Below, one piece after another: positions 1-64,000 of a stretch of 64,000 nt of DNA (its first letter is position 1; every line of letters begins with the position of its first letter). A program made the position numbers and the translations under genes. The notes under the pieces were generated by a model. That model saw only the letters and a program-made list of their open reading frames with translations. It was not told where the DNA came from and made no database searches. This stretch comes from Thermodesulfovibrio sp. (GTDB taxonomy: Bacteria > Nitrospirota > Thermodesulfovibrionia > Thermodesulfovibrionales > Thermodesulfovibrionaceae): assembly GCA_020725335.1 (NCBI GenBank), contig DYFF01000018.1, positions 1 through 64,000 on the forward strand, given 5' to 3'.

Positions 1-850
1 ATTTATCAAAAATCAAATGTATATTGTAATCTATGAATTCCTCCTGCAGTGTTCTATTATATCTTTCTATGTATGTATTTATCTTTGGACAATGAGGATA
101 AGAAAAATAATGAGGTATCCCTTCTTTTTTTTAGTTGCTCATCAAATTCTCCAAGATTCTCTGAACCATTATCACTCTACCATGACTTAATCTCAAGGGG
201 ATATACATCCTTAAATCTCTCATAAAAATCCTTCATATTCCTGCTTGTGATTCTTTTATAATTGACTGTTAAAGCAAACTTAAGCTTTGCATCTATTGTG
301 CTGATGAAATATTCCTTAATACAGTCTGAACTGTATCTGATACTATATGACCAAAATCTTTTGGCTTTATGGGATGTTTTATTTTTGTCCTCCTTTGCCT
401 CTTTGCCCCATGCTCTGCCCACTTACTATTTGGGTCATGATAAATTCTACCAGTTTTCTGATAAAACAAGTTGTGCCTTTTTATTATATTCCCTATGGTT
501 GCATCTGAAATAGTTTTTAAGTTTTTCCTTTCACAATATTTATCAAGCAAATGCTTTGGTTTTTCTTTTCCTATCCTTGGATATTTCTGTCTTATAGCCT
601 TGATAAACTCTATAATTTCATCAGGGATTTTTGAGTGTCTTAGCCTGTGTGGACGAGTAGAAAGAGGAATTAAGGCAGACAGCCACCCCCCAGCCTCTTT
701 AACTCTCTTACGCCATTTGCTTATGAGTGTTCTGTCTACTCCAAAAGCTTCCTTCGTTGCCTTCTCTCCCTATTTTTAATAAAATTTAATTATTCTCAGT
801 CTTTCTTTTGCTGCTTCACTTGCAGAAAATCTCCTCATACTCTCCAGCAT
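1..850 (-). mobile_element. Decayed insertion-sequence transposase (DDE/rve type), cut by the left window edge
   Basis: Reading leftward from an ATG at 850, a helix-turn-helix region (around RTLISKWRKRVKEAGG) leads into an integrase-core region with the motif SDNGSEN near 160-176 and YPHCPKINTYIERYNR near 60-100. This order fits IS481/IS3-like DDE transposases. The gene is broken by in-frame stops at 776-778 and 770-772, a frameshift near 310-325, a TAG at 177-179 where a Gln before DNGSE would be expected, and another shift in the A-run near 128-136. A Shine-Dalgarno (ggaggt) before 850 shows the original start. The 3' end lies outside the window. No terminal inverted repeat was recognised. 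I am sure it is a dead transposase; the exact family is a guess. Confidence 0.8.
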
Positions 851-964
851 ATTCTGAAACCTCCTACTATACAATCCCTTTATTCTACTGAAGACAAGAT
901 ATACTATTCAAAATGATCCATTACCCCTTCATGTCGCTTTTCTTTCTTATCTTTTACAAAATGG

Positions 965-994
965 TTGAAAAATTAATTTTAAATTTTGTATAAT
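965..994 (+). promoter_or_regulatory. Sigma-70-type promoter of scpB, placed for a leaderless mRNA
   Basis: TTGAAA at 965-970 and TATAAT at 989-994 are separated by 18 nt. The scpB ATG begins 8 nt after the -10 box, about where transcription would start, and no Shine-Dalgarno lies between. This suggests a leaderless or near-leaderless message. Confidence 0.6.
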
Positions 995-1002
995 GGATTG
1001 CC

Positions 1003-1545
1003 ATGTCTTTATTCCAAAAAACTGAACAAATAAAAAGAATAATAGAAGCTTTACTTTTTGTATCAGAAAAACCAATTTCAAAAAATTTTTTAGCTTCATT
1101 TTTTAATATTTCTGAGTCAGAAATTAAACTAATTTTAGATAACCTTATTAATGAATATAAAGATAAAGAATCGGGTATTTTAATCATTCAAATAGATGAA
1201 AGCTATCAAATGGTTACAAATCCAATGTATTCAGAATGGTTAACAATTTTTAAGAATATAACATTGAACAATAAACTCTCAGAACAGGCTTTGGAAACTT
1301 TAGCTATCATTGCTTATAAACAACCTATTACTAAAGCAGAAATAGATAAAATTAGAAGTGTAAATTCAGATTATGCAATAAAAACACTACTTGATAGAAA
1401 ACTTGTTAAAATTATAGGTAAAAAAGATGTGCCTGGACGGCCATTTCTCTATGGTACAACTAAAGAATTCTTAAAACTTTTTGGGATATCAAGTCTAAAT
1501 GAATTACCAAATATAGATGAATTTCAACAAATTAATGCTGCTTAA
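1003..1545 (+). CDS. scpB: Segregation and condensation protein B (ScpB)
   Basis: ScpB is a winged-helix kleisin partner that works with ScpA and SMC in chromosome condensation and segregation. The 180-residue product has the family's pattern: an N-terminal LLFVSEKPI segment, a middle EQALETLAIIAYKQPITKAEI segment (two pieces of one conserved block) and a C-terminal GRPFLYGTT turn. Length is normal. The ATG at 1003 follows a strong promoter with no Shine-Dalgarno. ScpA, usually directly upstream, is absent; a decayed transposase fills that side, so the pair may have been split by the insertion. The peptidoglycan endopeptidase follows after 12 nt with a good ribosome site (aaggaggtg). Confidence 0.93.
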   Translation: MSLFQKTEQIKRIIEALLFVSEKPISKNFLASFFNISESEIKLILDNLINEYKDKESGILIIQIDESYQMVTNPMYSEWLTIFKNITLNNKLSEQALETLAIIAYKQPITKAEIDKIRSVNSDYAIKTLLDRKLVKIIGKKDVPGRPFLYGTTKEFLKLFGISSLNELPNIDEFQQINAA

Positions 1546-1557
1546 GGAGGTGGTGAT

Positions 1558-2514
1558 ATGTTAGGTAAAATCTATATTTTAGTCATCACTGCAATATTTT
1601 TGCCATTTACTGTTTTTGCTCAAACATACACTGTTAAAAATGGTGATAATTTATGGGAAATTTCAAAAAAATTCAATGTTTCAATTGATGACATAAAAAA
1701 GGTGAATAACTTAAAGAATAAAAAAATAAAAGTTGGTATGAAATTAGAAATACCTGACAGTCCCTCAAAAAAATTAAACAATAAAAATCAAGCAAAAAAT
1801 CAGGCTATGACTACTAAATATCACACAGTAAAAAAAGGTGAAAATCTCTTTAGAATAGCTAATAAATATAAAATTTCAGTTGATGAGCTAAAAAGATTAA
1901 ATAATATGAATAACAATACCTTAACCATTGGACAGAAATTAATTGTTAAAAAAGCTGAAAAACCTATAGAAAACATATCTATTAGAGCCGATGAAAGAGT
2001 GCCTCTTATAACCTCAGCAAGCATAGACAAAGAAATAAAAGCAGAAGAAATTGAGGAATTGAAGGCTAATGAAGATTTGTCTAAATTAAACATTACTGAA
2101 AGAATTCTTTTGTTTGCAAAAAAAATGCTTCATCTGCCTTACAGATTTGGAGGCAATGGGTTTAGTGGACTTGACTGTTCATTTTTTGTAAAGAAAGTAT
2201 ATTCTATGGTCGGAATTGATTTACCAAGAAGCGCAAGAGAACAGTTTACCCAAGGAATCAATATTGACAAGGAAGAACTAAAACCAGGAGACCTTGTATT
2301 CTTCAGAACCTATGCTAAATTCCCTTCCCACGTGGGAATATATTTGGGGGATAATCTTTTTATACATGCTTCCTCAAAATCAAAAAAAGTTACTATAGAC
2401 AGCTTGGAAGCACCTTATTATCTAAAAAGATTCATTGGTGCTAAGAGAATTCTTGATATTGACAGGGACATATTAGAAAAAGCTATAGAAGAAGCTAAAA
2501 AACAAGACAGCTAA
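1558..2514 (+). CDS. LysM-LysM-NlpC/P60 cell-wall endopeptidase
   Basis: Secreted peptidoglycan hydrolase, probably cutting stem peptides during growth or division. A signal peptide ends near FAQ (residue 22). Two LysM glycan-binding repeats follow (about 23-67 and 88-133, both with the TVKxGxNL start), then a Lys/Glu-rich linker and an NlpC/P60 domain (about 180-300). The catalytic Cys is in GLDCSFF (Cys207) and the His in SHVGIYLG (His258). Start chosen at the ATG with strong SD, right after scpB. The stop overlaps the convergent moeA stop by 4 nt (ctaa), leaving no terminator space. Specific substrate bond not determinable. Confidence 0.92.
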   Translation: MLGKIYILVITAIFLPFTVFAQTYTVKNGDNLWEISKKFNVSIDDIKKVNNLKNKKIKVGMKLEIPDSPSKKLNNKNQAKNQAMTTKYHTVKKGENLFRIANKYKISVDELKRLNNMNNNTLTIGQKLIVKKAEKPIENISIRADERVPLITSASIDKEIKAEEIEELKANEDLSKLNITERILLFAKKMLHLPYRFGGNGFSGLDCSFFVKKVYSMVGIDLPRSAREQFTQGINIDKEELKPGDLVFFRTYAKFPSHVGIYLGDNLFIHASSKSKKVTIDSLEAPYYLKRFIGAKRILDIDRDILEKAIEEAKKQDS

Positions 2515-4451
2515 TTAGTTTTCCTATAAATTACTTTACCCATATCGCGAATATCATAGCCACCAAGTCTAATAACTGCCTGTCTGAATTCTTCGTCATC
2601 TTTTATAACGGAAAGTAATGCTTGAATTATAGGAAGTTCAATGAATTCTTCGGGTATTAGTATATCGTATCTTTCTTCGGCTACAGGAATAAAATCAAGC
2701 CCTAAAGCTTGAGCAGACGAGAGAATTCCGAGACCTACATCAGCCCTTCCACTTAGCACTGCTGATGCTACACCCATATGAGTATATTCATCTTTATCAT
2801 ATCCTTTAATTGACGATGGAGAGATCCCAAATTCTTTCAGATGTTTGTCAAGTAAAAGTCTTGTACCAGAACCTGCCTGTCTATTTATAAAAATTACATC
2901 TTCTCTTACAAGGTCTTCAAAGTCTTTTATATTTTTAGGATTACCTTTTCTAACTATGAATCCCTGTATCCGATAAACAAGATTTATGAGCACAAGCTTT
3001 TTGTCAGGCATAAGTCGCTCAATGAAAGGAACATTGTATTGTCCTGTAACTTCATCAAGCAAGTGAGTACCTGCCATATGGGCTTCACCTTTTTTTATAG
3101 CCACAAGACCTCCCATTGAACCTACATGAGCTGATGAAAGAGTAACGTTGGGATATCTCTTTCTTAAAAAGTTATAAAGTACATCAAGAGTATTATCATG
3201 ACTTCCTATGCATACAACAGTATTATCAATTTCTTCTTTTGAACGCCATAGATGGACAGTCAATTCTGTTCCCTGTGAAAAACCCTCAGATCCCTTTGGA
3301 ATAACTATATATCCATCAGCTCTAACTACAGACATTAAAAGTCCTGCTCCACGACCCATTGGAGTTACAATATACTTTTCGCCTACCCTACCCACTTTTA
3401 CCCTTACAAATTCATCAACTCCCATACTTGAAGCAATTTGTCTTGAAAGTATTGCTTTAATTTTGTTTTCCTTTGTTATTGAAATCCCAAGATAAAATTC
3501 TATTAAAGGTTTTATAAATAGTTCATAACATAGAAAGGCTGAAACAGGATATCCTGGAATACCTAAAACAGGTTTATTATAAATAAACCCAGCAATAAAG
3601 GGCTTGCCAGGTTTTATAGAAACTCCATTTACTATGACTTCTCCCAGCTCACTTAAAACTTTGTAAGTAAAATCCTCTTTACCATATCCAGAACCAGCAT
3701 TTAGCAAGACTATATCACAATCTTCGAGAGCTTTCAATATAGCCTCTTTAATACTCTTTTCCTCATCTTTAGCTATAGAGTAAACTCTTGGCTGTGCACC
3801 AGCTTTGAAAACTAATCCACTTAATACAGCTGAATTGTATTCAATAAGTTCAGGTGGTTCAGGCATTTTTTTATTAATTTCTTCAGCTTCAACAAGCTCT
3901 GAGCCTGTTGGAATAATGCCCACGATAGGTTTTCTACGAACTCTTATTTCTGTAACTCCACTTGCAAGCATAGCTCCGATATCAGCAGGACGAACTATAT
4001 GGCTTTCAGGAATAATAAGCTCTGTTGCGACTATATCTTCTCCAATAGGTCTTACATCATTGTAAGGAGGCACAGAGGAGTAAATTTCAATAAAGCTATC
4101 TTTAATATTCACCTCTTCAATTGGAATGACCGCATCAAAACCATCTGGCAGGGGATCTCCAGTTTCAATCCAGTGAGCATCTTTGCCAATTTTCAGTCTT
4201 ACAGGTTCTCTTTCAGTAGCAGAAAAAGTATCTTTTGCTCGCACTGCATAGCCATCCATAGCAGATGAATGAAAATAGGGAGAGGAAAATTTTGCAAAAA
4301 CTGCCTCTGAGGTTACCCTATCTAAAGCATTTTTTACTGAAATTTGCTCGCTTTCAATAGGGATAGATACTTTTTCTTTAAACTTATTAAATAACCTCTC
4401 CTTTGCTTCAAAAAGGGAGAGTAGTTCGTGAAATACCTTTTTACCAGCCAT
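2511..4451 (-). CDS. moeA: MoeA molybdopterin molybdenumtransferase fused to a PBP-like domain
   Basis: MoeA inserts molybdate (or tungstate) into adenylylated molybdopterin, giving the active cofactor for formate dehydrogenase and related enzymes. Residues 1 to about 400 are MoeA: SSAMDGYAV, GDPLPDGFDAVIPIE and the PGxP-type GIPGYPVSAFLCYE region are visible. From about 410 to the end is a periplasmic-binding/LysR-substrate-like domain (RQAGSGTRLLLD, HMGVASAVLSGRADVG), a fusion known in anaerobes and archaea and thought to bind an oxyanion or regulate activity. The ATG shares its A with the fdhE stop (taATG), so the two are translationally coupled. Overlaps the convergent endopeptidase gene by 4 nt. 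Confidence 0.93.
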   Translation of the reverse strand: MAGKKVFHELLSLFEAKERLFNKFKEKVSIPIESEQISVKNALDRVTSEAVFAKFSSPYFHSSAMDGYAVRAKDTFSATEREPVRLKIGKDAHWIETGDPLPDGFDAVIPIEEVNIKDSFIEIYSSVPPYNDVRPIGEDIVATELIIPESHIVRPADIGAMLASGVTEIRVRRKPIVGIIPTGSELVEAEEINKKMPEPPELIEYNSAVLSGLVFKAGAQPRVYSIAKDEEKSIKEAILKALEDCDIVLLNAGSGYGKEDFTYKVLSELGEVIVNGVSIKPGKPFIAGFIYNKPVLGIPGYPVSAFLCYELFIKPLIEFYLGISITKENKIKAILSRQIASSMGVDEFVRVKVGRVGEKYIVTPMGRGAGLLMSVVRADGYIVIPKGSEGFSQGTELTVHLWRSKEEIDNTVVCIGSHDNTLDVLYNFLRKRYPNVTLSSAHVGSMGGLVAIKKGEAHMAGTHLLDEVTGQYNVPFIERLMPDKKLVLINLVYRIQGFIVRKGNPKNIKDFEDLVREDVIFINRQAGSGTRLLLDKHLKEFGISPSSIKGYDKDEYTHMGVASAVLSGRADVGLGILSSAQALGLDFIPVAEERYDILIPEEFIELPIIQALLSVIKDDEEFRQAVIRLGGYDIRDMGKVIYRKTN

Positions 4452-5188
4452 TACTCGATAATTTTTAATCCAATAATATTTGGAGAGCGTCTTATATAGC
4501 CTCTCCTCTGAGCAATAATATCAAGAGGTAGACTAATAAGGTCAATTAAAAATGGATCTTTATATTTAATATAGTGATTTTCCTTAAAAGTTTTAATATA
4601 GGTATTACATTCGAGGCAATAATCTGCTCTTATTTCTTCTTCATCGAGTATTATCTCCATTTTGCCTGAATCCTTATTAAAACAATAAGGACAACATATG
4701 CGATAAAAACTTCCCTCATGTTCGCAAAGTGGACAAATCATTATTTTTTCGTTATTTTCATTTATCATTGCAAGAGAAGAATCTGTTCCGCATATTGGGC
4801 ATTTACCTGTATCCATAAAGGATGCCTGTTGTCCGTCTTTTCTTAAAAAAACAAAAAAAGGTTTAGTAATTATAAAAAGCATTCTATCAACTTCTTCCTT
4901 TGAAAGTTCTTCACTTTGTATAGGAAGATTCCTTATAATTGACGGTTCTCTCATGGGATCTTTGCCATATTTTAGAATCTCATCTTTTAAAAAGGCTATA
5001 GATTCATAAGGAATATTAAAAACACCGGAAAAGCCTTTTAATACAATATCAATTATATCTGTTGTATTTTCAAGCTTTATTCGTTCCTTTTCGCTTTTAC
5101 AGTAATCTATAAACTTTCTTATCTTGTCATAAAGTTCAAGAGGGCTCTGCAGATAGGGCTTTTCCTTTATTAATTCTTCAAGCTTCAT
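4451..5188 (-). CDS. fdhE: Formate dehydrogenase accessory protein FdhE
   Basis: FdhE is a rubredoxin-like zinc/iron protein needed to mature formate dehydrogenases. The 245-residue protein has the expected four Cys pairs: CPICG, CPLC, CCPYC and CLEC, in the central to C-terminal part, plus the FdhE-type GKCPICGTDSSLAM region. Start ATG at 5188 follows ggagg at good spacing. It sits 15 nt after the diheme peroxidase gene and is coupled to moeA. FdhE beside a molybdenum cofactor gene makes sense because formate dehydrogenase is a molybdenum or tungsten enzyme, often with selenocysteine. No formate dehydrogenase subunit is in this window. Confidence 0.92.
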   Translation of the reverse strand: MKLEELIKEKPYLQSPLELYDKIRKFIDYCKSEKERIKLENTTDIIDIVLKGFSGVFNIPYESIAFLKDEILKYGKDPMREPSIIRNLPIQSEELSKEEVDRMLFIITKPFFVFLRKDGQQASFMDTGKCPICGTDSSLAMINENNEKIMICPLCEHEGSFYRICCPYCFNKDSGKMEIILDEEEIRADYCLECNTYIKTFKENHYIKYKDPFLIDLISLPLDIIAQRRGYIRRSPNIIGLKIIE

Positions 5189-5203
5189 AAATCCTCCAAA
5201 ATT

Positions 5204-6289
5204 TTATTGAATATCAGGCAATCTAATTTTTAAATCCTCTCCGCTAAGGGCTTCCGTCAAAAAGGTTTTTAATACTTTTCTTTCATATTCAGTTAAATTA
5301 AGAGGCTTTAATGCTTTATTCCCTTGTCCTCCACCTTTATTGAAAAAGTCTATAACTTCATCAAGATTTTTAAATATTCCATTATGCATATAGGGTGCGG
5401 TTTTTGCAATTTCTCTTAGAGTTGGTGTTTTAAAAGCTTTATAATCTTGTTTTTTCTTTGTTTTGAAGTATCTTCCCAGGTCTTCTTTGATATTCATATA
5501 ATCGTGATAATTGTTTATCTTAGCTATATATCTTCTTGTAACTATGAACTTATCCTCATTTGCATATTTTGGATTCTCCGGAACCATCAATGCATGAAAT
5601 TTTTGGTCACTCAAATAGGCACCATAGTGGCACTCAATGCATCTGCCTTTTCCAACAAAAATCTCTAATCCCTTCTTTGCTTCATCTGATAAGGCACTTT
5701 TGTCCCCTTTTAAAAATTTATCTATCGGTGCATTTTTTGATATAAGAGTTCTCTGGAATGCAGCTAAGGCTTTAGCAATCAATTTGATATTCACATCCTT
5801 TCCAAATATTGTTTTGAATGCTTCTCTGTATTCAGGTACTATTCTAATTTCTTCCTCAACAAAATCAAGATTTTGATTCATCTCAAAGGGTGACATTATG
5901 GGAAATTCAGCCTGGTGTTCAAGAGTTTTTGCCCTTCCATCCCAGAAAAGATTTTTTGCATAGGCTATATTTATTAAAGTAGGAGCATTTCTGAAATTTC
6001 TTGTTGTTGGATAGCTCAGTGATATTTCAGAGGAATCTGTAAAAGCTTTTTCAGGGTCATGACAACTTGCACAACTTGTTGTTCCATCACCAGAAAGTCG
6101 TCTGTCGAAAAAAAGTTTTTTCCCAAGTTCAATCTTTTCCATACTCATAGGATTATCTTTTGGTACAGGAGGAGTTGGCAAAGATTCAATTTTTTTCTTT
6201 TTTTCTGCTGCAAAGGTGTTCGTATTTAGAAAAATAAAAGATATAAATATTGATAACAAAAAAAATAAAAAACTATTTCTTTTTAGCAT
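5204..6289 (-). CDS. Diheme cytochrome c peroxidase (CcpA/MauG family)
   Basis: Periplasmic diheme peroxidase that reduces hydrogen peroxide using electrons from small c-type cytochromes. A signal peptide ends near TFAA (about residue 28). Heme sites are CASCH (Cys73, Cys76, His77) and CIECH (Cys217, Cys220, His221), the spacing expected for the two-domain family. Length (361 aa) is normal. I chose the ATG at 6289, 7 nt after AAGGAG; a TTG at 6295 is in frame but badly placed. The gene overlaps the end of the upstream DsbA-like selenoprotein gene, so the two are probably co-translated. A MauG-like protein-modifying role is possible but less likely. Confidence 0.9.
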   Translation of the reverse strand: MLKRNSFLFFLLSIFISFIFLNTNTFAAEKKKKIESLPTPPVPKDNPMSMEKIELGKKLFFDRRLSGDGTTSCASCHDPEKAFTDSSEISLSYPTTRNFRNAPTLINIAYAKNLFWDGRAKTLEHQAEFPIMSPFEMNQNLDFVEEEIRIVPEYREAFKTIFGKDVNIKLIAKALAAFQRTLISKNAPIDKFLKGDKSALSDEAKKGLEIFVGKGRCIECHYGAYLSDQKFHALMVPENPKYANEDKFIVTRRYIAKINNYHDYMNIKEDLGRYFKTKKKQDYKAFKTPTLREIAKTAPYMHNGIFKNLDEVIDFFNKGGGQGNKALKPLNLTEYERKVLKTFLTEALSGEDLKIRLPDIQ

Positions 6290-6869
6290 TTTCAAGCTCC
6301 TTAAAAATAATATTCTTGAAATAATCTGAATCTCTTACCCCAAGAACCTTAATACCATTAATATAGAATGCAGGGGTGACATAAAGATCCAGTTCTTTAG
6401 CGAGCTTTAAATCCCTATCAATAATTGCAGCTCCTTCTTGATTGTCTATTGCCTTTGTGAACTTTTCTACATCGAGATTTAATTCCTTTGCATAAGATAT
6501 TAGAGAATCCCTGTCAAGCTTTGGAGACCTTTTAATCAGTAACTCATGCATTTCTGCAAACTTACCCTGTCGCCAGGATTCAATTGCTGCTTCAGCAGCA
6601 ATTCTTGAGTAATCTCTGTAACGATAAGGAAAAAACTTTATCACAAGCTTGACCTTTCCTGCTAATTCTTTCACCAATCCATCAATGGTCGGACCGACCT
6701 CAACGCAATGAGGTCACTGATAGTCTATAAATTCAATTATTTTAACTGGCGCATTATCTGAACCTATAAAGGGGGAATTTTCTGTGGGTAAATTATACCG
6801 AGTTTCAGAGGCTTGCGCATAAGTGAAAATAAAAAGGGAAATAAATAGGAAAAACATTTTTTTAATCAT
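6273..6869 (-). CDS. DsbA-like thioredoxin-fold selenoprotein (Sec-Pro-His-Cys active site)
   Basis: Exported thiol-disulfide oxidoreductase of the DsbA/Thioredoxin_4 type, read through an in-frame TGA at 6716-6714 (codon 52). Codons before and after it stay in one frame: a signal peptide (ends near AQA, residue 20), then APVKIIEFIDYQ, the TGA, then PHCVEVGPTI. The family has CPHC here, so TGA replaces exactly the first active-site Cys, as in known selenocysteine proteins. A hairpin just after it fits a SECIS (see separate entry). The C-terminal half is intact, with a cis-Pro VTPAFYING loop. Start ATG at 6869 has AAGGAG 8 nt before it. 198 residues. Without TGA readthrough only a 51-residue signal fragment would form. 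A nonsense-mutated pseudogene is the alternative. Confidence 0.87.
6687..6699 (-). promoter_or_regulatory. Candidate bacterial SECIS hairpin for selenocysteine insertion
   Basis: On the minus strand, counting from the base after the TGA (6716-6714), nucleotides 15-19 (GGTCG) pair perfectly with 23-27 (CGACC), leaving the loop GTC at 20-22. The apex reads GGUC at 19-22. From memory, the E. coli fdhF SECIS has the same GGUC at about the same distance from its UGA, and G and U there contact SelB. The helix is short (5 bp), and lower-stem pairing was not resolved by hand. Confidence 0.65.
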
Positions 6870-6893
6870 TTTAAACTCCTTATTAATTTATAA

Positions 6894-6967
6894 TGCCCCC
6901 TGCAGGAATCGAACCTGCGACACCAGGTTTAGGAAACCTGTGCTCTATCCTACTGAGCTAAGGGGGC
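6894..6967 (-). tRNA. tRNA-Arg (anticodon CCT)
   Basis: A full cloverleaf folds on the minus strand: acceptor GCCCCCT/AGGGGGC, D-stem GCTC/GAGC, anticodon stem CAGGT/ACCTG around loop TTCCTAA (anticodon CCT, reads AGG), T-stem GCAGG/CCTGC with loop TTCGATT, discriminator A at 6894. CCA is not encoded. The selenoprotein gene begins 24 nt downstream on the same strand with only its ribosome site between. Confidence 0.96.
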
Positions 6968-6973
6968 TAAAAA

Positions 6974-7003
6974 ATTATACTATATTGACGGAGAAATAAA
7001 CAA
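6974..7003 (-). promoter_or_regulatory. Promoter of tRNA-Arg and probably of the seleno-DsbA operon
   Basis: Minus strand: TTGTTT (7003-6998), an 18-nt spacer and TATAAT (6979-6974). The -10 box ends 6 nt before the tRNA 5' end, so transcription would start at or next to the mature tRNA. The next 3' gene has no room for another promoter. Confidence 0.65.
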
Positions 7004-7040
7004 ATTGTTATTATTTTATAAAGATTAATGAGGTAGCGGT

Positions 7041-7904
7041 TTGATTTTAGTTAAAAATGCTATGACTCAAAATGTCTATCATCTCTCCTTAGAAAACTCC
7101 ATTTCTGAATTAATCGATTTAATGTCAGAAAGAGGAATTGGCAGTATAGTTATAGTAAATAAAGAACAAAAACCTGTTCAAATTTTTACTTTAAGAGACA
7201 TACCAAAAATTTTTTCAGCTAATTTAAAAGACAATAAGATTAATACCTTACTATCCGTACTGAGAAAAGACGAAAAAGATCTCATAAAAGTAAAACCAAA
7301 TCAACATCTAATTGTAGCTATGAATTTAATGAATCAAAATAATATTAGTCATTTACCTGTGGTAAATAAAGAAAATAAATTAGTTGGTATTCTTAGTATG
7401 AGAGACCTACTAAGACACTTCCCAGGGATTGTTTTTACTGACCCTCTTACACAGGTCAATAATAGAATGTATCTTGATATCATCAGGGCAAAAATAGAAA
7501 AAAGTAATGTAAAACTATGTATCCTCATGATAGATATAGATAACTTCAAAAATATAAATGATAAATACGGACATTTAGTAGGTGATTTAGTGCTAAAAGA
7601 AATTGCTAAAATTATCAGAACATCAATAAAAACTTATGATGAATTAATTAGATATGGAGGGGAAGAATTTTTAGTTATTCTTTATAGGTGTGATATTAAA
7701 AATTTAACATCAATTGGCGAAAGGATAAGGAATAGCCTAAAAAAAATAAAATTTACAAAATATAAAAATTTGTCTGTTACTGTAAGTATTGGAGGATATG
7801 CCTATAATTCTGAAGGAGATATTTACGAAGGTATAAAGAAAGCTGATCAAGCTATGTATCAGGCAAAGATTGCCGGAAAAGATCGACTTATTTTATGGAA
7901 ATAG
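7041..7904 (+). CDS. CBS-pair diguanylate cyclase (GGDEF domain)
   Basis: Predicted cytoplasmic enzyme making cyclic di-GMP from two GTP. Two CBS repeats (about 1-60 and 75-128; MTQNVYHL, ISHLPVVN) form a nucleotide-sensing module, followed by a GGDEF domain (about 133-287) with DPLTQVNNR at its start and active-site GGEEF at 206-210. The product-inhibition site, RxxD five residues upstream in many relatives, reads KTYD here, so classic feedback inhibition may be lost. The TTG at 7041 keeps the first CBS strand and has gaggt 6 nt before it; the ATG at 7062 would cut into the domain. It overlaps the histidine kinase gene by 10 nt, suggesting a shared pathway. Confidence 0.88.
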   Translation: MILVKNAMTQNVYHLSLENSISELIDLMSERGIGSIVIVNKEQKPVQIFTLRDIPKIFSANLKDNKINTLLSVLRKDEKDLIKVKPNQHLIVAMNLMNQNNISHLPVVNKENKLVGILSMRDLLRHFPGIVFTDPLTQVNNRMYLDIIRAKIEKSNVKLCILMIDIDNFKNINDKYGHLVGDLVLKEIAKIIRTSIKTYDELIRYGGEEFLVILYRCDIKNLTSIGERIRNSLKKIKFTKYKNLSVTVSIGGYAYNSEGDIYEGIKKADQAMYQAKIAGKDRLILWK

Positions 7905-8968
7905 ATAATTTAATTAGTCTTGATCTGAAAGATTATGCCTTAACAGAAATTTTTAATCATATAGAGGATAACCTCTCAATTTTAGATGAAGAATGTAACA
8001 TATTATGGGCTAATAAGGCATATTATAACAGACTTGGCAAACAATTTGGAGAAATTATAGGCAAAAAATGTCATAACGTTTGGCATCACCTTAATTCACC
8101 TTGCCCTAACTGCCCTTGCGTGAAAACTTTTAAAACTGACAAAACTGAAGTTAATGATAGAATAACACCAGAAGGTAGACATTTTATCTTAGTCGGAATT
8201 CCTATTAAAACAAAAGACAATAAGAAACTTGTTTTTGAAATAGGAAGAGAAATAACCGAAAAAAAGTTATCTAAAGAACAATATATAGAAATGCTTCAAC
8301 TTAAGGCATTTAATACTCTAATAAATGATTTTTGTCATCAATTAAATAATATTTTTACGGGAATATATGGTTTTGCCCAGCTTCTTAGAAAAGATATTCA
8401 AAATGAAAAAAGTAAAAAACATTATATTAAAATGACAGAATCTATCAATAAGGGGATTCAATTTCTAAAAACTTTAGAAAAATTAAAACATATTAAAAAT
8501 GAAGAAAAAATTTTTGATTTAAACTATTTACTAATATCAATGAAACATGAGCTAAAGGAACTTATTAACAATGAGAGTATTACATTGAATATCTCAACTA
8601 ATGTTCCATCTCCTCTTATAAAAGGTAATGTTTTTCAAATTAGGGAACTTTTAATTGAATTGGTTAGAAATGCTAAAAATTCAATTTTAGATAAAGGAAC
8701 TATTGATATAAAAATAGACAAAACTGATTCTAAGGTTATTCTTATAATTAAAGATACTGGCGTAGGAATGAGCGAGCAAATATTAAAAAAATGTTTTGAA
8801 CCATTTTTCACAACAGATCCAAACAAATTTGGATTAGGATTAACAATAGTAAAAAATATAGTTGAAAAAATGAACGGTTCACTTGAAATAAAAAGTGAAC
8901 CCTCTTTAGGAACAACAGTAAAAGTTTATTTCCCTGAAGCTACTTTACCACAAGAACAGGACACTTAG
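7895..8968 (+). CDS. PAS-domain sensor histidine kinase with a Cys-rich PAS
   Basis: Soluble-looking sensor kinase of 357 residues with no membrane segment. A PAS domain (about 20-125) carries a cluster CHNVWHH...CPNCPC (Cys59, His60, Cys70, Cys73, Cys75) that could bind metal, heme or an iron-sulfur centre; such Cys-rich PAS domains are common in anaerobes. The phosphoacceptor helix has FCHQLNN (His148 predicted), and the ATPase domain shows ELVRNAKNS, DTGVGMS and GLGLTIV. No response regulator is adjacent; the upstream CBS-GGDEF gene, overlapping by 10 nt, is the natural partner to suspect. The 3' end overlaps the convergent uspA by 29 nt. Confidence 0.88.
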   Translation: MEIDNLISLDLKDYALTEIFNHIEDNLSILDEECNILWANKAYYNRLGKQFGEIIGKKCHNVWHHLNSPCPNCPCVKTFKTDKTEVNDRITPEGRHFILVGIPIKTKDNKKLVFEIGREITEKKLSKEQYIEMLQLKAFNTLINDFCHQLNNIFTGIYGFAQLLRKDIQNEKSKKHYIKMTESINKGIQFLKTLEKLKHIKNEEKIFDLNYLLISMKHELKELINNESITLNISTNVPSPLIKGNVFQIRELLIELVRNAKNSILDKGTIDIKIDKTDSKVILIIKDTGVGMSEQILKKCFEPFFTTDPNKFGLGLTIVKNIVEKMNGSLEIKSEPSLGTTVKVYFPEATLPQEQDT

Positions 8969-9359
8969 AGTATTCAACTACCTTGGCTGAAACACTCCCT
9001 ATAAGAAATTTTTTTGTTCCGTGTTTTCCATGTGAACCTGTTACAATGAGATCAACCTTCATTTTATGAGCTGTTTCAAGAATTTTCTCGGCTGGATCAC
9101 CTTGCCTTACAAGAAATTTAATCTCAATTGGTTTTCCTGAAAGGGATTTTCTAATTCTTTCCATCGTGTCTTCCGTTTCCCTTGTAAGCACTTCAGTAAT
9201 TCTTTGTCTGTCTGCATCAGAAAGTTCAGTAAGATAAAGCTCAGGTACAACCGCGAGTACGGTAAGTGATGAGTTCATGCTTAATGCAATTTCAAGGGCC
9301 TTTCTTAAAGCCTTGTCTGATGCCTTTGAGCCATCATGAGCTACAAGAATTCTTTGCAT
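8940..9359 (-). CDS. uspA: Universal stress protein, UspA family
   Basis: Small cytoplasmic stress protein (139 aa), usually a dimer with ATP or AMP. The N-terminal ILVAHDGS and the C-terminal nucleotide loop GSHGKHGTKKFLIGSVS (G-2x-G-9x-G-S pattern) mark the ATP-binding UspA type. ATG start preceded by taggaggtaaaaa (good ribosome site). It lies 15 nt after the epimerase gene in the same direction, at the end of the ntrYX-der run, and overlaps the convergent histidine kinase gene by 29 nt. Physiological trigger cannot be read from the sequence. Confidence 0.92.
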   Translation of the reverse strand: MQRILVAHDGSKASDKALRKALEIALSMNSSLTVLAVVPELYLTELSDADRQRITEVLTRETEDTMERIRKSLSGKPIEIKFLVRQGDPAEKILETAHKMKVDLIVTGSHGKHGTKKFLIGSVSAKVVEYSKCPVLVVK

Positions 9360-9374
9360 TTTTACCTCCTAAAA

Positions 9375-10346
9375 TTATATCTTTATGTTCCTTAATAATT
9401 CTCTATTTTCTTTATACCAGTTGATTGTTCTTTTTATCCCTTCTTCAATAGATATTTTTGGATACCACCCAATGTATTCCTTTGCCTCAGAAATATCAGC
9501 CCACGTTGCATAAATGTCAGCAGGATGTCTTGGCTGCCATTGAATTTTTGCTTTCTTCCCTATTTCTTCTTCGATTAAGGTAATTACATAGATAAGCTCA
9601 ACTGGACGGTCATTTCCGAGATTTAAAATTTTGTATCCTTCAAGATTGAGACATAATGCTGTGGCTTCGGCAATATCATCTACATAGGTGAAATCTCTCT
9701 TCTGTTTACCATCACCATAAACAGTTATCGGTTCGCCTATGTCTATCTTTTTTATGAAACGAAAGATGCTCATATCAGGTCTTCCAAAAGGTCCATAAAC
9801 TGTAAAATATCTTGGAATTATAGTGTTGATATTGTATAGATAGTGATAGCTATAACAAAATACTTCAGCAGACTTTTTTGAGGCAGGATATGGTGCCAAT
9901 GGTTTATCAGTAACATCTGATACTCTAAAGGGGATTTTATCCGTATCTCCATATACGCTTGAAGTAGAAGCAAGGATAAAAACTTTCACATTGTAATCCT
10001 TGACGCATTCAAGCAAGTTTATTGTTCCTTTAACATTTGTATCCAGATATCCCCATGGATTTTCTACTGAAGCTCTTACCCCTGCTCTTGCAGCAAGATT
10101 TATAATGCCTTCTATTTTATGGGAATCAAAGATTGTTTTTAGGGTAGATAAATTCTCAATGTCACCTTTATAAAAGATGAATTTTTCATATTCTTGCAGA
10201 TTCTTTAATCTTAATTCTTTAATTTTAGGGTCATAGTAATCGCTTATGTTGTCTATGCCTATGACTGTTAAGCCCTTGCTCAAAAGAAGCTTACATGTTG
10301 CCCATCCTATAAAACCTGCACTTCCGGTTACTAAAATTGTATGCAT
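9375..10346 (-). CDS. NAD-dependent sugar-nucleotide epimerase, UDP-glucuronate 4-epimerase-like
   Basis: Extended short-chain dehydrogenase (323 aa) acting on a nucleotide sugar, likely for lipopolysaccharide or capsule. NAD motif GSAGFIGWATC at residues 7-17, catalytic YPASKKSAE (Tyr and Lys), and SSVYGDT and YGDGKQKRDFTYVDD typical of UDP-glucuronate/UDP-glucose 4-epimerases. The glucuronate epimerase reading comes from overall likeness (DNISDYYDPKIKE, RYFTVYGPFGRPDMS) and is moderately firm. ATG start with no strong SD (taaatattttaccat region in + orientation). Lies between der and uspA, far from the main polysaccharide cluster. Confidence 0.85.
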   Translation of the reverse strand: MHTILVTGSAGFIGWATCKLLLSKGLTVIGIDNISDYYDPKIKELRLKNLQEYEKFIFYKGDIENLSTLKTIFDSHKIEGIINLAARAGVRASVENPWGYLDTNVKGTINLLECVKDYNVKVFILASTSSVYGDTDKIPFRVSDVTDKPLAPYPASKKSAEVFCYSYHYLYNINTIIPRYFTVYGPFGRPDMSIFRFIKKIDIGEPITVYGDGKQKRDFTYVDDIAEATALCLNLEGYKILNLGNDRPVELIYVITLIEEEIGKKAKIQWQPRHPADIYATWADISEAKEYIGWYPKISIEEGIKRTINWYKENRELLRNIKI

Positions 10347-10370
10347 AGTTTAATATTTTACCATAAATAA

Positions 10371-11717
10371 TTATTTTCTTTGTTTGATTTTTATTTCTAT
10401 AGGGGTGAATTTGAAATTAAAAGCTTCTCTTATAAGTTTATCAATGAATTTTAAATGATGCGGTTTAATGGCTGATTCATCATTTACAAATAAAACAAAA
10501 GTCGGTGGGGATATACTAACCTGAGTTATATAGTAAAATCTAAGTTCTTTGCCACCTGATGATAAAACTACATCCTTAAGTTTTTCTGAAAAAAGCCTGT
10601 TCAACTCAGCTGTAGCTATTCTTTTTTGATATTCTTGCAGTAATTCTTCTACCAAAGGAAATATTTTAGTTAGTCTTGTCTTTTCTAAGGCTGAAACTGT
10701 AAGATAAGGAGCATAATCAACAAACCAGAGCTTTCTTTTTATCTCATCTGAAAAATATTTTGCCTTTTTATCTCTTTCCTCGGGAGGAATCATATCCCAT
10801 TTATTTATTAATATTATCAACCCCTTCTTTTGTTCTGCTACAATACCTGCTATTTTCTGATCTTGATTTACAATTCCCTCTATTGCATCAATGACAAGAA
10901 CTACTACATCTGCTCTCTCTATACTTCTTAATGCCTTAAAATAGGATAATTTTTCCACATAAACTTCTTTTGAAATTTCCTTTTTATAGTAGGAAAGCCT
11001 CTTTATCCCTGCAGTATCAATTAATAAATACTTTTTCCCATAGTATTTACATAATGTATCAATAGAATCTCTTGTTGTTCCAGGAAGAGGGCTTACAATC
11101 ATTCTTTTTTTACCAATTAGTGAATTGATAATTGTAGATTTTCCCACATTCGGTCTTCCTACGATAGCTATTTTAGGAATTTGTTCTTCCTCTTTTTGTT
11201 CTTGTATCCCTTCTGGAATTTTTTCAATAATTTTATCTATGAGTTCTTCCATGCCATAGCCTGTTATAGCTGAAATAGGAAGCAAATCATCTACACCTAT
11301 AATAAAAAAATCAAAAACTCTATTTAATTTTGAAGGGTCATCAATTTTATTTATAACCCACAATATATCTTTACCTGTTTGTCTGAGTTTTCGAGCAGTT
11401 TCAATATCATCTGGTATTGCACCTTCTTTTCCGTCAAGAAGATGAATTATAAGATCTGCTTCAGCGATTGCCATTTCCACCTGTTCCAGCATCTGTTTTT
11501 GAATGATATTTTCCGCTTTTTCTTCAGTAAAGAAGCCTCCGGTATCAACAACTATAAATTCCCTATCTTCCCATTTTGCCCTTCCGTAGTTTATATCTCT
11601 TGTTACCCCTGGAAGACTGTCTGTAATTGCCTTAAGTTTTTCATCTCCCCTAATTAATCTATTAAAAAGTGTTGATTTCCCAACATTTGGTCTTCCTACA
11701 ATTACTACTGTAAACAT
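10371..11717 (-). CDS. der: Ribosome-assembly GTPase Der (EngA)
   Basis: Essential double GTPase acting in 50S ribosomal subunit maturation. First G domain: GRPNVGKSTLF (residues 7-17), DTGGF, NKID. Second: GRPNVGKSTII, DTAGI, NKWD. A C-terminal KH-like domain follows (about 350-448). Length 448 is typical. ATG start at 11717, preceded by aaaaggagt, 12 nt after the ntrX-like gene's stop. Its place just after a two-component pair is probably operonic convenience; no regulatory link is implied by the sequence. Confidence 0.96.
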   Translation of the reverse strand: MFTVVIVGRPNVGKSTLFNRLIRGDEKLKAITDSLPGVTRDINYGRAKWEDREFIVVDTGGFFTEEKAENIIQKQMLEQVEMAIAEADLIIHLLDGKEGAIPDDIETARKLRQTGKDILWVINKIDDPSKLNRVFDFFIIGVDDLLPISAITGYGMEELIDKIIEKIPEGIQEQKEEEQIPKIAIVGRPNVGKSTIINSLIGKKRMIVSPLPGTTRDSIDTLCKYYGKKYLLIDTAGIKRLSYYKKEISKEVYVEKLSYFKALRSIERADVVVLVIDAIEGIVNQDQKIAGIVAEQKKGLIILINKWDMIPPEERDKKAKYFSDEIKRKLWFVDYAPYLTVSALEKTRLTKIFPLVEELLQEYQKRIATAELNRLFSEKLKDVVLSSGGKELRFYYITQVSISPPTFVLFVNDESAIKPHHLKFIDKLIREAFNFKFTPIEIKIKQRK

Positions 11718-11729
11718 TTTTAACTCCTT

Positions 11730-13103
11730 TTAATTTTCTGAGAGCTCTTTTGGTAGAGGTATTCCAAGAGATTTTATTTTTTTATAAAGATTACTTCTTT
11801 CAATGCCTATTAAATCTGCTGTTTTTGTCATATTCCAGTTATTTTCTTTGAGTTTTTTCAATATGAAATCTCTCTCAAAAGCGTCTCTTGCTTCTCTTAA
11901 GGAGGTATACTGAAAATAGCTTTCCTCGTTAATTGATTTTCTAATTATTCCTGTTGCTTCAATATGTTGCACATCAATTAAATCTGAAACTGTCATGATC
12001 ATCAATCTTTCCAGAGCATTTTTTAATTCTCTCACGTTACCAGGCCAGTCGTAACTCTGAAGCATTTTTATTGCTCTTTCAGTAAGTGTTTTACCCTTCC
12101 ATCCTTTTTCTCTAACATACTCGGAAATGAAATAACTGATAAGTTCTGGAATATCTTCCTTTCTATCTCTCAGCGGAGGCAAATAAATTGGAACAACATT
12201 AAGTCTATAATATAAGTCTTCACGAAAATTTCCTTTTTTTATTTCCTCAGCAAGGTCTTTGTTAGTTGCCGATATAATTCTCACATTAACCTTTATATCC
12301 TTTGTCCCTCCAACTCTTTGAAACTTCTGAGTTTCAATTACCCTAAGGAGTTTTGCCTGCGTAAGAAGTGACATATCACCTATTTCGTCAAGGAAAAGAG
12401 TACCACCATCTGCAAGTTCAAATTTACCTATTTTTCTATCTATAGCGCCAGTGAATGCTCCTTTTTCATGTCCAAATAGTTCGCTTTCAATAAGTTCTTG
12501 AGGTATAGCTGCACAGTTAACCTCTACAAAGGGTGCATGAGAGCGGTCGCTTAAAGAATGTATAGCCCTTGCAACAAGTTCTTTACCTGTGCCAGATTCT
12601 CCAAGTATTAGAATTCTTGAATCTCCTCTGGCAATAAGCTCTATCTGTTTTTTTAGGTCATTCATCGGTTTAGAACTTCCAATTAGTTCATATTTTTTTG
12701 TTAGACTGCTTTTAAGTTTTACATTTTCTCTTTCAAGTCTTTTAAATTGTAAAGCTCTCTCTGTAGTAAGGATAACCCTTTCCATAGATAAGGGTTTCTC
12801 GAGAAAATCAAAAGCTCCCAGTTTTACTGCCTGGACAGCTACTTCTACTTTTCCATGTCCTGAAATCATTATTACGGGAATATCCCCGTGTTTTTCTTTT
12901 ATATATTTAATTGCGTCAATACCGCTTATTCCTGGAAGCCATACATCAAGGAAAACAAGGTCTATTGATTCTTTCTCAAGTATGTCTAATCCATGCTCAG
13001 CATCTTCTGAGAGAAAAGTTTCATATCCTTCATCTTGCAAAATCTCAGATAACGTTTCGAGAATTCCTTTTTCATCATCAACAATTAAAATTTTTTCCTT
13101 CAC
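11730..13103 (-). CDS. ntrX: Sigma-54-dependent response regulator, NtrX-like
   Basis: NtrC-family activator: receiver domain (1-115, phosphoacceptor Asp53 in FLDVWLP), AAA+ domain (about 138-365) with Walker A GESGTGKE (168-175) and the sigma-54 loop GAFTGA (215-220), and a Fis-type helix-turn-helix at the C-terminus ([19 protein letters not shown]). It overlaps the upstream ntrY-like kinase by 4 nt (ATGA type), so the pair is almost certainly cognate. In other bacteria NtrYX responds to nitrogen or redox state and envelope signals; the target promoters here are unknown. Confidence 0.92.
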
Positions 13104-15097
13104 GCAGGCACCTCTATTATAAATACTGTTCCAGAAGGTTTGTTATCCTTAACGTAAATCTTACCACCATGTTCTGTAACAATTTTCCTCGCAATAGCAA
13201 GTCCTAATCCTGTTCCTTCTTTACTCCTTGAAAAATATGGGAGAAAGAGCTTTTCTTTTATCTCATCATCGACACCCGGTCCTGTATCTGATATTTCAAT
13301 AAAAAGGTTACTATTTAGTTTAACAGATATTGTTATCTCACCTTTACCATTCATTGCTTTTATTGCATTATCTATTATATTAATAAGAACTCTCTTGAAT
13401 TCCTGATGGTCTAATAAAACATCCCTTAATTCAGTAAGAGTTTTAATGTTAATTTTAATATCTCTATATCCTCTATATAATTCCACTACTTCTTCAATGA
13501 GTCTCAAAGGATTTAAATTATCCTTTTTTATTTCAGGCATTTTACCAAATTTTTGAAAAGCATCAATAAGATTCTTAAGTGATTCCACCTCTGAAATAAT
13601 TGTTTGTGTTGATTTTTCAAATATTCTATCAAAATCTTCATCTTTGTTCTTCCATTTTTTTATAAGCCTCTCTGTAGCAAGCTTTATTGGAGTAAGAGGA
13701 TTTTTTATCTCATGGGCTAATCTACGAGCAACCTCTTCCCATGCAAGAGCCTGTTGTGCTTTAACAATATCTGTGATGTCATCAAAAACTACCATAATTC
13801 CCGAAGCTCTATCTTCATCACTTTCTCTTAAAGATACTATTCTTGCCTTTATAATTTTATTTTGTCCTCTTATCTTGACATTCAGGTCTCTTTCAATTTC
13901 ATATATGCGTTCATGAGAGATTTTCTTAATAAATTCCTTCAATTCATCAGATTCAATAAAATTAAGAAGGTTATCATAATGCTTGTTTTCAATATCATTT
14001 TTATCTAACTGTAAAATTTTTTCACCCGCTTTGTTGATAGTTAAAATTATACCTTCAGGGGTCACAAAGATTACGCCTGATATAATATTAGACAAAATTC
14101 TCTCAAGCAAAATATTTCTCTCCGAAAGCTGAATGTAAGCTTTATCAAGTTTTTCAATCATTTGATTAAATGAATTGACAAGAATTCCGATTTCGTCAGA
14201 ACTTTTCGTTAAAATTTTTACTTTAAGATCTCCCTTTGCTACCCTGTTTGTTGCATGAACAAGCTCTCTTAAAGGATTAGTTATTTCTTGAGATATTTTC
14301 ATAGATGCCCATAAGGCTAAAAAAATTATTATAAGACTTAAGAAACCAAGGAAATAAAGGTAATTACTCTTAACAGCTTTTCTCATTGAACCCATTTTTA
14401 AATATTCCTCATGATAGGCTTTTAATTCTTCAACTTTCTTTGTTATTTCAGCAGGAATCTCCATTTTTGCAACAATAATTCCTTTTTTATAGGGAATAGC
14501 TGATACAACAAGGTCACTATCGTGAGAAGAAATAATTTGACTTGATTTTTTACCTTCAAAAGCATCTTTATAAACTTCAGGCATTTCTTTAGAAAGTTCT
14601 TCAATTTTTTCAATATGAATATTTTCTGGTAGATTTTTGATTTTGCCCTTTGAATAATCTTCAAGAATTATCAAAAGTCTCTCTTTTTCAAAGTCATAAA
14701 AGGCCCTGACTGTATTGACTGCTTTAGAGACAATCTCCCGATTAGATTTTGAAAATATTTTTTCTATAGAACTTTCTAAAACTCCACTGAATGCTATAAA
14801 TAAAAGTACAGAAGGGATAATCACTAAACCAAGAAAAATTGTTACTATTTTAATTCTAAATCGATAACCCGGAACTTCTCTATGTTTTTCAAGATACAAT
14901 CTAAATATGCTTCTTATGACAAAAAAACCAAGAGTGACTATCGAAATTATGTTAATTACAAAAAGAGAGACAATAATAAAACGCGTTGGAATTTGTTCAG
15001 ATGGAATTCTTAAAAGATATATTTCAAAACCAAGAACAATAAAAAGAAGAAGGGATAAAAATATGGGAAAAAAATATTTTTTTAATTCTTTTTTCAT
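13100..15097 (-). CDS. ntrY: Membrane histidine kinase, NtrY-like
   Basis: Sensor kinase of 665 residues. Hydrophobic segments near 10-30, 38-60 and 83-108 and again near 245-265 flank an extracytoplasmic region (about 110-245). Then HAMP (about 265-320), PAS (about 335-440), phosphoacceptor helix with RRLAHEIKNPLTPIKLA, and an ATPase domain with NIIDNAIKAM, DTGPGVDD and GTGLGLAIARK. This architecture matches NtrY. ATG overlaps the DUF4390 gene end by 4 nt; the response regulator is coupled downstream. The signal sensed by the outer region is not visible. Confidence 0.92.
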   Translation of the reverse strand: MKKELKKYFFPIFLSLLLFIVLGFEIYLLRIPSEQIPTRFIIVSLFVINIISIVTLGFFVIRSIFRLYLEKHREVPGYRFRIKIVTIFLGLVIIPSVLLFIAFSGVLESSIEKIFSKSNREIVSKAVNTVRAFYDFEKERLLIILEDYSKGKIKNLPENIHIEKIEELSKEMPEVYKDAFEGKKSSQIISSHDSDLVVSAIPYKKGIIVAKMEIPAEITKKVEELKAYHEEYLKMGSMRKAVKSNYLYFLGFLSLIIIFLALWASMKISQEITNPLRELVHATNRVAKGDLKVKILTKSSDEIGILVNSFNQMIEKLDKAYIQLSERNILLERILSNIISGVIFVTPEGIILTINKAGEKILQLDKNDIENKHYDNLLNFIESDELKEFIKKISHERIYEIERDLNVKIRGQNKIIKARIVSLRESDEDRASGIMVVFDDITDIVKAQQALAWEEVARRLAHEIKNPLTPIKLATERLIKKWKNKDEDFDRIFEKSTQTIISEVESLKNLIDAFQKFGKMPEIKKDNLNPLRLIEEVVELYRGYRDIKINIKTLTELRDVLLDHQEFKRVLINIIDNAIKAMNGKGEITISVKLNSNLFIEISDTGPGVDDEIKEKLFLPYFSRSKEGTGLGLAIARKIVTEHGGKIYVKDNKPSGTVFIIEVPA

Positions 15098-15648
15098 GGC
15101 AGATTAAATCTTTCAGATTCCTTTACTTTTTTAATATCGTATTTAGGTATAAAAAATAAGAAATGTTCAAGAATTAATGGTAACTTCTTAATATTTGACT
15201 CTACAGTAACTTTTATATAATATTTACCCTGATCAAAATTTTTTATATTATCAAACTCAACAGATTCAATATTTAATCCCCAAGCTAAAGCATCCGTTGA
15301 ATTTTTAAATCTCTTTTCCTTCAATATTTGTCCTTCTAAGTTTTTGACAATATATTCCTCTTTTATAGGATCTGGAATAAATGTCCGCTGAATTTTCCTG
15401 CCTACTATAAATTCATCAGGAATAATTGACCATCTTCTATAGAGTTCAATTAAAATCTGAATATCCTTGCCCATACCCGATTTGAAATCTTCTATAAATT
15501 CTCTGGAAGGGATTATTCTGGCATTTACTTCAAGAGAATTTAAATTCTTTTTAATTGAAACATCAATATCTTCAATAGCAAAAGCATAATCTAAAGTCAA
15601 TATGAAAATTAATAAACATATTAAAAATCCTATAATATTTTTCTTCAT
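15094..15648 (-). CDS. DUF4390 family exported protein
   Basis: Exported protein of 184 residues with an N-terminal signal segment ending near DYAFA (residue 24). The body resembles DUF4390 (LIELYRRWSIIPDEF, KRFKNSTDALAWGL), a family that recurs upstream of ntrY-like kinases; function unknown. Its position, overlapping ntrY by 4 nt, suggests a periplasmic accessory or sensor component of the NtrYX system. That is inference. The ATG has no Shine-Dalgarno, and a TATAAT lies 8 nt upstream, so a leaderless message is likely. Confidence 0.8.
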   Translation of the reverse strand: MKKNIIGFLICLLIFILTLDYAFAIEDIDVSIKKNLNSLEVNARIIPSREFIEDFKSGMGKDIQILIELYRRWSIIPDEFIVGRKIQRTFIPDPIKEEYIVKNLEGQILKEKRFKNSTDALAWGLNIESVEFDNIKNFDQGKYYIKVTVESNIKKLPLILEHFLFFIPKYDIKKVKESERFNLP

Positions 15649-15656
15649 TATGAATT

Positions 15657-15662
15657 ATTATA
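15657..15662 (-). promoter_or_regulatory. -10 box for the DUF4390-ntrYX operon (leaderless arrangement)
   Basis: TATAAT on the minus strand, 8 nt before the ATG at 15648. No good -35 was found and no Shine-Dalgarno lies in between. Confidence 0.45.
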
Positions 15663-15729
15663 TTACTTTTTACTTTACTTTTTCTTGATTGTTATGATAA
15701 AAGATAAAAAATATTAAAAGGGGGTTAAA

Positions 15730-16077
15730 ATGAAAAAGCTCTTAATAACTGTAGGAATCTGTCTTTTTACATTAAGCGGATGCGCCACAAAGGAATATGT
15801 AAAAGAACAAATTGATCCTATCAACAACAGATTAGAAAAGATTGAAAAACAAATGGAAAAAATGAGTAATGAAATCTCAAGTATCAACAATAATATTAAA
15901 AATATAAATTCTAAATTAGATACAACAAACGCTACCGCAAATGAGGCATTGAAAAAATCTCAAGAGGCAGTTAAAGAATCAAAAAGTGCTGCTATGAGAG
16001 CAGAAGATGCTGCAAATAAAGCACAAGCAGCAGCTGAAACTGCAAAGAAAGCTTTTGAACTTCAACAGAAAAAGTAA
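15730..16077 (+). CDS. Small coiled-coil lipoprotein, Lpp-like
   Basis: 115-residue predicted outer-membrane lipoprotein. Signal peptide with lipobox LSGC; lipidated Cys18. The mature part has heptad patterns (NNRLEKIEKQMEKMSNEIS) followed by an Ala-rich helix (residues 68-108). It resembles Lpp/alanine-zipper proteins that bridge the outer membrane and peptidoglycan, and ends in QQKK, so a C-terminal Lys could be cross-linked to peptidoglycan as in Braun's lipoprotein (inference). The start ATG has agggggtt upstream. Expressed divergently from the DUF4390-ntrYX operon. Confidence 0.82.
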   Translation: MKKLLITVGICLFTLSGCATKEYVKEQIDPINNRLEKIEKQMEKMSNEISSINNNIKNINSKLDTTNATANEALKKSQEAVKESKSAAMRAEDAANKAQAAAETAKKAFELQQKK

Positions 16078-16116
16078 TTTGACATTTTAGCATTACAAGT
16101 ATTAAATTTTCAGATT

Positions 16117-16884
16117 GTGAAAAGCCAATTAATTCATTCTCTTTGGATAGGACTTTTAGCAGGCTGCTTTGGAGGACTTGTTGGCCTCGGAGGCGGCGTT
16201 GTGATGATTCCACTTATGGTAGCAGTTTTGAAGCTTTCTCAACATAAAGCTCATGGAACAAGTCTCTTTGCCCTTGTTTTTACTGGACTTACAGGCGCGA
16301 TTGCCTATGGAGCAAAAGGTTCTGTTGATATTATTGCATCTTTAATTCTTGCAATCACAGCAATTTTCACTGCGAGATTGGGCGCTAAATTTGCCCATAG
16401 TCTTCCTGAGTGGAAACTCAAAAGGTCCTTTGGAGCTTTTTTAATATTTGCAGCATTAATTCTCATTCTAAAACCATATCTTGCAAATATATATCATTTT
16501 GAAATTACAAGCTACATTAAAATTATCGTTCTTTTAATCATCGGACTTTTTGCTGGCTTTCTTGCTGGCATGATGGGAATTGGGGGTGGTACTGTCATGG
16601 TTCCTGCCCTTGTTTTAATCCTAAATTACGGTCAGCATATTGCTCAAGGCACTTCTCTTTTATGTATGGTTCCAGCAGGTGCTGTAGGAGCATATACGCA
16701 TTTAAAACTTGGTAATGTTATTAAAAATTTGCTTCCAGGATTGATAGTTGGAATTATTTTAGGCACTTATATAGGCTCAAACATTGCCCACGCTCTTTCA
16801 GAAGCTAATTTAAGAATAATATTTGCTTTAATTATAATATGGACTGGTATAAGATTTTTAAAAACCCCGAAACCTTTGGGATGA
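16117..16884 (+). CDS. TauE/SafE-family permease (sulfite/organosulfonate exporter-like)
   Basis: Inner-membrane protein of 255 residues with about eight hydrophobic segments and the two-fold repeat typical of TauE/SafE: GLVGLGGGVVMIPLMV near residue 20-35 and GMMGIGGGTVMVPALV near 150-165. Members move sulfite, sulfonates, sulfoacetate or thiosulfate-type anions; substrate is not determinable here. GTG start at 16117 lacks a clear Shine-Dalgarno. A TTGACA at 16079-16084 may be its -35 box, but the -10 spacing is short. The stop overlaps the amidase ATG (ATGA), linking the two. Confidence 0.87.
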   Translation: MKSQLIHSLWIGLLAGCFGGLVGLGGGVVMIPLMVAVLKLSQHKAHGTSLFALVFTGLTGAIAYGAKGSVDIIASLILAITAIFTARLGAKFAHSLPEWKLKRSFGAFLIFAALILILKPYLANIYHFEITSYIKIIVLLIIGLFAGFLAGMMGIGGGTVMVPALVLILNYGQHIAQGTSLLCMVPAGAVGAYTHLKLGNVIKNLLPGLIVGIILGTYIGSNIAHALSEANLRIIFALIIIWTGIRFLKTPKPLG

Positions 16885-17813
16885 AAATAGTAAAAAGTTT
16901 TTCAATATTTATTCTGTTGTTTTATCATTTCCTATGTTTTGCCCAGGAAGAACCTAAAAAAATAATATTAAAAGTTGGTAAGCATAAAGATTTTCACAGA
17001 ATTGTTCTTAATTGCGAAGAAGAGAAAATAAGAGATTTGCTAAAAGTTTTACCACAGAAAGATAACAAAATTAAAATTTCTTTTCCAGAAAAATTTAATA
17101 TTGAATTTCAAAATAAAATTCTAACTGAAGGTGAAATTACTAAAGAATTTTCTATTAAAAAATTCGATAATTACTATATAATTACCACGCCTCAATTTAC
17201 TGAATACAAAATTTACAAACTGAATTTTCCCCATCGAGTTGTTATTGATATTTTCACAAATCAAACAGTAAATTCAATAAATTCTGAAAATATAGAGAAA
17301 CAATTTTCTTCTTTAGTTATACTTGATGCAGGACACGGAGGTAAAGACTTCGGAATTATTTATCAAAATTTAATAGAAAAGGATTTGACTTTATTTTTAG
17401 CAAAAGAACTACATTCCAAATTAATCCAAAAAGGTATAAAAAGTCTCTTAACTCGAGACTCTGATATTGAACTTTCTGTAAAAGACAGAACAAAATTTTT
17501 GGACAAGCAAAAAACAGGTATCTTTCTGAGTATTCATTTATCAAATGATGAAAGTTTCAAAATTTACCATGATTATAAAAAAGATAAATTTTTAGAAAAA
17601 TTCAGTATTTTATTAAAAAATAAAATATCAAAAAATTATACGGAGCAAATATTAATTGAACAAATTCCTGTCTATGGAGCGAAAAATTCAGATTTAAAAT
17701 TGCTTTTGATAGAAATTCCAAAAAAAACTTTGTTCAATGATAAACAACATTTAAATAAATTTATAGATAGCATTGTTGAAAGCATACAGGAATCAACAAA
17801 ATTTAAAAATTGA
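16881..17813 (+). CDS. N-acetylmuramoyl-L-alanine amidase (Amidase_3, AmiC-like)
   Basis: Periplasmic zinc amidase that splits stem peptide from MurNAc during cell division. Signal peptide ends near CFAQ; an AMIN-like beta domain (about 30-125) is followed by Amidase_3 (about 140-310) with DAGHGGKDFG (zinc His), the Glu-containing NLIEKDLTL and LSIHLSND (second zinc His). I chose the ATG at 16881, overlapping the permease stop; the in-frame upstream ATG at 16839 would put a hydrophilic tail before the signal peptide. The catalytic domain looks slightly short and divergent at the C-terminus, but key residues are present. Confidence 0.88.
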   Translation: MKIVKSFSIFILLFYHFLCFAQEEPKKIILKVGKHKDFHRIVLNCEEEKIRDLLKVLPQKDNKIKISFPEKFNIEFQNKILTEGEITKEFSIKKFDNYYIITTPQFTEYKIYKLNFPHRVVIDIFTNQTVNSINSENIEKQFSSLVILDAGHGGKDFGIIYQNLIEKDLTLFLAKELHSKLIQKGIKSLLTRDSDIELSVKDRTKFLDKQKTGIFLSIHLSNDESFKIYHDYKKDKFLEKFSILLKNKISKNYTEQILIEQIPVYGAKNSDLKLLLIEIPKKTLFNDKQHLNKFIDSIVESIQESTKFKN

Positions 17814-17823
17814 TGGTTGAAAT

Positions 17824-18327
17824 ATGAACAGAAAAATAATTATAGGTATAATTTTAATTTTAGCTACTACAATAACTATAGTTAGCTTCTATGTATTTAA
17901 AAAAGAAGACAATCAAAATGCTACCAAAAAAGAAGTTGAATTAGAAATATTTCAACTATTTTTATATCAAAACAATGAAATTGTAAAAAAAGAAATATAT
18001 TTAACAAAAGAAAGTAATGAATTGAAAAAAATAGAAAAAGTTTTAGAAATTTTTATCAGCGAATTAAATTCACCTTTTGATAAAACTAAAATAGTAGGAG
18101 TCTATCGAGACAAACTAAATAAGCTCTATTTAGACTTCTCATCAAATTTTTCTATCCCTATGGATGCTAAAGAAGAGTTTTATCTTTTAAAATCACTTTA
18201 TCTAACTTTAAAGACTAACTTTCTTTGGATATCAGATGTTAAAATATTAGTGTCAAGCTCAGAAAAAGAAACTCTATCTGGGCACATCTTAATTAATTCT
18301 CTTAGAGAATCCTTGGAGGAAACTTAA
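17824..18327 (+). CDS. GerMN-domain membrane-anchored protein
   Basis: 167-residue protein with a single N-terminal membrane anchor (residues 5-25) and a GerMN-type domain (about 40-165), recognised by VLEIFISELNSPFD, YLDFSSNF and a following YLTLKTNF segment. GerMN domains occur in spore-germination GerM but also widely in non-sporulators next to amidase genes; a role in cell-envelope remodelling is likely. Lies 10 nt after the amidase gene, and its stop overlaps murI by one base (taATG), consistent with a cell-wall operon. Confidence 0.82.
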   Translation: MNRKIIIGIILILATTITIVSFYVFKKEDNQNATKKEVELEIFQLFLYQNNEIVKKEIYLTKESNELKKIEKVLEIFISELNSPFDKTKIVGVYRDKLNKLYLDFSSNFSIPMDAKEEFYLLKSLYLTLKTNFLWISDVKILVSSSEKETLSGHILINSLRESLEET

Positions 18328-19142
18328 TGAAGAATAAACCAATTGGAATTTTTGATTCAGGAGTAGGAGGACTTACTGTTTTAAAAGAAATTCATAAATT
18401 ACTGCCAAAGGAAAATTTAATATACTTAGGAGATACTGCAAGAGTTCCCTATGGCATTCGTTCACCTGAAACTGTTATAAAATACTCTTTACAATGCGCA
18501 GAGTTTCTATATAAGAAAGGTATTAAACTACTTGTAGTAGCTTGTAATACTTCATCGTCCATTAGTCTTGATGTATTAAGAAAAAATTTTAATATTCCAG
18601 TGCTTGGAGTTATAGAACCCGGAGCGAAAACAGCTCTAAGAGTCACAAAAAATAAAAAAATCGGGGTGATAGGGACAGAAGCCACAATTCAAAGTAAAGC
18701 GTATCCGCTAAAAATAAAAAATATAAATCCTGATGCGACGGTTATATCAAAATCCTGCCCTCTATTTGTTCCTATTGTGGAGGAGGGAATTACAGAAGGT
18801 AATATTGCTGATTTAATAATCGAAAGATATTTGAGAGAAATTAAAGAAAGTGGAATTGACACTTTGATTCTCGGTTGTACCCATTATCCTCTACTTAAAA
18901 AAGCCATAAAAAAATATCTTAATAATATAAATCTCGTTGATTCTGCAGAAGCTGTAGCTCAAGATGTGGAGGAACTCTTGAAAGAAAAAAAACTTTTAAA
19001 TAATCAAAAATCAAATGCTATAAAATTGTTCTATGTTACAGATTCTCCAGATAGATTTAAAAAGATAGGAGAAATATTCTTAAATTTTGAAATAGATAAC
19101 ATCGCCAAAATTTCATTAGAACAGGAGGGAATAATAAAATGA
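18327..19142 (+). CDS. murI: Glutamate racemase
   Basis: Makes D-glutamate for peptidoglycan by cofactor-independent racemisation. Both catalytic cysteines are present: VACNTSSS (Cys73) and LGCTHYPLL (Cys184). The N-terminal [14 protein letters not shown] and GDTARVPYG motifs bind substrate. Length 271 is standard. ATG overlaps the GerMN stop; the 3' end overlaps rph by 4 nt. Fits the envelope theme of the preceding amidase. Confidence 0.96.
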
Positions 19143-19849
19143 GGCCGGACGGTAGAAAAAACGATGAATTGAGAGCTTTAAAAATAGAAAAAGACTTTAT
19201 AAAAAATGCAGACGGGTCTGTTTTAATTGAAATTGGTAATACAAGAGTAATATGTACAGCATCTATTGAAAACAAAGTTCCCCCTTTTTTAAAAGATCAA
19301 AAAAAGGGTTGGATTACTGCTGAATACGGAATGTTACCTCGTTCAACTCCTATAAGAATGCTAAGAGAATCTACCGCCGGAAGAGTCGGAGGTAGGACTC
19401 ATGAAATTCAGAGATTAATTGGAAGATCTCTAAGAGCCATCGTTGATCTTGAAAAACTTGGTGAGAGAACAATATGGATTGATTGTGATGTTATTGAAGC
19501 AGACGGTGGAACAAGAACTGCTTCTATTACCGGTGGCTATTTAGCTCTAAGAGAAGCAATAAAAAAATCAATTGAAGCTGGCATGATCACTTCAAATCCT
19601 ATCAAAGATAGTGTAGGAGCTATTAGCGTAGGTATTGTATCTGGAGAACCAAGACTTGATTTATGTTATGCTGAAGACTCTCAAGCTGAAGTTGATATGA
19701 ACGTAGTAATGACAGGCTCTGGGAAATTCATAGAAGTTCAAGGTACTGCAGAACTTTTACCCTTTTCTAAAGAAAATTTACTTCAACTTTTAGCATTAGC
19801 TGAAAAAGGCATAAAGGAGTTACTACGTCTCATAAATCAGCAACAGTAA
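19139..19849 (+). CDS. rph: Ribonuclease PH
   Basis: Phosphorolytic 3'-5' exoribonuclease that trims tRNA 3' ends. The start [12 protein letters not shown], the phosphate-site [17 protein letters not shown] and [14 protein letters not shown]-type segments (here [12 protein letters not shown]) are intact. 236 residues, normal length. Neither tRNA gene in this window encodes CCA, so 3' trimming plus CCA addition is needed; rph is consistent with that. Begins within the last codons of murI and has aggaggg upstream. Confidence 0.96.
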
Positions 19850-19872
19850 TCTAATTTTTCGTTTCTTATAGA

Positions 19873-19902
19873 TTTACTAAATTTCTATTAATTATATATA
19901 AT
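19873..19902 (+). promoter_or_regulatory. Promoter of rpiB with leaderless spacing
   Basis: TTTACT at 19873-19878, an 18-nt spacer and TATAAT at 19897-19902. The ATG of rpiB starts 7 nt later and no Shine-Dalgarno precedes it, so transcription probably begins at or next to the A of ATG. Confidence 0.6.
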
Positions 19903-19909
19903 ACTCAAC

Positions 19910-20386
19910 ATGAAGATCGCAATTGGTGCAGACCATGCAGGATATGAATTAAAAGAACTCCTATCAAAAGTAATTACTGAAATAGGACATGAAATAATTG
20001 ATATGGGAACTGGTTCATCTTGCTCAGTCGATTATCCAGATTATGCAGAATCAGTTGCAAAGGCTGTTTCTGATGGAACTTATGAAAGAGGTATTTTAAT
20101 ATGTGGTACAGGCATAGGAATGTCCATTGTAGCAAATAAATTCAAAAATGTAAGAGCCGCTCTCTGTAATGACCTATTTACTGCTAAAATGTCACGACTT
20201 CATAATGATGCAAACATCCTATGCATAGGGGCAAGAGTTATTGGAATAGGACTTGCAAAGGAAATAGTAGAGACTTGGCTTAATACCCCCTTTGAAGGTA
20301 ATAGGCATTTAAAGAGACTTGAAAAAATAAATTTCATAGAAAGGAAGGTTATAAATAGTGAGAATGAAGTCATTAAAAGAAGTTGA
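19910..20386 (+). CDS. rpiB: Ribose-5-phosphate isomerase B
   Basis: Interconverts ribose 5-phosphate and ribulose 5-phosphate. LacA/RpiB motifs are clear: ADHAGYELK at the start, DYPDYAE, the phosphate/anion site [13 protein letters not shown] and LCIGARVIG near the end. 158 residues with a slightly extended C-terminal tail. The gene is preceded directly by a promoter, not a ribosome site. Its last 29 nt overlap the start of glyA, whose ribosome site lies inside rpiB. Confidence 0.94.
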
Positions 20387-21596
20387 TGAGGAAATTTATA
20401 ATTTAATTCAAAAGGAAAAGAAAAGAGAGACAAATAAAATTCTCATGATCGCCTCTGAAAATTATGCAAGCAAGGCAGTCATGGAAGCCCAAGGGTCTCT
20501 TTTTACAAATAAATATGCTGAGGGATATCCTGGAAGAAGATATTATGGGGGATGTCAGTATGCTGATGAGATAGAAAGGTTTGCTCAAGAGAGAGCAAAA
20601 GAACTTTTTAAAGTTGAGCATGTAAATGTGCAACCTCACTCAGGAACTCAAGCAAACATGGCTGTTTATTTTGCCTTTTTACAACCAGGAGATACTATAA
20701 TGGGAATGAGTCTTACACATGGAGGCCATCTCTCGCATGGTTCACCTGTAAACTTCACAGGAAAGCTATATAAAACTGTTTTTTATGGAGTTGATAAGGA
20801 AACAGGATATATAAATATGGATGAAGTAAGAAAGCTTGCCCTTGAATATAAACCTAAAATAATCATTACCGGAGCGAGTGCCTATCCAAGGATTATTGAT
20901 TTTAAAGCTTTTGCAGATATAGCAAAAGAAATAGGCGCATACCTAATGGCTGACATTGCCCATATTGCTGGATTAATTGCCACAGGTGTTCATCCTTCTC
21001 CTGTACCTTATTCAGATTTTGTAACAACTACGACCCATAAAACACTTAGAGGACCCAGAGGTGGTGTAGTAATGTGCAAAGGTGAATATGCAAAAGCAAT
21101 AGACAAGGCAGTTTTCCCCGGGATTCAGGGTGGTCCATTGGTTCACGTAATTGCAGCAAAAGCTGTTGCTTTTAAAGAGGCTCTATCAAAAGATTTTAAA
21201 AACTATCAAAAGAAAGTTGTCAAAAATGCAAAAACGCTTGCTGAAGGCTTGAAAAAAAGAGGCTTTAAGTTAGTATCCAATGGAACAGACAACCACCTTA
21301 TGCTTGTTGATTTGACTAATTTCAATATAACAGGAAAAGAAGCAGAGGAAGCACTTGATAAAGCTGGAATTACAGTTAATAAAAACACCGTCCCTTTCGA
21401 TACAAAACCCCCCACTGTTACCTCTGGAATCCGAATTGGAACTCCTTGTGTAACAACTCGGGGGATGGGAGAAGAGGAAATGGAAGAAATTGCAGAAATT
21501 ATTAGCACAGTAATTAAAAATATTTCTAATGAATCAGTTATAAAAGATATGAGTAAAAAGGTTCAGTCTCTCTGTAAAAAATTTCCTATTTATTGA
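20358..21596 (+). CDS. glyA: Serine hydroxymethyltransferase
   Basis: PLP enzyme converting serine and tetrahydrofolate to glycine and methylene-tetrahydrofolate. Landmarks: [30 protein letters not shown] and the PLP lysine in [13 protein letters not shown] (about residue 228). 412 residues, standard. GTG at 20358 is 9 nt from AAGGAAGG; an ATG at 20364 is the alternative, 6 nt further. The start lies inside rpiB. The stop overlaps the convergent tadA by 7 nt. Confidence 0.96.
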
Positions 21597-22057
21597 TCTT
21601 GTCTTAACTCTTTAAAAAATTTCTGCAGTATCTCGCGGCATTCTTCTTCAAGAATGCCGCTTTTTATCTCTACCCAATGATTTAACCTACTGTCTTGTAG
21701 TATCCTGTATAAACTTACTGCTCCTCCACCCTTTGGATCATCGCATCCATAAACTACTTTCTTGATTCTTGCATGTACTATGGCACCAGAACACATTATG
21801 CAGGGTTCTTTAGTTATGTATAAAACAGCATCATTAAGTCGCCATGAATTAATAGTTTGTGATGCTTGTCTTATGGCTAAAATTTCTGCATGAGCTGTTG
21901 CATCAAAGGTTGTCTCCTTTTGATTGTGAGCCCTTGCGATAATCTTTCCATCTATAACAAGCACTGCACCAACTGGAACTTCACCTTTTTTAAATGCCTT
22001 TTCTGCCTCATGTAAGGCTTCTTTCATGAAATATTCGTCAGAAGCCAGTTTGTCCAC
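21590..22057 (-). CDS. tadA: tRNA-specific adenosine deaminase
   Basis: Zinc deaminase that makes the wobble inosine of tRNA-Arg(ACG). Zinc and catalytic residues are in HAEILA (His56, Glu58) and PCIMC (Cys86, Cys89). Length 155 is typical. The GTG at 22057 is used because the conserved N-terminal [16 protein letters not shown] needs it; the first ATG would remove part of that helix. The gene begins inside the end of hypB (34-nt overlap) and its end overlaps glyA. Confidence 0.93.
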
Positions 22058-22668
22058 TCCTCAATGCCCTGTCCTGTTTTACAGGATACTTCAAAAATCT
22101 TTATTTTAGGATTTAGAAATTGAGCATCCTTTTTTATTTTGTCTATGCTTACATCAAGTAGGTCTTTCAGGTCTACTTTATTTATAATTAAAACCGAAGA
22201 TTCCTGAAACATAAGTGGATACTTAAGAGGCTTATCATCACCTTCTGTTAAACTAAGTATCATTACCTTAATGTCTTCTCCGACTTTAAATTCAGCAGGA
22301 CATACGAGATTACCCACATTTTCTATGAAAAGAAGATCTATTTCTTTTAAAGGTAACTCCTTTGCTGCATCATTTATCATATTTGCATCAAGATGACAGG
22401 CTCCCTCAGTATTTATCTGAACCACTGGAACTCCAAGACGATCAATTCTTTCGGCATCATTTGTTCCGGTGATGTCACCTTCTATAACACCCACTTTAAT
22501 CTTATCTTTTAGAGCGCTTATAGTTTTCTCAAGTAGAGAAGTTTTACCTGCACCTGGAGAACTCATGAGGTTTATTACATAAACCCCTAAATCCTTAAAC
22601 ATTTTTTTGTTTTCTTCTGCTATTCTCTCGTTAGCATCCAGTATCTTTGTGGTAACTTTAATTTTCAT
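22024..22668 (-). CDS. hypB: Hydrogenase maturation GTPase HypB
   Basis: SIMIBI-class GTPase that drives nickel insertion into NiFe hydrogenases together with HypA. Walker A SSPGAGKTS is at residues 36-44; EGDI, the nickel-site CHLDA and IINKVDL follow. The His-rich nickel-storage N-terminus seen in some HypBs is absent. 214 residues. It overlaps hypA by 11 nt, with the ATG at 22668 preceded by ggaggtaagc. The hydrogenase itself and hypCDEF are not in the window. Confidence 0.94.
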   Translation of the reverse strand: MKIKVTTKILDANERIAEENKKMFKDLGVYVINLMSSPGAGKTSLLEKTISALKDKIKVGVIEGDITGTNDAERIDRLGVPVVQINTEGACHLDANMINDAAKELPLKEIDLLFIENVGNLVCPAEFKVGEDIKVMILSLTEGDDKPLKYPLMFQESSVLIINKVDLKDLLDVSIDKIKKDAQFLNPKIKIFEVSCKTGQGIEEWTNWLLTNIS

Positions 22669-23014
22669 TGCTTACCTCCATTTCTGTTATGTTAAGTTCT
22701 TTACCAGATAGTAAATTTATTGAAAAACTTCCACAATTAGGACATTCAAAAATAATATAATTCTCATTACTTTCAAATTCTTTTTCACAATCTTTACAAA
22801 CTCCTCGAACAGGAATCTCTTCAATTATTAAATGTGCTTTTTCAGCAGGAGTCCCTTCTTTTAAAACATTGAAAGCAAAAAGCAGGGCATCAGTCATTAC
22901 GCCTGTTGCCCTGCCTATTATAACTCTTATTGAATCTATCTTACTGTATCCATTTTTAGCACACTCTTGAACTGCAATATTTAGTAGTTCAGTCGCAATA
23001 GATGCTTCATGCAT
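22658..23014 (-). CDS. hypA: Hydrogenase/urease nickel chaperone HypA
   Basis: Delivers nickel to HypB and the NiFe-hydrogenase large subunit. The nickel-binding N-terminus MHEASI (His2) and the zinc finger CKDC/CPNC (Cys73, 76, 91, 94) are all present. 118 residues, standard. The start shares a base with the YtxH gene stop. The hypA-hypB order is conserved. Confidence 0.95.
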   Translation of the reverse strand: MHEASIATELLNIAVQECAKNGYSKIDSIRVIIGRATGVMTDALLFAFNVLKEGTPAEKAHLIIEEIPVRGVCKDCEKEFESNENYIIFECPNCGSFSINLLSGKELNITEMEVSNEN

Positions 23015-23331
23015 CAGCCCTCTTGCTCCTTTTCACGAGCAACCTCTTTTTCATAAGCTTCCTTACCTGCTTCAAAAGCTTTTGTTATAGCAGATTTTTT
23101 TTCATCTAAAGTTTCTTTAGCCTTATCAAGCGTAGAGGAAATTTTTTCTTTGGCTTCCTTAATATAGGTTTCTGCTTTTTCTTTTACATCCTCGGCTGTC
23201 TCTTTTATCTTTGCTCTCGTTTCTTTACCTGCCTGAGGAGCTAACAATAAAGCCAATCCTGCTCCTACAATACCACCCAATAAAAAAGACATAAAAACTG
23301 ATTTTGCACTAAATCCTCTGTCTTCATCCAT
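23014..23331 (-). CDS. YtxH-like membrane protein
   Basis: 105-residue protein with one N-terminal membrane segment (about 11-30, LLGGIVGAGLALLLAPQAG, the YtxH signature) and a long charged Lys/Glu/Ala helix after it. YtxH/gas-vesicle-like proteins are linked with envelope stress, without known mechanism. Follows the DUF948 gene with 2 nt between, a pairing common in many bacteria, and precedes hypA by one-base overlap. Confidence 0.85.
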   Translation of the reverse strand: MDEDRGFSAKSVFMSFLLGGIVGAGLALLLAPQAGKETRAKIKETAEDVKEKAETYIKEAKEKISSTLDKAKETLDEKKSAITKAFEAGKEAYEKEVAREKEQEG

Positions 23332-23333
23332 TT

Positions 23334-23741
23334 TTACTTACCTCCTTTCTTTAAATTTTCTAAAAAAACATTTGCTGCTACCATAACAGCAGTCTTTAAG
23401 GCATTGCTTTTTAAAGAAAGTGAACTTTTAACTTTATCAGCTGTTGTTACAAGTTCAGATATAATAAAAGTTAATTTTTCTACTGTTGAAGCAAGTTCTC
23501 TAACTTTTTGAGTCACATCGTTTACATCATCAATAGAAGCCTTCACTCCTTCAATAACTTTTTCTGTCTCATGAATAGTAGGGTCTAACTTTGTTTTTGT
23601 TGTATTAAGAAATTCTTTAAAAGCATTTATTCCTCTTCTTAATTCAACAGCAACTACAATAAGAAAAATAAGAGCAGCTATGAGACTTAAAGTGGCAAGA
23701 AAATATCCAATACTTAAAATTATAATCCACGTTTCACTCAT
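23334..23741 (-). CDS. DUF948 membrane protein
   Basis: 135 residues: an N-terminal membrane helix (about 7-32), then a long amphipathic region (LDPTIHETEKVIEGVKASIDD-like, heptad pattern) typical of DUF948, which usually travels with YtxH. Probably a membrane-anchored coiled coil. Start ATG preceded by ggaggtttt. Function unknown; co-transcription with the YtxH gene is clear from spacing. Confidence 0.82.
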   Translation of the reverse strand: MSETWIIILSIGYFLATLSLIAALIFLIVVAVELRRGINAFKEFLNTTKTKLDPTIHETEKVIEGVKASIDDVNDVTQKVRELASTVEKLTFIISELVTTADKVKSSLSLKSNALKTAVMVAANVFLENLKKGGK

Positions 23742-23778
23742 AAAAACCTCCTTCCAAAAAAGGATAACATTTTAACTC

Positions 23779-24354
23779 CTATTGTGTCAAATTTTTTAAT
23801 TTTGCTCTCACATATAAAATTCTTTGCCCAACAGTTATCCAGCTTAATATAGTAAGAACCACAACAGTATAGTACAAAAAACTTGTAATACATCCAAAAG
23901 CAAGCAAAACAAGTCTTTCAGGTCTCTCTATTATACCAACATTGCAAGAAACGCCTAATCCTTCTGCCCTTGCTCTTACATAGGAAATTAAGTAGGAAGC
24001 AATCATGCATAAAAGAGTTACAATAAATGCTTCAACATCACTAATTCTAAAAAAATGCCATGCTATACCCAGAAAGATAAATCCATCGGCAATTCTATCA
24101 AGAGTTGAATCAAAAAGAGCTCCAAATCTCGTTACTCTTCCATTGACTCTTGCAAGAATGCCATCAAGAAGGTCGAATGCTCCACCTGCAAGAATGAAAA
24201 TACCTCCTAAAAAGAGATTAAAGGGTATTATGAAACCAGAAAAAGAAGTTACTATCATTCCAATAAACGTAATAATGTTAGGATTAATTGGAAAAGCCTT
24301 TGCTAAGGGTGTAAGGGGTTTATCAAGAAAATGGCTAAATTTTTCACTTAACAA
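23779..24354 (-). CDS. CDP-alcohol phosphatidyltransferase, candidate phosphatidylinositol-phosphate synthase
   Basis: Membrane enzyme (191 aa, several hydrophobic segments) joining a CDP-linked lipid to an alcohol phosphate. The class motif is complete: DGILAR, eight residues, then GALFDSTLD. The gene begins 1 nt after inositol-3-phosphate synthase, which would supply inositol 3-phosphate, so a phosphatidylinositol-phosphate synthase role is the natural reading; a phosphatidylglycerol-phosphate synthase is the main alternative. The start is a TTG at 24354; no ATG preserves the N-terminus. Confidence 0.82.
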   Translation of the reverse strand: MLSEKFSHFLDKPLTPLAKAFPINPNIITFIGMIVTSFSGFIIPFNLFLGGIFILAGGAFDLLDGILARVNGRVTRFGALFDSTLDRIADGFIFLGIAWHFFRISDVEAFIVTLLCMIASYLISYVRARAEGLGVSCNVGIIERPERLVLLAFGCITSFLYYTVVVLTILSWITVGQRILYVRAKLKNLTQ

Positions 24355-24355
24355 T

Positions 24356-25453
24356 CTATCTTTCCCTCTTCCCTTCTATAAACTCCTCCACCATATTTTT
24401 TGCCACCTCATCTGGATACTGAATTCTTGGATGTTTCATAAAATAGGCAGAAGGTGAAATAAGCAATCCACCAATGCCTCTATCAAGGGCTAATTTACAA
24501 CATCTTATTGCATCAATAACAACTCCAGCACTGTTTGGTGAGTCTTCTACGCTCAATCTAAGCTCCAAATTTATTGGAACATTACCAAAGATTTCTCCCT
24601 CAATTCTCAAAAAACATACTTTATTATCATTCATCCATGGAATGTAATCAGATGGTCCGATATGAACATGTTCTGCTGAAAGTTCATGAGTAATCTGGCT
24701 TGTTACAGCCTCTGTTTTTGAAATCTTTTTTGAGGTTAATCTACTACGATTAAGCATGTTGAGAAAATCTGTATTGCCTCCTACATTAAGCTGATAGGTA
24801 TTTGTTATTCTAACACCTCTGTCCATGCAAAGTTTACTTAGCACTCTATGAACAATTGTAGCTCCAATCTGACTTTTTATATCATCACCTATTATTGGAA
24901 TATTCTTTTCTTCAAACTTTTTTATCCATTCATCATTTGATGCAATAAAAACTGGTATACAATTAATAAAAGCAACCTTAGCTTTAATGGCGCATTCAGC
25001 ATAATATCTTGTAGCTTCCTCAGAGCCCACGGGGAGATAACTTACCATTATTTCTGCTCCAGTTTCTTTAAGAACCTTAGTTACGTCTACTGGCTTTTCA
25101 TCGGAAGGAATAAATCTTTTATCATCTGGATAATTCTTCATGTGTTCAGCAACACCATCGAGAACAGGCCCCATAGAGACTTTGATAGGATATTCTGGCA
25201 GGTCAGGATGAAATATCTTAGTGCAATTCGGTTTTGCAAAAATGGCCTCTTTAAGCGGCTTGTTTACTTTTCTTTTATCTATATCAAAAGCTGCTACAAT
25301 TTCTATGTCTCCAGGAAGATATCCTCCTAAATTGAAATGCATTAATCCTGGAATTTTATCCTCTGAAATATTTTTTTTATAATATTCAATTCCTTGAATC
25401 AGAGCACTTGCACAGTTGCCGAGTCCCACAATAGCAATTTTTATTTTCCCCAT
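24356..25453 (-). CDS. myo-Inositol-3-phosphate synthase
   Basis: NAD-dependent cyclisation of glucose 6-phosphate to inositol 3-phosphate. The Rossmann start [16 protein letters not shown], the [10 protein letters not shown] segment, [15 protein letters not shown] and the [11 protein letters not shown] and [10 protein letters not shown] motifs identify the prokaryotic MIPS type. 365 residues. ATG preceded by aggagataata. Paired with a CDP-alcohol transferase, so inositol probably goes into a phospholipid or an inositol solute. Confidence 0.93.
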
Positions 25454-25541
25454 TATTATCTCCTCGTGATTTTGGTTTTGAAAAAATGCTAAAACAAAAT
25501 TTTATAAACTAATAAATATCTTTATGTCAAGCGTTAAAATG

Positions 25542-25571
25542 TTGATTTAATTGAGCATTGGATTTTACAAT
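25542..25571 (+). promoter_or_regulatory. Promoter of xerC-hslVU
   Basis: TTGATT at 25542-25547, an 18-nt spacer and TACAAT at 25566-25571. The GTG start of xerC lies 11 nt beyond the -10 box, giving a leader of only about 4-5 nt. Confidence 0.45.
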
Positions 25572-25582
25572 ATCTTTTAAGT

Positions 25583-26488
25583 GTGACTGAAACATTAACT
25601 TACATAAATAATTTTCTAAAATACATAAAACTTCAGAGAGGGGACTCACCTCATACACTAAGAGCATACAAAAATGATCTTAAGGAATTTTTTAATTTTG
25701 CTAACTTAGAACCTAAACAAATAGATTCTATGATCATACGGGGTTTTATTTCAGAGCAAATTTTAAAAGGCAAGGCAAAAACAACAGTTTCAAGAAAACT
25801 CTCTACAATAAGATCTTTTTTTGCTTATCTATATAATGAAGGAATTATAAAAATTAATCCTGCAAGAGTGGTTTCCTCTTTGAAGATAAAGAGAAAAATA
25901 CCTAAATTTCTCACAGTAGATGATGCTTTTAAGCTTGTAGAAGCGCCCTCTGAGGATAAATTTACTATACAAAGAGACAGAGCTATTCTTGAACTTCTAT
26001 ATGGATGCGGAATAAGAGTAAGTGAACTTTGTGGATTAAATCTTGAAGATATTGATTTAAAGGAGGGACTTATTAAGGTAAGGGGTAAAGGTAATAAAGA
26101 GAGAATAATTCCTGCGGGACAAAAAGCTAAAGAAGCAATCAAAAAATATCTTGCCATAAGACAGATTTTAAGAATAAAGAAAAATTTTCATGATCAGGAA
26201 ACACCTCTCTTTATAAATAATAGAGGAAATAGGTTATCTGATAGACAGATAAGAAGAATTGTAGAAAAATATGCAAAAGTCGTTGGAGTTTTAGAAAAAA
26301 TAGGACCTCATACTCTAAGACACACTTTTGCAAGTCATCTTCTTATGGAAGGTGCTGATTTGAGAGTAATACAAGAATTACTCGGACATTCATCTCTATC
26401 AACTACCCAGATTTATACACACATTGACTTGAAACATTTAATTGAAATTTACGACAAATCTCACCCACTTACAAAGGAGGACATTTAA
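25583..26488 (+). CDS. xerC: Tyrosine recombinase XerC
   Basis: Site-specific recombinase resolving chromosome dimers at dif. N-terminal SAM-like DNA-binding domain (about 1-90), then the catalytic domain with Arg in GCGIRVSEL, Lys in GKGNKER, HTLRHTFASH, the LGHSS box and the nucleophile in IYTHI. 301 residues. The immediate hslV-hslU downstream (no gap to hslV) is the classic xerC-hslVU neighbourhood, which favours XerC over a phage integrase. GTG start; an alternative overlapping GTG lies 2 nt upstream in another frame. Confidence 0.92.
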   Translation: MTETLTYINNFLKYIKLQRGDSPHTLRAYKNDLKEFFNFANLEPKQIDSMIIRGFISEQILKGKAKTTVSRKLSTIRSFFAYLYNEGIIKINPARVVSSLKIKRKIPKFLTVDDAFKLVEAPSEDKFTIQRDRAILELLYGCGIRVSELCGLNLEDIDLKEGLIKVRGKGNKERIIPAGQKAKEAIKKYLAIRQILRIKKNFHDQETPLFINNRGNRLSDRQIRRIVEKYAKVVGVLEKIGPHTLRHTFASHLLMEGADLRVIQELLGHSSLSTTQIYTHIDLKHLIEIYDKSHPLTKEDI

Positions 26489-27022
26489 ATGGAGTTTCAC
26501 GGCACAACAGTTTTATGTGTAAAGAAAGAAAATTCAGTTGTAATAGCATCTGATGGACAGGTTACCTTTGGTAATACAGTACTTAAACATAATGCAAAAA
26601 AAATCAGAAGGCTTTATAATGGAAAAGTTCTTACAGGTTTTGCAGGCTCAACAGCTGACGCTTTCACACTTTTTGAAAGATTTGAAGGAAAGCTCGAAAC
26701 ATATAAAGGAAATCTCTTAAGAGCAGCCGTAGAACTTGCTAAGGACTGGCGTACTGATAAAATACTGAGAAGACTGGAGGCATTATTAATAGTAGCAGAC
26801 AAGGAACACATATTAATACTCTCAGGTAACGGAGATGTAATAGAGCCTGAAGACCAGATTGCAGCTATTGGTTCTGGAGGCCCCTTTGCTTATTCCGCTG
26901 CAAAGGCGCTTTATGATAACACAATGCTTTCTGCTAAAGAAATTGCAATAAAAGCGATGGAAATAGCCTCAAAAATATGTATTTATACAAATAACACTAT
27001 AGTAATGGAGGAGTTAGATTAA
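26489..27022 (+). CDS. hslV: ATP-dependent protease peptidase subunit HslV
   Basis: Threonine protease forming the central chamber of HslUV. The mature N-terminus is expected at the TTVLCV segment (Thr6 or Thr7), giving a short propeptide. [20 protein letters not shown]-type region (shown in parts: [13 protein letters not shown]) and [14 protein letters not shown] are typical. 177 residues. ATG follows directly after the xerC stop; ribosome site aaaggagg sits inside xerC. Stop overlaps hslU by one base. Confidence 0.96.
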
Positions 27023-28359
27023 TGGAGAATCTTACGCCTAAGAAAATCGTTGAAGAACTTGATAAATTTATAATTGGACAGGAGGGTGCTAAAAAAGCTG
27101 TTGCCATTGCTTTAAGGAACAGATTTCGTAGGCAACTTCTTCCAAAAGAATTAAGAGATGAAGTTTTACCCAAAAACATACTAATGATAGGACCAACAGG
27201 TGTTGGAAAAACAGAAATTGCAAGAAGACTTGCAAGACTTGTTAATGCACCTTTTGTAAAAGTTGAGGCATCAAAATTTACAGAAGTAGGATATGTTGGA
27301 CGAGATGTAGAATCAATAATTAGAGACTTAGCAGAAGTCTCAATGAACATGGTAAAACAAGAACATACTCAAAGAGTTCAGGAAAAGGCAAAGCAAATGG
27401 CAGAAGAAAGAGTTCTTGATATTCTTTTACCCCAGCCAAGATACTCAAGAGATATAGATGAAGCAGAGGAAAAAACAAGATATCAAGAAACAAGAGAAAA
27501 ACTAAGGAAACAACTTAGGGAAGGCGCGCTTGATGAAAGATATATAGAAATTGATTTCAAAGAAAAGGTTATGCCTTTCGGTGTAATCTCTAATGTGGCA
27601 ATGGAGGAAATAGAGATTAATCTTAAAGAAATGCTTGGTAGTTTTCTTCCAGAAAAGGTAAAAAGAAAAAAAGTTAAAGTATCTGAGGCTATTAAAATAT
27701 TTACACAAGAAGAATCAAATAAATTGATAGATATGGAAAAAGTAACTAAAGAAGCAATTGAAAGAGTTGAACAAACAGGAATTGTATTTATAGACGAGAT
27801 TGATAAAATTGCATCTCGCGGAAGTTCCTATGGCCCTGATGTTTCCCGTGAAGGAGTTCAGAGAGACCTGCTTCCAATTGTAGAAGGTTCAACTGTTACA
27901 ACAAAGCATGGACCTGTGAAAACAGATCATATTCTTTTTATTGCTGCAGGAGCTTTCCACGTATCAAAGCCTTCTGATTTGATACCTGAACTTCAAGGTA
28001 GATTTCCTATAAGAGTTGAACTTAATTCTCTTGGAAAGGAAGAATTTATAAGAATTCTTACAGAACCTGATAATGCTCTTATAAAACAGTATATAGCTCT
28101 TTTAGGTACAGAAAATGTTACTCTTGAGTTCACTAAGGATGGAATAGAAGAGATTGCTAATATATCTCAATTGGTCAATGAGAAAACAGAAAATATTGGT
28201 GCAAGAAGGCTGCACACTGTAATGGAAAAGCTACTTGAAGATATTTCCTTTAATGCATCAGAGCTAAATGGTCAAAAAATAACAATTGATGCAAAATTTG
28301 TAAGAGAAAAATTAAGTGAAATAGTAAAGAGTGAAGACCTCAGCAGATACATACTCTAA
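27022..28359 (+). CDS. hslU: ATP-dependent protease ATPase subunit HslU
   Basis: AAA+ unfoldase that feeds HslV. Walker [10 protein letters not shown] (about residues 55-63), Walker [11 protein letters not shown], a long Glu/Lys-rich I domain (about 105-240) and the C-terminal LSRYIL tail that docks into HslV are intact. 445 residues. ATG overlaps the hslV stop. The end overlaps the rlpA-like gene by 29 nt. Confidence 0.96.
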
Positions 28360-29047
28360 TAGAAATATAACTCAAAAATTATTTTTACTTGAAATTTTGA
28401 TAATATTTATACTCTTTTCTTGTGCTCCAAAGAAACAGCCATCAGTAGAATATATTCCAGAGGGAGTCAAAAAGGGTATAGCTTCATGGTACGGAGCAGA
28501 ATTTCATGGCAAACCCACTGCTTCAGGAGAAATATATAACATGTATGACTATACTTGTGCACATAGAGAGTATCCCTTTGGAACAAAATTAAGGGTTATA
28601 AACTTAAGAAATAACAAAGATGTAGTATGCACGGTAAATGACCGAGGGCCTTTTATATCAGAAAGAGATATTGACCTCTCCTATGTGGCAGCAAAGCAAA
28701 TTGACCTTATCGGAACAGGTATCGCTGAGGTATTAATGGAACCAGTTGGAAGAGACCTAAGTTATGTAAAATATGTAAAATATAGCCCTACTTCTGGTCT
28801 ACTCACAATACAAGTTGGAGCCTTTAAAGAGATTGAGAATGCCCAAAGACTAAAACAAGCACTTAGTTTAAAATTCAGAAATGTTTATATAACAGAAAAA
28901 ATATTAAAAGGAGACACTTTCTATAGGGTAAGAATAGGAAAATTTAAAGATTACAACGAAGCCTATAATCTTGCTAAATCAATGGGACAGGAAGGATACA
29001 GGGTTATCATAACAACTTTTGAGGGAGGATTAAAGGATGAAATTTGA
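28331..29047 (+). CDS. rlpA: RlpA-like septal lipoprotein (DPBB + SPOR)
   Basis: Outer-membrane lipoprotein, often a lytic transglycosylase for denuded glycan at the septum. A lipobox-like LFSC gives a lipidated Cys near residue 31; the double-psi beta-barrel domain (about 48-140) has [19 protein letters not shown]-type motif ([15 protein letters not shown]) and TVNDRGPF; a SPOR domain (about 158-232, [10 protein letters not shown] and YRVRIGKF) binds denuded peptidoglycan. The GTG at 28331, inside hslU, is needed to give a full signal sequence; a later TTG would leave it too short. Stop overlaps the FmdE-domain gene. Confidence 0.89.
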
Positions 29048-29627
29048 AACTTTTAAGGATGTAGTCCAATTTCATGGGCATAGTTGCCCTGGACTTGCCT
29101 TAGGCTATAGAGTTGCAAAGGCTGCCATAGAGGAGCTTAATATTACAAGATCTGAAGATGAGGAAATTGTATGTATCGTTGAAAATGACTCCTGTGCAGT
29201 TGATGCAATACAAGTAATGACAGGATGTACCTTTGGAAAAGGAAATCTAATTTTCAGAGACTACGGAAAACAGGTTTACACATTTTTTGATAGAAGAAAG
29301 AGAAAGTCAGTAAGAATATCCATAGATTTTGATTTTAAAGAAACAGAGAAAGAACAGGCTTTATGGAAAAAATTCATAGAAGGAGAAAGAACCAAAGAGA
29401 TAATTGAATTTATAAACAAAAGGAAAGCTGAAAAAATTAAAGTAATACTCGATGCAGAAAAAGACGATATTCTCAAAATTTCCTATCCTCCTATTAACCC
29501 TCCCCAACCGGCAAGAATATTTAAAAGTTTGAGATGTCAACAATGCAATGAAAAAGTAGCAGAGATAAAGGCAAGGCTTTTAAATGGCAAGACTCTCTGT
29601 ATTCCCTGTTTTGAGGCTCTATTATGA
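29037..29627 (+). CDS. FmdE-domain protein with C-terminal zinc finger
   Basis: 196 residues. The FmdE domain (1 to about 130) shows FHGHSCPGLALGYR and NDSCAVDAIQVMTGCTFGKG, with the conserved Cys/His set. A small zinc ribbon at the end uses CQQC and CIPC. FmdE was named from formylmethanofuran dehydrogenase operons but in sulfate reducers it occurs alone and may bind metal or a molybdenum/tungsten cofactor; real role unknown. Overlaps both the rlpA-like gene (11 nt) and the methyltransferase gene (4 nt). Confidence 0.87.
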   Translation: MKFETFKDVVQFHGHSCPGLALGYRVAKAAIEELNITRSEDEEIVCIVENDSCAVDAIQVMTGCTFGKGNLIFRDYGKQVYTFFDRRKRKSVRISIDFDFKETEKEQALWKKFIEGERTKEIIEFINKRKAEKIKVILDAEKDDILKISYPPINPPQPARIFKSLRCQQCNEKVAEIKARLLNGKTLCIPCFEALL

Positions 29628-30793
29628 AAGAAATTGAAATTACCCTTACAGGCATTGCCCATCTCGGAGAGGCAATAGGCAAATATAATGGAAAAGTAGT
29701 CTTCGTACCCTACGGTATTCCAGGAGAAACAGTTAAGATACAAATAATTAAAGACGAGGGAGATTACTGCCGGGCAGAAATTACAGATATTATAGAGCCT
29801 TCTTTTTTCAGAGAGATGCCTCCATGTGAATTATTTGGTATATGTGGAGGATGTAGCTTTCAACATGTTGCCTACAGTTATCAAACAAAGCTTAAAGAAA
29901 TAGTTGTAATGGAACAACTTAAAAGGATAGGAGGATTTGAAAATCCAGAAGACTTCACAAATCTTACAATTAGGGCTGAAAGACCATATAACTATAGAAA
30001 CAGAGCAGATTTTTCAATAAACAGAAATAAGCTTTTAGGATTTAAAATAAGAGGAACTCACAGATTCATCCATGTAAAATACTGTCATATAATGCATGAA
30101 AGTATTAATAAAATTCTCTCTACTCTTCAGGGAAAAAGTCCAAAGAGAAAAACACATAATATTACAATAAGATATGGAGTTAACACAGGCAACTATCTTG
30201 TCCAGCCAGAAATATACACAGATGAATTAAAGACTGGTCAATTATTCTATACTGAAAAATTATTGGATAAAGAGTTCAAAATATCGTCACCTTCTTTTTT
30301 TCAAGTAAACACTTATCAGGCAGAAAACTTAATTAAAACTGTCCTTAACTACATTAATGAAGAGGATAAAACAATAATAGACGCCTATGCTGGTGTAGGT
30401 ACCTTTACAGTTTTTCTTGCCCAAAAAGCAGAAAGGGTAATTGCCATTGAAGAGAGTCGCTCATCATACAAAGATGCTCAAATAAACATAAAAGACTTTG
30501 ACAACATAACCTATTTATGCGAAAAGGTTGAAGAAACCCTTAATAAGAACGAAATTAACGCAGATGCTATAGTAATTGACCCTCCGAGGATTGGAGTGAT
30601 GAAGACTGTTCTTGAAGCAATTGCTGACAAAAAAATAAGAAAGTTAATCTATGTATCCTGTGAACCTTCCACTCTTGCAAGAGATTTGAGATATTTAAGT
30701 GAAAGAGGTTATAAACTAACAGAGGTTCAACCTGTGGATATGTTTCCACAGACCTATCACATAGAAAATGTAGCTTTAATGAAACTTGAATAA
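29624..30793 (+). CDS. rlmD: 23S rRNA uracil-5-methyltransferase (RlmD/RumA family)
   Basis: Makes 5-methyluridine in 23S rRNA using SAM. TRAM domain (about 1-55), an iron-sulfur motif C-x5-C-x2-C (PPCELFGICGGC) with a fourth Cys in KYCHIMH, then a Rossmann methyltransferase with DAYAGVGTF and the catalytic Cys in YVSCEPSTLARDL. 389 residues. RlmC/RlmCD versus RlmD specificity cannot be told from sequence alone. Starts within the last codons of the FmdE gene. Confidence 0.9.
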   Translation: MKEIEITLTGIAHLGEAIGKYNGKVVFVPYGIPGETVKIQIIKDEGDYCRAEITDIIEPSFFREMPPCELFGICGGCSFQHVAYSYQTKLKEIVVMEQLKRIGGFENPEDFTNLTIRAERPYNYRNRADFSINRNKLLGFKIRGTHRFIHVKYCHIMHESINKILSTLQGKSPKRKTHNITIRYGVNTGNYLVQPEIYTDELKTGQLFYTEKLLDKEFKISSPSFFQVNTYQAENLIKTVLNYINEEDKTIIDAYAGVGTFTVFLAQKAERVIAIEESRSSYKDAQINIKDFDNITYLCEKVEETLNKNEINADAIVIDPPRIGVMKTVLEAIADKKIRKLIYVSCEPSTLARDLRYLSERGYKLTEVQPVDMFPQTYHIENVALMKLE

Positions 30794-30803
30794 GGAGGAT
30801 AAA

Positions 30804-31145
30804 ATGGCTTTAAAAATCAATTTAAATGAAGTAGAAATGAAACCACATCCAAAATTTGAAGGTGTAAAAATTGGTTTTATAACAACAAAAGAAAGGCATC
30901 CTGAGTTAAGTATTATAGTACTTGAAATTTCCCCAGGAGTAGAAGTACCAACTCATACCCATGAAAGAGAAATTGACAGCATTTTAACCCTTGAAGGTGA
31001 AGGAGAAGTATTTATTGATAACAATTGGCAACCATTCAAAAAAGGAGATGTGATTGTCATTGGAACAAAAGAAGTACACGGCGTTAGAGTAAAAGGAAAC
31101 TCTCCAGCTAAGTGTTATATAGTGCATGCGCCAGCTTTATGGTAA
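30804..31145 (+). CDS. Cupin-domain protein
   Basis: 113-residue single-domain beta-barrel protein. The metal-binding cupin motif is visible: PTHTHEREIDSILTLEGEGE, where THTHERE supplies two His and a Glu, and EVHGVRV supplies the last His. Start chosen at the ATG after taaggaggataaa; an upstream ATG inside the methyltransferase gene (30786) has no ribosome site. Substrate unknown; could be a small-molecule sensor or isomerase. Last gene before tRNA-Val. Confidence 0.87.
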   Translation: MALKINLNEVEMKPHPKFEGVKIGFITTKERHPELSIIVLEISPGVEVPTHTHEREIDSILTLEGEGEVFIDNNWQPFKKGDVIVIGTKEVHGVRVKGNSPAKCYIVHAPALW

Positions 31146-31147
31146 AT

Positions 31148-31178
31148 TTGACAAATATGATAGTAAAAACTATATAAT
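31148..31178 (+). promoter_or_regulatory. Strong promoter of tRNA-Val
   Basis: TTGACA at 31148-31153, a 17-nt spacer and TATATA at 31171-31176 (or TATAAT at 31173-31178 with 19 nt). The tRNA 5' end lies about 10 nt downstream. Confidence 0.65.
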
Positions 31179-31187
31179 TCAACAAAT

Positions 31188-31259
31188 GGGCGATTAGCTC
31201 AGGGGGGGAGCGCTTCCTTCACACGGAAGAGGTCGTGGGTTCAAATCCCTCATCGCCCA
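31188..31259 (+). tRNA. tRNA-Val (anticodon CAC), slightly atypical
   Basis: Acceptor GGGCGAT/ATCGCCC, D-stem GCTC/GAGC, anticodon stem CTTCC/GGAAG with loop TTCACAC (anticodon CAC, reads GTG), T-stem GTGGG/CCCTC, discriminator A. CCA not encoded. Two oddities: the D-loop is AGGGGGG, so the usual A21 is G, and the second T-stem pair is T:T. It still has its own strong promoter. Confidence 0.9.
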
Positions 31260-31283
31260 TATTTCTACTGCTTATATATTTTT

Positions 31284-31685
31284 CTAAATGTTTTCAATAC
31301 AAATTCGGGATTTTATAAATATTTGGATTATATTGTTTGTTTTACTGTAACAAGTTTCAATAGGTTCTACTATCCCATAAATCCAAGGGAAATAAATAGG
31401 CTTTAATTCATAACCATAGGTTCTTATATCATCTTTAATCGCTGAAATTTTTATATAATTTACATTTGAAGAATTTAAAAATTCTTCAGCAATCTTTAAA
31501 GCTTCCCTATCATATAAGTTCTCTATAACTTTATAATTAAATGATGGAGAGTAAGGTATAATCTTAATTTCGTCATCAACTTTATCTAAAACTATAAATT
31601 TTTCAGGTTCAATGTTGAAGTAAAGTATTAAATTAAAGCAACCTTTGATATTTTTTTCATCACACTGTAATAAATTAATATTCAT
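31284..31685 (-). CDS. Hypothetical protein, 133 aa
   Basis: Not recognised. The predicted product is soluble, with mixed alpha/beta character (LILYFNIEPEKFIVLD, ALKIAEEFLNSSNVNYIKIS) and three Cys (residues 8, 16 and 112, with another near 129). Amino-acid use looks protein-like, not random. There is no Shine-Dalgarno; an AT-rich TATATAG 7-8 nt before the ATG could be a -10 box. It lies between tRNA-Val and a galE remnant, so it may itself be part of a decaying or transferred segment. Confidence 0.5.
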   Translation of the reverse strand: MNINLLQCDEKNIKGCFNLILYFNIEPEKFIVLDKVDDEIKIIPYSPSFNYKVIENLYDREALKIAEEFLNSSNVNYIKISAIKDDIRTYGYELKPIYFPWIYGIVEPIETCYSKTNNIIQIFIKSRICIENI

Positions 31686-31714
31686 AGTTAACTATATATA
31701 TTTTGATAGGTAAA

Positions 31715-31887
31715 TATCATACCTTCTTTTCCAAATTCTACAAGCTCTTGAATATAAATTAAAGATCATTATTTAGATATTTCCAGTTCAGCCTTGATTT
31801 TATCTTATTAAAGTCAGCAACAAGTTCTGGTGGTTCCCCTTTTCTTCTTTCTTTTTCAATAACTTTAAAATCTATTTCTGTAAACAT
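31715..31887 (-). pseudogene. Remnant of a UDP-glucose 4-epimerase (galE) 3' end
   Basis: On the minus strand from an ATG at 31887: FKVIEKERRKGEPPELVADF, then KIKSRLNWKYLNNDL and a stop. This matches the last segment of GalE (the conserved R-G-PP-LVAD-KIK-LGW-...-DL pattern). The usual GalE tail continues past two stop codons (FIFKSL, NLEKK), so only a decayed C-terminus remains. It is preceded by a perfect ribosome site (aaaggagggg) right after the Wzz gene, so a 42-residue peptide could still be made. Confidence 0.7.
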
Positions 31888-31902
31888 GAAGAATCCCCTC
31901 CT

Positions 31903-32679
31903 TTAATCTTCCCTTCTTTTCACATTACTCAACCATTCAACCAAAAAGGCAAGAAAAATTCCTGAAAATAAAGCACCTATGGCAGACACTCCCAGTATCA
32001 GCTTTCTTTTGGGCTTCACTGGATATTCAAGAGAATTGGGCTTTTCTATAATAGAAAGGACAAAGTATTTACTTCCTGCAGTTTTTTCTTTATTGGGTGA
32101 AAATGCTACCTCATAATCCTGCACAGCCCGGCTTAAGTCCTTTTCAAATTCTTCTATTGCAAACCTAAGTATATCCTCTGCAAGCTTTCTGTCAGGCTGT
32201 TCTGAAATTAAGTTAAGGCTTCCTGTTTTTTTATCCACTTCTGCCCGGAAAAGCTTTTCTCCTTTTCCCTCATTCACTGCCTTTTCCAGAGTGCCCAAAT
32301 AATCTCTGTCACTGTAAGAGCCTTTTATTCTATCCAGAACCTTCTTTTTAAATTCAAGACTGTTTAGTATACTGATGCTCATATTATTCATTTCCTGGAA
32401 TCTACCCTGCTGTAGAGGTATTATAAAAGAAAGTTTCCCTGCTGTCTTTGTTTCATTTGATTTCAGATTTTCAAGCAATGATTGTGTAAAAAGAAAATCA
32501 ACCCACAATGTTGCCCTTGCCCTGTAGATATCAGGCAAAAAAAATGCCACGAGCCCTCCTGCAAAGATGCCCAGTATGAAAACTGCTAAAATATACTTGA
32601 ATCTTTTCTTCAGCAGTAGTAGCAGTTCATATAGACTTATCTCATCTGAGTATTGCCCTTTTGAGTCTCTTTCATTCAT
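31903..32679 (-). CDS. Wzz-type polysaccharide chain-length determinant
   Basis: Inner-membrane co-polymerase that sets O-antigen or exopolysaccharide chain length. Two membrane helices flank a periplasmic region: near 20-42 (YILAVFILGIFAGG) and 218-240 (GVSAIGALFSGIFL), with a Pro-rich EYPVKPKRK segment before the second, the Wzz signature. I chose the ATG at 32679, 5 nt after ggaggag; an in-frame TTG upstream (32691) overlaps that ribosome site. 258 residues. No tyrosine-kinase domain. Confidence 0.88.
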   Translation of the reverse strand: MNERDSKGQYSDEISLYELLLLLKKRFKYILAVFILGIFAGGLVAFFLPDIYRARATLWVDFLFTQSLLENLKSNETKTAGKLSFIIPLQQGRFQEMNNMSISILNSLEFKKKVLDRIKGSYSDRDYLGTLEKAVNEGKGEKLFRAEVDKKTGSLNLISEQPDRKLAEDILRFAIEEFEKDLSRAVQDYEVAFSPNKEKTAGSKYFVLSIIEKPNSLEYPVKPKRKLILGVSAIGALFSGIFLAFLVEWLSNVKRRED

Positions 32680-32703
32680 AAGCTCCTCCAAAAATTTTTG
32701 AAT

Positions 32704-33831
32704 TCAAATAGTCTTCATTATCTCAACAATTCTTTTACTTGCCATGCCATCTCCGTATGGATTTACAGCTTTTGACATTTTTTCATATTCAGAATTATTT
32801 TCTATCAAATTTATGACTTCTTTCACAATGGATTCCTTTTTAGTTCCCACAAGCCTCGCTGTGCCTGCCTCAATGCCTTCAACTCTCTCCGTTACATCTC
32901 TCATGACTAAAACAGGTTTGCCTAAGGAGGGTGCTTCTTCCTGAATCCCACCAGAGTCCGTTAAAACTAAGTAACACTTTGACATAAGCCATATAAGATA
33001 GGGATAGTTTAAGGGTTCAATTAGATAGACATTCTTCATGCCATTTAATATTCTATTTACTGGCTTTTTCACATTGGGATTTAAGTGAACAGGATATATT
33101 ATCTTTATGTCTGGGTAAAGCATCGCAATCTCTTTCAAAGCATTACAAATGTTTTCAAATCCTTCACCGAAGCTTTCTCTTCTATGTCCTGTCACTAAAA
33201 TCACTTTTTCCTTTTTGAAATCAAAAAAAGAAGCAAAATAGGATTCAATATCATGCTTTAAGTTTCTTCTTTCCTCTATAATTTTCAATCCTGTAAACAA
33301 TGCATCGATCACTGTATTTCCCACTACCCAGACATTATCCCTTATACCCTCCCTATATAAATTTTCCTTTGCCTTTTCTGTTGGGGCAAAATGATAATCA
33401 GATATATGCCCTATGAGAACCCTATTTACTTCCTCGGGATAGGGAGAGTATTTAATATAACTTCTGAGTCCAGCCTCCACATGTCCAACTTTGATTTTCT
33501 TATAAAAAGATGACAGAGCCCCTGTAAAAGCTGTGGTTGTATCTCCCTGAACTATAACCATCTCAGGTTTAAAGTCATCTAAGACTTTGTCCAGCCCTTT
33601 CAGGCTGTCTATTGTAATATCAAAAAGAGTCTGATTATCTTTCATAAGATTGAGATCATATTCTGGCTTTATTCCAAAGAAATCTAAGACCTGATCAAGC
33701 ATCATTCTGTGTTGAGCAGTAATACACACTTTCACATCAAAGACTTTTGGATGTTTTTCTAACTCCCGATAAAGAGGAGCTAATTTTATTGCCTCCGGTC
33801 GTGTTCCAAAAATTAATAAAATCTTTTTCAA
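32704..33831 (-). CDS. wecB: UDP-N-acetylglucosamine 2-epimerase (non-hydrolysing)
   Basis: Interconverts UDP-GlcNAc and UDP-ManNAc for surface polysaccharide. Motifs FGTRPEAIKLAPL, VQGDTTTA, HVEAGLRSY, TGHRRESFG, DSGGIQEEAPSLGKPV and the Arg/Glu active-site residues are present. Starts at a TTG (33831) giving the family N-terminus KKILLIFGTRPE; GGAG lies 9 nt before. A longer TTG frame (33852) adds seven unusual residues. 375 residues, typical. Confidence 0.94.
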   Translation of the reverse strand: MKKILLIFGTRPEAIKLAPLYRELEKHPKVFDVKVCITAQHRMMLDQVLDFFGIKPEYDLNLMKDNQTLFDITIDSLKGLDKVLDDFKPEMVIVQGDTTTAFTGALSSFYKKIKVGHVEAGLRSYIKYSPYPEEVNRVLIGHISDYHFAPTEKAKENLYREGIRDNVWVVGNTVIDALFTGLKIIEERRNLKHDIESYFASFFDFKKEKVILVTGHRRESFGEGFENICNALKEIAMLYPDIKIIYPVHLNPNVKKPVNRILNGMKNVYLIEPLNYPYLIWLMSKCYLVLTDSGGIQEEAPSLGKPVLVMRDVTERVEGIEAGTARLVGTKKESIVKEVINLIENNSEYEKMSKAVNPYGDGMASKRIVEIMKTI

Positions 33832-33913
33832 CGAGAATCGCTCCAGTATCAAATATTTTTAGATAAACGTTGAAATTTCATCCGATCATTCAAATATAAG
33901 CTACTCAATATCA

Positions 33914-35014
33914 TCACCTGATAGCGCTACTCATTCCAGGTGGGAAATCTGCAAGTATCTCTATTTTATCCCAGTTGTCTTTAAACCACTCAATATTTGC
34001 ATTAAAGCCCTCTTTAAAATAAACAATTGGTTTATATCCTATGAGTTTTTCAGCTTTCTCAATAGATGCAAGCAATCTTGGTTTGGTATCCCATTTTCTT
34101 CTCTCCTTAAAAATTAGACCCGCTTTGTTCCCAGTAGCATCTAAAACCATTGAGGCTACTTCTTTAATGGAAATTTCTCTTCCCGCTGCAAGATTAAAGT
34201 TCTCACCTATAGCTTTTTCATAATATCCTGCTTTAATCAATCCCTGAACTAAATCTAATACATAAGTGAAATCTCTTGTCTCTTCTCCTGTTCCTGTAAT
34301 AGGCAACGGAAGTCCCTTCATTGACCAGTAAATAAAGTTTGGTATCACATTTCTATATTGACCTGGGACTTCTCCAGGACCATAGGAATTAAAAAATCTG
34401 CAATTTACTATCGGTAATCCATAATGATGATGGTAAAAATTACAATACATCTCTCCAGCCATTTTATTTATTTGATAGGGAGTGGTAAGATGCATTGATA
34501 TGAAATCCTCTTGCAGGGGAAGCTTCGGATATGACCCATAAATTGCACATCCACTTGAAGCATATATGAATTTTTCTACTTTTCCTAATCTTGAGTATTC
34601 AAGTAGTTTGATATGTCCAATAATATCAACTTCCGCTGAAATCTCAGGATAGTCAACCGAATTCTGATTTGCAAAAAAGGCAGCTAAGTGAAAAACTATG
34701 CTTATATCTTCCTTAAAAACTCTTTTTAGATCGACATCGTTTCTGACATCACCAAACACAAACATGATATTTGGCATAGGTGTCACATTCCAGGGATCTT
34801 TAATTTTTATGGCAGAAAGATTATCCAGAACAATCACTTTACCTTTACTTCCCACTAATTTTGAAAGAGCGATGATAAGATTACTTCCAATAGCACCAGC
34901 ACCCCCGGTAACCAAAATATTTCTTCCTTCATAGTATTTGAGCAAATCCTTCTTTAAATCCAGCTTTCCTAGATAATTATCAACCAAGGCAATTCTTTTT
35001 TCATATGTATTCAT
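33914..35014 (-). CDS. NAD-dependent epimerase/dehydratase (extended SDR)
   Basis: 366-residue sugar-nucleotide enzyme. An N-terminal extension of about 30 residues precedes the NAD motif TGGAGAIGSNL; SSGCAIYGS, the catalytic YQINKMAGE (Tyr, Lys) and GTGEETRDFTYV are clear. Activity (4-epimerase, 4,6-dehydratase or C-4 reductase) cannot be fixed. ATG with aggtgttttt upstream. A 180-bp repeat-like block separates it from the glycosyltransferase upstream. Confidence 0.85.
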   Translation of the reverse strand: MNTYEKRIALVDNYLGKLDLKKDLLKYYEGRNILVTGGAGAIGSNLIIALSKLVGSKGKVIVLDNLSAIKIKDPWNVTPMPNIMFVFGDVRNDVDLKRVFKEDISIVFHLAAFFANQNSVDYPEISAEVDIIGHIKLLEYSRLGKVEKFIYASSGCAIYGSYPKLPLQEDFISMHLTTPYQINKMAGEMYCNFYHHHYGLPIVNCRFFNSYGPGEVPGQYRNVIPNFIYWSMKGLPLPITGTGEETRDFTYVLDLVQGLIKAGYYEKAIGENFNLAAGREISIKEVASMVLDATGNKAGLIFKERRKWDTKPRLLASIEKAEKLIGYKPIVYFKEGFNANIEWFKDNWDKIEILADFPPGMSSAIR

Positions 35015-35059
35015 AAAAACACCTCCAAACTTAATTTTTATGAAAAATTCTTTTTAAAA

Positions 35060-35235
35060 CTCCCTTCGCTTCGCTCAGGGTAACAGAAAAAGGCTCAGAG
35101 TGACCTAGAAAAGGCGCAGAGTCATAGCATAGCTATCATTCCGAGCAAAGCGTAAGCATAGCGACGAATCTACCCAGACTCCTCACACCAGTTAGGGAGG
35201 CACGAAGTGCCGAAGAATCTCCTCTTCTTACCCCT
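35060..35235. repeat. Intergenic palindrome-rich repeat-like block, higher GC
   Basis: Between two polysaccharide genes lies a stretch with short repeated units: CTTCGCTTCGCTCAGGGT, CTCAGAGTGACC, TCATTCCGAGCAAAGCG, GCGACGAATCT, then hairpin GGCACGAAGTGCC and GAAGAATCTCCTC. Units of this kind (GTCATTCCGAGCGAAGCGAGGAATCT-type) are widespread intergenic repeats in many bacteria. Visibly richer in G+C than its surroundings. No coding potential seen. Confidence 0.55.
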
Positions 35236-35270
35236 TGAAAATTCATTTTATATCCCTTTGGATATTAATT

Positions 35271-36482
35271 TTAGACCATGTTTTTTATTAATTTTTCTAT
35301 GCATATATCCTTATCAAAATTATTTAATACATAATTATATCCATTTTCTCCATAACTTCTTAACTCATCTTTGCTTTTAAAAATCTCTCTTACCAAATGC
35401 TCTGCTTTTTTAATATCTCCATGAACACAGCTTAACCCACAATTAGCACTTTTAATTATATAGTGTCCATCACTTTCTTTATTTAAAAAGGCTAATACTG
35501 GAAGCTTTGCTGCCATATATCCGAGGATTTTCCCAGGAACAACAGGTGTTTTGTTTTTAGCTGTCAGAGAGACCAGCCCAACATCACAATCCTTAACCAG
35601 ATATGGATACTCTTCCTTAGATACAAATGGTTTGAAAATAACATTGTTTAGATTTTTATCCCTGACTAAACTCTCTAATTTATCCTTTTCCATACCATCG
35701 CCAACAAAAAGAAAGATGATGTCCTCTAAATCCTGAACCTTTTCAGCAAGTTCTACTATAAAGTCTAATCCTTGAGAAGGACCCATTACACCAGCAAAAA
35801 GTATGATGAATTTATCTTGCAAATTATATAATTCCCTGTACTTATTCACTCTTGAAATTCCATTAAACTGTTTTATATCAATCCAATTATGAAGCACAAT
35901 AAATTTATCGGCAATATCTGGATGATTATTTTTCAAAAGTTCTAAGTTACCTTCAGAATGGACAAATATTAAATCAGCATTTAAGTATGCCTTCCTTTCC
36001 ATATTTTTAAAATATTTAACAAGAATCGGATTCCTTAAAATTCCTAAATCGATGGCATTTTGAGGAAATATATCCTGAACATTAAGTATTAATTTCGCAT
36101 TAAAAAATTTTTTAAGTTTAGCACCTAAATTAGCAAGGGGCAAAGGTGGACTGTATACAACAATAACATCTGTTTTATCCAAGTATTTTCTTATTTTATT
36201 AAAAAAGATATAAGGCATGCTTACCTGAGAAATTCCTCTGATAACAAAATTTACTTTGTGATGTGGCAAGGTTTTTACTCTCAGGACTTTAATTCCCTCC
36301 TCGTCAGAAAATTCTGGATATTCTCTATTCCTTTCCTCCTCAGTTAAATTATATTCTGGATAAGTTGTTGCAACATAAACATTGAAACCTCTGTCTCTGA
36401 GACCTTCTGCTAACTCTTGCATCAAATGAGAAGCAGACCGAATCTCAGGTGGATATGAATCAGTGATTAAAAGAATATTCAT
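35271..36482 (-). CDS. Glycosyltransferase family 4 (WbuB-like)
   Basis: 403-residue GT-B glycosyltransferase adding a sugar to a lipid-linked polysaccharide. N-terminal domain ILLITDSYPPEIRSASHL, C-terminal domain with FAGVMGPSQGLD, FVGDGMEKDKL and the phosphate/donor site region VPGKILGYMAAKLPVLAF. WbuB-like by resemblance (GT4 transferring GlcNAc or a similar acetamido sugar). Starts with ATG overlapping the end of the oxidoreductase gene by 4 nt. Confidence 0.9.
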   Translation of the reverse strand: MNILLITDSYPPEIRSASHLMQELAEGLRDRGFNVYVATTYPEYNLTEEERNREYPEFSDEEGIKVLRVKTLPHHKVNFVIRGISQVSMPYIFFNKIRKYLDKTDVIVVYSPPLPLANLGAKLKKFFNAKLILNVQDIFPQNAIDLGILRNPILVKYFKNMERKAYLNADLIFVHSEGNLELLKNNHPDIADKFIVLHNWIDIKQFNGISRVNKYRELYNLQDKFIILFAGVMGPSQGLDFIVELAEKVQDLEDIIFLFVGDGMEKDKLESLVRDKNLNNVIFKPFVSKEEYPYLVKDCDVGLVSLTAKNKTPVVPGKILGYMAAKLPVLAFLNKESDGHYIIKSANCGLSCVHGDIKKAEHLVREIFKSKDELRSYGENGYNYVLNNFDKDICIEKLIKNMV

Positions 36483-38647
36483 ATCCTGATTATTTTACCC
36501 CCGGACAGAGATTCATTTATCTTGAAAGTAGTAAGTGTAGAATAGTAAATCTCCTCATAGGTTATTTTTGGCTTCTCCCCTCCATTAATTACATTTACAA
36601 AATGAGACAGTTCCTCCTTGTAGCCAATCTCTTGATTGAAAGTTTTGAGCTTTTTAGTTTTTCCACCAAACCAGTAATGAGAGTTTTTAAAATCTTCAAT
36701 AATAAATGTCCTTCCTTCTGAATAAACCTCTATTCTTTCTCTTGAAAAAGCCTTATCACCGGAAGCTGAATAAAATATATTTCCCACTGAACCATCTTTA
36801 AATTTGATTAAAATAGATACATTATCGTTATTAACAACAGTTCTATTATTACCTGAGACTCTCTCAGCATAAACCTGCTGTGGAATACTCCCTGTCAGAT
36901 AAATCATCAAATCAACAAAATGGCATATTTCACCAATAACCCTACCACCACCCTCTTCTTCAGAATGAACCCAGTGTTCAGGCGGAACAAAACCTGCATT
37001 CACTCTGTAATTGATCATCAAGGGATCTTTGCGGTTAATTAAAAATTTTTTGAGATTTTCTGCATGCGGAGAAAATCTTCTGTTATATCCAACCATAAGA
37101 AATGGTTTTGAATTTTCAGTATTTAAAATTGATAAATAAACATCAGTAATTTCTTTTAGTTCTTCTTCATTGATACATAAGGGTTTTTCTACAAATACAT
37201 GCTTTCCTGCCTTTAAAGACTCTATAACCATTCTGGAATGAAGGCTATGACGGGTTAAAATTAAAACAGAGTTAATCTCTTCATTGTTTAAAATTGTTTT
37301 ATAATCAGTTGTAGCATTTTCAAATCCATATTTTTTTGCCACATGGTAAGCATTTATTCCAGAGCTTGTAGATATTGTATGGAAGCGAATATTAGAAAGT
37401 TTGGATAAAGCAGGAATTAAAATAGCTTTACCAAATAATCCAGCACCAATTACACCTAAGACCACAGGTGATTTAATACTTAAATCTCTTAATTTTTTAA
37501 ATTTCTCCTGTGAGATAACACTATCTGAAGGATATTCAAAAATTACACCTATATAGGGGCCTCCTTTGTTATTCATGATATTTTCATAGACTTGAACTGC
37601 CTCTTTAATAGAAAACCTGTGTGTTATCAAAGGCTCTAAAAGTAACTTCTTTTCAGAAACAAGCCTTAAAAACTCTTCAAGATTTCTGTTTTCTGTCCAG
37701 CGAACATAACCAATTGGGTAATCAATACCCTTGTTTTCATAAATTGGGTCTAAACTTCCTGCTCCAGCAGCTTTGGAAACGATTATTTCTACTTCCTTAT
37801 GCCACATTTCATTTCTATCTGGATGAATATCAGCCACTCCGACCACAACGATTCTGCCACGAAATCTTGCAACATCAACTGCTAAGTGAACTGGTTCTTC
37901 CGATTTTGTTGCAGCTGTTATAATCACTACATCCGCACCAAATCCGCCGGTATACTTATCAACAAGATTTTTAAACTCATCAATAGAATCACTCACTGCA
38001 TCAATGCCTAATTTTTTAGTTAACTCAACTTTTGATTTATCAATATCAAAACCAATAACAAGGCAACCATAAGCTTTCAGAATTTGTATTGTGAGCAATC
38101 CTAATAAACCCAAACCAATAACAGCTACTTTCTCGCCAAAAGTCAAATTCCCGCATCTTATACCATGCAATGCAATTATCCCCAGCATTCCAAAGGATGC
38201 TTCTTTAAATGTTACATTATCTGGAACTTTGCAACATAAATTTTCTGGCACCGTAATATATTCAGCATGACAGGCATATCCAGCACCAATACAGGCAACT
38301 CTATCTCCAGGTGAAAATTTATGTATGTTTTTCCCCACTTCAACAACAACTCCAGCTGAACTATAGCCGAGAGGAGTTGGACTGTCAAGTCTTCCCAATG
38401 CTTCTTGAAAAGTCTTCAAGAATCCCTCTTTTTTTGCTTTATCAAGGAATCTTTTTACCAGATCAGGGCGCGCTTTTGCTTTGCCAAGTAAGGATTTCTT
38501 AGCCAAGTCTATAATTGATCGTTCAGTTCCAATGCTAATAAGTGATGCTACATTTTTAACAAGAATAGCATTTGAACCACAATTTGGCACAGCAACATCG
38601 GCTAATTCTATTTCACCGGTGCGATAGTTTTGAATTAGTTGCAGCAT
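36479..38647 (-). CDS. Bi-domain oxidoreductase: zinc-type alcohol dehydrogenase + Gfo/Idh/MocA
   Basis: 722-residue fusion. Residues 1 to about 355 are a medium-chain dehydrogenase (VGKNIHKFSPGDRV, NAD site AVIGLGLLGLLTI); the classic structural zinc Cys set is lacking. Residues about 390-722 are a Gfo/Idh/MocA dehydrogenase (LGVIGAGLFGKA, HVFVEKPLC with the catalytic Lys in EKP, and GGGRVIGEICHFVD). This fusion is known in polysaccharide clusters, where it probably oxidises and transforms a nucleotide sugar. Three nt separate it from the SDR gene behind it. Substrate unknown. Confidence 0.9.
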   Translation of the reverse strand: MLQLIQNYRTGEIELADVAVPNCGSNAILVKNVASLISIGTERSIIDLAKKSLLGKAKARPDLVKRFLDKAKKEGFLKTFQEALGRLDSPTPLGYSSAGVVVEVGKNIHKFSPGDRVACIGAGYACHAEYITVPENLCCKVPDNVTFKEASFGMLGIIALHGIRCGNLTFGEKVAVIGLGLLGLLTIQILKAYGCLVIGFDIDKSKVELTKKLGIDAVSDSIDEFKNLVDKYTGGFGADVVIITAATKSEEPVHLAVDVARFRGRIVVVGVADIHPDRNEMWHKEVEIIVSKAAGAGSLDPIYENKGIDYPIGYVRWTENRNLEEFLRLVSEKKLLLEPLITHRFSIKEAVQVYENIMNNKGGPYIGVIFEYPSDSVISQEKFKKLRDLSIKSPVVLGVIGAGLFGKAILIPALSKLSNIRFHTISTSSGINAYHVAKKYGFENATTDYKTILNNEEINSVLILTRHSLHSRMVIESLKAGKHVFVEKPLCINEEELKEITDVYLSILNTENSKPFLMVGYNRRFSPHAENLKKFLINRKDPLMINYRVNAGFVPPEHWVHSEEEGGGRVIGEICHFVDLMIYLTGSIPQQVYAERVSGNNRTVVNNDNVSILIKFKDGSVGNIFYSASGDKAFSRERIEVYSEGRTFIIEDFKNSHYWFGGKTKKLKTFNQEIGYKEELSHFVNVINGGEKPKITYEEIYYSTLTTFKINESLSGGKIIRI

Positions 38648-38650
38648 TTT

Positions 38651-39628
38651 TTATCTCCTATCCTTTTTCCTAAACCACTCCACTGTTTTCTCAACAGCTG
38701 TCTCAATATCATATGGCAGTTTACCACCACAGACATCCATAATTGGTGAAAGGTCAAAAACATATTCAGTCGTGATATTTTTCAATCTAAAACTTGTCAG
38801 TGGAGCATTTGTCCAGCCAAGAAATTTTAATATATCTCCTATTTTTGCGAAATTTTTTGCTATCCATAAAGGCATTTTATGAATTTTAGGGGCATTCATC
38901 TTTTTTCTTACCAGTTCTGCAAACTCATACAAATCTAATGGTTCAGGATCACCAACATAAAAAGTCTTTGTATGAACTTTCTCAGCTGGAGCTAAAAGTA
39001 TACTATGAATTTGATGAGCGATATTTTCCACATACCCCATGGAGCGTCTATAATGACCATGTCCAATATGGAAATACCAACCCTGAGAAATAGCTTTAAA
39101 AAAATTAATATATGGTTCAATCATCCACGGACCCCAAACTGAGATTGGTCTTATAATTGTCCACTCAAAGGGAGGATTTTTCAAATTCCGAACAATCTTT
39201 TCGCCCTCTACCTTACTCTGTCCGTAGGCAGTTGTAGGCATATAGTCAGTATCGTGTTTAGGAATATAACCAATCTTACAAACAAGCAACGAAGATGTAA
39301 AAACTATGTGTTCCACACTTCCCACTTTGTTACATGCATTGATGAGATTTTTAACACCATCAGTGTTAGGTTTGAATTCTGCAAGATCTGTGATGGAATG
39401 AGCTCCTGTTTTTGCTGCAAGGTGAACTACATGGCTGGGTTTAAAGTCCTTAATTGTTTTCTCAAGACTATGAAAATCCATGATATCGCATTGTTTATAA
39501 TACTTTTCATGTTCTGTCTTTGATGGTGCTTTAATATCTATGTTTATTAGCTCTATATCATTTCCTAAAGCATAATCCACATAATTTGTCCCAATAAAAC
39601 CCGAGCCACCTGTGACAAAAATCTTCAT
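38651..39628 (-). CDS. NAD-dependent sugar epimerase/dehydratase (extended SDR)
   Basis: 325 residues: Rossmann site GGSGFIGTNYVDY, FTSSLLVCKIG, active site YGQSKVEGE (Tyr, Lys). I start at the ATG at 39628 (ribosome site aaggga), which gives the family-typical MKIFVTGGSGF; an ATG at 39664 would overlap the upstream gene and add a basic tail. Substrate not deducible; the SDR next to the bi-domain oxidoreductase suggests one joint sugar modification. Confidence 0.87.
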   Translation of the reverse strand: MKIFVTGGSGFIGTNYVDYALGNDIELINIDIKAPSKTEHEKYYKQCDIMDFHSLEKTIKDFKPSHVVHLAAKTGAHSITDLAEFKPNTDGVKNLINACNKVGSVEHIVFTSSLLVCKIGYIPKHDTDYMPTTAYGQSKVEGEKIVRNLKNPPFEWTIIRPISVWGPWMIEPYINFFKAISQGWYFHIGHGHYRRSMGYVENIAHQIHSILLAPAEKVHTKTFYVGDPEPLDLYEFAELVRKKMNAPKIHKMPLWIAKNFAKIGDILKFLGWTNAPLTSFRLKNITTEYVFDLSPIMDVCGGKLPYDIETAVEKTVEWFRKKDRR

Positions 39629-39638
39629 AAATTTTCCC

Positions 39639-40679
39639 TTAAATTTTGATATTGTTAAACTCATGTATAAGTTGTCTGGCTATATTTTTAATACTATATG
39701 TATTTTTTATTTCATCTATTTTATCTTTTAACATTTTTCTGATTTCATTTTTGTTTTTTAATGCATAAATCATCTTTTCCGCCAAATCCACTTCTGAATA
39801 TGGATCAAAATATATAACTAAATCTCTGCCAATCTCATTAAAGGGAATAAAAAATTCTTTATATTTACTACCATCAGAAGCAACTATAGGGACTCCAAGA
39901 GCTAATGCCTCAACAAGAGGTATTCCGAAGGTTTCTTCCAATGATGGTATGACAAAAATATCACTATTAATGTAGTAATTAATCAATTTATCATTAGGTA
40001 TATTACCAGTAAATATAACTTCAATCTTTTTGAACCAATTAAATTCGTCCTTTTCCTTTATTTCTCCGTAAATAAGATGATGAGCTCTTACTTCAACTTC
40101 AATATCTGTGTAACCCAAATCATAAAGGAAAGAGTAAAGTTTTCTTCCCACATATGGGTCGAAATTCGCTTTTTCTTCAAGTAACTTGATAGCTTTAAAG
40201 AGAGTATTTTCTAATCTTTTGGACAGCCCATAATGATTTAAACAGTTATAATCAAGATCAATCAGGCATAATATTCCACCAGGTTTTATTGCATTAGATA
40301 TATTTTTTACAATGTCAAAAGCCTCTTTACGATAATATTCAAGAATGAATCTAATCCATATGAAATCGAATTTATATTCTTCAGGAAATGGTTCAATTAT
40401 ATTAAAAGTCTTAAATTCGATGCCTTCAATATTATATTTTTCCTTAGCAAAATTAAGTCTCTCTTCTGAGATATCAAAGCCTGTAGCTTTTCCTCCTGGT
40501 TGAGATAAACTGTGTAATATAAAAGTGGTTTTTCCAGTACCACATCCAATATCTGCCACATGCATTCCAGGCTTTAAACCAGCCCAGCGAGCCTGTTCTT
40601 CAATAGCTCTGCTTTCGGTTTTAAGTTCTAATCTTTTAATTTCATCTTCATTTTCCATTAAATATAATTTTTTATCCAT
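39639..40679 (-). CDS. Methyltransferase-glycosyltransferase chimera
   Basis: 346 residues. Residues 1 to about 210 form a SAM methyltransferase (DIGCGTGKTTFILHSL, GFDISEERL, NAIKPGGILCLIDLD). From about residue 215 the chain switches to the C-terminal half only of a GT-B glycosyltransferase (NYYINSDIFVIPSLEETFGI, PLVEALALGVPIVASDG), with no N-terminal acceptor domain. This looks like an in-frame deletion that joined two neighbouring genes; a true two-function enzyme is less likely. ATG at 40679 has taggag upstream. Confidence 0.82.
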   Translation of the reverse strand: MDKKLYLMENEDEIKRLELKTESRAIEEQARWAGLKPGMHVADIGCGTGKTTFILHSLSQPGGKATGFDISEERLNFAKEKYNIEGIEFKTFNIIEPFPEEYKFDFIWIRFILEYYRKEAFDIVKNISNAIKPGGILCLIDLDYNCLNHYGLSKRLENTLFKAIKLLEEKANFDPYVGRKLYSFLYDLGYTDIEVEVRAHHLIYGEIKEKDEFNWFKKIEVIFTGNIPNDKLINYYINSDIFVIPSLEETFGIPLVEALALGVPIVASDGSKYKEFFIPFNEIGRDLVIYFDPYSEVDLAEKMIYALKNKNEIRKMLKDKIDEIKNTYSIKNIARQLIHEFNNIKI

Positions 40680-40791
40680 CAAAAAACTCCTATTTACTCC
40701 ATTTTCAGCTAATTGATAGCAAAAATATATCACAAAATTATTTTATTAAGCAAATTAAGTAATTAACTACAGATGACATAGAGCCTTTAAT

Positions 40792-40821
40792 TTGACATTT
40801 TTTATTTTGAAGCATTAGTAT
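40792..40821 (+). promoter_or_regulatory. Promoter of the DUF3842-CooT operon, leaderless spacing
   Basis: TTGACA at 40792-40797, an 18-nt spacer and TAGTAT at 40816-40821. The ATG at 40826 is 4 nt away and a second ATG at 40829 is 7 nt away. No Shine-Dalgarno. Confidence 0.55.
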
Positions 40822-40825
40822 TTAT

Positions 40826-41245
40826 ATGATGTTAAAAATAGCTGTAATAGACGGACAAGGCGGAGGAATAGGGCATTATATCATAAAGGCATTAAAAGAC
40901 AATTTTGATGATAAAATAGAAATTATTGCTCTCGGAACTAACGCAGCAGCAACAGCAAACATGATGAAAGCAAAGGCCAACAAAGGAGCATCAGGAGAAA
41001 ATGCAATTATATGGAATACTCAAAAAGTAGATGTAATTATCGGTCCTTTGAGCATTATTGTAGCAAATGGGATGATGGGGGAACTAACTCCAAAAATGGC
41101 TGAGGCAATCGGAAGTTCTGAAGCAAAAAAAATATTATTACCAATTAATCAAGAAGGCATTAATATAATAGGATTTCTTAAAGAACCTCTTCCACATTTG
41201 GTGGAAAAATTAATCCTTCATATAAAGGAGGAATTAAATGTGTGA
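40826..41245 (+). CDS. DUF3842 family protein
   Basis: 139-residue soluble protein of the DUF3842 family (IAVIDGQGGGIGHYII, GTNAAATANMMKAKANKGASGENAI-type block shown here in part, VIIGPLSIIVANGMMGELTP). The start resembles a nucleotide-binding glycine-rich loop. Its gene often precedes a CooT nickel-binding protein, as here (8-nt overlap), so a metal-related role is plausible, but function is not established. The second ATG (40829) may be the real start of a leaderless message. Confidence 0.83.
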   Translation: MMLKIAVIDGQGGGIGHYIIKALKDNFDDKIEIIALGTNAAATANMMKAKANKGASGENAIIWNTQKVDVIIGPLSIIVANGMMGELTPKMAEAIGSSEAKKILLPINQEGINIIGFLKEPLPHLVEKLILHIKEELNV

Positions 41246-41429
41246 AGCTAATGCTTACATATTCAGAGAAGGTAAAGAGGAAATTTATTTAGAAGCTGTT
41301 GATATTCTTAGACCAGAAGGTGATTCGATATACCTTAGAAGCATTTTCGGAGAACAAAAAGTTTTTAAGGGAAAAATTAAAGAAATGTCATTACTAAATC
41401 ATAAAATAATATTAGAAGAAGATAAATAG
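41238..41429 (+). CDS. cooT: CooT-family nickel-binding protein
   Basis: 63-residue SH3-like beta protein beginning MCEANAY, the CooT signature; Cys2 is the nickel ligand shown for CooT of Rhodospirillum rubrum, where it assists CO dehydrogenase maturation. The ribosome site aaaggagg lies inside the DUF3842 gene. No CO dehydrogenase gene is in the window, but hypA/hypB show that the organism handles nickel enzymes. Confidence 0.85.
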   Translation: MCEANAYIFREGKEEIYLEAVDILRPEGDSIYLRSIFGEQKVFKGKIKEMSLLNHKIILEEDK

Positions 41430-41454
41430 AATTTAGCACTTATAAAAATTTTAA

Positions 41455-42255
41455 ATGTTAATAAGATTTATAAACTTTCAAACCTACCCTGCGCATCTCA
41501 ATATGGCAATTGATGAATCAATAAGCATTTTTGTTCGGAAGGGTAAATCTTTGCCAACATTTAGAGTTTATGGGTGGGACAAAGTATCAGTAACTATAGG
41601 AGAATTTCAAAAAATAGAAGAAATAAATCTAACTTTTTGTGAACAAAAGGGAATAAGGGTAGTTAGAAGACCCACGGGTGGAAAAGGTATTTTACACTAT
41701 AATGATATAACTTATAGCTTTTCAGCTAAAAAAGAAGGAATATTTAAAGGTAATCTATTTAGATGTTATCAATTAATCAGCAATATTTTTATGAAAGCTT
41801 TTTATCTTTCAGGAATAGAAGTTGAAAATAAAAAGGAAAAAAGAACAATCAATAGAAGTTCAATTTGTTTTGCTATATCTTCTTTTGGTGAAATATGTTA
41901 CAGAAATATTAAAGTTGTTGGTTCTGCTCAGAAAAGATGGGTTGATGGATTTCTTCAGCAGGGAACCATTCCCTTATTTGTTAATAGGGATTTTCTGAGA
42001 GAAATCTTTCCTGAAAGCAATGAAGAAATCATTAAACTTTTTGGATTGAAAGAGTTATTTAATGATTTCAGCGAAGAAAGTTTTATAGAAAATATAAAAA
42101 TAACTCTTAGGGATTTGGGTTTTCAGATTTTTGAGGATTCTCTTCAACAGGAGGAACTTGAACTTGCTGAGGAGCTTCTTCAGAAGAAATATGACACTCC
42201 CGCATGGCTTCTTGAGAAACCTTTTCAAGCCTCAAATAGTATGCAAAAAAAGTAG
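41455..42255 (+). CDS. Lipoate-protein ligase A family protein
   Basis: 266-residue biotin/lipoate ligase fold. Adenylate/lipoate-binding motif RRPTGGKGILHYNDITYSF (in parts: VVRRPTGGK, DITYSF), NLFRCYQLI, and the Lys in KVVGSAQKR; the C-terminal tail ELAEELLQKKY is the usual small-domain start. May attach lipoate or octanoate to E2 or GcvH. Its last 149 nt lie antisense to the tail of the convergent membrane-protein gene; conserved LplA sequence sits in that stretch, so the lplA frame is probably the older. Confidence 0.87.
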   Translation: MLIRFINFQTYPAHLNMAIDESISIFVRKGKSLPTFRVYGWDKVSVTIGEFQKIEEINLTFCEQKGIRVVRRPTGGKGILHYNDITYSFSAKKEGIFKGNLFRCYQLISNIFMKAFYLSGIEVENKKEKRTINRSSICFAISSFGEICYRNIKVVGSAQKRWVDGFLQQGTIPLFVNRDFLREIFPESNEEIIKLFGLKELFNDFSEESFIENIKITLRDLGFQIFEDSLQQEELELAEELLQKKYDTPAWLLEKPFQASNSMQKK

Positions 42256-43117
42256 CAAATATGATAAGTGTTATATATACCTGTACAAACTGAGTCAAAA
42301 ATTGATATATTGCTGCTATAACAGCACCAATATTAGGTATTATAGCAAAAAGAGAACTTAATGATATGATAAAACCTCCTGTCAATAAATATATGATAAA
42401 TAATATGAAACTTCTCATTAAAAATTGTGGTTTATTAGTGATTAATTTTTTCGATTCTTTTAAAGACTCAAATGGTGAAAGCTCTTTATGTATAATTCCG
42501 TAGTATCCTAATAATGTTACAGATATCCATAAAATAAAGGAAAAAAGAACAAATAACAATATTGTTAAATAGAAGAATACGCTGAAAAAAACTGAGAATG
42601 TATGACTATACTGTTTTAAAAATTCAATTAGATAATTACTAACATCACCTATTAATCCTATCACTAATACAAAAATAAAGAATAAAAATACTGAAAAAAT
42701 TGAATAAAAGGCAATTCTCCAGAAATACTTTTTACCATTTTGATGAAAATTTTTGAAATTAAAAGTTATCTGCTTTTCAAAATATTGATAAATAACACCT
42801 AAAGTCCCTGCAAACATGTATATCCATATAGCAGTTATGGAAATTATATAAAACACTAAACTTAGGAGGAAAATAACAGCAAATAATAAAAATTTTTTAA
42901 AAAGGTTTAAGGAAGAAATTACAATTTCAATAAAATTTCCTTTTAAAATATCTGTGAGATCAATACCAAAACCTATGAATAATATACCTAAAGGAATACT
43001 CAATACAAAAAATATACCAAAAAATAAAATGAATAAAAAGGCAAAATGAATGAAAAGAAGCTGATAATTTTTATGTATAGCTTTTAAGCCTTCATTTATT
43101 GAGCTAAAAAGATTCAA
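42107..43117 (-). CDS. Multi-pass membrane protein, unknown function
   Basis: 336-residue inner-membrane protein with about six hydrophobic segments (near 22-48, 66-84, 87-112, 132-156, 175-205, 227-290). No family was recognised with confidence; it resembles glycerophosphoryl-type or DUF4013-like membrane domains only loosely. The last 45 or so residues are hydrophilic and Pro/Gln/Glu-rich (EAPQQVQVPPVEENPQ) and are encoded opposite the end of the lipoate ligase, so this tail was probably gained by reading into antisense DNA. Its gene starts 4 nt inside the end of lpxI. Confidence 0.75.
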   Translation of the reverse strand: MNLFSSINEGLKAIHKNYQLLFIHFAFLFILFFGIFFVLSIPLGILFIGFGIDLTDILKGNFIEIVISSLNLFKKFLLFAVIFLLSLVFYIISITAIWIYMFAGTLGVIYQYFEKQITFNFKNFHQNGKKYFWRIAFYSIFSVFLFFIFVLVIGLIGDVSNYLIEFLKQYSHTFSVFFSVFFYLTILLFVLFSFILWISVTLLGYYGIIHKELSPFESLKESKKLITNKPQFLMRSFILFIIYLLTGGFIISLSSLFAIIPNIGAVIAAIYQFLTQFVQVYITLIIFATFFAYYLRLEKVSQEAMRECHISSEEAPQQVQVPPVEENPQKSENPNP

Positions 43118-43923
43118 TTTCCCTTCACGCCAATAATTATAATGTTATATTCATTAGCTTTTTCAATAACTTCCTTACGGTTTATTAAAATCGAATTGCC
43201 AGCTTCCACAGCTAAAACTTTTGCCTTTGCATTTTTCATATTTATTATTGTATCTATACCAATTGCAGGAGGGTCAAGTCTTAAATTTTGTTGAGGTTTA
43301 CTAACTTTGACTACTATTGCATTTTCTACATATTTACCTGCTCTTAGTATTGTTTCATCTGTACCTTCTATTGCCTCAACAGCAATGACTGCCTTGTCCT
43401 TAACAACAACTGTCTGCCCAATATCAAGTTCCCCTATTTTTTTTGCTACTTGAAAACCATAATCAATGTCTTCCAATTGTTCTTTTGTTGGCTTTTGTTT
43501 AGTTAAAATACCTGCAGGTGTCAGAAATTCAGGGCAACAATAGCTGACGTCAATTATTTTTATTCCTTCTTTATTAAGTTCCTTCTCAATTATTTTTAAA
43601 ATTTCATTATCCCCCCGCATTTTAGCAGATAAAAGCATTTTCATTGCTCTCAAATCAGGTTTAATGCTGTCTAATTCATATATTAATTTTTTTGGAATTT
43701 TACCTGTTAGAATTAATTCTTTAACCTTATTTTTCTTTAAATAATTTATTATTTCACCAACTTTTCCAATATTAATAAATTTAAATGAATCAGCATATTG
43801 CTTTAAATCAGCTGATGCAAAATTCATAAGGCCCACTATTACTAAAGAATAACCCTTTTCCTTTAAAATTTTTGCTAAAATTACTGGTAAATTACCGGAG
43901 CCTGCGATTAATCCTATCGACAT
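43114..43923 (-). CDS. lpxI: UDP-2,3-diacylglucosamine pyrophosphatase LpxI
   Basis: Makes lipid X from UDP-diacylglucosamine in lipid A synthesis; replaces LpxH in many bacteria. N-terminus MSIGLIAGSGNLPV, middle TGKIPKKL, and C-terminal domain with GQTVVVKDKAVIAVEAIEGTD and DPPAIGIDTI are typical (269 aa). Overlaps lpxA by 10 nt. With lpxD and lpxA next door it gives three of the early lipid A steps; lpxB and lpxC are not in the window. Confidence 0.94.
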   Translation of the reverse strand: MSIGLIAGSGNLPVILAKILKEKGYSLVIVGLMNFASADLKQYADSFKFINIGKVGEIINYLKKNKVKELILTGKIPKKLIYELDSIKPDLRAMKMLLSAKMRGDNEILKIIEKELNKEGIKIIDVSYCCPEFLTPAGILTKQKPTKEQLEDIDYGFQVAKKIGELDIGQTVVVKDKAVIAVEAIEGTDETILRAGKYVENAIVVKVSKPQQNLRLDPPAIGIDTIINMKNAKAKVLAVEAGNSILINRKEVIEKANEYNIIIIGVKGN

Positions 43924-44690
43924 ATGCCTCTTTTATTAGCCTCAATAAAATCTATAAGATGTGTTATCTCTGGTATTTGTGGAAGATCTTTTTTAACTTT
44001 ACTTATCGCCTCTTTTAAAGAGAGTTTATCTCTAAATAGAATTTTATATGCCTTCTTTAAAAGATTTATCGTTTCATCACTGAATCCTCTTCTTTTTAAT
44101 CCCACAGAGTTAAGTCCATAAAGCTTAGCTCTTGGTCCTGAAGCCATTGTAAAAGGAGGAATATCCTGTCCTACACCGCTAAAACCACCAACCATTGCAT
44201 GAGCACCAATTCTTGTAAATTGATGAACTGCTACAAGCCCGCCTATAAAAACAAAATCTTCTACTGTAACATGTCCTGCTAATGTTGCCAGATTGGCCAT
44301 TATAACTGAATTTCCTATCTTACAGTCATGGGCAATATGAACATAAGCCATTATAAAGTTATTATTACCAATTGTTGTCCAGCCATCACCTGAAACAGAA
44401 GCTCTATGAATTGTTACATATTCTCTTATAATATTATTATTACCAATCTTCACTCCTGTTTGTTCGCCCTTGTACTTCAGATCTTGAGGAGGAAAACCAA
44501 TTGTTGAAAAAGGAAAAATTGTGCAGTATTCTCCTATTTCTGTTATACCTTCAATATGAACATTACTAATTAATTTGGTACCTTTGCCTATTTTTACGTT
44601 ATCCCCTATTATGCAATAAGGACCAATGACTACATCTGAACCTATTTCAGCTTTTGAACTTACAACCGCTGTTTTATGTATTTCACTCAT
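43914..44690 (-). CDS. lpxA: UDP-N-acetylglucosamine acyltransferase LpxA
   Basis: First enzyme of lipid A synthesis, moving a 3-hydroxyacyl chain from ACP to UDP-GlcNAc. Left-handed beta-helix hexapeptide repeats fill residues 1-180 (IGPYCIIGDNVKIG, HDCKIGNSVIM), catalytic His in YVHIAHDC, helical C-terminal tail. I chose the ATG at 44690, 8 nt after gaggtg; the GTG at 44705 would lie across fabZ's stop. 258 residues. Confidence 0.95.
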   Translation of the reverse strand: MSEIHKTAVVSSKAEIGSDVVIGPYCIIGDNVKIGKGTKLISNVHIEGITEIGEYCTIFPFSTIGFPPQDLKYKGEQTGVKIGNNNIIREYVTIHRASVSGDGWTTIGNNNFIMAYVHIAHDCKIGNSVIMANLATLAGHVTVEDFVFIGGLVAVHQFTRIGAHAMVGGFSGVGQDIPPFTMASGPRAKLYGLNSVGLKRRGFSDETINLLKKAYKILFRDKLSLKEAISKVKKDLPQIPEITHLIDFIEANKRGICR

Positions 44691-44701
44691 CTTTATGCAC
44701 C

Positions 44702-45124
44702 TCACTTTGTTACCATTGCAGTAAATTCTGCTTCAGTAGCTATTTTTTCATTAACCTTTGCAATACCTGCAAATTTCCATACATTTCCACGTCTATGAGC
44801 TACATTAACCTCAAATATTATCTGATCTCCTGGAGTTATAGGCTTTCTAAATTTCACCTTTTCAATACTCATAAACAGCACTCCTGTGCCCTCCATCCCT
44901 GATTTGAAGGCAAGAACACCTGCAACCTGAGCCATTGCTTCAACAATCAAAACTCCAGGCATAACAGGATTCCCAGGAAAGTGACCCTGAAAAAAGGGTT
45001 CATTAATCGTAACATTTTTTATTCCCTTAGCACTTTCATTAGGGACTATATCAGTAATTCTATCGACTAACAGAAAGGGATATCTGTGAGGTAGAATATT
45101 CATTATTTCCTTAATATCAATCAT
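44702..45124 (-). CDS. fabZ: 3-Hydroxyacyl-ACP dehydratase FabZ
   Basis: Hot-dog fold dehydratase of fatty-acid synthesis. Catalytic His in [12 protein letters not shown] and Glu in [24 protein letters not shown] is standard. 140 residues. Its substrate is shared with LpxA/LpxD, which explains the conserved lpxD-fabZ-lpxA order. ATG overlaps lpxD by 4 nt. Confidence 0.96.
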
Positions 45125-46140
45125 TCTTTAACCTCCAGTTTCTTTATTTTTTCTTCAATTTCTCGTAATTTCTTATAAAGTTCTGGAAGCCTCTGAAAAA
45201 TAGCATTTGCTCTTAACCATTCTCTGTGAGGCATTATCGGGGTTCCTGAAAAAACACCCTTTTCTACTTTTCCTGGCATAACACCTGATTGAGCTGTTAT
45301 TATTGTCCCTGACTCAATCTCTACATGATCAGCAATTCCAACCTGCCCTGCAAGTATACATCCATGCCCTATTGATGAACTGCCAGCTATACCGACCTGT
45401 GCAACAACTATACAGTTCTGTCCTATTTTCACATTATGAGCAATCTGTACGAGATTATCTATCTTTGTTCCTCTGCCAATAACCGTATTACCCGTAGTTG
45501 CTCTGTCAATAGTTGTGCAGGCACCTATTTCTACGTCATCTTCAATAATTACTGAACCTACCTGAGGAATTTTTTCATGTTTACCTTCATGGAAAATATA
45601 TCCAAAACCATCAGCACCAATAACACTACCAGCATGAATGATAACTCTGTTTCCGATTTTTATCCTTTCTCTTATTGTTACATTAGAATAGATTATGCAG
45701 TCAGAACCTATCTGACTTTCTTTGCCAATAAATGTAAAAGGATATATAACTGTGTTATCTCCTATTTCCACATCTTCATCAATAAATGTAAAAGGATATA
45801 TAGTAACATTTTTGCCTAAACGACAAGTTTCAGCAATACGAGCTCCTTCACTAATTCCCATATAGGAATGGGGCTTAACATAAAAGATTTTAAGGAGTTT
45901 AACAAAAACAAGTTGTGGATTATCAACTAAAAGTTGACTTCCTTCAAAGCTTTCTATTTTTTCCTTAACAATTAATGCTGAAGCTTGGCAATTTTTTAGT
46001 TTATCTATATGTTTAGTGGAAACAAGATATGTAATATCCCCTTCTTTCGCATCCTCTATACCTTTTACACCTGATATTTCAATATCAGGATTTCCTTCAA
46101 CTCTTCCATTGAAGAGTTGCGCTATCTCAGAAAGCTTCAT
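45121..46140 (-). CDS. lpxD: UDP-3-O-(3-hydroxyacyl)glucosamine N-acyltransferase LpxD
   Basis: Adds the N-linked acyl chain in lipid A synthesis. N-terminal uridine-binding domain (1-100), long hexapeptide-repeat beta-helix (105-300), catalytic His in [12 protein letters not shown]-terminal helix. Residues 115-145 contain a near-duplicate unit: [17 protein letters not shown] then [15 protein letters not shown], a clean tandem repeat at both DNA and protein level. 339 residues. Starts 4 nt inside the end of skp. Confidence 0.95.
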
Positions 46141-46673
46141 TTCTTTCCTTTCTGAGTGGAAGTTTTTTGATTAAAGAGAGTAATTATCTTATCTGTAATA
46201 TCAACTTCTGTAGTTGAATAAAGTATGAACTGCTCTGCTTTTTCAAAAATTAAATTATACCCTTCCTTCTTTGCATAGTCATTTATAATTTGTCTTATCT
46301 CCTTTAACATGCTCTGAGTTATTTCATTCTGTTTTTTCTGAAGCTCAACCTGATAATCAGCTGCTGTTCTTTGAAGGTCTCTTCCAAGACGCTCAATTTC
46401 CTCTTCTTTGCTTTTTCTTGCATCTTCGCTTAAAACAGCTTTCTTTTTGTCATATTCTTCTTTAAGTGCCTGGATTTTTTTCTGCTTTTCCTCTAAAGTT
46501 TTCTGCCTTGCATCAACCATGCTTTGAAGCTCGCCTACGGCTTTTTTGCCCTCCTCTGATTCATTTAGAATCTTAAAGAGGTCGACTACTCCTATTTTGA
46601 TCTCTGCCTTTGCCAAAGTGGTAAAAGCTAATATGAGACCTAAGCTGATAAAAAAAACTAAAAACTTTTTCAT
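46137..46673 (-). CDS. skp: Periplasmic chaperone Skp/OmpH
   Basis: Trimeric chaperone holding unfolded outer-membrane proteins for BamA. Signal peptide ends near TLAKA (residue 23); then [13 protein letters not shown] and a long helical arm rich in Lys/Glu/Gln. 178 residues. Sits between bamA and lpxD in the normal order. ATG with aggaggaag upstream. Confidence 0.92.
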
Positions 46674-46697
46674 TACTTCCTCCTTATTTGCTTGAAT

Positions 46698-48947
46698 TTA
46701 GAAGAATGAACCAAATCCAAATTCTATCTTTGTCTTTGATTCTCCCTCTTTTCTATTTAAATTTATACCGTAGTCAATTTTTATAGGTCCCATAGGTGAA
46801 AACCATCTAAAACCAAATCCTGTAGAGTATTTAATGTTTGATCCGAATTTTTCAGTTTCGTCATATCCCTTGCCTATATCAAAAAATATTAAGCCTTTTA
46901 ATTTCATCTCACTAACAATAGGGAAGAGATACTCTATATTAGCTATTAATGTTTTCTTGGCTCCGATAGGATCGTTTTTAGTATCCTTGGGTCCAGCTTC
47001 TCCATATCCTAATCCTCTAATAGTATCAAGACCACCCACATAAAATCTTTCATATAGAGGATATTTTTTGCTGAATAAACTATCAGACCATCCGATTCTA
47101 CCTCTCAAATGCAAAGTAGACTCTTCAAATATAGGAATATACCATCCTAAATCAAGCATGCTTTTCCAGAATCCTGTATCTCCTCCGAGTCCTGCTGTAG
47201 TTAATGTTAAGGAATGCCTTCTACCAGTTGAAGGGTCAATGTAACTGTCACGAGTATCGTTTACTATTTGGAAAGTAACAGAACTAGTAAGAAGATTACC
47301 CTGCATGTCCTTAATTATGATATCTGCATCATCGGCTACATTAGTCACTTTGGACTTTTCAAGCTCGTAGGTTACAGAAGCTGACCAGTCTTCTCCATAT
47401 CTTTTACCAAATGTAATCGACATGCCTGTTCCGTCTTTTGTATAGTTAACGTATTCTCTTTTCTGTCTGTATAGGTTAAAACCAAAAAGAAGAGGTTTAT
47501 CAAGAAACCACGGGTCTCTAAAGGCAATTGTATAATAAGAACTTTTACCACCCAATTCTCCTCTGAGGGTGAGAGAATAACCTCTTCCAAATAAATTTGT
47601 CTGAGTTACATCAACCATTCCAATAAGATTATCTATCGAACTATAGCCCCCACCAATAGTAAAAAAACCTGTTGGTTTTTCTTTAACATTTACATCTATA
47701 TCAACGGTTTTTTTATCAGGGTCAGGCTTTTGATTAATATCAACTGATTCAAAATACTGTAAATCCTCAAGTCGTTGTTTGCTCTTTTTTATTTTAGATG
47801 CTGAATATTCATCTCCTTCATCAACTCTTACTTCTCTTCTTATTACCTTGTCTATTGTTTTAACATTGCCTGCTATATTAATTCTGCCGATGCTAAATTT
47901 ATCACCTAGTTTTATATTGTAAGCAACATCTACAATTAGTTTTTCTTCATTTGGTAATACATCTGGTCCGACAGAAGCAAGAGCGTAACCTCTATCAGAA
48001 TAATATGCCATAAGTGTCTCGATATCTTTTCTCATTTTAAGTTTACTAAAAATTTCACCACTTTTAAGTTTTATTAAAGTTTTTATATCTTCTTCCTCTT
48101 TTTTGTCTTTTACACCTACAAATTTAATCGAAGCTACTTTGAATTGAGGCCCTTCAGAAATAGGAATAGTTATGGTCATCCACTTCTTGTCATTAGAGAA
48201 TTCAAGCTTTGGTTCTCCTACAGATACTTTTAAATATCCATTATCATGATACAAATCTTTTATTTTTTCAATATCCTGAAGCATTTCTAACTTTTTATAA
48301 AATCCACTACCTGTTATAAAAGAATAGAATTTTCTTTCCGATGTTCCCATAGCTTTCTTAATTTTTCTACTTGAAATTGCCTTATTACCTTCAAATTTGA
48401 TTTCCTTTATTTTGACCCTATTATTCTCTTCAATAACAAAATTCAATTCTACTTCCTGTTCTGTTTTTTTCTTTACAACCGGGACAACTTTAGCAAAGTA
48501 ATAACCTTCAGATTCATAAAAAACTTTTAGCTTAAGTGCGTTATCATTTATGAGGGTTATATCTGCTATTGAACCTGCTGTTATTGTTACTACTTCTTTC
48601 AGTTTATCTTCATCATACTCTTTATTACCTTCAAAACTTACTTTTACTATTGTAGGCTTCTCTTTAACTGTATAGATAGCTTTTACCCCACCTTCAAAGG
48701 TTTCTATATCTACCTTTACATCTTCAAAATAACCCATTTTATAAATAGATTTAATGTCTTCAGAGATTTTTTCCTGAGATATAACTTCACCAAGCTTTAA
48801 GGATATCTTATTTTTTACAGCAGCTTCTTCAATCCTTTTAAGTCCCTTAATTTCTATAGCTGTAACAATAGGTAATTCCTGAGCATAGATATTAAAAGAG
48901 AATAATAAAAGCACTGAAACAATAAATATAAATTTTATCTTTTTCAT
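46698..48947 (-). CDS. bamA: Outer-membrane protein assembly factor BamA
   Basis: Central outer-membrane insertase. Signal peptide (ends near NIYAQ, residue 23), five POTRA domains (about 25-400, e.g. VTAIEIKGLKRIEE and SIGRINIAGN) and a C-terminal 16-strand barrel with RFYVGGLDTIRGLGYGE (VRGF/Y-type motif) and a terminal Phe (GFGSFF). The ATG at 48947 follows gaggtg; the longer frame to 48983 overlaps the phosphomannomutase stop and is unlikely. 749 residues. Confidence 0.96.
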   Translation of the reverse strand: MKKIKFIFIVSVLLLFSFNIYAQELPIVTAIEIKGLKRIEEAAVKNKISLKLGEVISQEKISEDIKSIYKMGYFEDVKVDIETFEGGVKAIYTVKEKPTIVKVSFEGNKEYDEDKLKEVVTITAGSIADITLINDNALKLKVFYESEGYYFAKVVPVVKKKTEQEVELNFVIEENNRVKIKEIKFEGNKAISSRKIKKAMGTSERKFYSFITGSGFYKKLEMLQDIEKIKDLYHDNGYLKVSVGEPKLEFSNDKKWMTITIPISEGPQFKVASIKFVGVKDKKEEEDIKTLIKLKSGEIFSKLKMRKDIETLMAYYSDRGYALASVGPDVLPNEEKLIVDVAYNIKLGDKFSIGRINIAGNVKTIDKVIRREVRVDEGDEYSASKIKKSKQRLEDLQYFESVDINQKPDPDKKTVDIDVNVKEKPTGFFTIGGGYSSIDNLIGMVDVTQTNLFGRGYSLTLRGELGGKSSYYTIAFRDPWFLDKPLLFGFNLYRQKREYVNYTKDGTGMSITFGKRYGEDWSASVTYELEKSKVTNVADDADIIIKDMQGNLLTSSVTFQIVNDTRDSYIDPSTGRRHSLTLTTAGLGGDTGFWKSMLDLGWYIPIFEESTLHLRGRIGWSDSLFSKKYPLYERFYVGGLDTIRGLGYGEAGPKDTKNDPIGAKKTLIANIEYLFPIVSEMKLKGLIFFDIGKGYDETEKFGSNIKYSTGFGFRWFSPMGPIKIDYGINLNRKEGESKTKIEFGFGSFF

Positions 48948-48979
48948 ATAACACCTCAAATAAAAAGTTTTTAAGTATA

Positions 48980-50371
48980 TCACAAGATTTTAAAAAATTG
49001 AAATACTTCAAATAGTCTTTGATGTACAATTTCTTTTATCTTTTCCATATCTTCTTCCGTTTCTGCTTCAAAACGTACAACCAAGGCAGGCTGAGTATTA
49101 GAAGCTCTCAATAGAGCCCATCCCTTAGGGAAATTTATTCTTATTCCGTCTATGGTGCAGCAGTCAAAGGATTTGAAATAAGATTTGAATTTCTCCACAA
49201 CCAAAAATTTTTTTTCATCAGGACAATCTATTCGTATCTCGGGTGTTGAATACATGTTTTTAACTCCTTCAAAAAATTTTCTTAATCCGTAGGGTTCACC
49301 AGATTTTTTTATTATTTCAGCAAGCCTCAAAGAAGCATAAATAGCATCATCATAACCAAAATATCTATCATTGAAAAATATATGCCCACTCATCTCTCCT
49401 GCGAGTAATGCACCTTCTTCTTTCATTTTCTTTTTAATAAGCGAATGTCCAGTTTTCCACATAATAGGTATACCGCCCATTTTCTCAATCTGTTCATACA
49501 TTATCTTGGAACACTTAACTTCACCTATTATCTTACTCTTAGGGTTGCTACTTAATATATCTTTAGCAAATATAATCATTAACCTATCACCCCACACAAC
49601 ATCCCCTTTTTCATCAACAACTCCTAATCTATCTGCATCTCCATCAAAGCCTATACCTAAATGGGCTTTTTCTTCGCAAACTTTTTTTCTTAAATCTTCA
49701 AGATTTTCTAAGACTACAGGGTCTGGATGGTGATTTGGGAAGTTTCCATCTGGCTCGCTAAATAGTTCTATAACCTCAGCTTTTAATTTATTAAATATTT
49801 TTGGAGCAACCACTCCAGCAGTTCCATTACCTGAGTCAACTACTATCTTTAAACCTTCCAAAGAAGAGAAATGTTTTTCCATAAAATTTATGTAATCATC
49901 AATAATATTGTAATTCTGCACTTTTCCTTTTTTATTTAGGCAAACAAAATCTTCTTCTTCAATTATATTCTTTAACATCTTTATTTTCTCGCCATATATT
50001 GTATCTTTCCCTATGCTAATTTTAAATCCATTAAATTCAAGTGGGTTGTGACTACCTGTTATCATTATTCCATCATTTATATCAAGTCTAAAAAGAGAAT
50101 AATATTGTAAGGGAGTTGGGCATAATTCAAGATCAATCACATCAACTCCACATTCTGTTATTCCTTTTATTAAAGCATTTTTTAAATATTTTGAGGATAA
50201 TCTTGCATCCATGCCAACAGAGACGCTTCTAGGAATTCTGTCCTGTTCTTTTTTAATTAGTGATATAAAAGCTTTTCCAATAAAATAGGCTAATTCCTCT
50301 GTTAGTTCCTTACCATACACTCCTCTAATGTCGTATTCTCTAAATATCTTGTCTTCCATATGCATCATCAA
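48980..50371 (-). CDS. manB: Phosphomannomutase/phosphoglucomutase
   Basis: Interconverts hexose 6- and 1-phosphates for sugar-nucleotide supply. Phosphoserine loop ITGSHNPLEFNGFKIS, metal loop GFDGDADRLGV, sugar loop GEMSGHIFF and the C-terminal phosphate loop RASNTQPALVVRFEA are complete. 463 residues. Three in-frame ATGs open the gene; gaggtttg favours the first or second, not the fourth codon's MEDKIF. Overlaps manC by 32 nt. Confidence 0.94.
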   Translation of the reverse strand: MMMHMEDKIFREYDIRGVYGKELTEELAYFIGKAFISLIKKEQDRIPRSVSVGMDARLSSKYLKNALIKGITECGVDVIDLELCPTPLQYYSLFRLDINDGIMITGSHNPLEFNGFKISIGKDTIYGEKIKMLKNIIEEEDFVCLNKKGKVQNYNIIDDYINFMEKHFSSLEGLKIVVDSGNGTAGVVAPKIFNKLKAEVIELFSEPDGNFPNHHPDPVVLENLEDLRKKVCEEKAHLGIGFDGDADRLGVVDEKGDVVWGDRLMIIFAKDILSSNPKSKIIGEVKCSKIMYEQIEKMGGIPIMWKTGHSLIKKKMKEEGALLAGEMSGHIFFNDRYFGYDDAIYASLRLAEIIKKSGEPYGLRKFFEGVKNMYSTPEIRIDCPDEKKFLVVEKFKSYFKSFDCCTIDGIRINFPKGWALLRASNTQPALVVRFEAETEEDMEKIKEIVHQRLFEVFQFFKIL

Positions 50372-51758
50372 ACCTCTTTATGTCATCCTCTTCTACATAC
50401 TCTCCTACCTGAACTTCTATGATTTCAAGAATGACTTTACCAGGATTCTCAAGCCTATGCAATGTGCTTTTGGGAACATAAACTGATTCATTCTCATGTA
50501 CATATATTTCTTTGTCTCCTATAGTTACCTTAGCAGTTCCTTTTACCACTATCCAGTGTTCTGACCTGTGATGATGCATCTGCAGAGAGAGGGAAGCACC
50601 TGGATTTACTGTTATCCGTTTAATTTTATATCTCAGCCCTTTCTCAAGCAAAGTAAAACTTCCCCAAGGTCTATAGGAAGTAATATGTTCTTCTACTTGA
50701 GGTAGCTGTTTTTCAGAAAGAATATTTACAAGGTCTTTAACTTTATGTGATTGTCCCTTTTTTGCAATTAGTAACGCATCTTCTGTTTCTACTATAATTA
50801 AATCCTCCAACCCTATAGTAGTAATTAGCCTTGTATTCCCTATCATTAAAGTATTTTTAGTATTTATATTGACTGAATTAGCATTTATTGAATTTCCATT
50901 TTCATCCTTATCCGTCACTTCATATAAACTTTCCCATGAGCCTATATCTGACCAGAATATTTTCATAGGTATTAATACAGCCTTTTTTGTTTTTTCCATA
51001 ACTGCATAATCAATTGAAATATCTGGTAATTGATTAAAATAATCTATTATTGATTCTTCTGAAATACTAATCAGCTCAGCTAATTGAGGAATTTGTAGCT
51101 GAAACTCCTCGATGATAGAGTTTGCATTAAATGCAAAAAGTCCTGAGTTCCAATAGTAACAGCCCTCTTTCAAGTATCTAATGGCAGTTTCTATATCAGG
51201 TTTTTCGATAAATTTATCAACTTTATAAAAATCCTTATCTTTATGATCTTCCTTAATTTTGATATATCCAAAACCTGTCTCAGCTCTATTAGGAACTATG
51301 CCAAAAGTAACTATGTATCCATCTTTTGCAAGTTTGTCTGCTCTATTAATATAATTTAAGAATTCTTCATCAGGATAAATTAAATGATCAGATGGGCATA
51401 CTAAAAAAGTCTCATCACGAGATACTCCCTTATCTAAAGCATACTTCAATGCCATAGCAATAGCAGGCGCAGTATTTTTTTGAGCAGGTTCAAGAATTAT
51501 CTCTATTTTGGATTTTTTATCTGATAAATCTAATAATTCCTCTATTTGAGCTAATATGTAAAATTTATATTTTTCATTTGTTACAACAAAAATCTCCGAT
51601 TCAGGATATGCAAAAATTCTTTTGAGCGTTCTCTGGAAAAAACTCTCATCTTGGTTTTTATTTAACAATTTTAGTTTTAGGAACTGCTTAGGGAAATTTC
51701 TTCTTGATAGTGGCCAGAGTCTTGTTCCTGAACCACCTGCCAAAACAATAAATTTCAT
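50340..51758 (-). CDS. manC: Mannose-1-phosphate guanylyltransferase / mannose-6-phosphate isomerase (type II)
   Basis: Bifunctional enzyme producing GDP-mannose. Guanylyltransferase part: LAGGSGTRLWPLSRRNFPKQ-type signature (GGSGTRLWPLSR), FVEKP-like KFIEKPD, SDIGSW. Isomerase (cupin) part: SLQMHHHRSEHWIVVKGTAK with zinc His residues, and YVPKSTLHRLENPG. 472 residues. Together with the next gene (manB) it feeds GDP-mannose to surface polysaccharide, though the polysaccharide cluster lies 10 kb away. Confidence 0.95.
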   Translation of the reverse strand: MKFIVLAGGSGTRLWPLSRRNFPKQFLKLKLLNKNQDESFFQRTLKRIFAYPESEIFVVTNEKYKFYILAQIEELLDLSDKKSKIEIILEPAQKNTAPAIAMALKYALDKGVSRDETFLVCPSDHLIYPDEEFLNYINRADKLAKDGYIVTFGIVPNRAETGFGYIKIKEDHKDKDFYKVDKFIEKPDIETAIRYLKEGCYYWNSGLFAFNANSIIEEFQLQIPQLAELISISEESIIDYFNQLPDISIDYAVMEKTKKAVLIPMKIFWSDIGSWESLYEVTDKDENGNSINANSVNINTKNTLMIGNTRLITTIGLEDLIIVETEDALLIAKKGQSHKVKDLVNILSEKQLPQVEEHITSYRPWGSFTLLEKGLRYKIKRITVNPGASLSLQMHHHRSEHWIVVKGTAKVTIGDKEIYVHENESVYVPKSTLHRLENPGKVILEIIEVQVGEYVEEDDIKRFDDAYGRQDI

Positions 51759-51764
51759 AGTTTG

Positions 51765-52421
51765 TTACCCCTGAATAAATCCATAATTCTTTAATTTTTC
51801 AACTATATTTTCATCTTTAACAGCAGCTGTCTGTTTCACAAATTTTTCTACATACTTAGCTATTATGTCTGACTCAAGATTTACTTTATCTCCGATTTTC
51901 TTTATTCCTATCGTCGTCATTTTTGCTGTATGGGGAATTATTACTACAGTGAAAGATGAAGAGAAAATATCAACTATTGTAAGGCTTATTCCATCAATAG
52001 CTATTGAGCCTTTTTTTATGCAATATTTCAAAATCTCCTCTGGGGCTTCTATTTCTATTTTTATATAATCTCCTTTGTTTTCAATGCGCTTAATTATTCC
52101 AATTCGTTCCACATGTCCAGTTACAAGATGTCCACCAAGTCTTGTATTAAGAGTAAGAGCAGGTTCAAGATTTACATAATCTCCTTTTTTTAAAGCTCCA
52201 AGAGTTGTTTTTTGGAGAGTTTCATAAGAAACATCAAAAGATATTAATTCTTTTATCCTGTCTATTTCAGTTACAGTGAGACATACACCATTTACTGATA
52301 TACTATCCCCTAAGGAAGATTCTTTAATAATATTTTTTGATAAAACTTTTAATTGTGCTCCATCGCGGAGTTTAACAAAGTCATAAACTTTACCAAGTTC
52401 AATAATTATTCCAGTAAACAT
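51765..52421 (-). CDS. ribE: Riboflavin synthase alpha subunit
   Basis: Dismutates 6,7-dimethyl-8-ribityllumazine to riboflavin. Two lumazine-binding repeats: MFTGIIIELGKV and the internal GHLVTGHVERIGII, each with the SV/INGVCLTV or AIDGISLTI signature. 218 residues. The ATG shares a base with the lepB stop. No ribBA or ribH neighbour and no FMN riboswitch seen nearby. Confidence 0.94.
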   Translation of the reverse strand: MFTGIIIELGKVYDFVKLRDGAQLKVLSKNIIKESSLGDSISVNGVCLTVTEIDRIKELISFDVSYETLQKTTLGALKKGDYVNLEPALTLNTRLGGHLVTGHVERIGIIKRIENKGDYIKIEIEAPEEILKYCIKKGSIAIDGISLTIVDIFSSSFTVVIIPHTAKMTTIGIKKIGDKVNLESDIIAKYVEKFVKQTAAVKDENIVEKLKNYGFIQG

Positions 52422-53026
52422 TATTTTATTAATTTACCAAATCTTTCCAATCTTGGTTTAGTATTTTCACCATCCCAAGACCAATAAATAATGAGTGCCT
52501 TACCCTTTACATCTTTTAAATCTACAAATCCCCAGAACCGACTATCATAACTCTGGTCTCTATTATCTCCCATTACAAAAAGTTTACCTTTCGGAACTGT
52601 TATCGGACCGAAATTATCCCTTGGATCAATTTCTCTTGGATGAATATAAGAATCTGTATGTCTTATATAGGGTTCTTTTAATTCTACTCCATTTACATAA
52701 ACTTTTTTATCCCTGCCTTCAATAACATCCCCTTCTACCGCTATAACTCTCTTAATAAAATCTCTATCAGGGTCCTCAGGATATTTAAAAACTATTATAT
52801 CTCCTCTTTTTGGTTTATCAAATACAAGAATTTTATTCTCCATTAAAGGTGGTTTAACTCCATAGATAAATTTTGTGACAAGAAGATGATCACCGATTAA
52901 TAAAGTAGGGATCATTGACCCTGAAGGTATTTTAAATGCTTGAATTATATAAGCTCTTATAAAAAGAGCTATTAATATGGCAATACCAATACTCTTTGCA
53001 TAATCAAGAATTTTCTTAGCTGTCAA
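52421..53026 (-). CDS. lepB: Signal peptidase I
   Basis: Membrane serine-lysine protease removing signal peptides. One N-terminal membrane helix (about 12-30), catalytic Ser37 in PSGSMIP and Lys92 in FIKRVIAVEGD; boxes D (GDNRDQSYDSRFWG) and E present. 201 residues, normal. Follows lepA with 10 nt between, the conserved lepA-lepB order. Confidence 0.95.
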   Translation of the reverse strand: MTAKKILDYAKSIGIAILIALFIRAYIIQAFKIPSGSMIPTLLIGDHLLVTKFIYGVKPPLMENKILVFDKPKRGDIIVFKYPEDPDRDFIKRVIAVEGDVIEGRDKKVYVNGVELKEPYIRHTDSYIHPREIDPRDNFGPITVPKGKLFVMGDNRDQSYDSRFWGFVDLKDVKGKALIIYWSWDGENTKPRLERFGKLIK

Positions 53027-53036
53027 TCGAACCTCC

Positions 53037-54821
53037 TTATTCTACTTTTAATACTGATAGAAAAGCTTCCTGTGGTATTTCAACCCTACCAATTTGTTTC
53101 ATTCTTTTTTTACCTTCCTTCTGTTTCTCAAGAAGTTTTTTCTTTCTTGTCACATCACCTCCATAACATTTTGCCAGAACATTTTTCTTTAGTGGAGCAA
53201 TACTTTCACGAGCTATAATCTTACCTCCAATTGCTGCCTGTATAACGACTTCAAAAAGCTGTCTTGGAATAACCTCTCTTAATTTCTGGGCTATAGCACG
53301 TCCTTTATAGTATGCCTTGTCTTTATGAACAATTACTGATAAGGCATCTACCTGCTCGCCATTTATTAAAATATCAAGTTTTACAAGGTCACTTTTTCTG
53401 TACCCTAAAAGTTCATAATCCATTGATGCATAGCCTTTTGAGAGAGACTTAAGTTTGTCATAAAAATCCCACAAAATTTCATTCAGAGGAATTTCATATA
53501 TAAGAAAAATTCTGTCTTTTGTTATATAGGAAAATTCTTTCTGAATTCCTCTTTTGTCCTGACAAAGTTTGAGTATGTCACCTACAAAGTTTTCAGGAAC
53601 GATAATTGAAACTTTCATAAAAGGTTCTTCAATGCTTTCGAAAAACTTAGGCATTCTACTCGGATTATCAATAAGATAAGCCTCTCCACTTTTTTCTATA
53701 ATTTTATATCTGACAGTTGGTGCAGTGCTTATAAGTGAAAGATTAAACTCTCTTTCAAGTCTCTCTCTTATAATTTCCATGTGAAGCAGACCTAAAAAAC
53801 CACACCTAAAACCAAATCCTAAAGCTGCTGATGTCTCAGGTTCAAAGAAAAAAGAAGAATCATTCAAACGAAGTTTTTCAAGTGCTACCTTAAGCTCTTC
53901 ATATTGATGCGTCTCCGTTGGATAAAGTCCGCAAAATACCATTGGTTTTACTTCTCTAAAACCAGGAAGAGGCTCATATGCCGGATTATTAGCTTCTGTA
54001 ACAGTATCTCCAATTTTAGTATCTGCTATGTTTTTAATACCTGCAACAATAAATCCAACTTCACCTGCAGAAAGTTTTTCTATATCCTTTGGAAAAGGAG
54101 TTAGAATTCCAAGCCGCTGTATCTCATATTCATTTTCTGTAGCAAATAGCTTTATTTTCATGCCTCTTTTCATGACTCCATCAAAAACCCTTACAAGAAT
54201 AATAACGCCTAAATAATTGTCAAACCAGGAATCAAAAATCATCGCTCTTAAAGGGGCAGAAGAATCTCCTTTAGGTGGTGGTATTTTTTTTACTACAGCC
54301 TCAAGAATCTCTTTTGTACCAATTCCTTCTTTTGCTGAAGCAAGAATTGCTTCTGAAGAGTCAATTCCAAGTATATCTTCAATTTGATTTTTTACTCTTT
54401 CAGAATCTGCTTGAGGAAGGTCAATTTTATTAATAACAGGGATGATTTCATGATTATGATCTATTGCTAAATAGGCATTAGCAACTGTTTGAGCCTCAAC
54501 TCCCTGTGTAGCATCTACTACAAGAAGGCTTCCTTCACAACATGCTAATGAACGTGATACCTCATAGGAAAAGTCTACATGGCCGGGAGTATCAATAAGA
54601 TTTAGTATATATGTTTGACCATCATCTGCCTTATATTGAAGTCTTACTGCATGAGCCTTTATGGTAATCCCCCTTTCTCTCTCGAGATCCATTGAATCAA
54701 GAATTTGTCCCATTTTACCACCCAGATTCACAGCTCCGGTGTATTCAAGCAACCTGTCTGCAAGGGTAGACTTACCGTGGTCTATATGGGCAATTATGGA
54801 AAAATTTCTTATATTTCTCAT
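53037..54821 (-). CDS. lepA: Elongation factor 4 (LepA)
   Basis: Ribosome-binding translational GTPase. G motifs HIDHGKST (near 12-19), DTPGH and NKID; EF-G-like domains and the LepA-specific C-terminal domain with [16 protein letters not shown] are intact. 594 residues. ATG overlaps the ROK kinase gene end by 4 nt; standard lepA-lepB neighbourhood. Confidence 0.97.
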
Positions 54822-55726
54822 TGATTTCTCAGTAAGAAAACAGCTCCTAAAACTCCGCCTGAATCTATCAATTGAGATTGAACAATTTCAATATTTAAAT
54901 TTAATCCTTTTAACGAACGTTTTTTAGCTTCATTTATAGCAGTTTCAGTATAAATATTCTTTGCTTTAGACAGTCCACCTGTTAAAATTATCTTTTCAGG
55001 GCAGAAAATATTGATTATGTTAGCAAGGCCTGCTCCAAGGGCTTTCCCAGCTTCTTTTATAACTTGTCTTGCGAGATTATCACCTTCTAATGCCAATCTA
55101 TATACATCTTCAGATTTTATTTTATAAAAATTACCCTCATATAAATATTTAGCCTGCGAAGACTCACCATCTTCTATTTTTTCAATTAGTGAATCTCTTA
55201 TTGCTCTTCCCGAAGCATACATTTCTAAACATCCGTTGTTGCCACAACTGCAGAGTTTACCTTGATAATTAATAGTCATGTGTCCAACTTCCATAGGTAT
55301 ATCTAAAACTTTTCCTTGATTGTAAAAACCTCCACCAATTCCTGTTCCAAGAGTAAGAAGCGTAAATTTATTAGTTCCTCTACCTTCTCCAAAATTTGCT
55401 TCTCCTATTGTTGCAACAGTAGCATCATTCTCAACTATTGTTTTTATCGAAAATTTTTCTCTTATGATAGATGCTAAGGGTATCTTATTTAAAGATGGAA
55501 TATTCGGAGATTCTATTACTACCCCATTGGCATCTACTAATCCTGCAACTCCTACTCCAATTCCAACTATATGAGTCTCATTTAAAAATCTTTTTATTTC
55601 ATCAAAAAGCACAGTTATAATGTCATTAGGAGTTGGAAACTTAGATATACTAATTAATTGATAATCCTCTGAAACTAATCCAATCTTGATATTAGTTCCA
55701 CCTATGTCAATTCCTATATAATTCAT
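54818..55726 (-). CDS. ROK-family sugar kinase (glucokinase-like)
   Basis: 302-residue kinase phosphorylating glucose or a related hexose. ATP site [13 protein letters not shown], sugar site [19 protein letters not shown], the GTGIGGGFY loop and the ROK zinc motif [15 protein letters not shown] are complete. No DNA-binding domain, so it is a kinase and not a repressor. ATG has an extended -10 box 11 nt upstream and no Shine-Dalgarno. First gene of the long lepA-to-lpxI run. Confidence 0.9.
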
Positions 55727-55737
55727 AATAGAAAAAT

Positions 55738-55746
55738 ATTATATCA
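55738..55746 (-). promoter_or_regulatory. Extended -10 promoter of the ROK-lepA operon
   Basis: TGATATAAT (TGn + TATAAT) on the minus strand, 11 nt before the ATG, leaving a leader of about 4-5 nt and no Shine-Dalgarno. Confidence 0.5.
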
Positions 55747-55790
55747 TATAACTTCTCTTATAAAAAACAAGGGATAAAAAATTAGTAATA

Positions 55791-55799
55791 TGTTATAAT
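55791..55799 (+). promoter_or_regulatory. Extended -10 promoter of ilvC
   Basis: TGTTATAAT on the plus strand, with no good -35. The ilvC ATG is about 35 nt downstream behind a strong ribosome site (caggaggtgg). No leader peptide or T-box attenuator fits in this short gap. Confidence 0.55.
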
Positions 55800-55834
55800 T
55801 TAGGATATTTTAATTAAACTCAGGAGGTGGCATA

Positions 55835-56848
55835 ATGAAAATTTACTATGATACCGAGGTATCTACTGATGTTCTAAAGGGAAAGAAAATTGCAATTATA
55901 GGATACGGAAGCCAGGGACACGCACATGCGAATAATCTAAGGGACAGTGGATTTGATGTTATTGTTGGGGAAATAAAAGGAGCAAATTGGCAAAAAGCAG
56001 AAAAGGCAGGTTTTACTGTAATGACAGCAGCTAAAGCCTCTGCACAGGCTGACATAATAATGATTCTTACTCCTGATGAATTCCAAGCAGATATATATGC
56101 TAAAGAAATTAAACCTAATATCAAAAAAGGTGCCTTTATTGGTTTTGCTCATGGTTTTAATATTCACTTCGGGCAGATTGTTCCCTCAGAAGATTTAAAT
56201 GTATTCATGGTTGCTCCTAAAGGACCCGGGCATCTTGTAAGAAGCGAATATCTAAGAGGAACCGGGGTACCTTGTCTAATGGCAGTATATCAAGACCCTT
56301 CAGGTATGACTAAAGATGTTGCCCTTGCTTACGCAGTAGGCATTGGTGGCGGAAAAGCAGGTATCATTGAAACAACTTTCAAAGATGAGACAGAAACTGA
56401 TTTATTTGGAGAACAGGTCGTTCTCTGCGGTGGACTGACCTCTCTAATTATTGCAGCCTATGAAACACTTGTTGAAGCAGGATATCCACCAGAACTGGCC
56501 TATTTCGAATGTTTACATGAGGTAAAGCTCATAGCAGACCTTATTTATGAAGGTGGAATTTCTACAATGCGCTATTCAATCAGTAATACGGCACAGTATG
56601 GTGACCTTACCAGAGGCCCCAGAGTAATAAATGATTCTGTAAAAGCTGAAATGAAAAAAATTCTTAATGAAATTCAGAGTGGTCAATTTGCTAAAGAATG
56701 GATACTTGAATGCAGAGTAGGAAAACCTACTTTTAATGCTCTTACTAAGAAAGGAGAAGAACATCCAATTGAAAAAGTTGGAGAAAAACTTAGAGCAATG
56801 ATGCCATGGCTTAAAAGCTCAAAGCTTGTGGATAAATCAAAGGCATGA
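55835..56848 (+). CDS. ilvC: Ketol-acid reductoisomerase
   Basis: Second common step of valine/isoleucine synthesis. NADPH site [17 protein letters not shown], the metal/active-site GPGHLVR and [18 protein letters not shown], and [16 protein letters not shown] are present; class I length (337 aa). Start ATG after caggaggtggcata. The adjacent psd-pssA-leuA order is typical of deltaproteobacteria-like and Nitrospirota genomes; ilvB/ilvN, usually upstream, are not here. Confidence 0.97.
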
Positions 56849-57462
56849 TTAGAAAAGAGAGCTTTCCATATATAGGTGGAACTCTAATTTTTGCCTTCTT
56901 TTTTTATGTATTATGGCTTGAGCCTTTAACATTTATATCTCTTATTTTATGCTTGTTTTTTATATATTTTTTTCGTGACCCTGAAAGAATTCCACCAGAA
57001 GACCCTAATCTCGTTGTATCTCCTGCAGACGGAAAAGTAATAATGATAAGGCAGGGAGGCGACACTCTCTGCCCTAATAGTCATACAGAAATAAGTATTT
57101 TCATGTCACCCTTTGATGTTCACGTTAACAGAATACCCTTTGACGGGACCATAAAAGAGGTGGTATATACACCTGGTAATTTTTTTTCAGCTTTTAAGGA
57201 TAAAGCATATAAAGAGAATGAAAATATAAAAATTACCTTAAGTACTTCTAAAGGAGATATAATCATTCGACAGGTTGCTGGTGTTATTGCAAGAAGAGCG
57301 GTCTGCTGGGTAAATAAAGGGGATAATCTTAAGAGAGGAGACAGATTTGGAATGATAAAGTTTAGTTCTCGTGTAGATATATGTCTTCCCTCTAATTTTA
57401 AAGTTAATATAAAAGAAGGCCAAAAAGTTAAGGCAGGGCAATCTGTCATTGCCTCTTTATAA
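56845..57462 (+). CDS. psd: Phosphatidylserine decarboxylase proenzyme
   Basis: Makes phosphatidylethanolamine. Short archaeal/Nitrospirota-type enzyme (205 aa): two membrane segments at the start (about 8-45), [13 protein letters not shown], and the autocleavage region near [11 protein letters not shown], where the Ser becomes the pyruvoyl group. Overlaps ilvC by 4 nt. Followed by pssA after 3 nt, so both phosphatidylethanolamine steps are together. Confidence 0.93.
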
Positions 57463-57465
57463 AAA

Positions 57466-58251
57466 ATGTTGAGAGTAAGAAGAATAAAAAAATTTCGAGA
57501 CCCGGATAGAAAACCTGCAAAAGGTGTTTATATTCTACCAAATGCTTTAACTTTATGTGGTCTATTTTTAGGATTTTACGCCATTCTCTCTGCAATAAAT
57601 GGGAAATTTATACATGCTGCATGGGCTATAATTTTAGCTAATATATTTGATGGACTTGATGGATTAGTTGCACGCCTTACAAAAACCACAACTAAATTTG
57701 GTATTGAGCTTGATTCTCTATCTGATCTTGTTACTTTCGGAGTTGCCCCTTCAATTCTTATGTATAAGTTTGCTTTAGATGATTTCAGTAGAATTGGATT
57801 TGCAGTATGCTTTTTATTTGTTGCTTGCGGTGCTTTAAGACTTGCAAGATTTAATGTGCAAACATCTGTTTTAAAATCCTTCAAAGGCTTACCTATACCC
57901 GGTGCTGCTACAATGGTCGCTGCTATCACAATCTTTTATATAGAAATTTTAAATTTACAACCTGAAAAGGACATTTTCCTTCTTTGTTTAACAGGACTAT
58001 TAGCTCTTCTCATGATTAGTACTCTTAAATTTCATGGACTTAAAGAAATAGACTTTAGAGAAAAAAAGCCAGGCTGGATACTTCTTATTTTTATTTTCAT
58101 ATTATTTTTTATCTTTATTTTACCCAGTATAGCCATATTCACACTTGTCAGTTTATACGTTTTATCAGGTATAATTGAAAATATAATCATTTTAATTAAA
58201 CAAAAAAGACAAAAATCAGAGGTGCAAGATGAGAAAAATAAAAATATTTGA
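57466..58251 (+). CDS. pssA: CDP-diacylglycerol-serine O-phosphatidyltransferase
   Basis: Membrane CDP-alcohol transferase making phosphatidylserine. Signature [10 protein letters not shown]...GIELDSLSD (DGxxAR, x8, GxxxDxxxD) and about seven membrane segments. 261 residues. The start ATG follows a weak site only 3 nt after psd, so coupling is likely. Overlaps leuA by 23 nt. Confidence 0.94.
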
Positions 58252-59743
58252 TACTACGCTAAGAGATGGCGAACAGTCTCCAGGCGCGTCAATGAATGTA
58301 GATGAAAAAATCCAGGTTGCTAAACAATTAAAAAAACTTGGCGTTGACATTATAGAAGCAGGTTTTCCAATTGCCTCACCCGGTGATTTTGAGGCTGTAA
58401 ATAGAATCGCAAAAGAAGTCAAAGGGATAGTAGTTGCTGGGCTTTGCAGAGCAAGAGATGAAGATATCGAAAGAGCTGCTGAAGCATTAAAACCAGCAGA
58501 ACAGAAAAGAATTCATACTTTTATTGCTACCTCTGATATTCATCTTAAATACAAGCTTAGAATGGATAGAGACCAGGTAATACAAGCAGCAATTAAAGCC
58601 GTTAAAAAGGCAAAACAGTATACTGACGATGTTGAGTTTTCCGCTGAAGATGCCACGCGATCAGACTGGGATTATCTATGCAAAGTTACAGAAGAGGTAA
58701 TAAAAGCAGGTGCTACAACTGTAAATATACCTGACACTGTCGGTTATACTATTCCACAGGAATATGGAGATTTAATTGAGTATTTGATGAATAAAGTTCC
58801 AAACATTGATAAAGCAACAATAAGTGTTCACTGTCATAATGACTTAGGGCTTGCTGTTGCCAATTCTCTTACAGCAATTCTAAAGGGTGCAGGGCAGGTT
58901 GAATGCACTATAAATGGAATTGGTGAGAGAGCAGGAAATGCAGCAATGGAAGAGATTGTGATGGCTTTAAAAGTAAGGAATGACTTTTTTAAGGCTGATA
59001 CGAATATTGTAACTCAAGAAATTTACAGAACAAGCAGGCTTATAAGCAAAATAACAGGAATGATGGTTCAACCAAATAAGGCAATTGTTGGAGCTAATGC
59101 TTTTGCCCATGAGGCAGGCATTCATCAGGATGGAGTACTTAAAGAAAGGACTACATATGAAATTATGAGGCCACAGGACATAGGAATTCCAAGCTCTAAA
59201 ATTGTATTAGGTAAACATTCCGGAAGACATGCATTTAAGACAAGACTTGAAGAACTTGGCTTTAGCCTTACAGAAGAAGAATTAAATCGTGCCTTTGATA
59301 GATTTAAAAAACTTGCTGACCAGAAAAAGTATATTTTCAATGAAGATATAGAAGCTCTTGTCTCTGATGAAGTTTTAAGAATATCAGAGGTCTATCAGTT
59401 AATCGCGCTTGAAGTAAGTAGCGGAACAAAGAAAAAACCAACTGCGAAAGTCAAGATGAAAATTAATGGAGAAGAAAAAGAGATTAAAATTTCAGGCGAT
59501 GGTCCTGTTGATGCAGTATATAAAGCAATTACTGAGCTCACAGGTTCACAGGCAGAATTGAATAAGTTTGAAATAAAAGCTATCACAGGTGGAACTGATG
59601 CTCTCGGAGAGGTAACAGTAATACTCGAAGAAGGAGGGCATACTGTAAGAGGACATGGTTCAGATACAGACATAATAGTAGCGTCAGCAAAGGCTTATAT
59701 AAACGCTCTAAACAAGCTTGTTTTAAGAAATACGAAGGCTTAA
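58229..59743 (+). CDS. leuA: 2-Isopropylmalate synthase
   Basis: First step of leucine synthesis from 2-oxoisovalerate and acetyl-CoA. DRE-TIM core (1-300): [40 protein letters not shown]; regulatory LeuA dimer domain at the C-terminus (about 385-500) for leucine feedback. 504 residues. Start inside pssA with agaggtgcaag. The last 21 nt overlap the convergent DUF815 gene. Confidence 0.96.
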
Positions 59744-60460
59744 TACAAACTGATAGGCTGAACGACCTGAAGTGCCATAAACAAGAGCCCACTCGTGAGC
59801 TTTTTTAAAAAGTTCCTTTTCAGTTAAATCTATTCCAGATTGTTTTGCGTAGTGTTTTACAATTTTTAGATACTCTTCCTCTGAAAACCTGTAAAATCCT
59901 ATTCTTAAGCCAAATCTCTCAATTAATGAAGCTCTCTCCTGAAAAGTGTCTTCGGGGAAAAGTTCATTATCTGACTGAGAAATAGCAGGTATAAGATTTC
60001 TTCTATTCGATGTGGCATAAATAACAGAGTTTTCAGGAATTTCTTCTATCCCTCCGTCCATAACAATTTTTAAGGCTTTAAAATCCTGGTCATTTTCGTT
60101 AAATGAAAGGTCATCAATGAAAATAATAATTCTTAAATCTTCATATTCATAAATAATATCATAGAGAAAAGGAATTGTATCTATATCGGTCTTTAAAACT
60201 TGAATTATTCTCAAAGGAGAACTTTCAAAATAGTTAATCAATCCCCTTATAAGGGTTGTTTTTCCTGTTCCTCTTTCCCCCCATAATAAGACATTATTTA
60301 CTTTTCTCCCTTCAATAAAAGCTTTTGTATTTGAAATAAGTAAAGCTTTTTGTCTATCAATAAAGAAAAGTTCATTTATTTTTTGTCTTGGAAGTCTTTT
60401 TACAGGTTTAAGATTTCTATCTTTTCCATGCCATATGTGAGCTATTGAATTATCAAACAT
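59723..60460 (-). CDS. DUF815-family AAA ATPase
   Basis: 245-residue AAA-type ATPase of unknown role. Walker [11 protein letters not shown] (about 60-69), Walker [11 protein letters not shown], a sensor-1-like YATSNRRNL and [10 protein letters not shown] near the end. The family resembles regulatory AAA proteins found alone. ATG has TGTTATAAT 8 nt upstream and no Shine-Dalgarno, so likely leaderless. Overlaps the end of leuA by 21 nt. Confidence 0.85.
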
Positions 60461-60468
60461 TATTTTTT

Positions 60469-60477
60469 ATTATAACA
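60469..60477 (-). promoter_or_regulatory. Extended -10 promoter of the DUF815 gene (leaderless spacing)
   Basis: TGTTATAAT on the minus strand ends 8 nt before the ATG. Identical to the ilvC box. No Shine-Dalgarno. Confidence 0.6.
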
Positions 60478-60638
60478 CTAAAAATTAAGTTGTTTTTATG
60501 TCAGTAAGTATATTTCCTAACTTCTTCCCTGAGTAAAAATCTGAAAATTTTGATAAAAATTGAGCCGTTTTGTTATGAATCTTTAAATATCCTTATTTGA
60601 AAATCTCTAAAACTTTTTAGCAATGATTATTTTAAGTT

Positions 60639-60647
60639 TGGTATACT
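60639..60647 (+). promoter_or_regulatory. Extended -10 promoter of the AMMECR1 gene (leaderless spacing)
   Basis: TGGTATACT (TGn + TATACT); the -10 box ends 5 nt before the ATG at 60653. No ribosome site is visible. The 160-bp gap upstream otherwise shows no gene or RNA element. Confidence 0.5.
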
Positions 60648-60652
60648 TATTT

Positions 60653-61162
60653 ATGCACCCATATGTAGAGTTAGCTAAAAGGACTATAGAAGATTTTGTA
60701 AAAACAGGTAAAATTCCATCAATTCCACAAGAAATACCCGAAGACATGAAAAAAAAGGCTGGAGTTTTTGTTTCCATAAAAAAAAGGGGGCAATTAAGAG
60801 GATGCATAGGAACATTTATGTCGGCTACAGAGAATATATATACAGAAATAATTCGTAATGCCATAGCAGCAGCCACTGAAGACCCCAGATTTCCTCCCGT
60901 TCATGAGAGCGAACTTTCTGAGCTTGAATATTCAGTAGATATAATCTGTCCTCCAGAACCTGTAAGGAATATAGACGAACTTGATCCTAAAAAATATGGA
61001 ATTATAGTTGTTAAGGGATGGCAAAAAGGTTTACTTCTTCCTAATATAGAAGGCGTAAATACTGTTGATGAACAAATAAGAATTGCTAAGCTCAAAGCAG
61101 GAATTGATCCTTTTGATCCTGATGTAGAAATCTATAAATTTAAATCAGAACGTTACAAATAG
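60653..61162 (+). CDS. AMMECR1-domain protein (AmmeMemoRadiSam protein A)
   Basis: 169-residue AMMECR1 domain with the hallmark LRGCIGTF and the end motif FKSERY; function unknown in bacteria though fused or linked elsewhere with Memo and a radical-SAM protein. Those partners are not adjacent. I chose the ATG at 60653 (family start [15 protein letters not shown]); an ATG at 60623 adds ten residues with no ribosome site. Overlaps convergent hflX by 23 nt. Confidence 0.85.
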
Positions 61163-62777
61163 CTTTTTCTTCCCAAAGTTTGTTTTTTATTTCATTTATG
61201 AGGGGAAGTAAAGTGCTTTTATCTAATGCAGAAATCCCTAATGCATTATATCTCTTATAAATCTGTTCAGCTTCTGTATGATTTAATTTGTCAATTTTAT
61301 TGAAAACTAACATTATCGGTTTTGTATGGAGATTCAGTTCTTTAAGAATATTGTTAACTGACTCTATATGATTTTCAAACTGAGGATTTGATATATCCAC
61401 AAGATGAACTAAAAGGGATGCATCCTCAAGTTCTTCTAATGTGGATTTAAAAGCAGCTACTAAATCTTCAGGTAAATCTCTGATAAATCCTACTGTATCT
61501 GTAACTATTAGCTCTTTTTCTTCGGGAAACTTTAGTCTTCTTGAAGAAGTATCAAGCGTTGCAAACATTTTATCTTCTACAAATACCTCACTTTTAGTGA
61601 GTGCATTAAGCAAAGTAGATTTACCAGCATTAGTGTATCCTATTATTGAGACTATCGGAATTGAAAGTTCTCTTCTTCTTTTTTTTCTCTGTTGCCTTGC
61701 CATATTAAGCTTTTGAAGTTCCGTTTCCAGATGATGAATTCGTTCTTTAATTCTTCTTCTGTCTATTTCAAGTTTTGTCTCACCAGGACCCCTTCCACCA
61801 ATACCACCAGCGAGACGAGACATAGCAGTTCCTTTTCCTGTGAGCCTTGGTAACATATAACGAAGTTGTGCAAGTTCAACTTGAACTTTACCATCTCTTG
61901 AGTGGGCTCTCTTTGCAAATATGTCGAGAATTAATTGACTACGATCAATTACCTTCAACTCAGTCATTTCACTAATGGCTCGTATCTGTGAAGGAGATAA
62001 ATTTTGATCAAAAACTAAAATAGTTGCTCCCATATCCATTGCTTTTATTATTAACTCCTTGAGCTTACCTTCTCCAAGAATATATTTAGGATTTATCTGT
62101 TTTACTCTCTGAATAATTTTGTCTATCACTACTAAATCCGTAGATTCCGCAAGTTCCTCTAACTCTTCCATATGTTCTTCGAGGATATACTTTGGGACAT
62201 TAGAAACACTGATTAGAATAGCTCTCTCTCTATTATCAGAAGTATCAATAGCCCTTATTCTATCCATTTCCGATTCAAGATTATGAATGAATTCTCGGAA
62301 ATTAAATTTAAAATTAATAAAACTTGAAGATAAAATTTCAAACTGTTTATCCTTACCAAAAGGTAGAAGATGAACTATATGTATATCCTTTGGTATTCCA
62401 TGTTCTTGAGTAATAACTGCAAGAAGATCAAATCTAAGAAGTCTTAAATCTGCTATATCTTCCCTATCAGGTAACTCTTTATTTAGATGGGTATGAATAT
62501 ATCGCAAGCCCCTTAATGGTTTTTTACCAAGAGGGAAACTATCAAGTTCTGGGATTAAAATTGAATGGACATTGCCAACTATTAAATGAGTTATATTACC
62601 CGCTCTGTCAATCAATAAACCAATCTGTCTATTAATCTCATGAGATAAAGAACAAACTGACCTTGCTAACTCAGGCGTTATGATAAATTCAAAAGGCTGT
62701 TTTTTTCTATAAAGTTTCTCTAATTGATGAATTACACTCTTTTTTAATCCTGTTATATTTCCGTAAATCTTAGCTAT
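61140..62777 (-). CDS. hflX: GTPase HflX, with a non-canonical start likely
   Basis: Ribosome-splitting GTPase. N-terminal HflX domain, the Gly-rich [14 protein letters not shown] linker, G1 [23 protein letters not shown]. The first ordinary start is the TTG at 62615, but the same frame runs unbroken 54 codons upstream and encodes conserved HflX sequence ([32 protein letters not shown]). That extension has no ATG, GTG or TTG. An ATA at 62777 lies 9 nt after AGAGG, and an ATT at 62768 is another option. It begins directly after the purE stop, so reinitiation is possible. The shorter version is the safe minimum. Confidence 0.88.
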
Positions 62778-62778
62778 G

Positions 62779-63276
62779 TTATTTAACCTCTACTTCTTTT
62801 CTTATCTTTTCAGATTTTTCCAGTACTTTATTGTACATCTCTTTTCTTTTTATCTTTAATTTTTCTCTTATATCTGGATATTTTATAGATAAAATCTCAC
62901 ATGCAAGCCAGCCTGCATTTTCAGCTCCATTTATTGCAACTGTTGCTACTGGAATACCAGTCGGCATTTGAACTGTAGAAAGTAAAGCATCAAAACCATT
63001 TAGAGCTCCACTTGCCACAGGAACACCTATAACAGGTAACGTTGTGTGTGCTGCTATGAATCCTGCAAGATGTGCTGCCATACCTGCTGCAGCTATTATT
63101 ACCTCTATTCCTCTTTCTTCAGCTTCTTCTGCATATTTTTTTGCTCTGTCCGGTGTTCTATGAGCAGAACAAACATCAAGTTCAAAAGGTATGTTTAAAT
63201 CTTTTAAAACTTTAGCTGACTTTTTCATTATCTCAAAATCACTGTCACTTCCCATCAAAATCAATACCTTTGCCAT
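62779..63276 (-). CDS. purE: N5-carboxyaminoimidazole ribonucleotide mutase (PurE)
   Basis: Class I PurE of purine synthesis, moving the carboxylate of N5-CAIR to C4. [24 protein letters not shown] and [17 protein letters not shown] (catalytic His in SAHRT) are intact; 165 residues. No purK adjacent. Start ATG is one base inside the htpX stop; ribosome site aggaggaaata. Its stop is immediately before the hflX extension. Confidence 0.95.
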
Positions 63277-64000
63277 TAGTATTTCCTCCTTGACATATTT
63301 TCAAGTCTTTCAATTCTCTCTTCAATTGGTGGATGAGTACTTAAAAGCTTCATTAGAGTCTTTCCTGAAAGAGGATTTACAATAAACATATGAGCTGTTC
63401 CAGGATTTGCATCCATAGGAATTGCCTGTGAGGCATAATGAAGCTTTTTCAAAGCATTAGATAGATATAAAGGATTCCCTGCAATTTCTGCTCCCTCTTC
63501 GTCCGCAGCATACTCTCTTGCCCTACTTATTGCAAGTTGTATAATCATTGCTACAATAGGAGCAACTATCATCATAAGAAGAGCTACAATAGGATGTCCA
63601 CCTTCATCATCGTCGTGTCTACCAAAAATATTTGACCACATTGCCATCTGAGCGATGTATGATATAGCACCAGCAATAGTTGCAGCTATGGTGCTAATAA
63701 GAATATCTCTGTTCTTAATATGGGCAAGTTCATGTCCTATTACACCTTCGAGTTCTTCTCTTGAAAGTATTCTCATTATACCTGTTGTAACAGCAACAAC
63801 ACCATGCTTAGGGGACCTTCCTGTAGCAAAAGCATTGGGTTGGTCTGATTCCATTATATATACTTTTGGCATGGGTAACCCTGCCTTATTGGCAAGTCTC
63901 CTAACAATGCTGTATAATTCCGGAGCTTCTGCTTCTGTTACTTCCCTTGCTCCATACATAGAAAGGACAATTTTATGACTAAAGAAATAGGCAAAAAAGT
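63276..64000 (-). CDS. htpX: HtpX-like membrane zinc metalloprotease, partial
   Basis: M48 protease for quality control of membrane proteins. Zinc motif HELAH with a Glu in [12 protein letters not shown]; two membrane helices around 95-115 and 135-160 of the visible part. The frame continues upstream past the ATG at 63959 into FFSHKIVLS, the family's conserved membrane-proximal sequence, so that ATG is internal and the gene runs off the right edge. Confidence 0.93.

Follow-up and report, generated by a model that had tools for sequence, protein, structure and literature searches.

A DsbA-like selenoprotein gene in Thermodesulfovibrio and its association with cytochrome c peroxidase and formate dehydrogenase genes

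A single reading frame with one in-frame TGA

The analysed window, the first 64,000 nucleotides of a Thermodesulfovibrio sp. contig, contains on its reverse strand a gene that we here call dsbU, together with the following neighbouring genes and internal features:

2511..4451, minus strand: fusion of MoeA with a periplasmic-binding-like domain (molybdopterin metabolism), the next gene downstream of FdhE
4451..5188, minus strand: FdhE-type formate dehydrogenase accessory protein, the next gene downstream of the peroxidase
5204..6289, minus strand: di-haem cytochrome c peroxidase, CCP (PF03150), sharing 17 nt at its 5' end with the 3' end of dsbU
6273..6869, minus strand: dsbU, DsbA-like selenoprotein gene (198 aa; signal peptide, DsbA/BdbD fold, U52-P-H-C55)
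6683..6703, minus strand: bacterial SECIS-like hairpin inside the coding sequence (arms 6703-6696 and 6690-6683, loop GGUCC 6695-6691), with frozen synonymous codons and covariation
6714..6716, minus strand: predicted Sec codon, an in-frame TGA at the first active-site position
6894..6967, minus strand: tRNA-Arg(CCT), directly upstream of dsbU and marking its 5' boundary; conserved in several congeners

A transposase-like fragment lies at the contig start (177-550).

The dsbU frame runs from the ATG at 6869 to a TAG at 6275-6273 and is interrupted once, by the TGA at 6716-6714 (U52), in the context DYQ-U-PHC; the flanking residues of the product read IIEFIDYQ-U-PHCVEVGPTIDGLVK. A preliminary description of this DNA had reported the same frame with the same sole TGA, and re-reading gave an identical result. 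It had also pointed to a good ribosome site, a signal peptide and a cis-Pro loop, all of which we recovered: AAGGAG lies closely 5' of the ATG, the N-terminus is a signal peptide-like stretch, and the cis-Pro (T165-P166) is invariant, as is C55, among 29 homologues. Its warning about gene calling was likewise borne out, since mechanical ORF calling yields only a 134-aa ORF from a TTG (6677..6273) that lacks the active site; automatic annotation would begin dsbU at an internal start, and the active site would be lost.

The product has the hallmarks of the DsbA/BdbD family, namely a thioredoxin fold with a helical insertion, a UxxC motif, a cis-Pro and a secretion signal. An AF2 model built with the 29 homologues reached a mean pLDDT of 94, and its best PDB match in Foldseek was BdbD of Bacillus subtilis (3eu3, TM 0.79), followed by Silicibacter 3gyk and by ScsC. 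These proteins share its fold and CPxC/cis-Pro layout but have Cys where the dsbU product would have Sec. Pfam assigned PF13462 (Thioredoxin_4, 85 bits) and PF01323 (DSBA, 53.9 bits), both above cut-off. The closest curated selenoprotein model is NF041057 (Rcas_1661 family thioredoxin-like (seleno)lipoprotein; DsbG-like UxxC in PMC13188914), of which the product is not a member, its 68.8 bits falling far under the 190-bit cut-off. Within our overall interpretation, which we hold with somewhat more belief than doubt, dsbU would encode, in sulfate-reducing bacteria, a secreted DsbA/BdbD-type thiol-disulfide oxidoreductase with Sec as its nucleophile (UPHC).

Conservation of the TGA, the downstream hairpin and the Sec machinery

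The TGA occupies exactly this codon in all 52 distinct sequences of the UPHC subfamily, which belong to Nitrospirota and share ~50-80% protein identity, and none has reverted to Cys. The close dsbU homologues among 61 related genomes each carry one TGA. A tree built from 84 relatives places the 52 distinct sequences in a UPHC clade (SH-aLRT 99%) with no Cys member, while the wider family shows four Sec/Cys changes; beyond the clade, Sec forms (UPYC, UPFC) and Cys forms (CPYC/CPFC) align at the same codon. As is characteristic of bacterial selenoproteins, an in-frame UGA thus stands at a redox site where relatives have Cys. The preliminary description had called both sides of the TGA well conserved, and pN/pS of 0.12-0.19 on each side indicates purifying selection. 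Since the same codon is TGA in every subfamily member examined and both flanks are under such constraint, its conservation lies far beyond chance.

These data bear directly on whether the TGA could be a nonsense mutation, in a pseudogene or through sequencing error, a reading for which nothing speaks except the in-frame stop itself. According to the preliminary description, an alignment of homologues at this site would expose a pseudogene through different stops or scattered mutations in related strains. The alignment instead returned TGA at the same codon in every UPHC member, and no other in-frame stop was found among the dsbU relatives, TAG or TAA in three loci being normal gene ends. With purifying selection on both flanks and Sec machinery in the genome (see below), such a mutation or error is practically out of the question, and the pseudogene reading was rejected as refuted by the shared TGA and the selection on its flanks.

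Several related loci are recorded here for completeness. One genome carries two tandem dsbU copies, UPHC and UTHC, each with a TGA and a hairpin (L094, G229:C1:22900-27300). Further Sec DsbA-like paralogues of Nitrospirota (UPYC, UPFC; L105, L110, L111, L112-L117, L058) differ in the sequence after the UGA, and no CCP was seen in the stretches read around them. In another locus (L059 / L157, G057:C21), a formate dehydrogenase-adjacent dsbU is frameshifted near a contig end, which could mean that the copy is decaying or that the assembly is wrong there.

For the SECIS element we applied the criterion of a hairpin with a G-containing apical loop ~16-37 nt after the UGA. The GGUCC loop starts 19 nt after the UGA, in agreement with the GGUC apex previously placed at 19-22 nt, when counted from the A of UGA. 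Codons +5 to +9 after the TGA read GAG GTC GGT CCG ACC in the window, and their third positions are nearly fixed across the order (GGT 27/27, CCG 28/28, ACC 25/25), whereas elsewhere the fourfold codons (Pro, Gly, Ala, Thr, Val) use all four bases; pS is about halved over the 20 codons 3' of the TGA. In the hairpin arms, 82% of cells are paired; shuffles give 75%, and slid controls do not exceed 54%. Double changes occur in 6 of 8 pairs, a level reached by none of 500 shuffles, and one pair has switched from UA to CG in 12 sequences. RNAalifold recovers the same hairpin core. GTC is present at the loop position in 54/65 Sec rows and in 0/20 Cys rows; the hairpin is absent from these 20 Cys relatives, and the remaining 11 Sec rows, UPYC/UPFC paralogues, have a different downstream sequence.

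When the window sequence was folded singly, the hairpin was not the minimum-free-energy fold; the comparative test was therefore used instead, and it is this test that supports the hairpin. An Rfam search of the window matched the hairpin to no family, SECIS families included, and Rfam was therefore not used as evidence. The GGUCC loop, sought in the formate dehydrogenase hairpin of the same genome, is not shared. As judged from the aligned sequences, the downstream hairpin is under RNA-level selection.

The genome search for selA, selB, selC and selD that the preliminary description had proposed, with absence of selB or selC as the sign of a pseudogene, recovered all four: tRNA-Sec (selC, 73.1 bits, also called by ARAGORN), SelB (383 bits), SelA (619 bits) and SelD (372 bits), the last with its own active-site TGA at MLTEKVKAAG-U-ASK. 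The formate dehydrogenase alpha subunit of this genome also has one TGA. The conserved codon, the RNA-level selection and the complete machinery all support the original reading of dsbU as a DsbA-like selenoprotein gene. On this comparative basis Sec is almost certainly inserted at the UGA, which would be decoded by SelB and tRNA-Sec under the guidance of the hairpin inside the coding sequence.

Association with cytochrome c peroxidase and formate dehydrogenase

While sound as to the selenoprotein, the preliminary description was incomplete, having missed both the CCP neighbour and a link to formate dehydrogenase (FDH). Of the 61 related genomes, 28 have intact dsbU, and the orthologous CCP occurs in precisely these 28 (28/28 co-occurrence). 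Where a locus extends far enough, CCP almost always follows dsbU directly, the exception being the tandem dsbU locus, where no CCP was found within 1.5 kb downstream. Close solved structural relatives of the CCP exist. Within the genus Thermodesulfovibrio, the FdhE and MoeA genes follow the pair. In Thermodesulfovibrio sp. N1 (L022 / L036 / L135), dsbU and CCP are joined in one uninterrupted frame of ~559 aa, which reflects either a genuine gene fusion or a mistake in the sequence.

In relatives, dsbU and CCP are embedded in an operon-like group of genes for a periplasmic Sec FDH. A Sec FDH-alpha gene adjoins dsbU in 15 of 15 order-level genomes scored, and FDH iron-sulfur and NrfD or cytochrome b subunits are also present in the clusters, where read. 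Of 39 further dsbU-positive genomes, 28 have FDH and dsbU on one contig, mostly no more than ~3 kb apart, and 11 have them on separate contigs. In Thermodesulfovibrio itself, FDH is not adjacent to dsbU, which weighs against our overall interpretation. The dsbU-linked FDHs carry twin-arginine leaders and would therefore share a compartment with the dsbU product. Taken together, these associations make it probable that the product serves the periplasmic Sec FDH module. One Thermodesulfovibrio FDH alpha (L169, G008:C40) has no TGA, being a Cys form, and keeps both of the cysteines discussed in the next section.

Two chief rivals arise from this gene context. The first is that dsbU encodes a general periplasmic thiol oxidase in the role of DsbA/BdbD, recycled by a VKOR-like membrane protein, and that its proximity to FDH is incidental. 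Its fold and sequence are indeed nearest to BdbD and DsbA, and the genome has a gene for a VKOR-like protein at another location, which in some congeners lies within ~10 kb of dsbU. However, this candidate resembles VKOR only weakly (19.7 bits, where the Pfam cut-off is 27.5), VKOR exceeds the cut-off in only 5 of 61 genomes, and DsbB is missing from 60 of 61. Moreover, roughly half of the related genomes do not have dsbU, and one would not expect a general oxidase to accompany a single peroxidase gene in all 28 instances out of 28. We consider this explanation unlikely. DsbB was rejected as a redox partner, being absent; the VKOR-like membrane protein (L135:6667-7428; G000:C21:39980-40705), distant and scoring under the cut-off but conserved within the genus, is a possible oxidant.

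The second rival casts the product as a dedicated maturation factor for the adjacent CCP, keeping its haem-binding CXXC thiols redox-correct for haem attachment. The adjacency, the overlapping or nearly overlapping frames, the invariable co-occurrence and the in-frame fusion of strain N1 would all suit such a role, as would the CCP itself, whose only cysteines are the four haem-binding residues of its two CXXCH sites. This proposal leaves unexplained both the FDH cluster and the specific loss of an FDH cysteine where dsbU is missing (see below), and other c-type cytochromes need no partner of this kind to mature; we judge it slightly less plausible still than a general oxidase.

Sec chemistry next to a CCP could also suggest that the product is mainly a selenol-based peroxide scavenger which, with CCP, protects FDH. 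A DsbA-fold protein that carries UPHC and whose resolving Cys and cis-Pro loop are invariant has the signature of a disulfide exchanger and not of Prx/GPx, which renders this role very improbable.

The formate dehydrogenase cysteine pair and a proposed role for dsbU

In Desulfovibrio vulgaris FdhAB, an allosteric disulfide, C845-C872, holds the oxygen-protected state, and its reduction activates the enzyme (PMC13397495, PMC11323313); neither paper identifies a periplasmic protein responsible for opening or closing the switch in vivo. We compared the Cys columns of FDHs between dsbU-positive and dsbU-negative genomes, with no prior choice of column. The two columns that best separated the groups align exactly, as counted on the alignment, to D. 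vulgaris C845 and C872. When the set was enlarged, both cysteines were present in the FDHs of 62/62 dsbU-positive genomes, including the genome studied here, compared with 5/16 dsbU-negative genomes (Fisher test, p = 6e-10, ancestry ignored). When ancestry was considered, the tree offered only three independent pairs with good support. Each agreed with the association or was neutral, and none opposed it, but this number is too small for significance.

As a control for divergence, we took the 85 columns that are at least 97% conserved in dsbU-positive FDHs and checked them in dsbU-negative FDHs of the same clade. C872 was kept in 38% of the latter, the lowest value of the 85, the next being 77%. 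Six dsbU-negative genomes have kept C845 and lost C872 alone, the pattern expected after recent relaxation. Against a link with the switch stand the five dsbU-negative genomes that keep both cysteines, as well as D. vulgaris FdhA, which has the pair and is not known to have a dsbU-like neighbour gene.

From the gene association and the Cys-pair association together, we infer that the dsbU product may act on the C845-C872-type switch, in either the oxidising or the reducing direction; our belief in this step falls a little short of even. The whole reading, which we somewhat favour, is that a Sec-containing DsbA/BdbD oxidoreductase works together with the CCP encoded beside it, serves the periplasmic Sec FDH and, as its likeliest task, makes or breaks the surface disulfide corresponding to C845-C872 of D. 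vulgaris FdhA. The dsbU product would exchange disulfides with FDH, CCP would remove peroxide or drain electrons, and the disulfide would switch the enzyme between its active form and a resting state that is protected against oxygen. More speculative is the idea that the Sec DsbA and the di-haem peroxidase form a dedicated physiological control unit of this disulfide. Peroxide or oxygen would then oxidise the selenoprotein and so close the FDH switch, reduction would reopen it, and an FDH whose genome has lost the unit would go on to lose the second switch Cys.

DsbA-like UxxC selenoproteins have been known since 2005, when they were found in the Sargasso Sea (PMC1088965), and appear in later catalogues (PMC1794560, PMC2398784, PMC5029168 and PMC13188914, the last as 'DsbA-like protein form 1', PF01323). 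As described in the portions of these sources available to us, they resemble dsbU in having Sec for the first Cys of CxxC in a DsbA fold and a SECIS directly after the UGA; those same portions of all five are silent on operon context, on a Nitrospirota lineage and on function, whereas dsbU represents a monophyletic subfamily with CCP and FDH as partners. Among the papers searched, all accessible without subscription, none brings together DsbA, selenocysteine, formate dehydrogenase and cytochrome c peroxidase; the only one that mentions DsbA along with selenoprotein and cytochrome c peroxidase is, to judge from title and abstract, a general review. The kind of selenoprotein is therefore already known, and the new part is the gene company of dsbU, namely CCP and FDH. 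For 20 years, catalogues have listed DsbA-like selenoproteins with no function assigned, and the context of the dsbU lineage points to a concrete client. It also makes dsbU a candidate operator for the disulfide that governs how well a leading CO2-reducing formate dehydrogenase tolerates oxygen.
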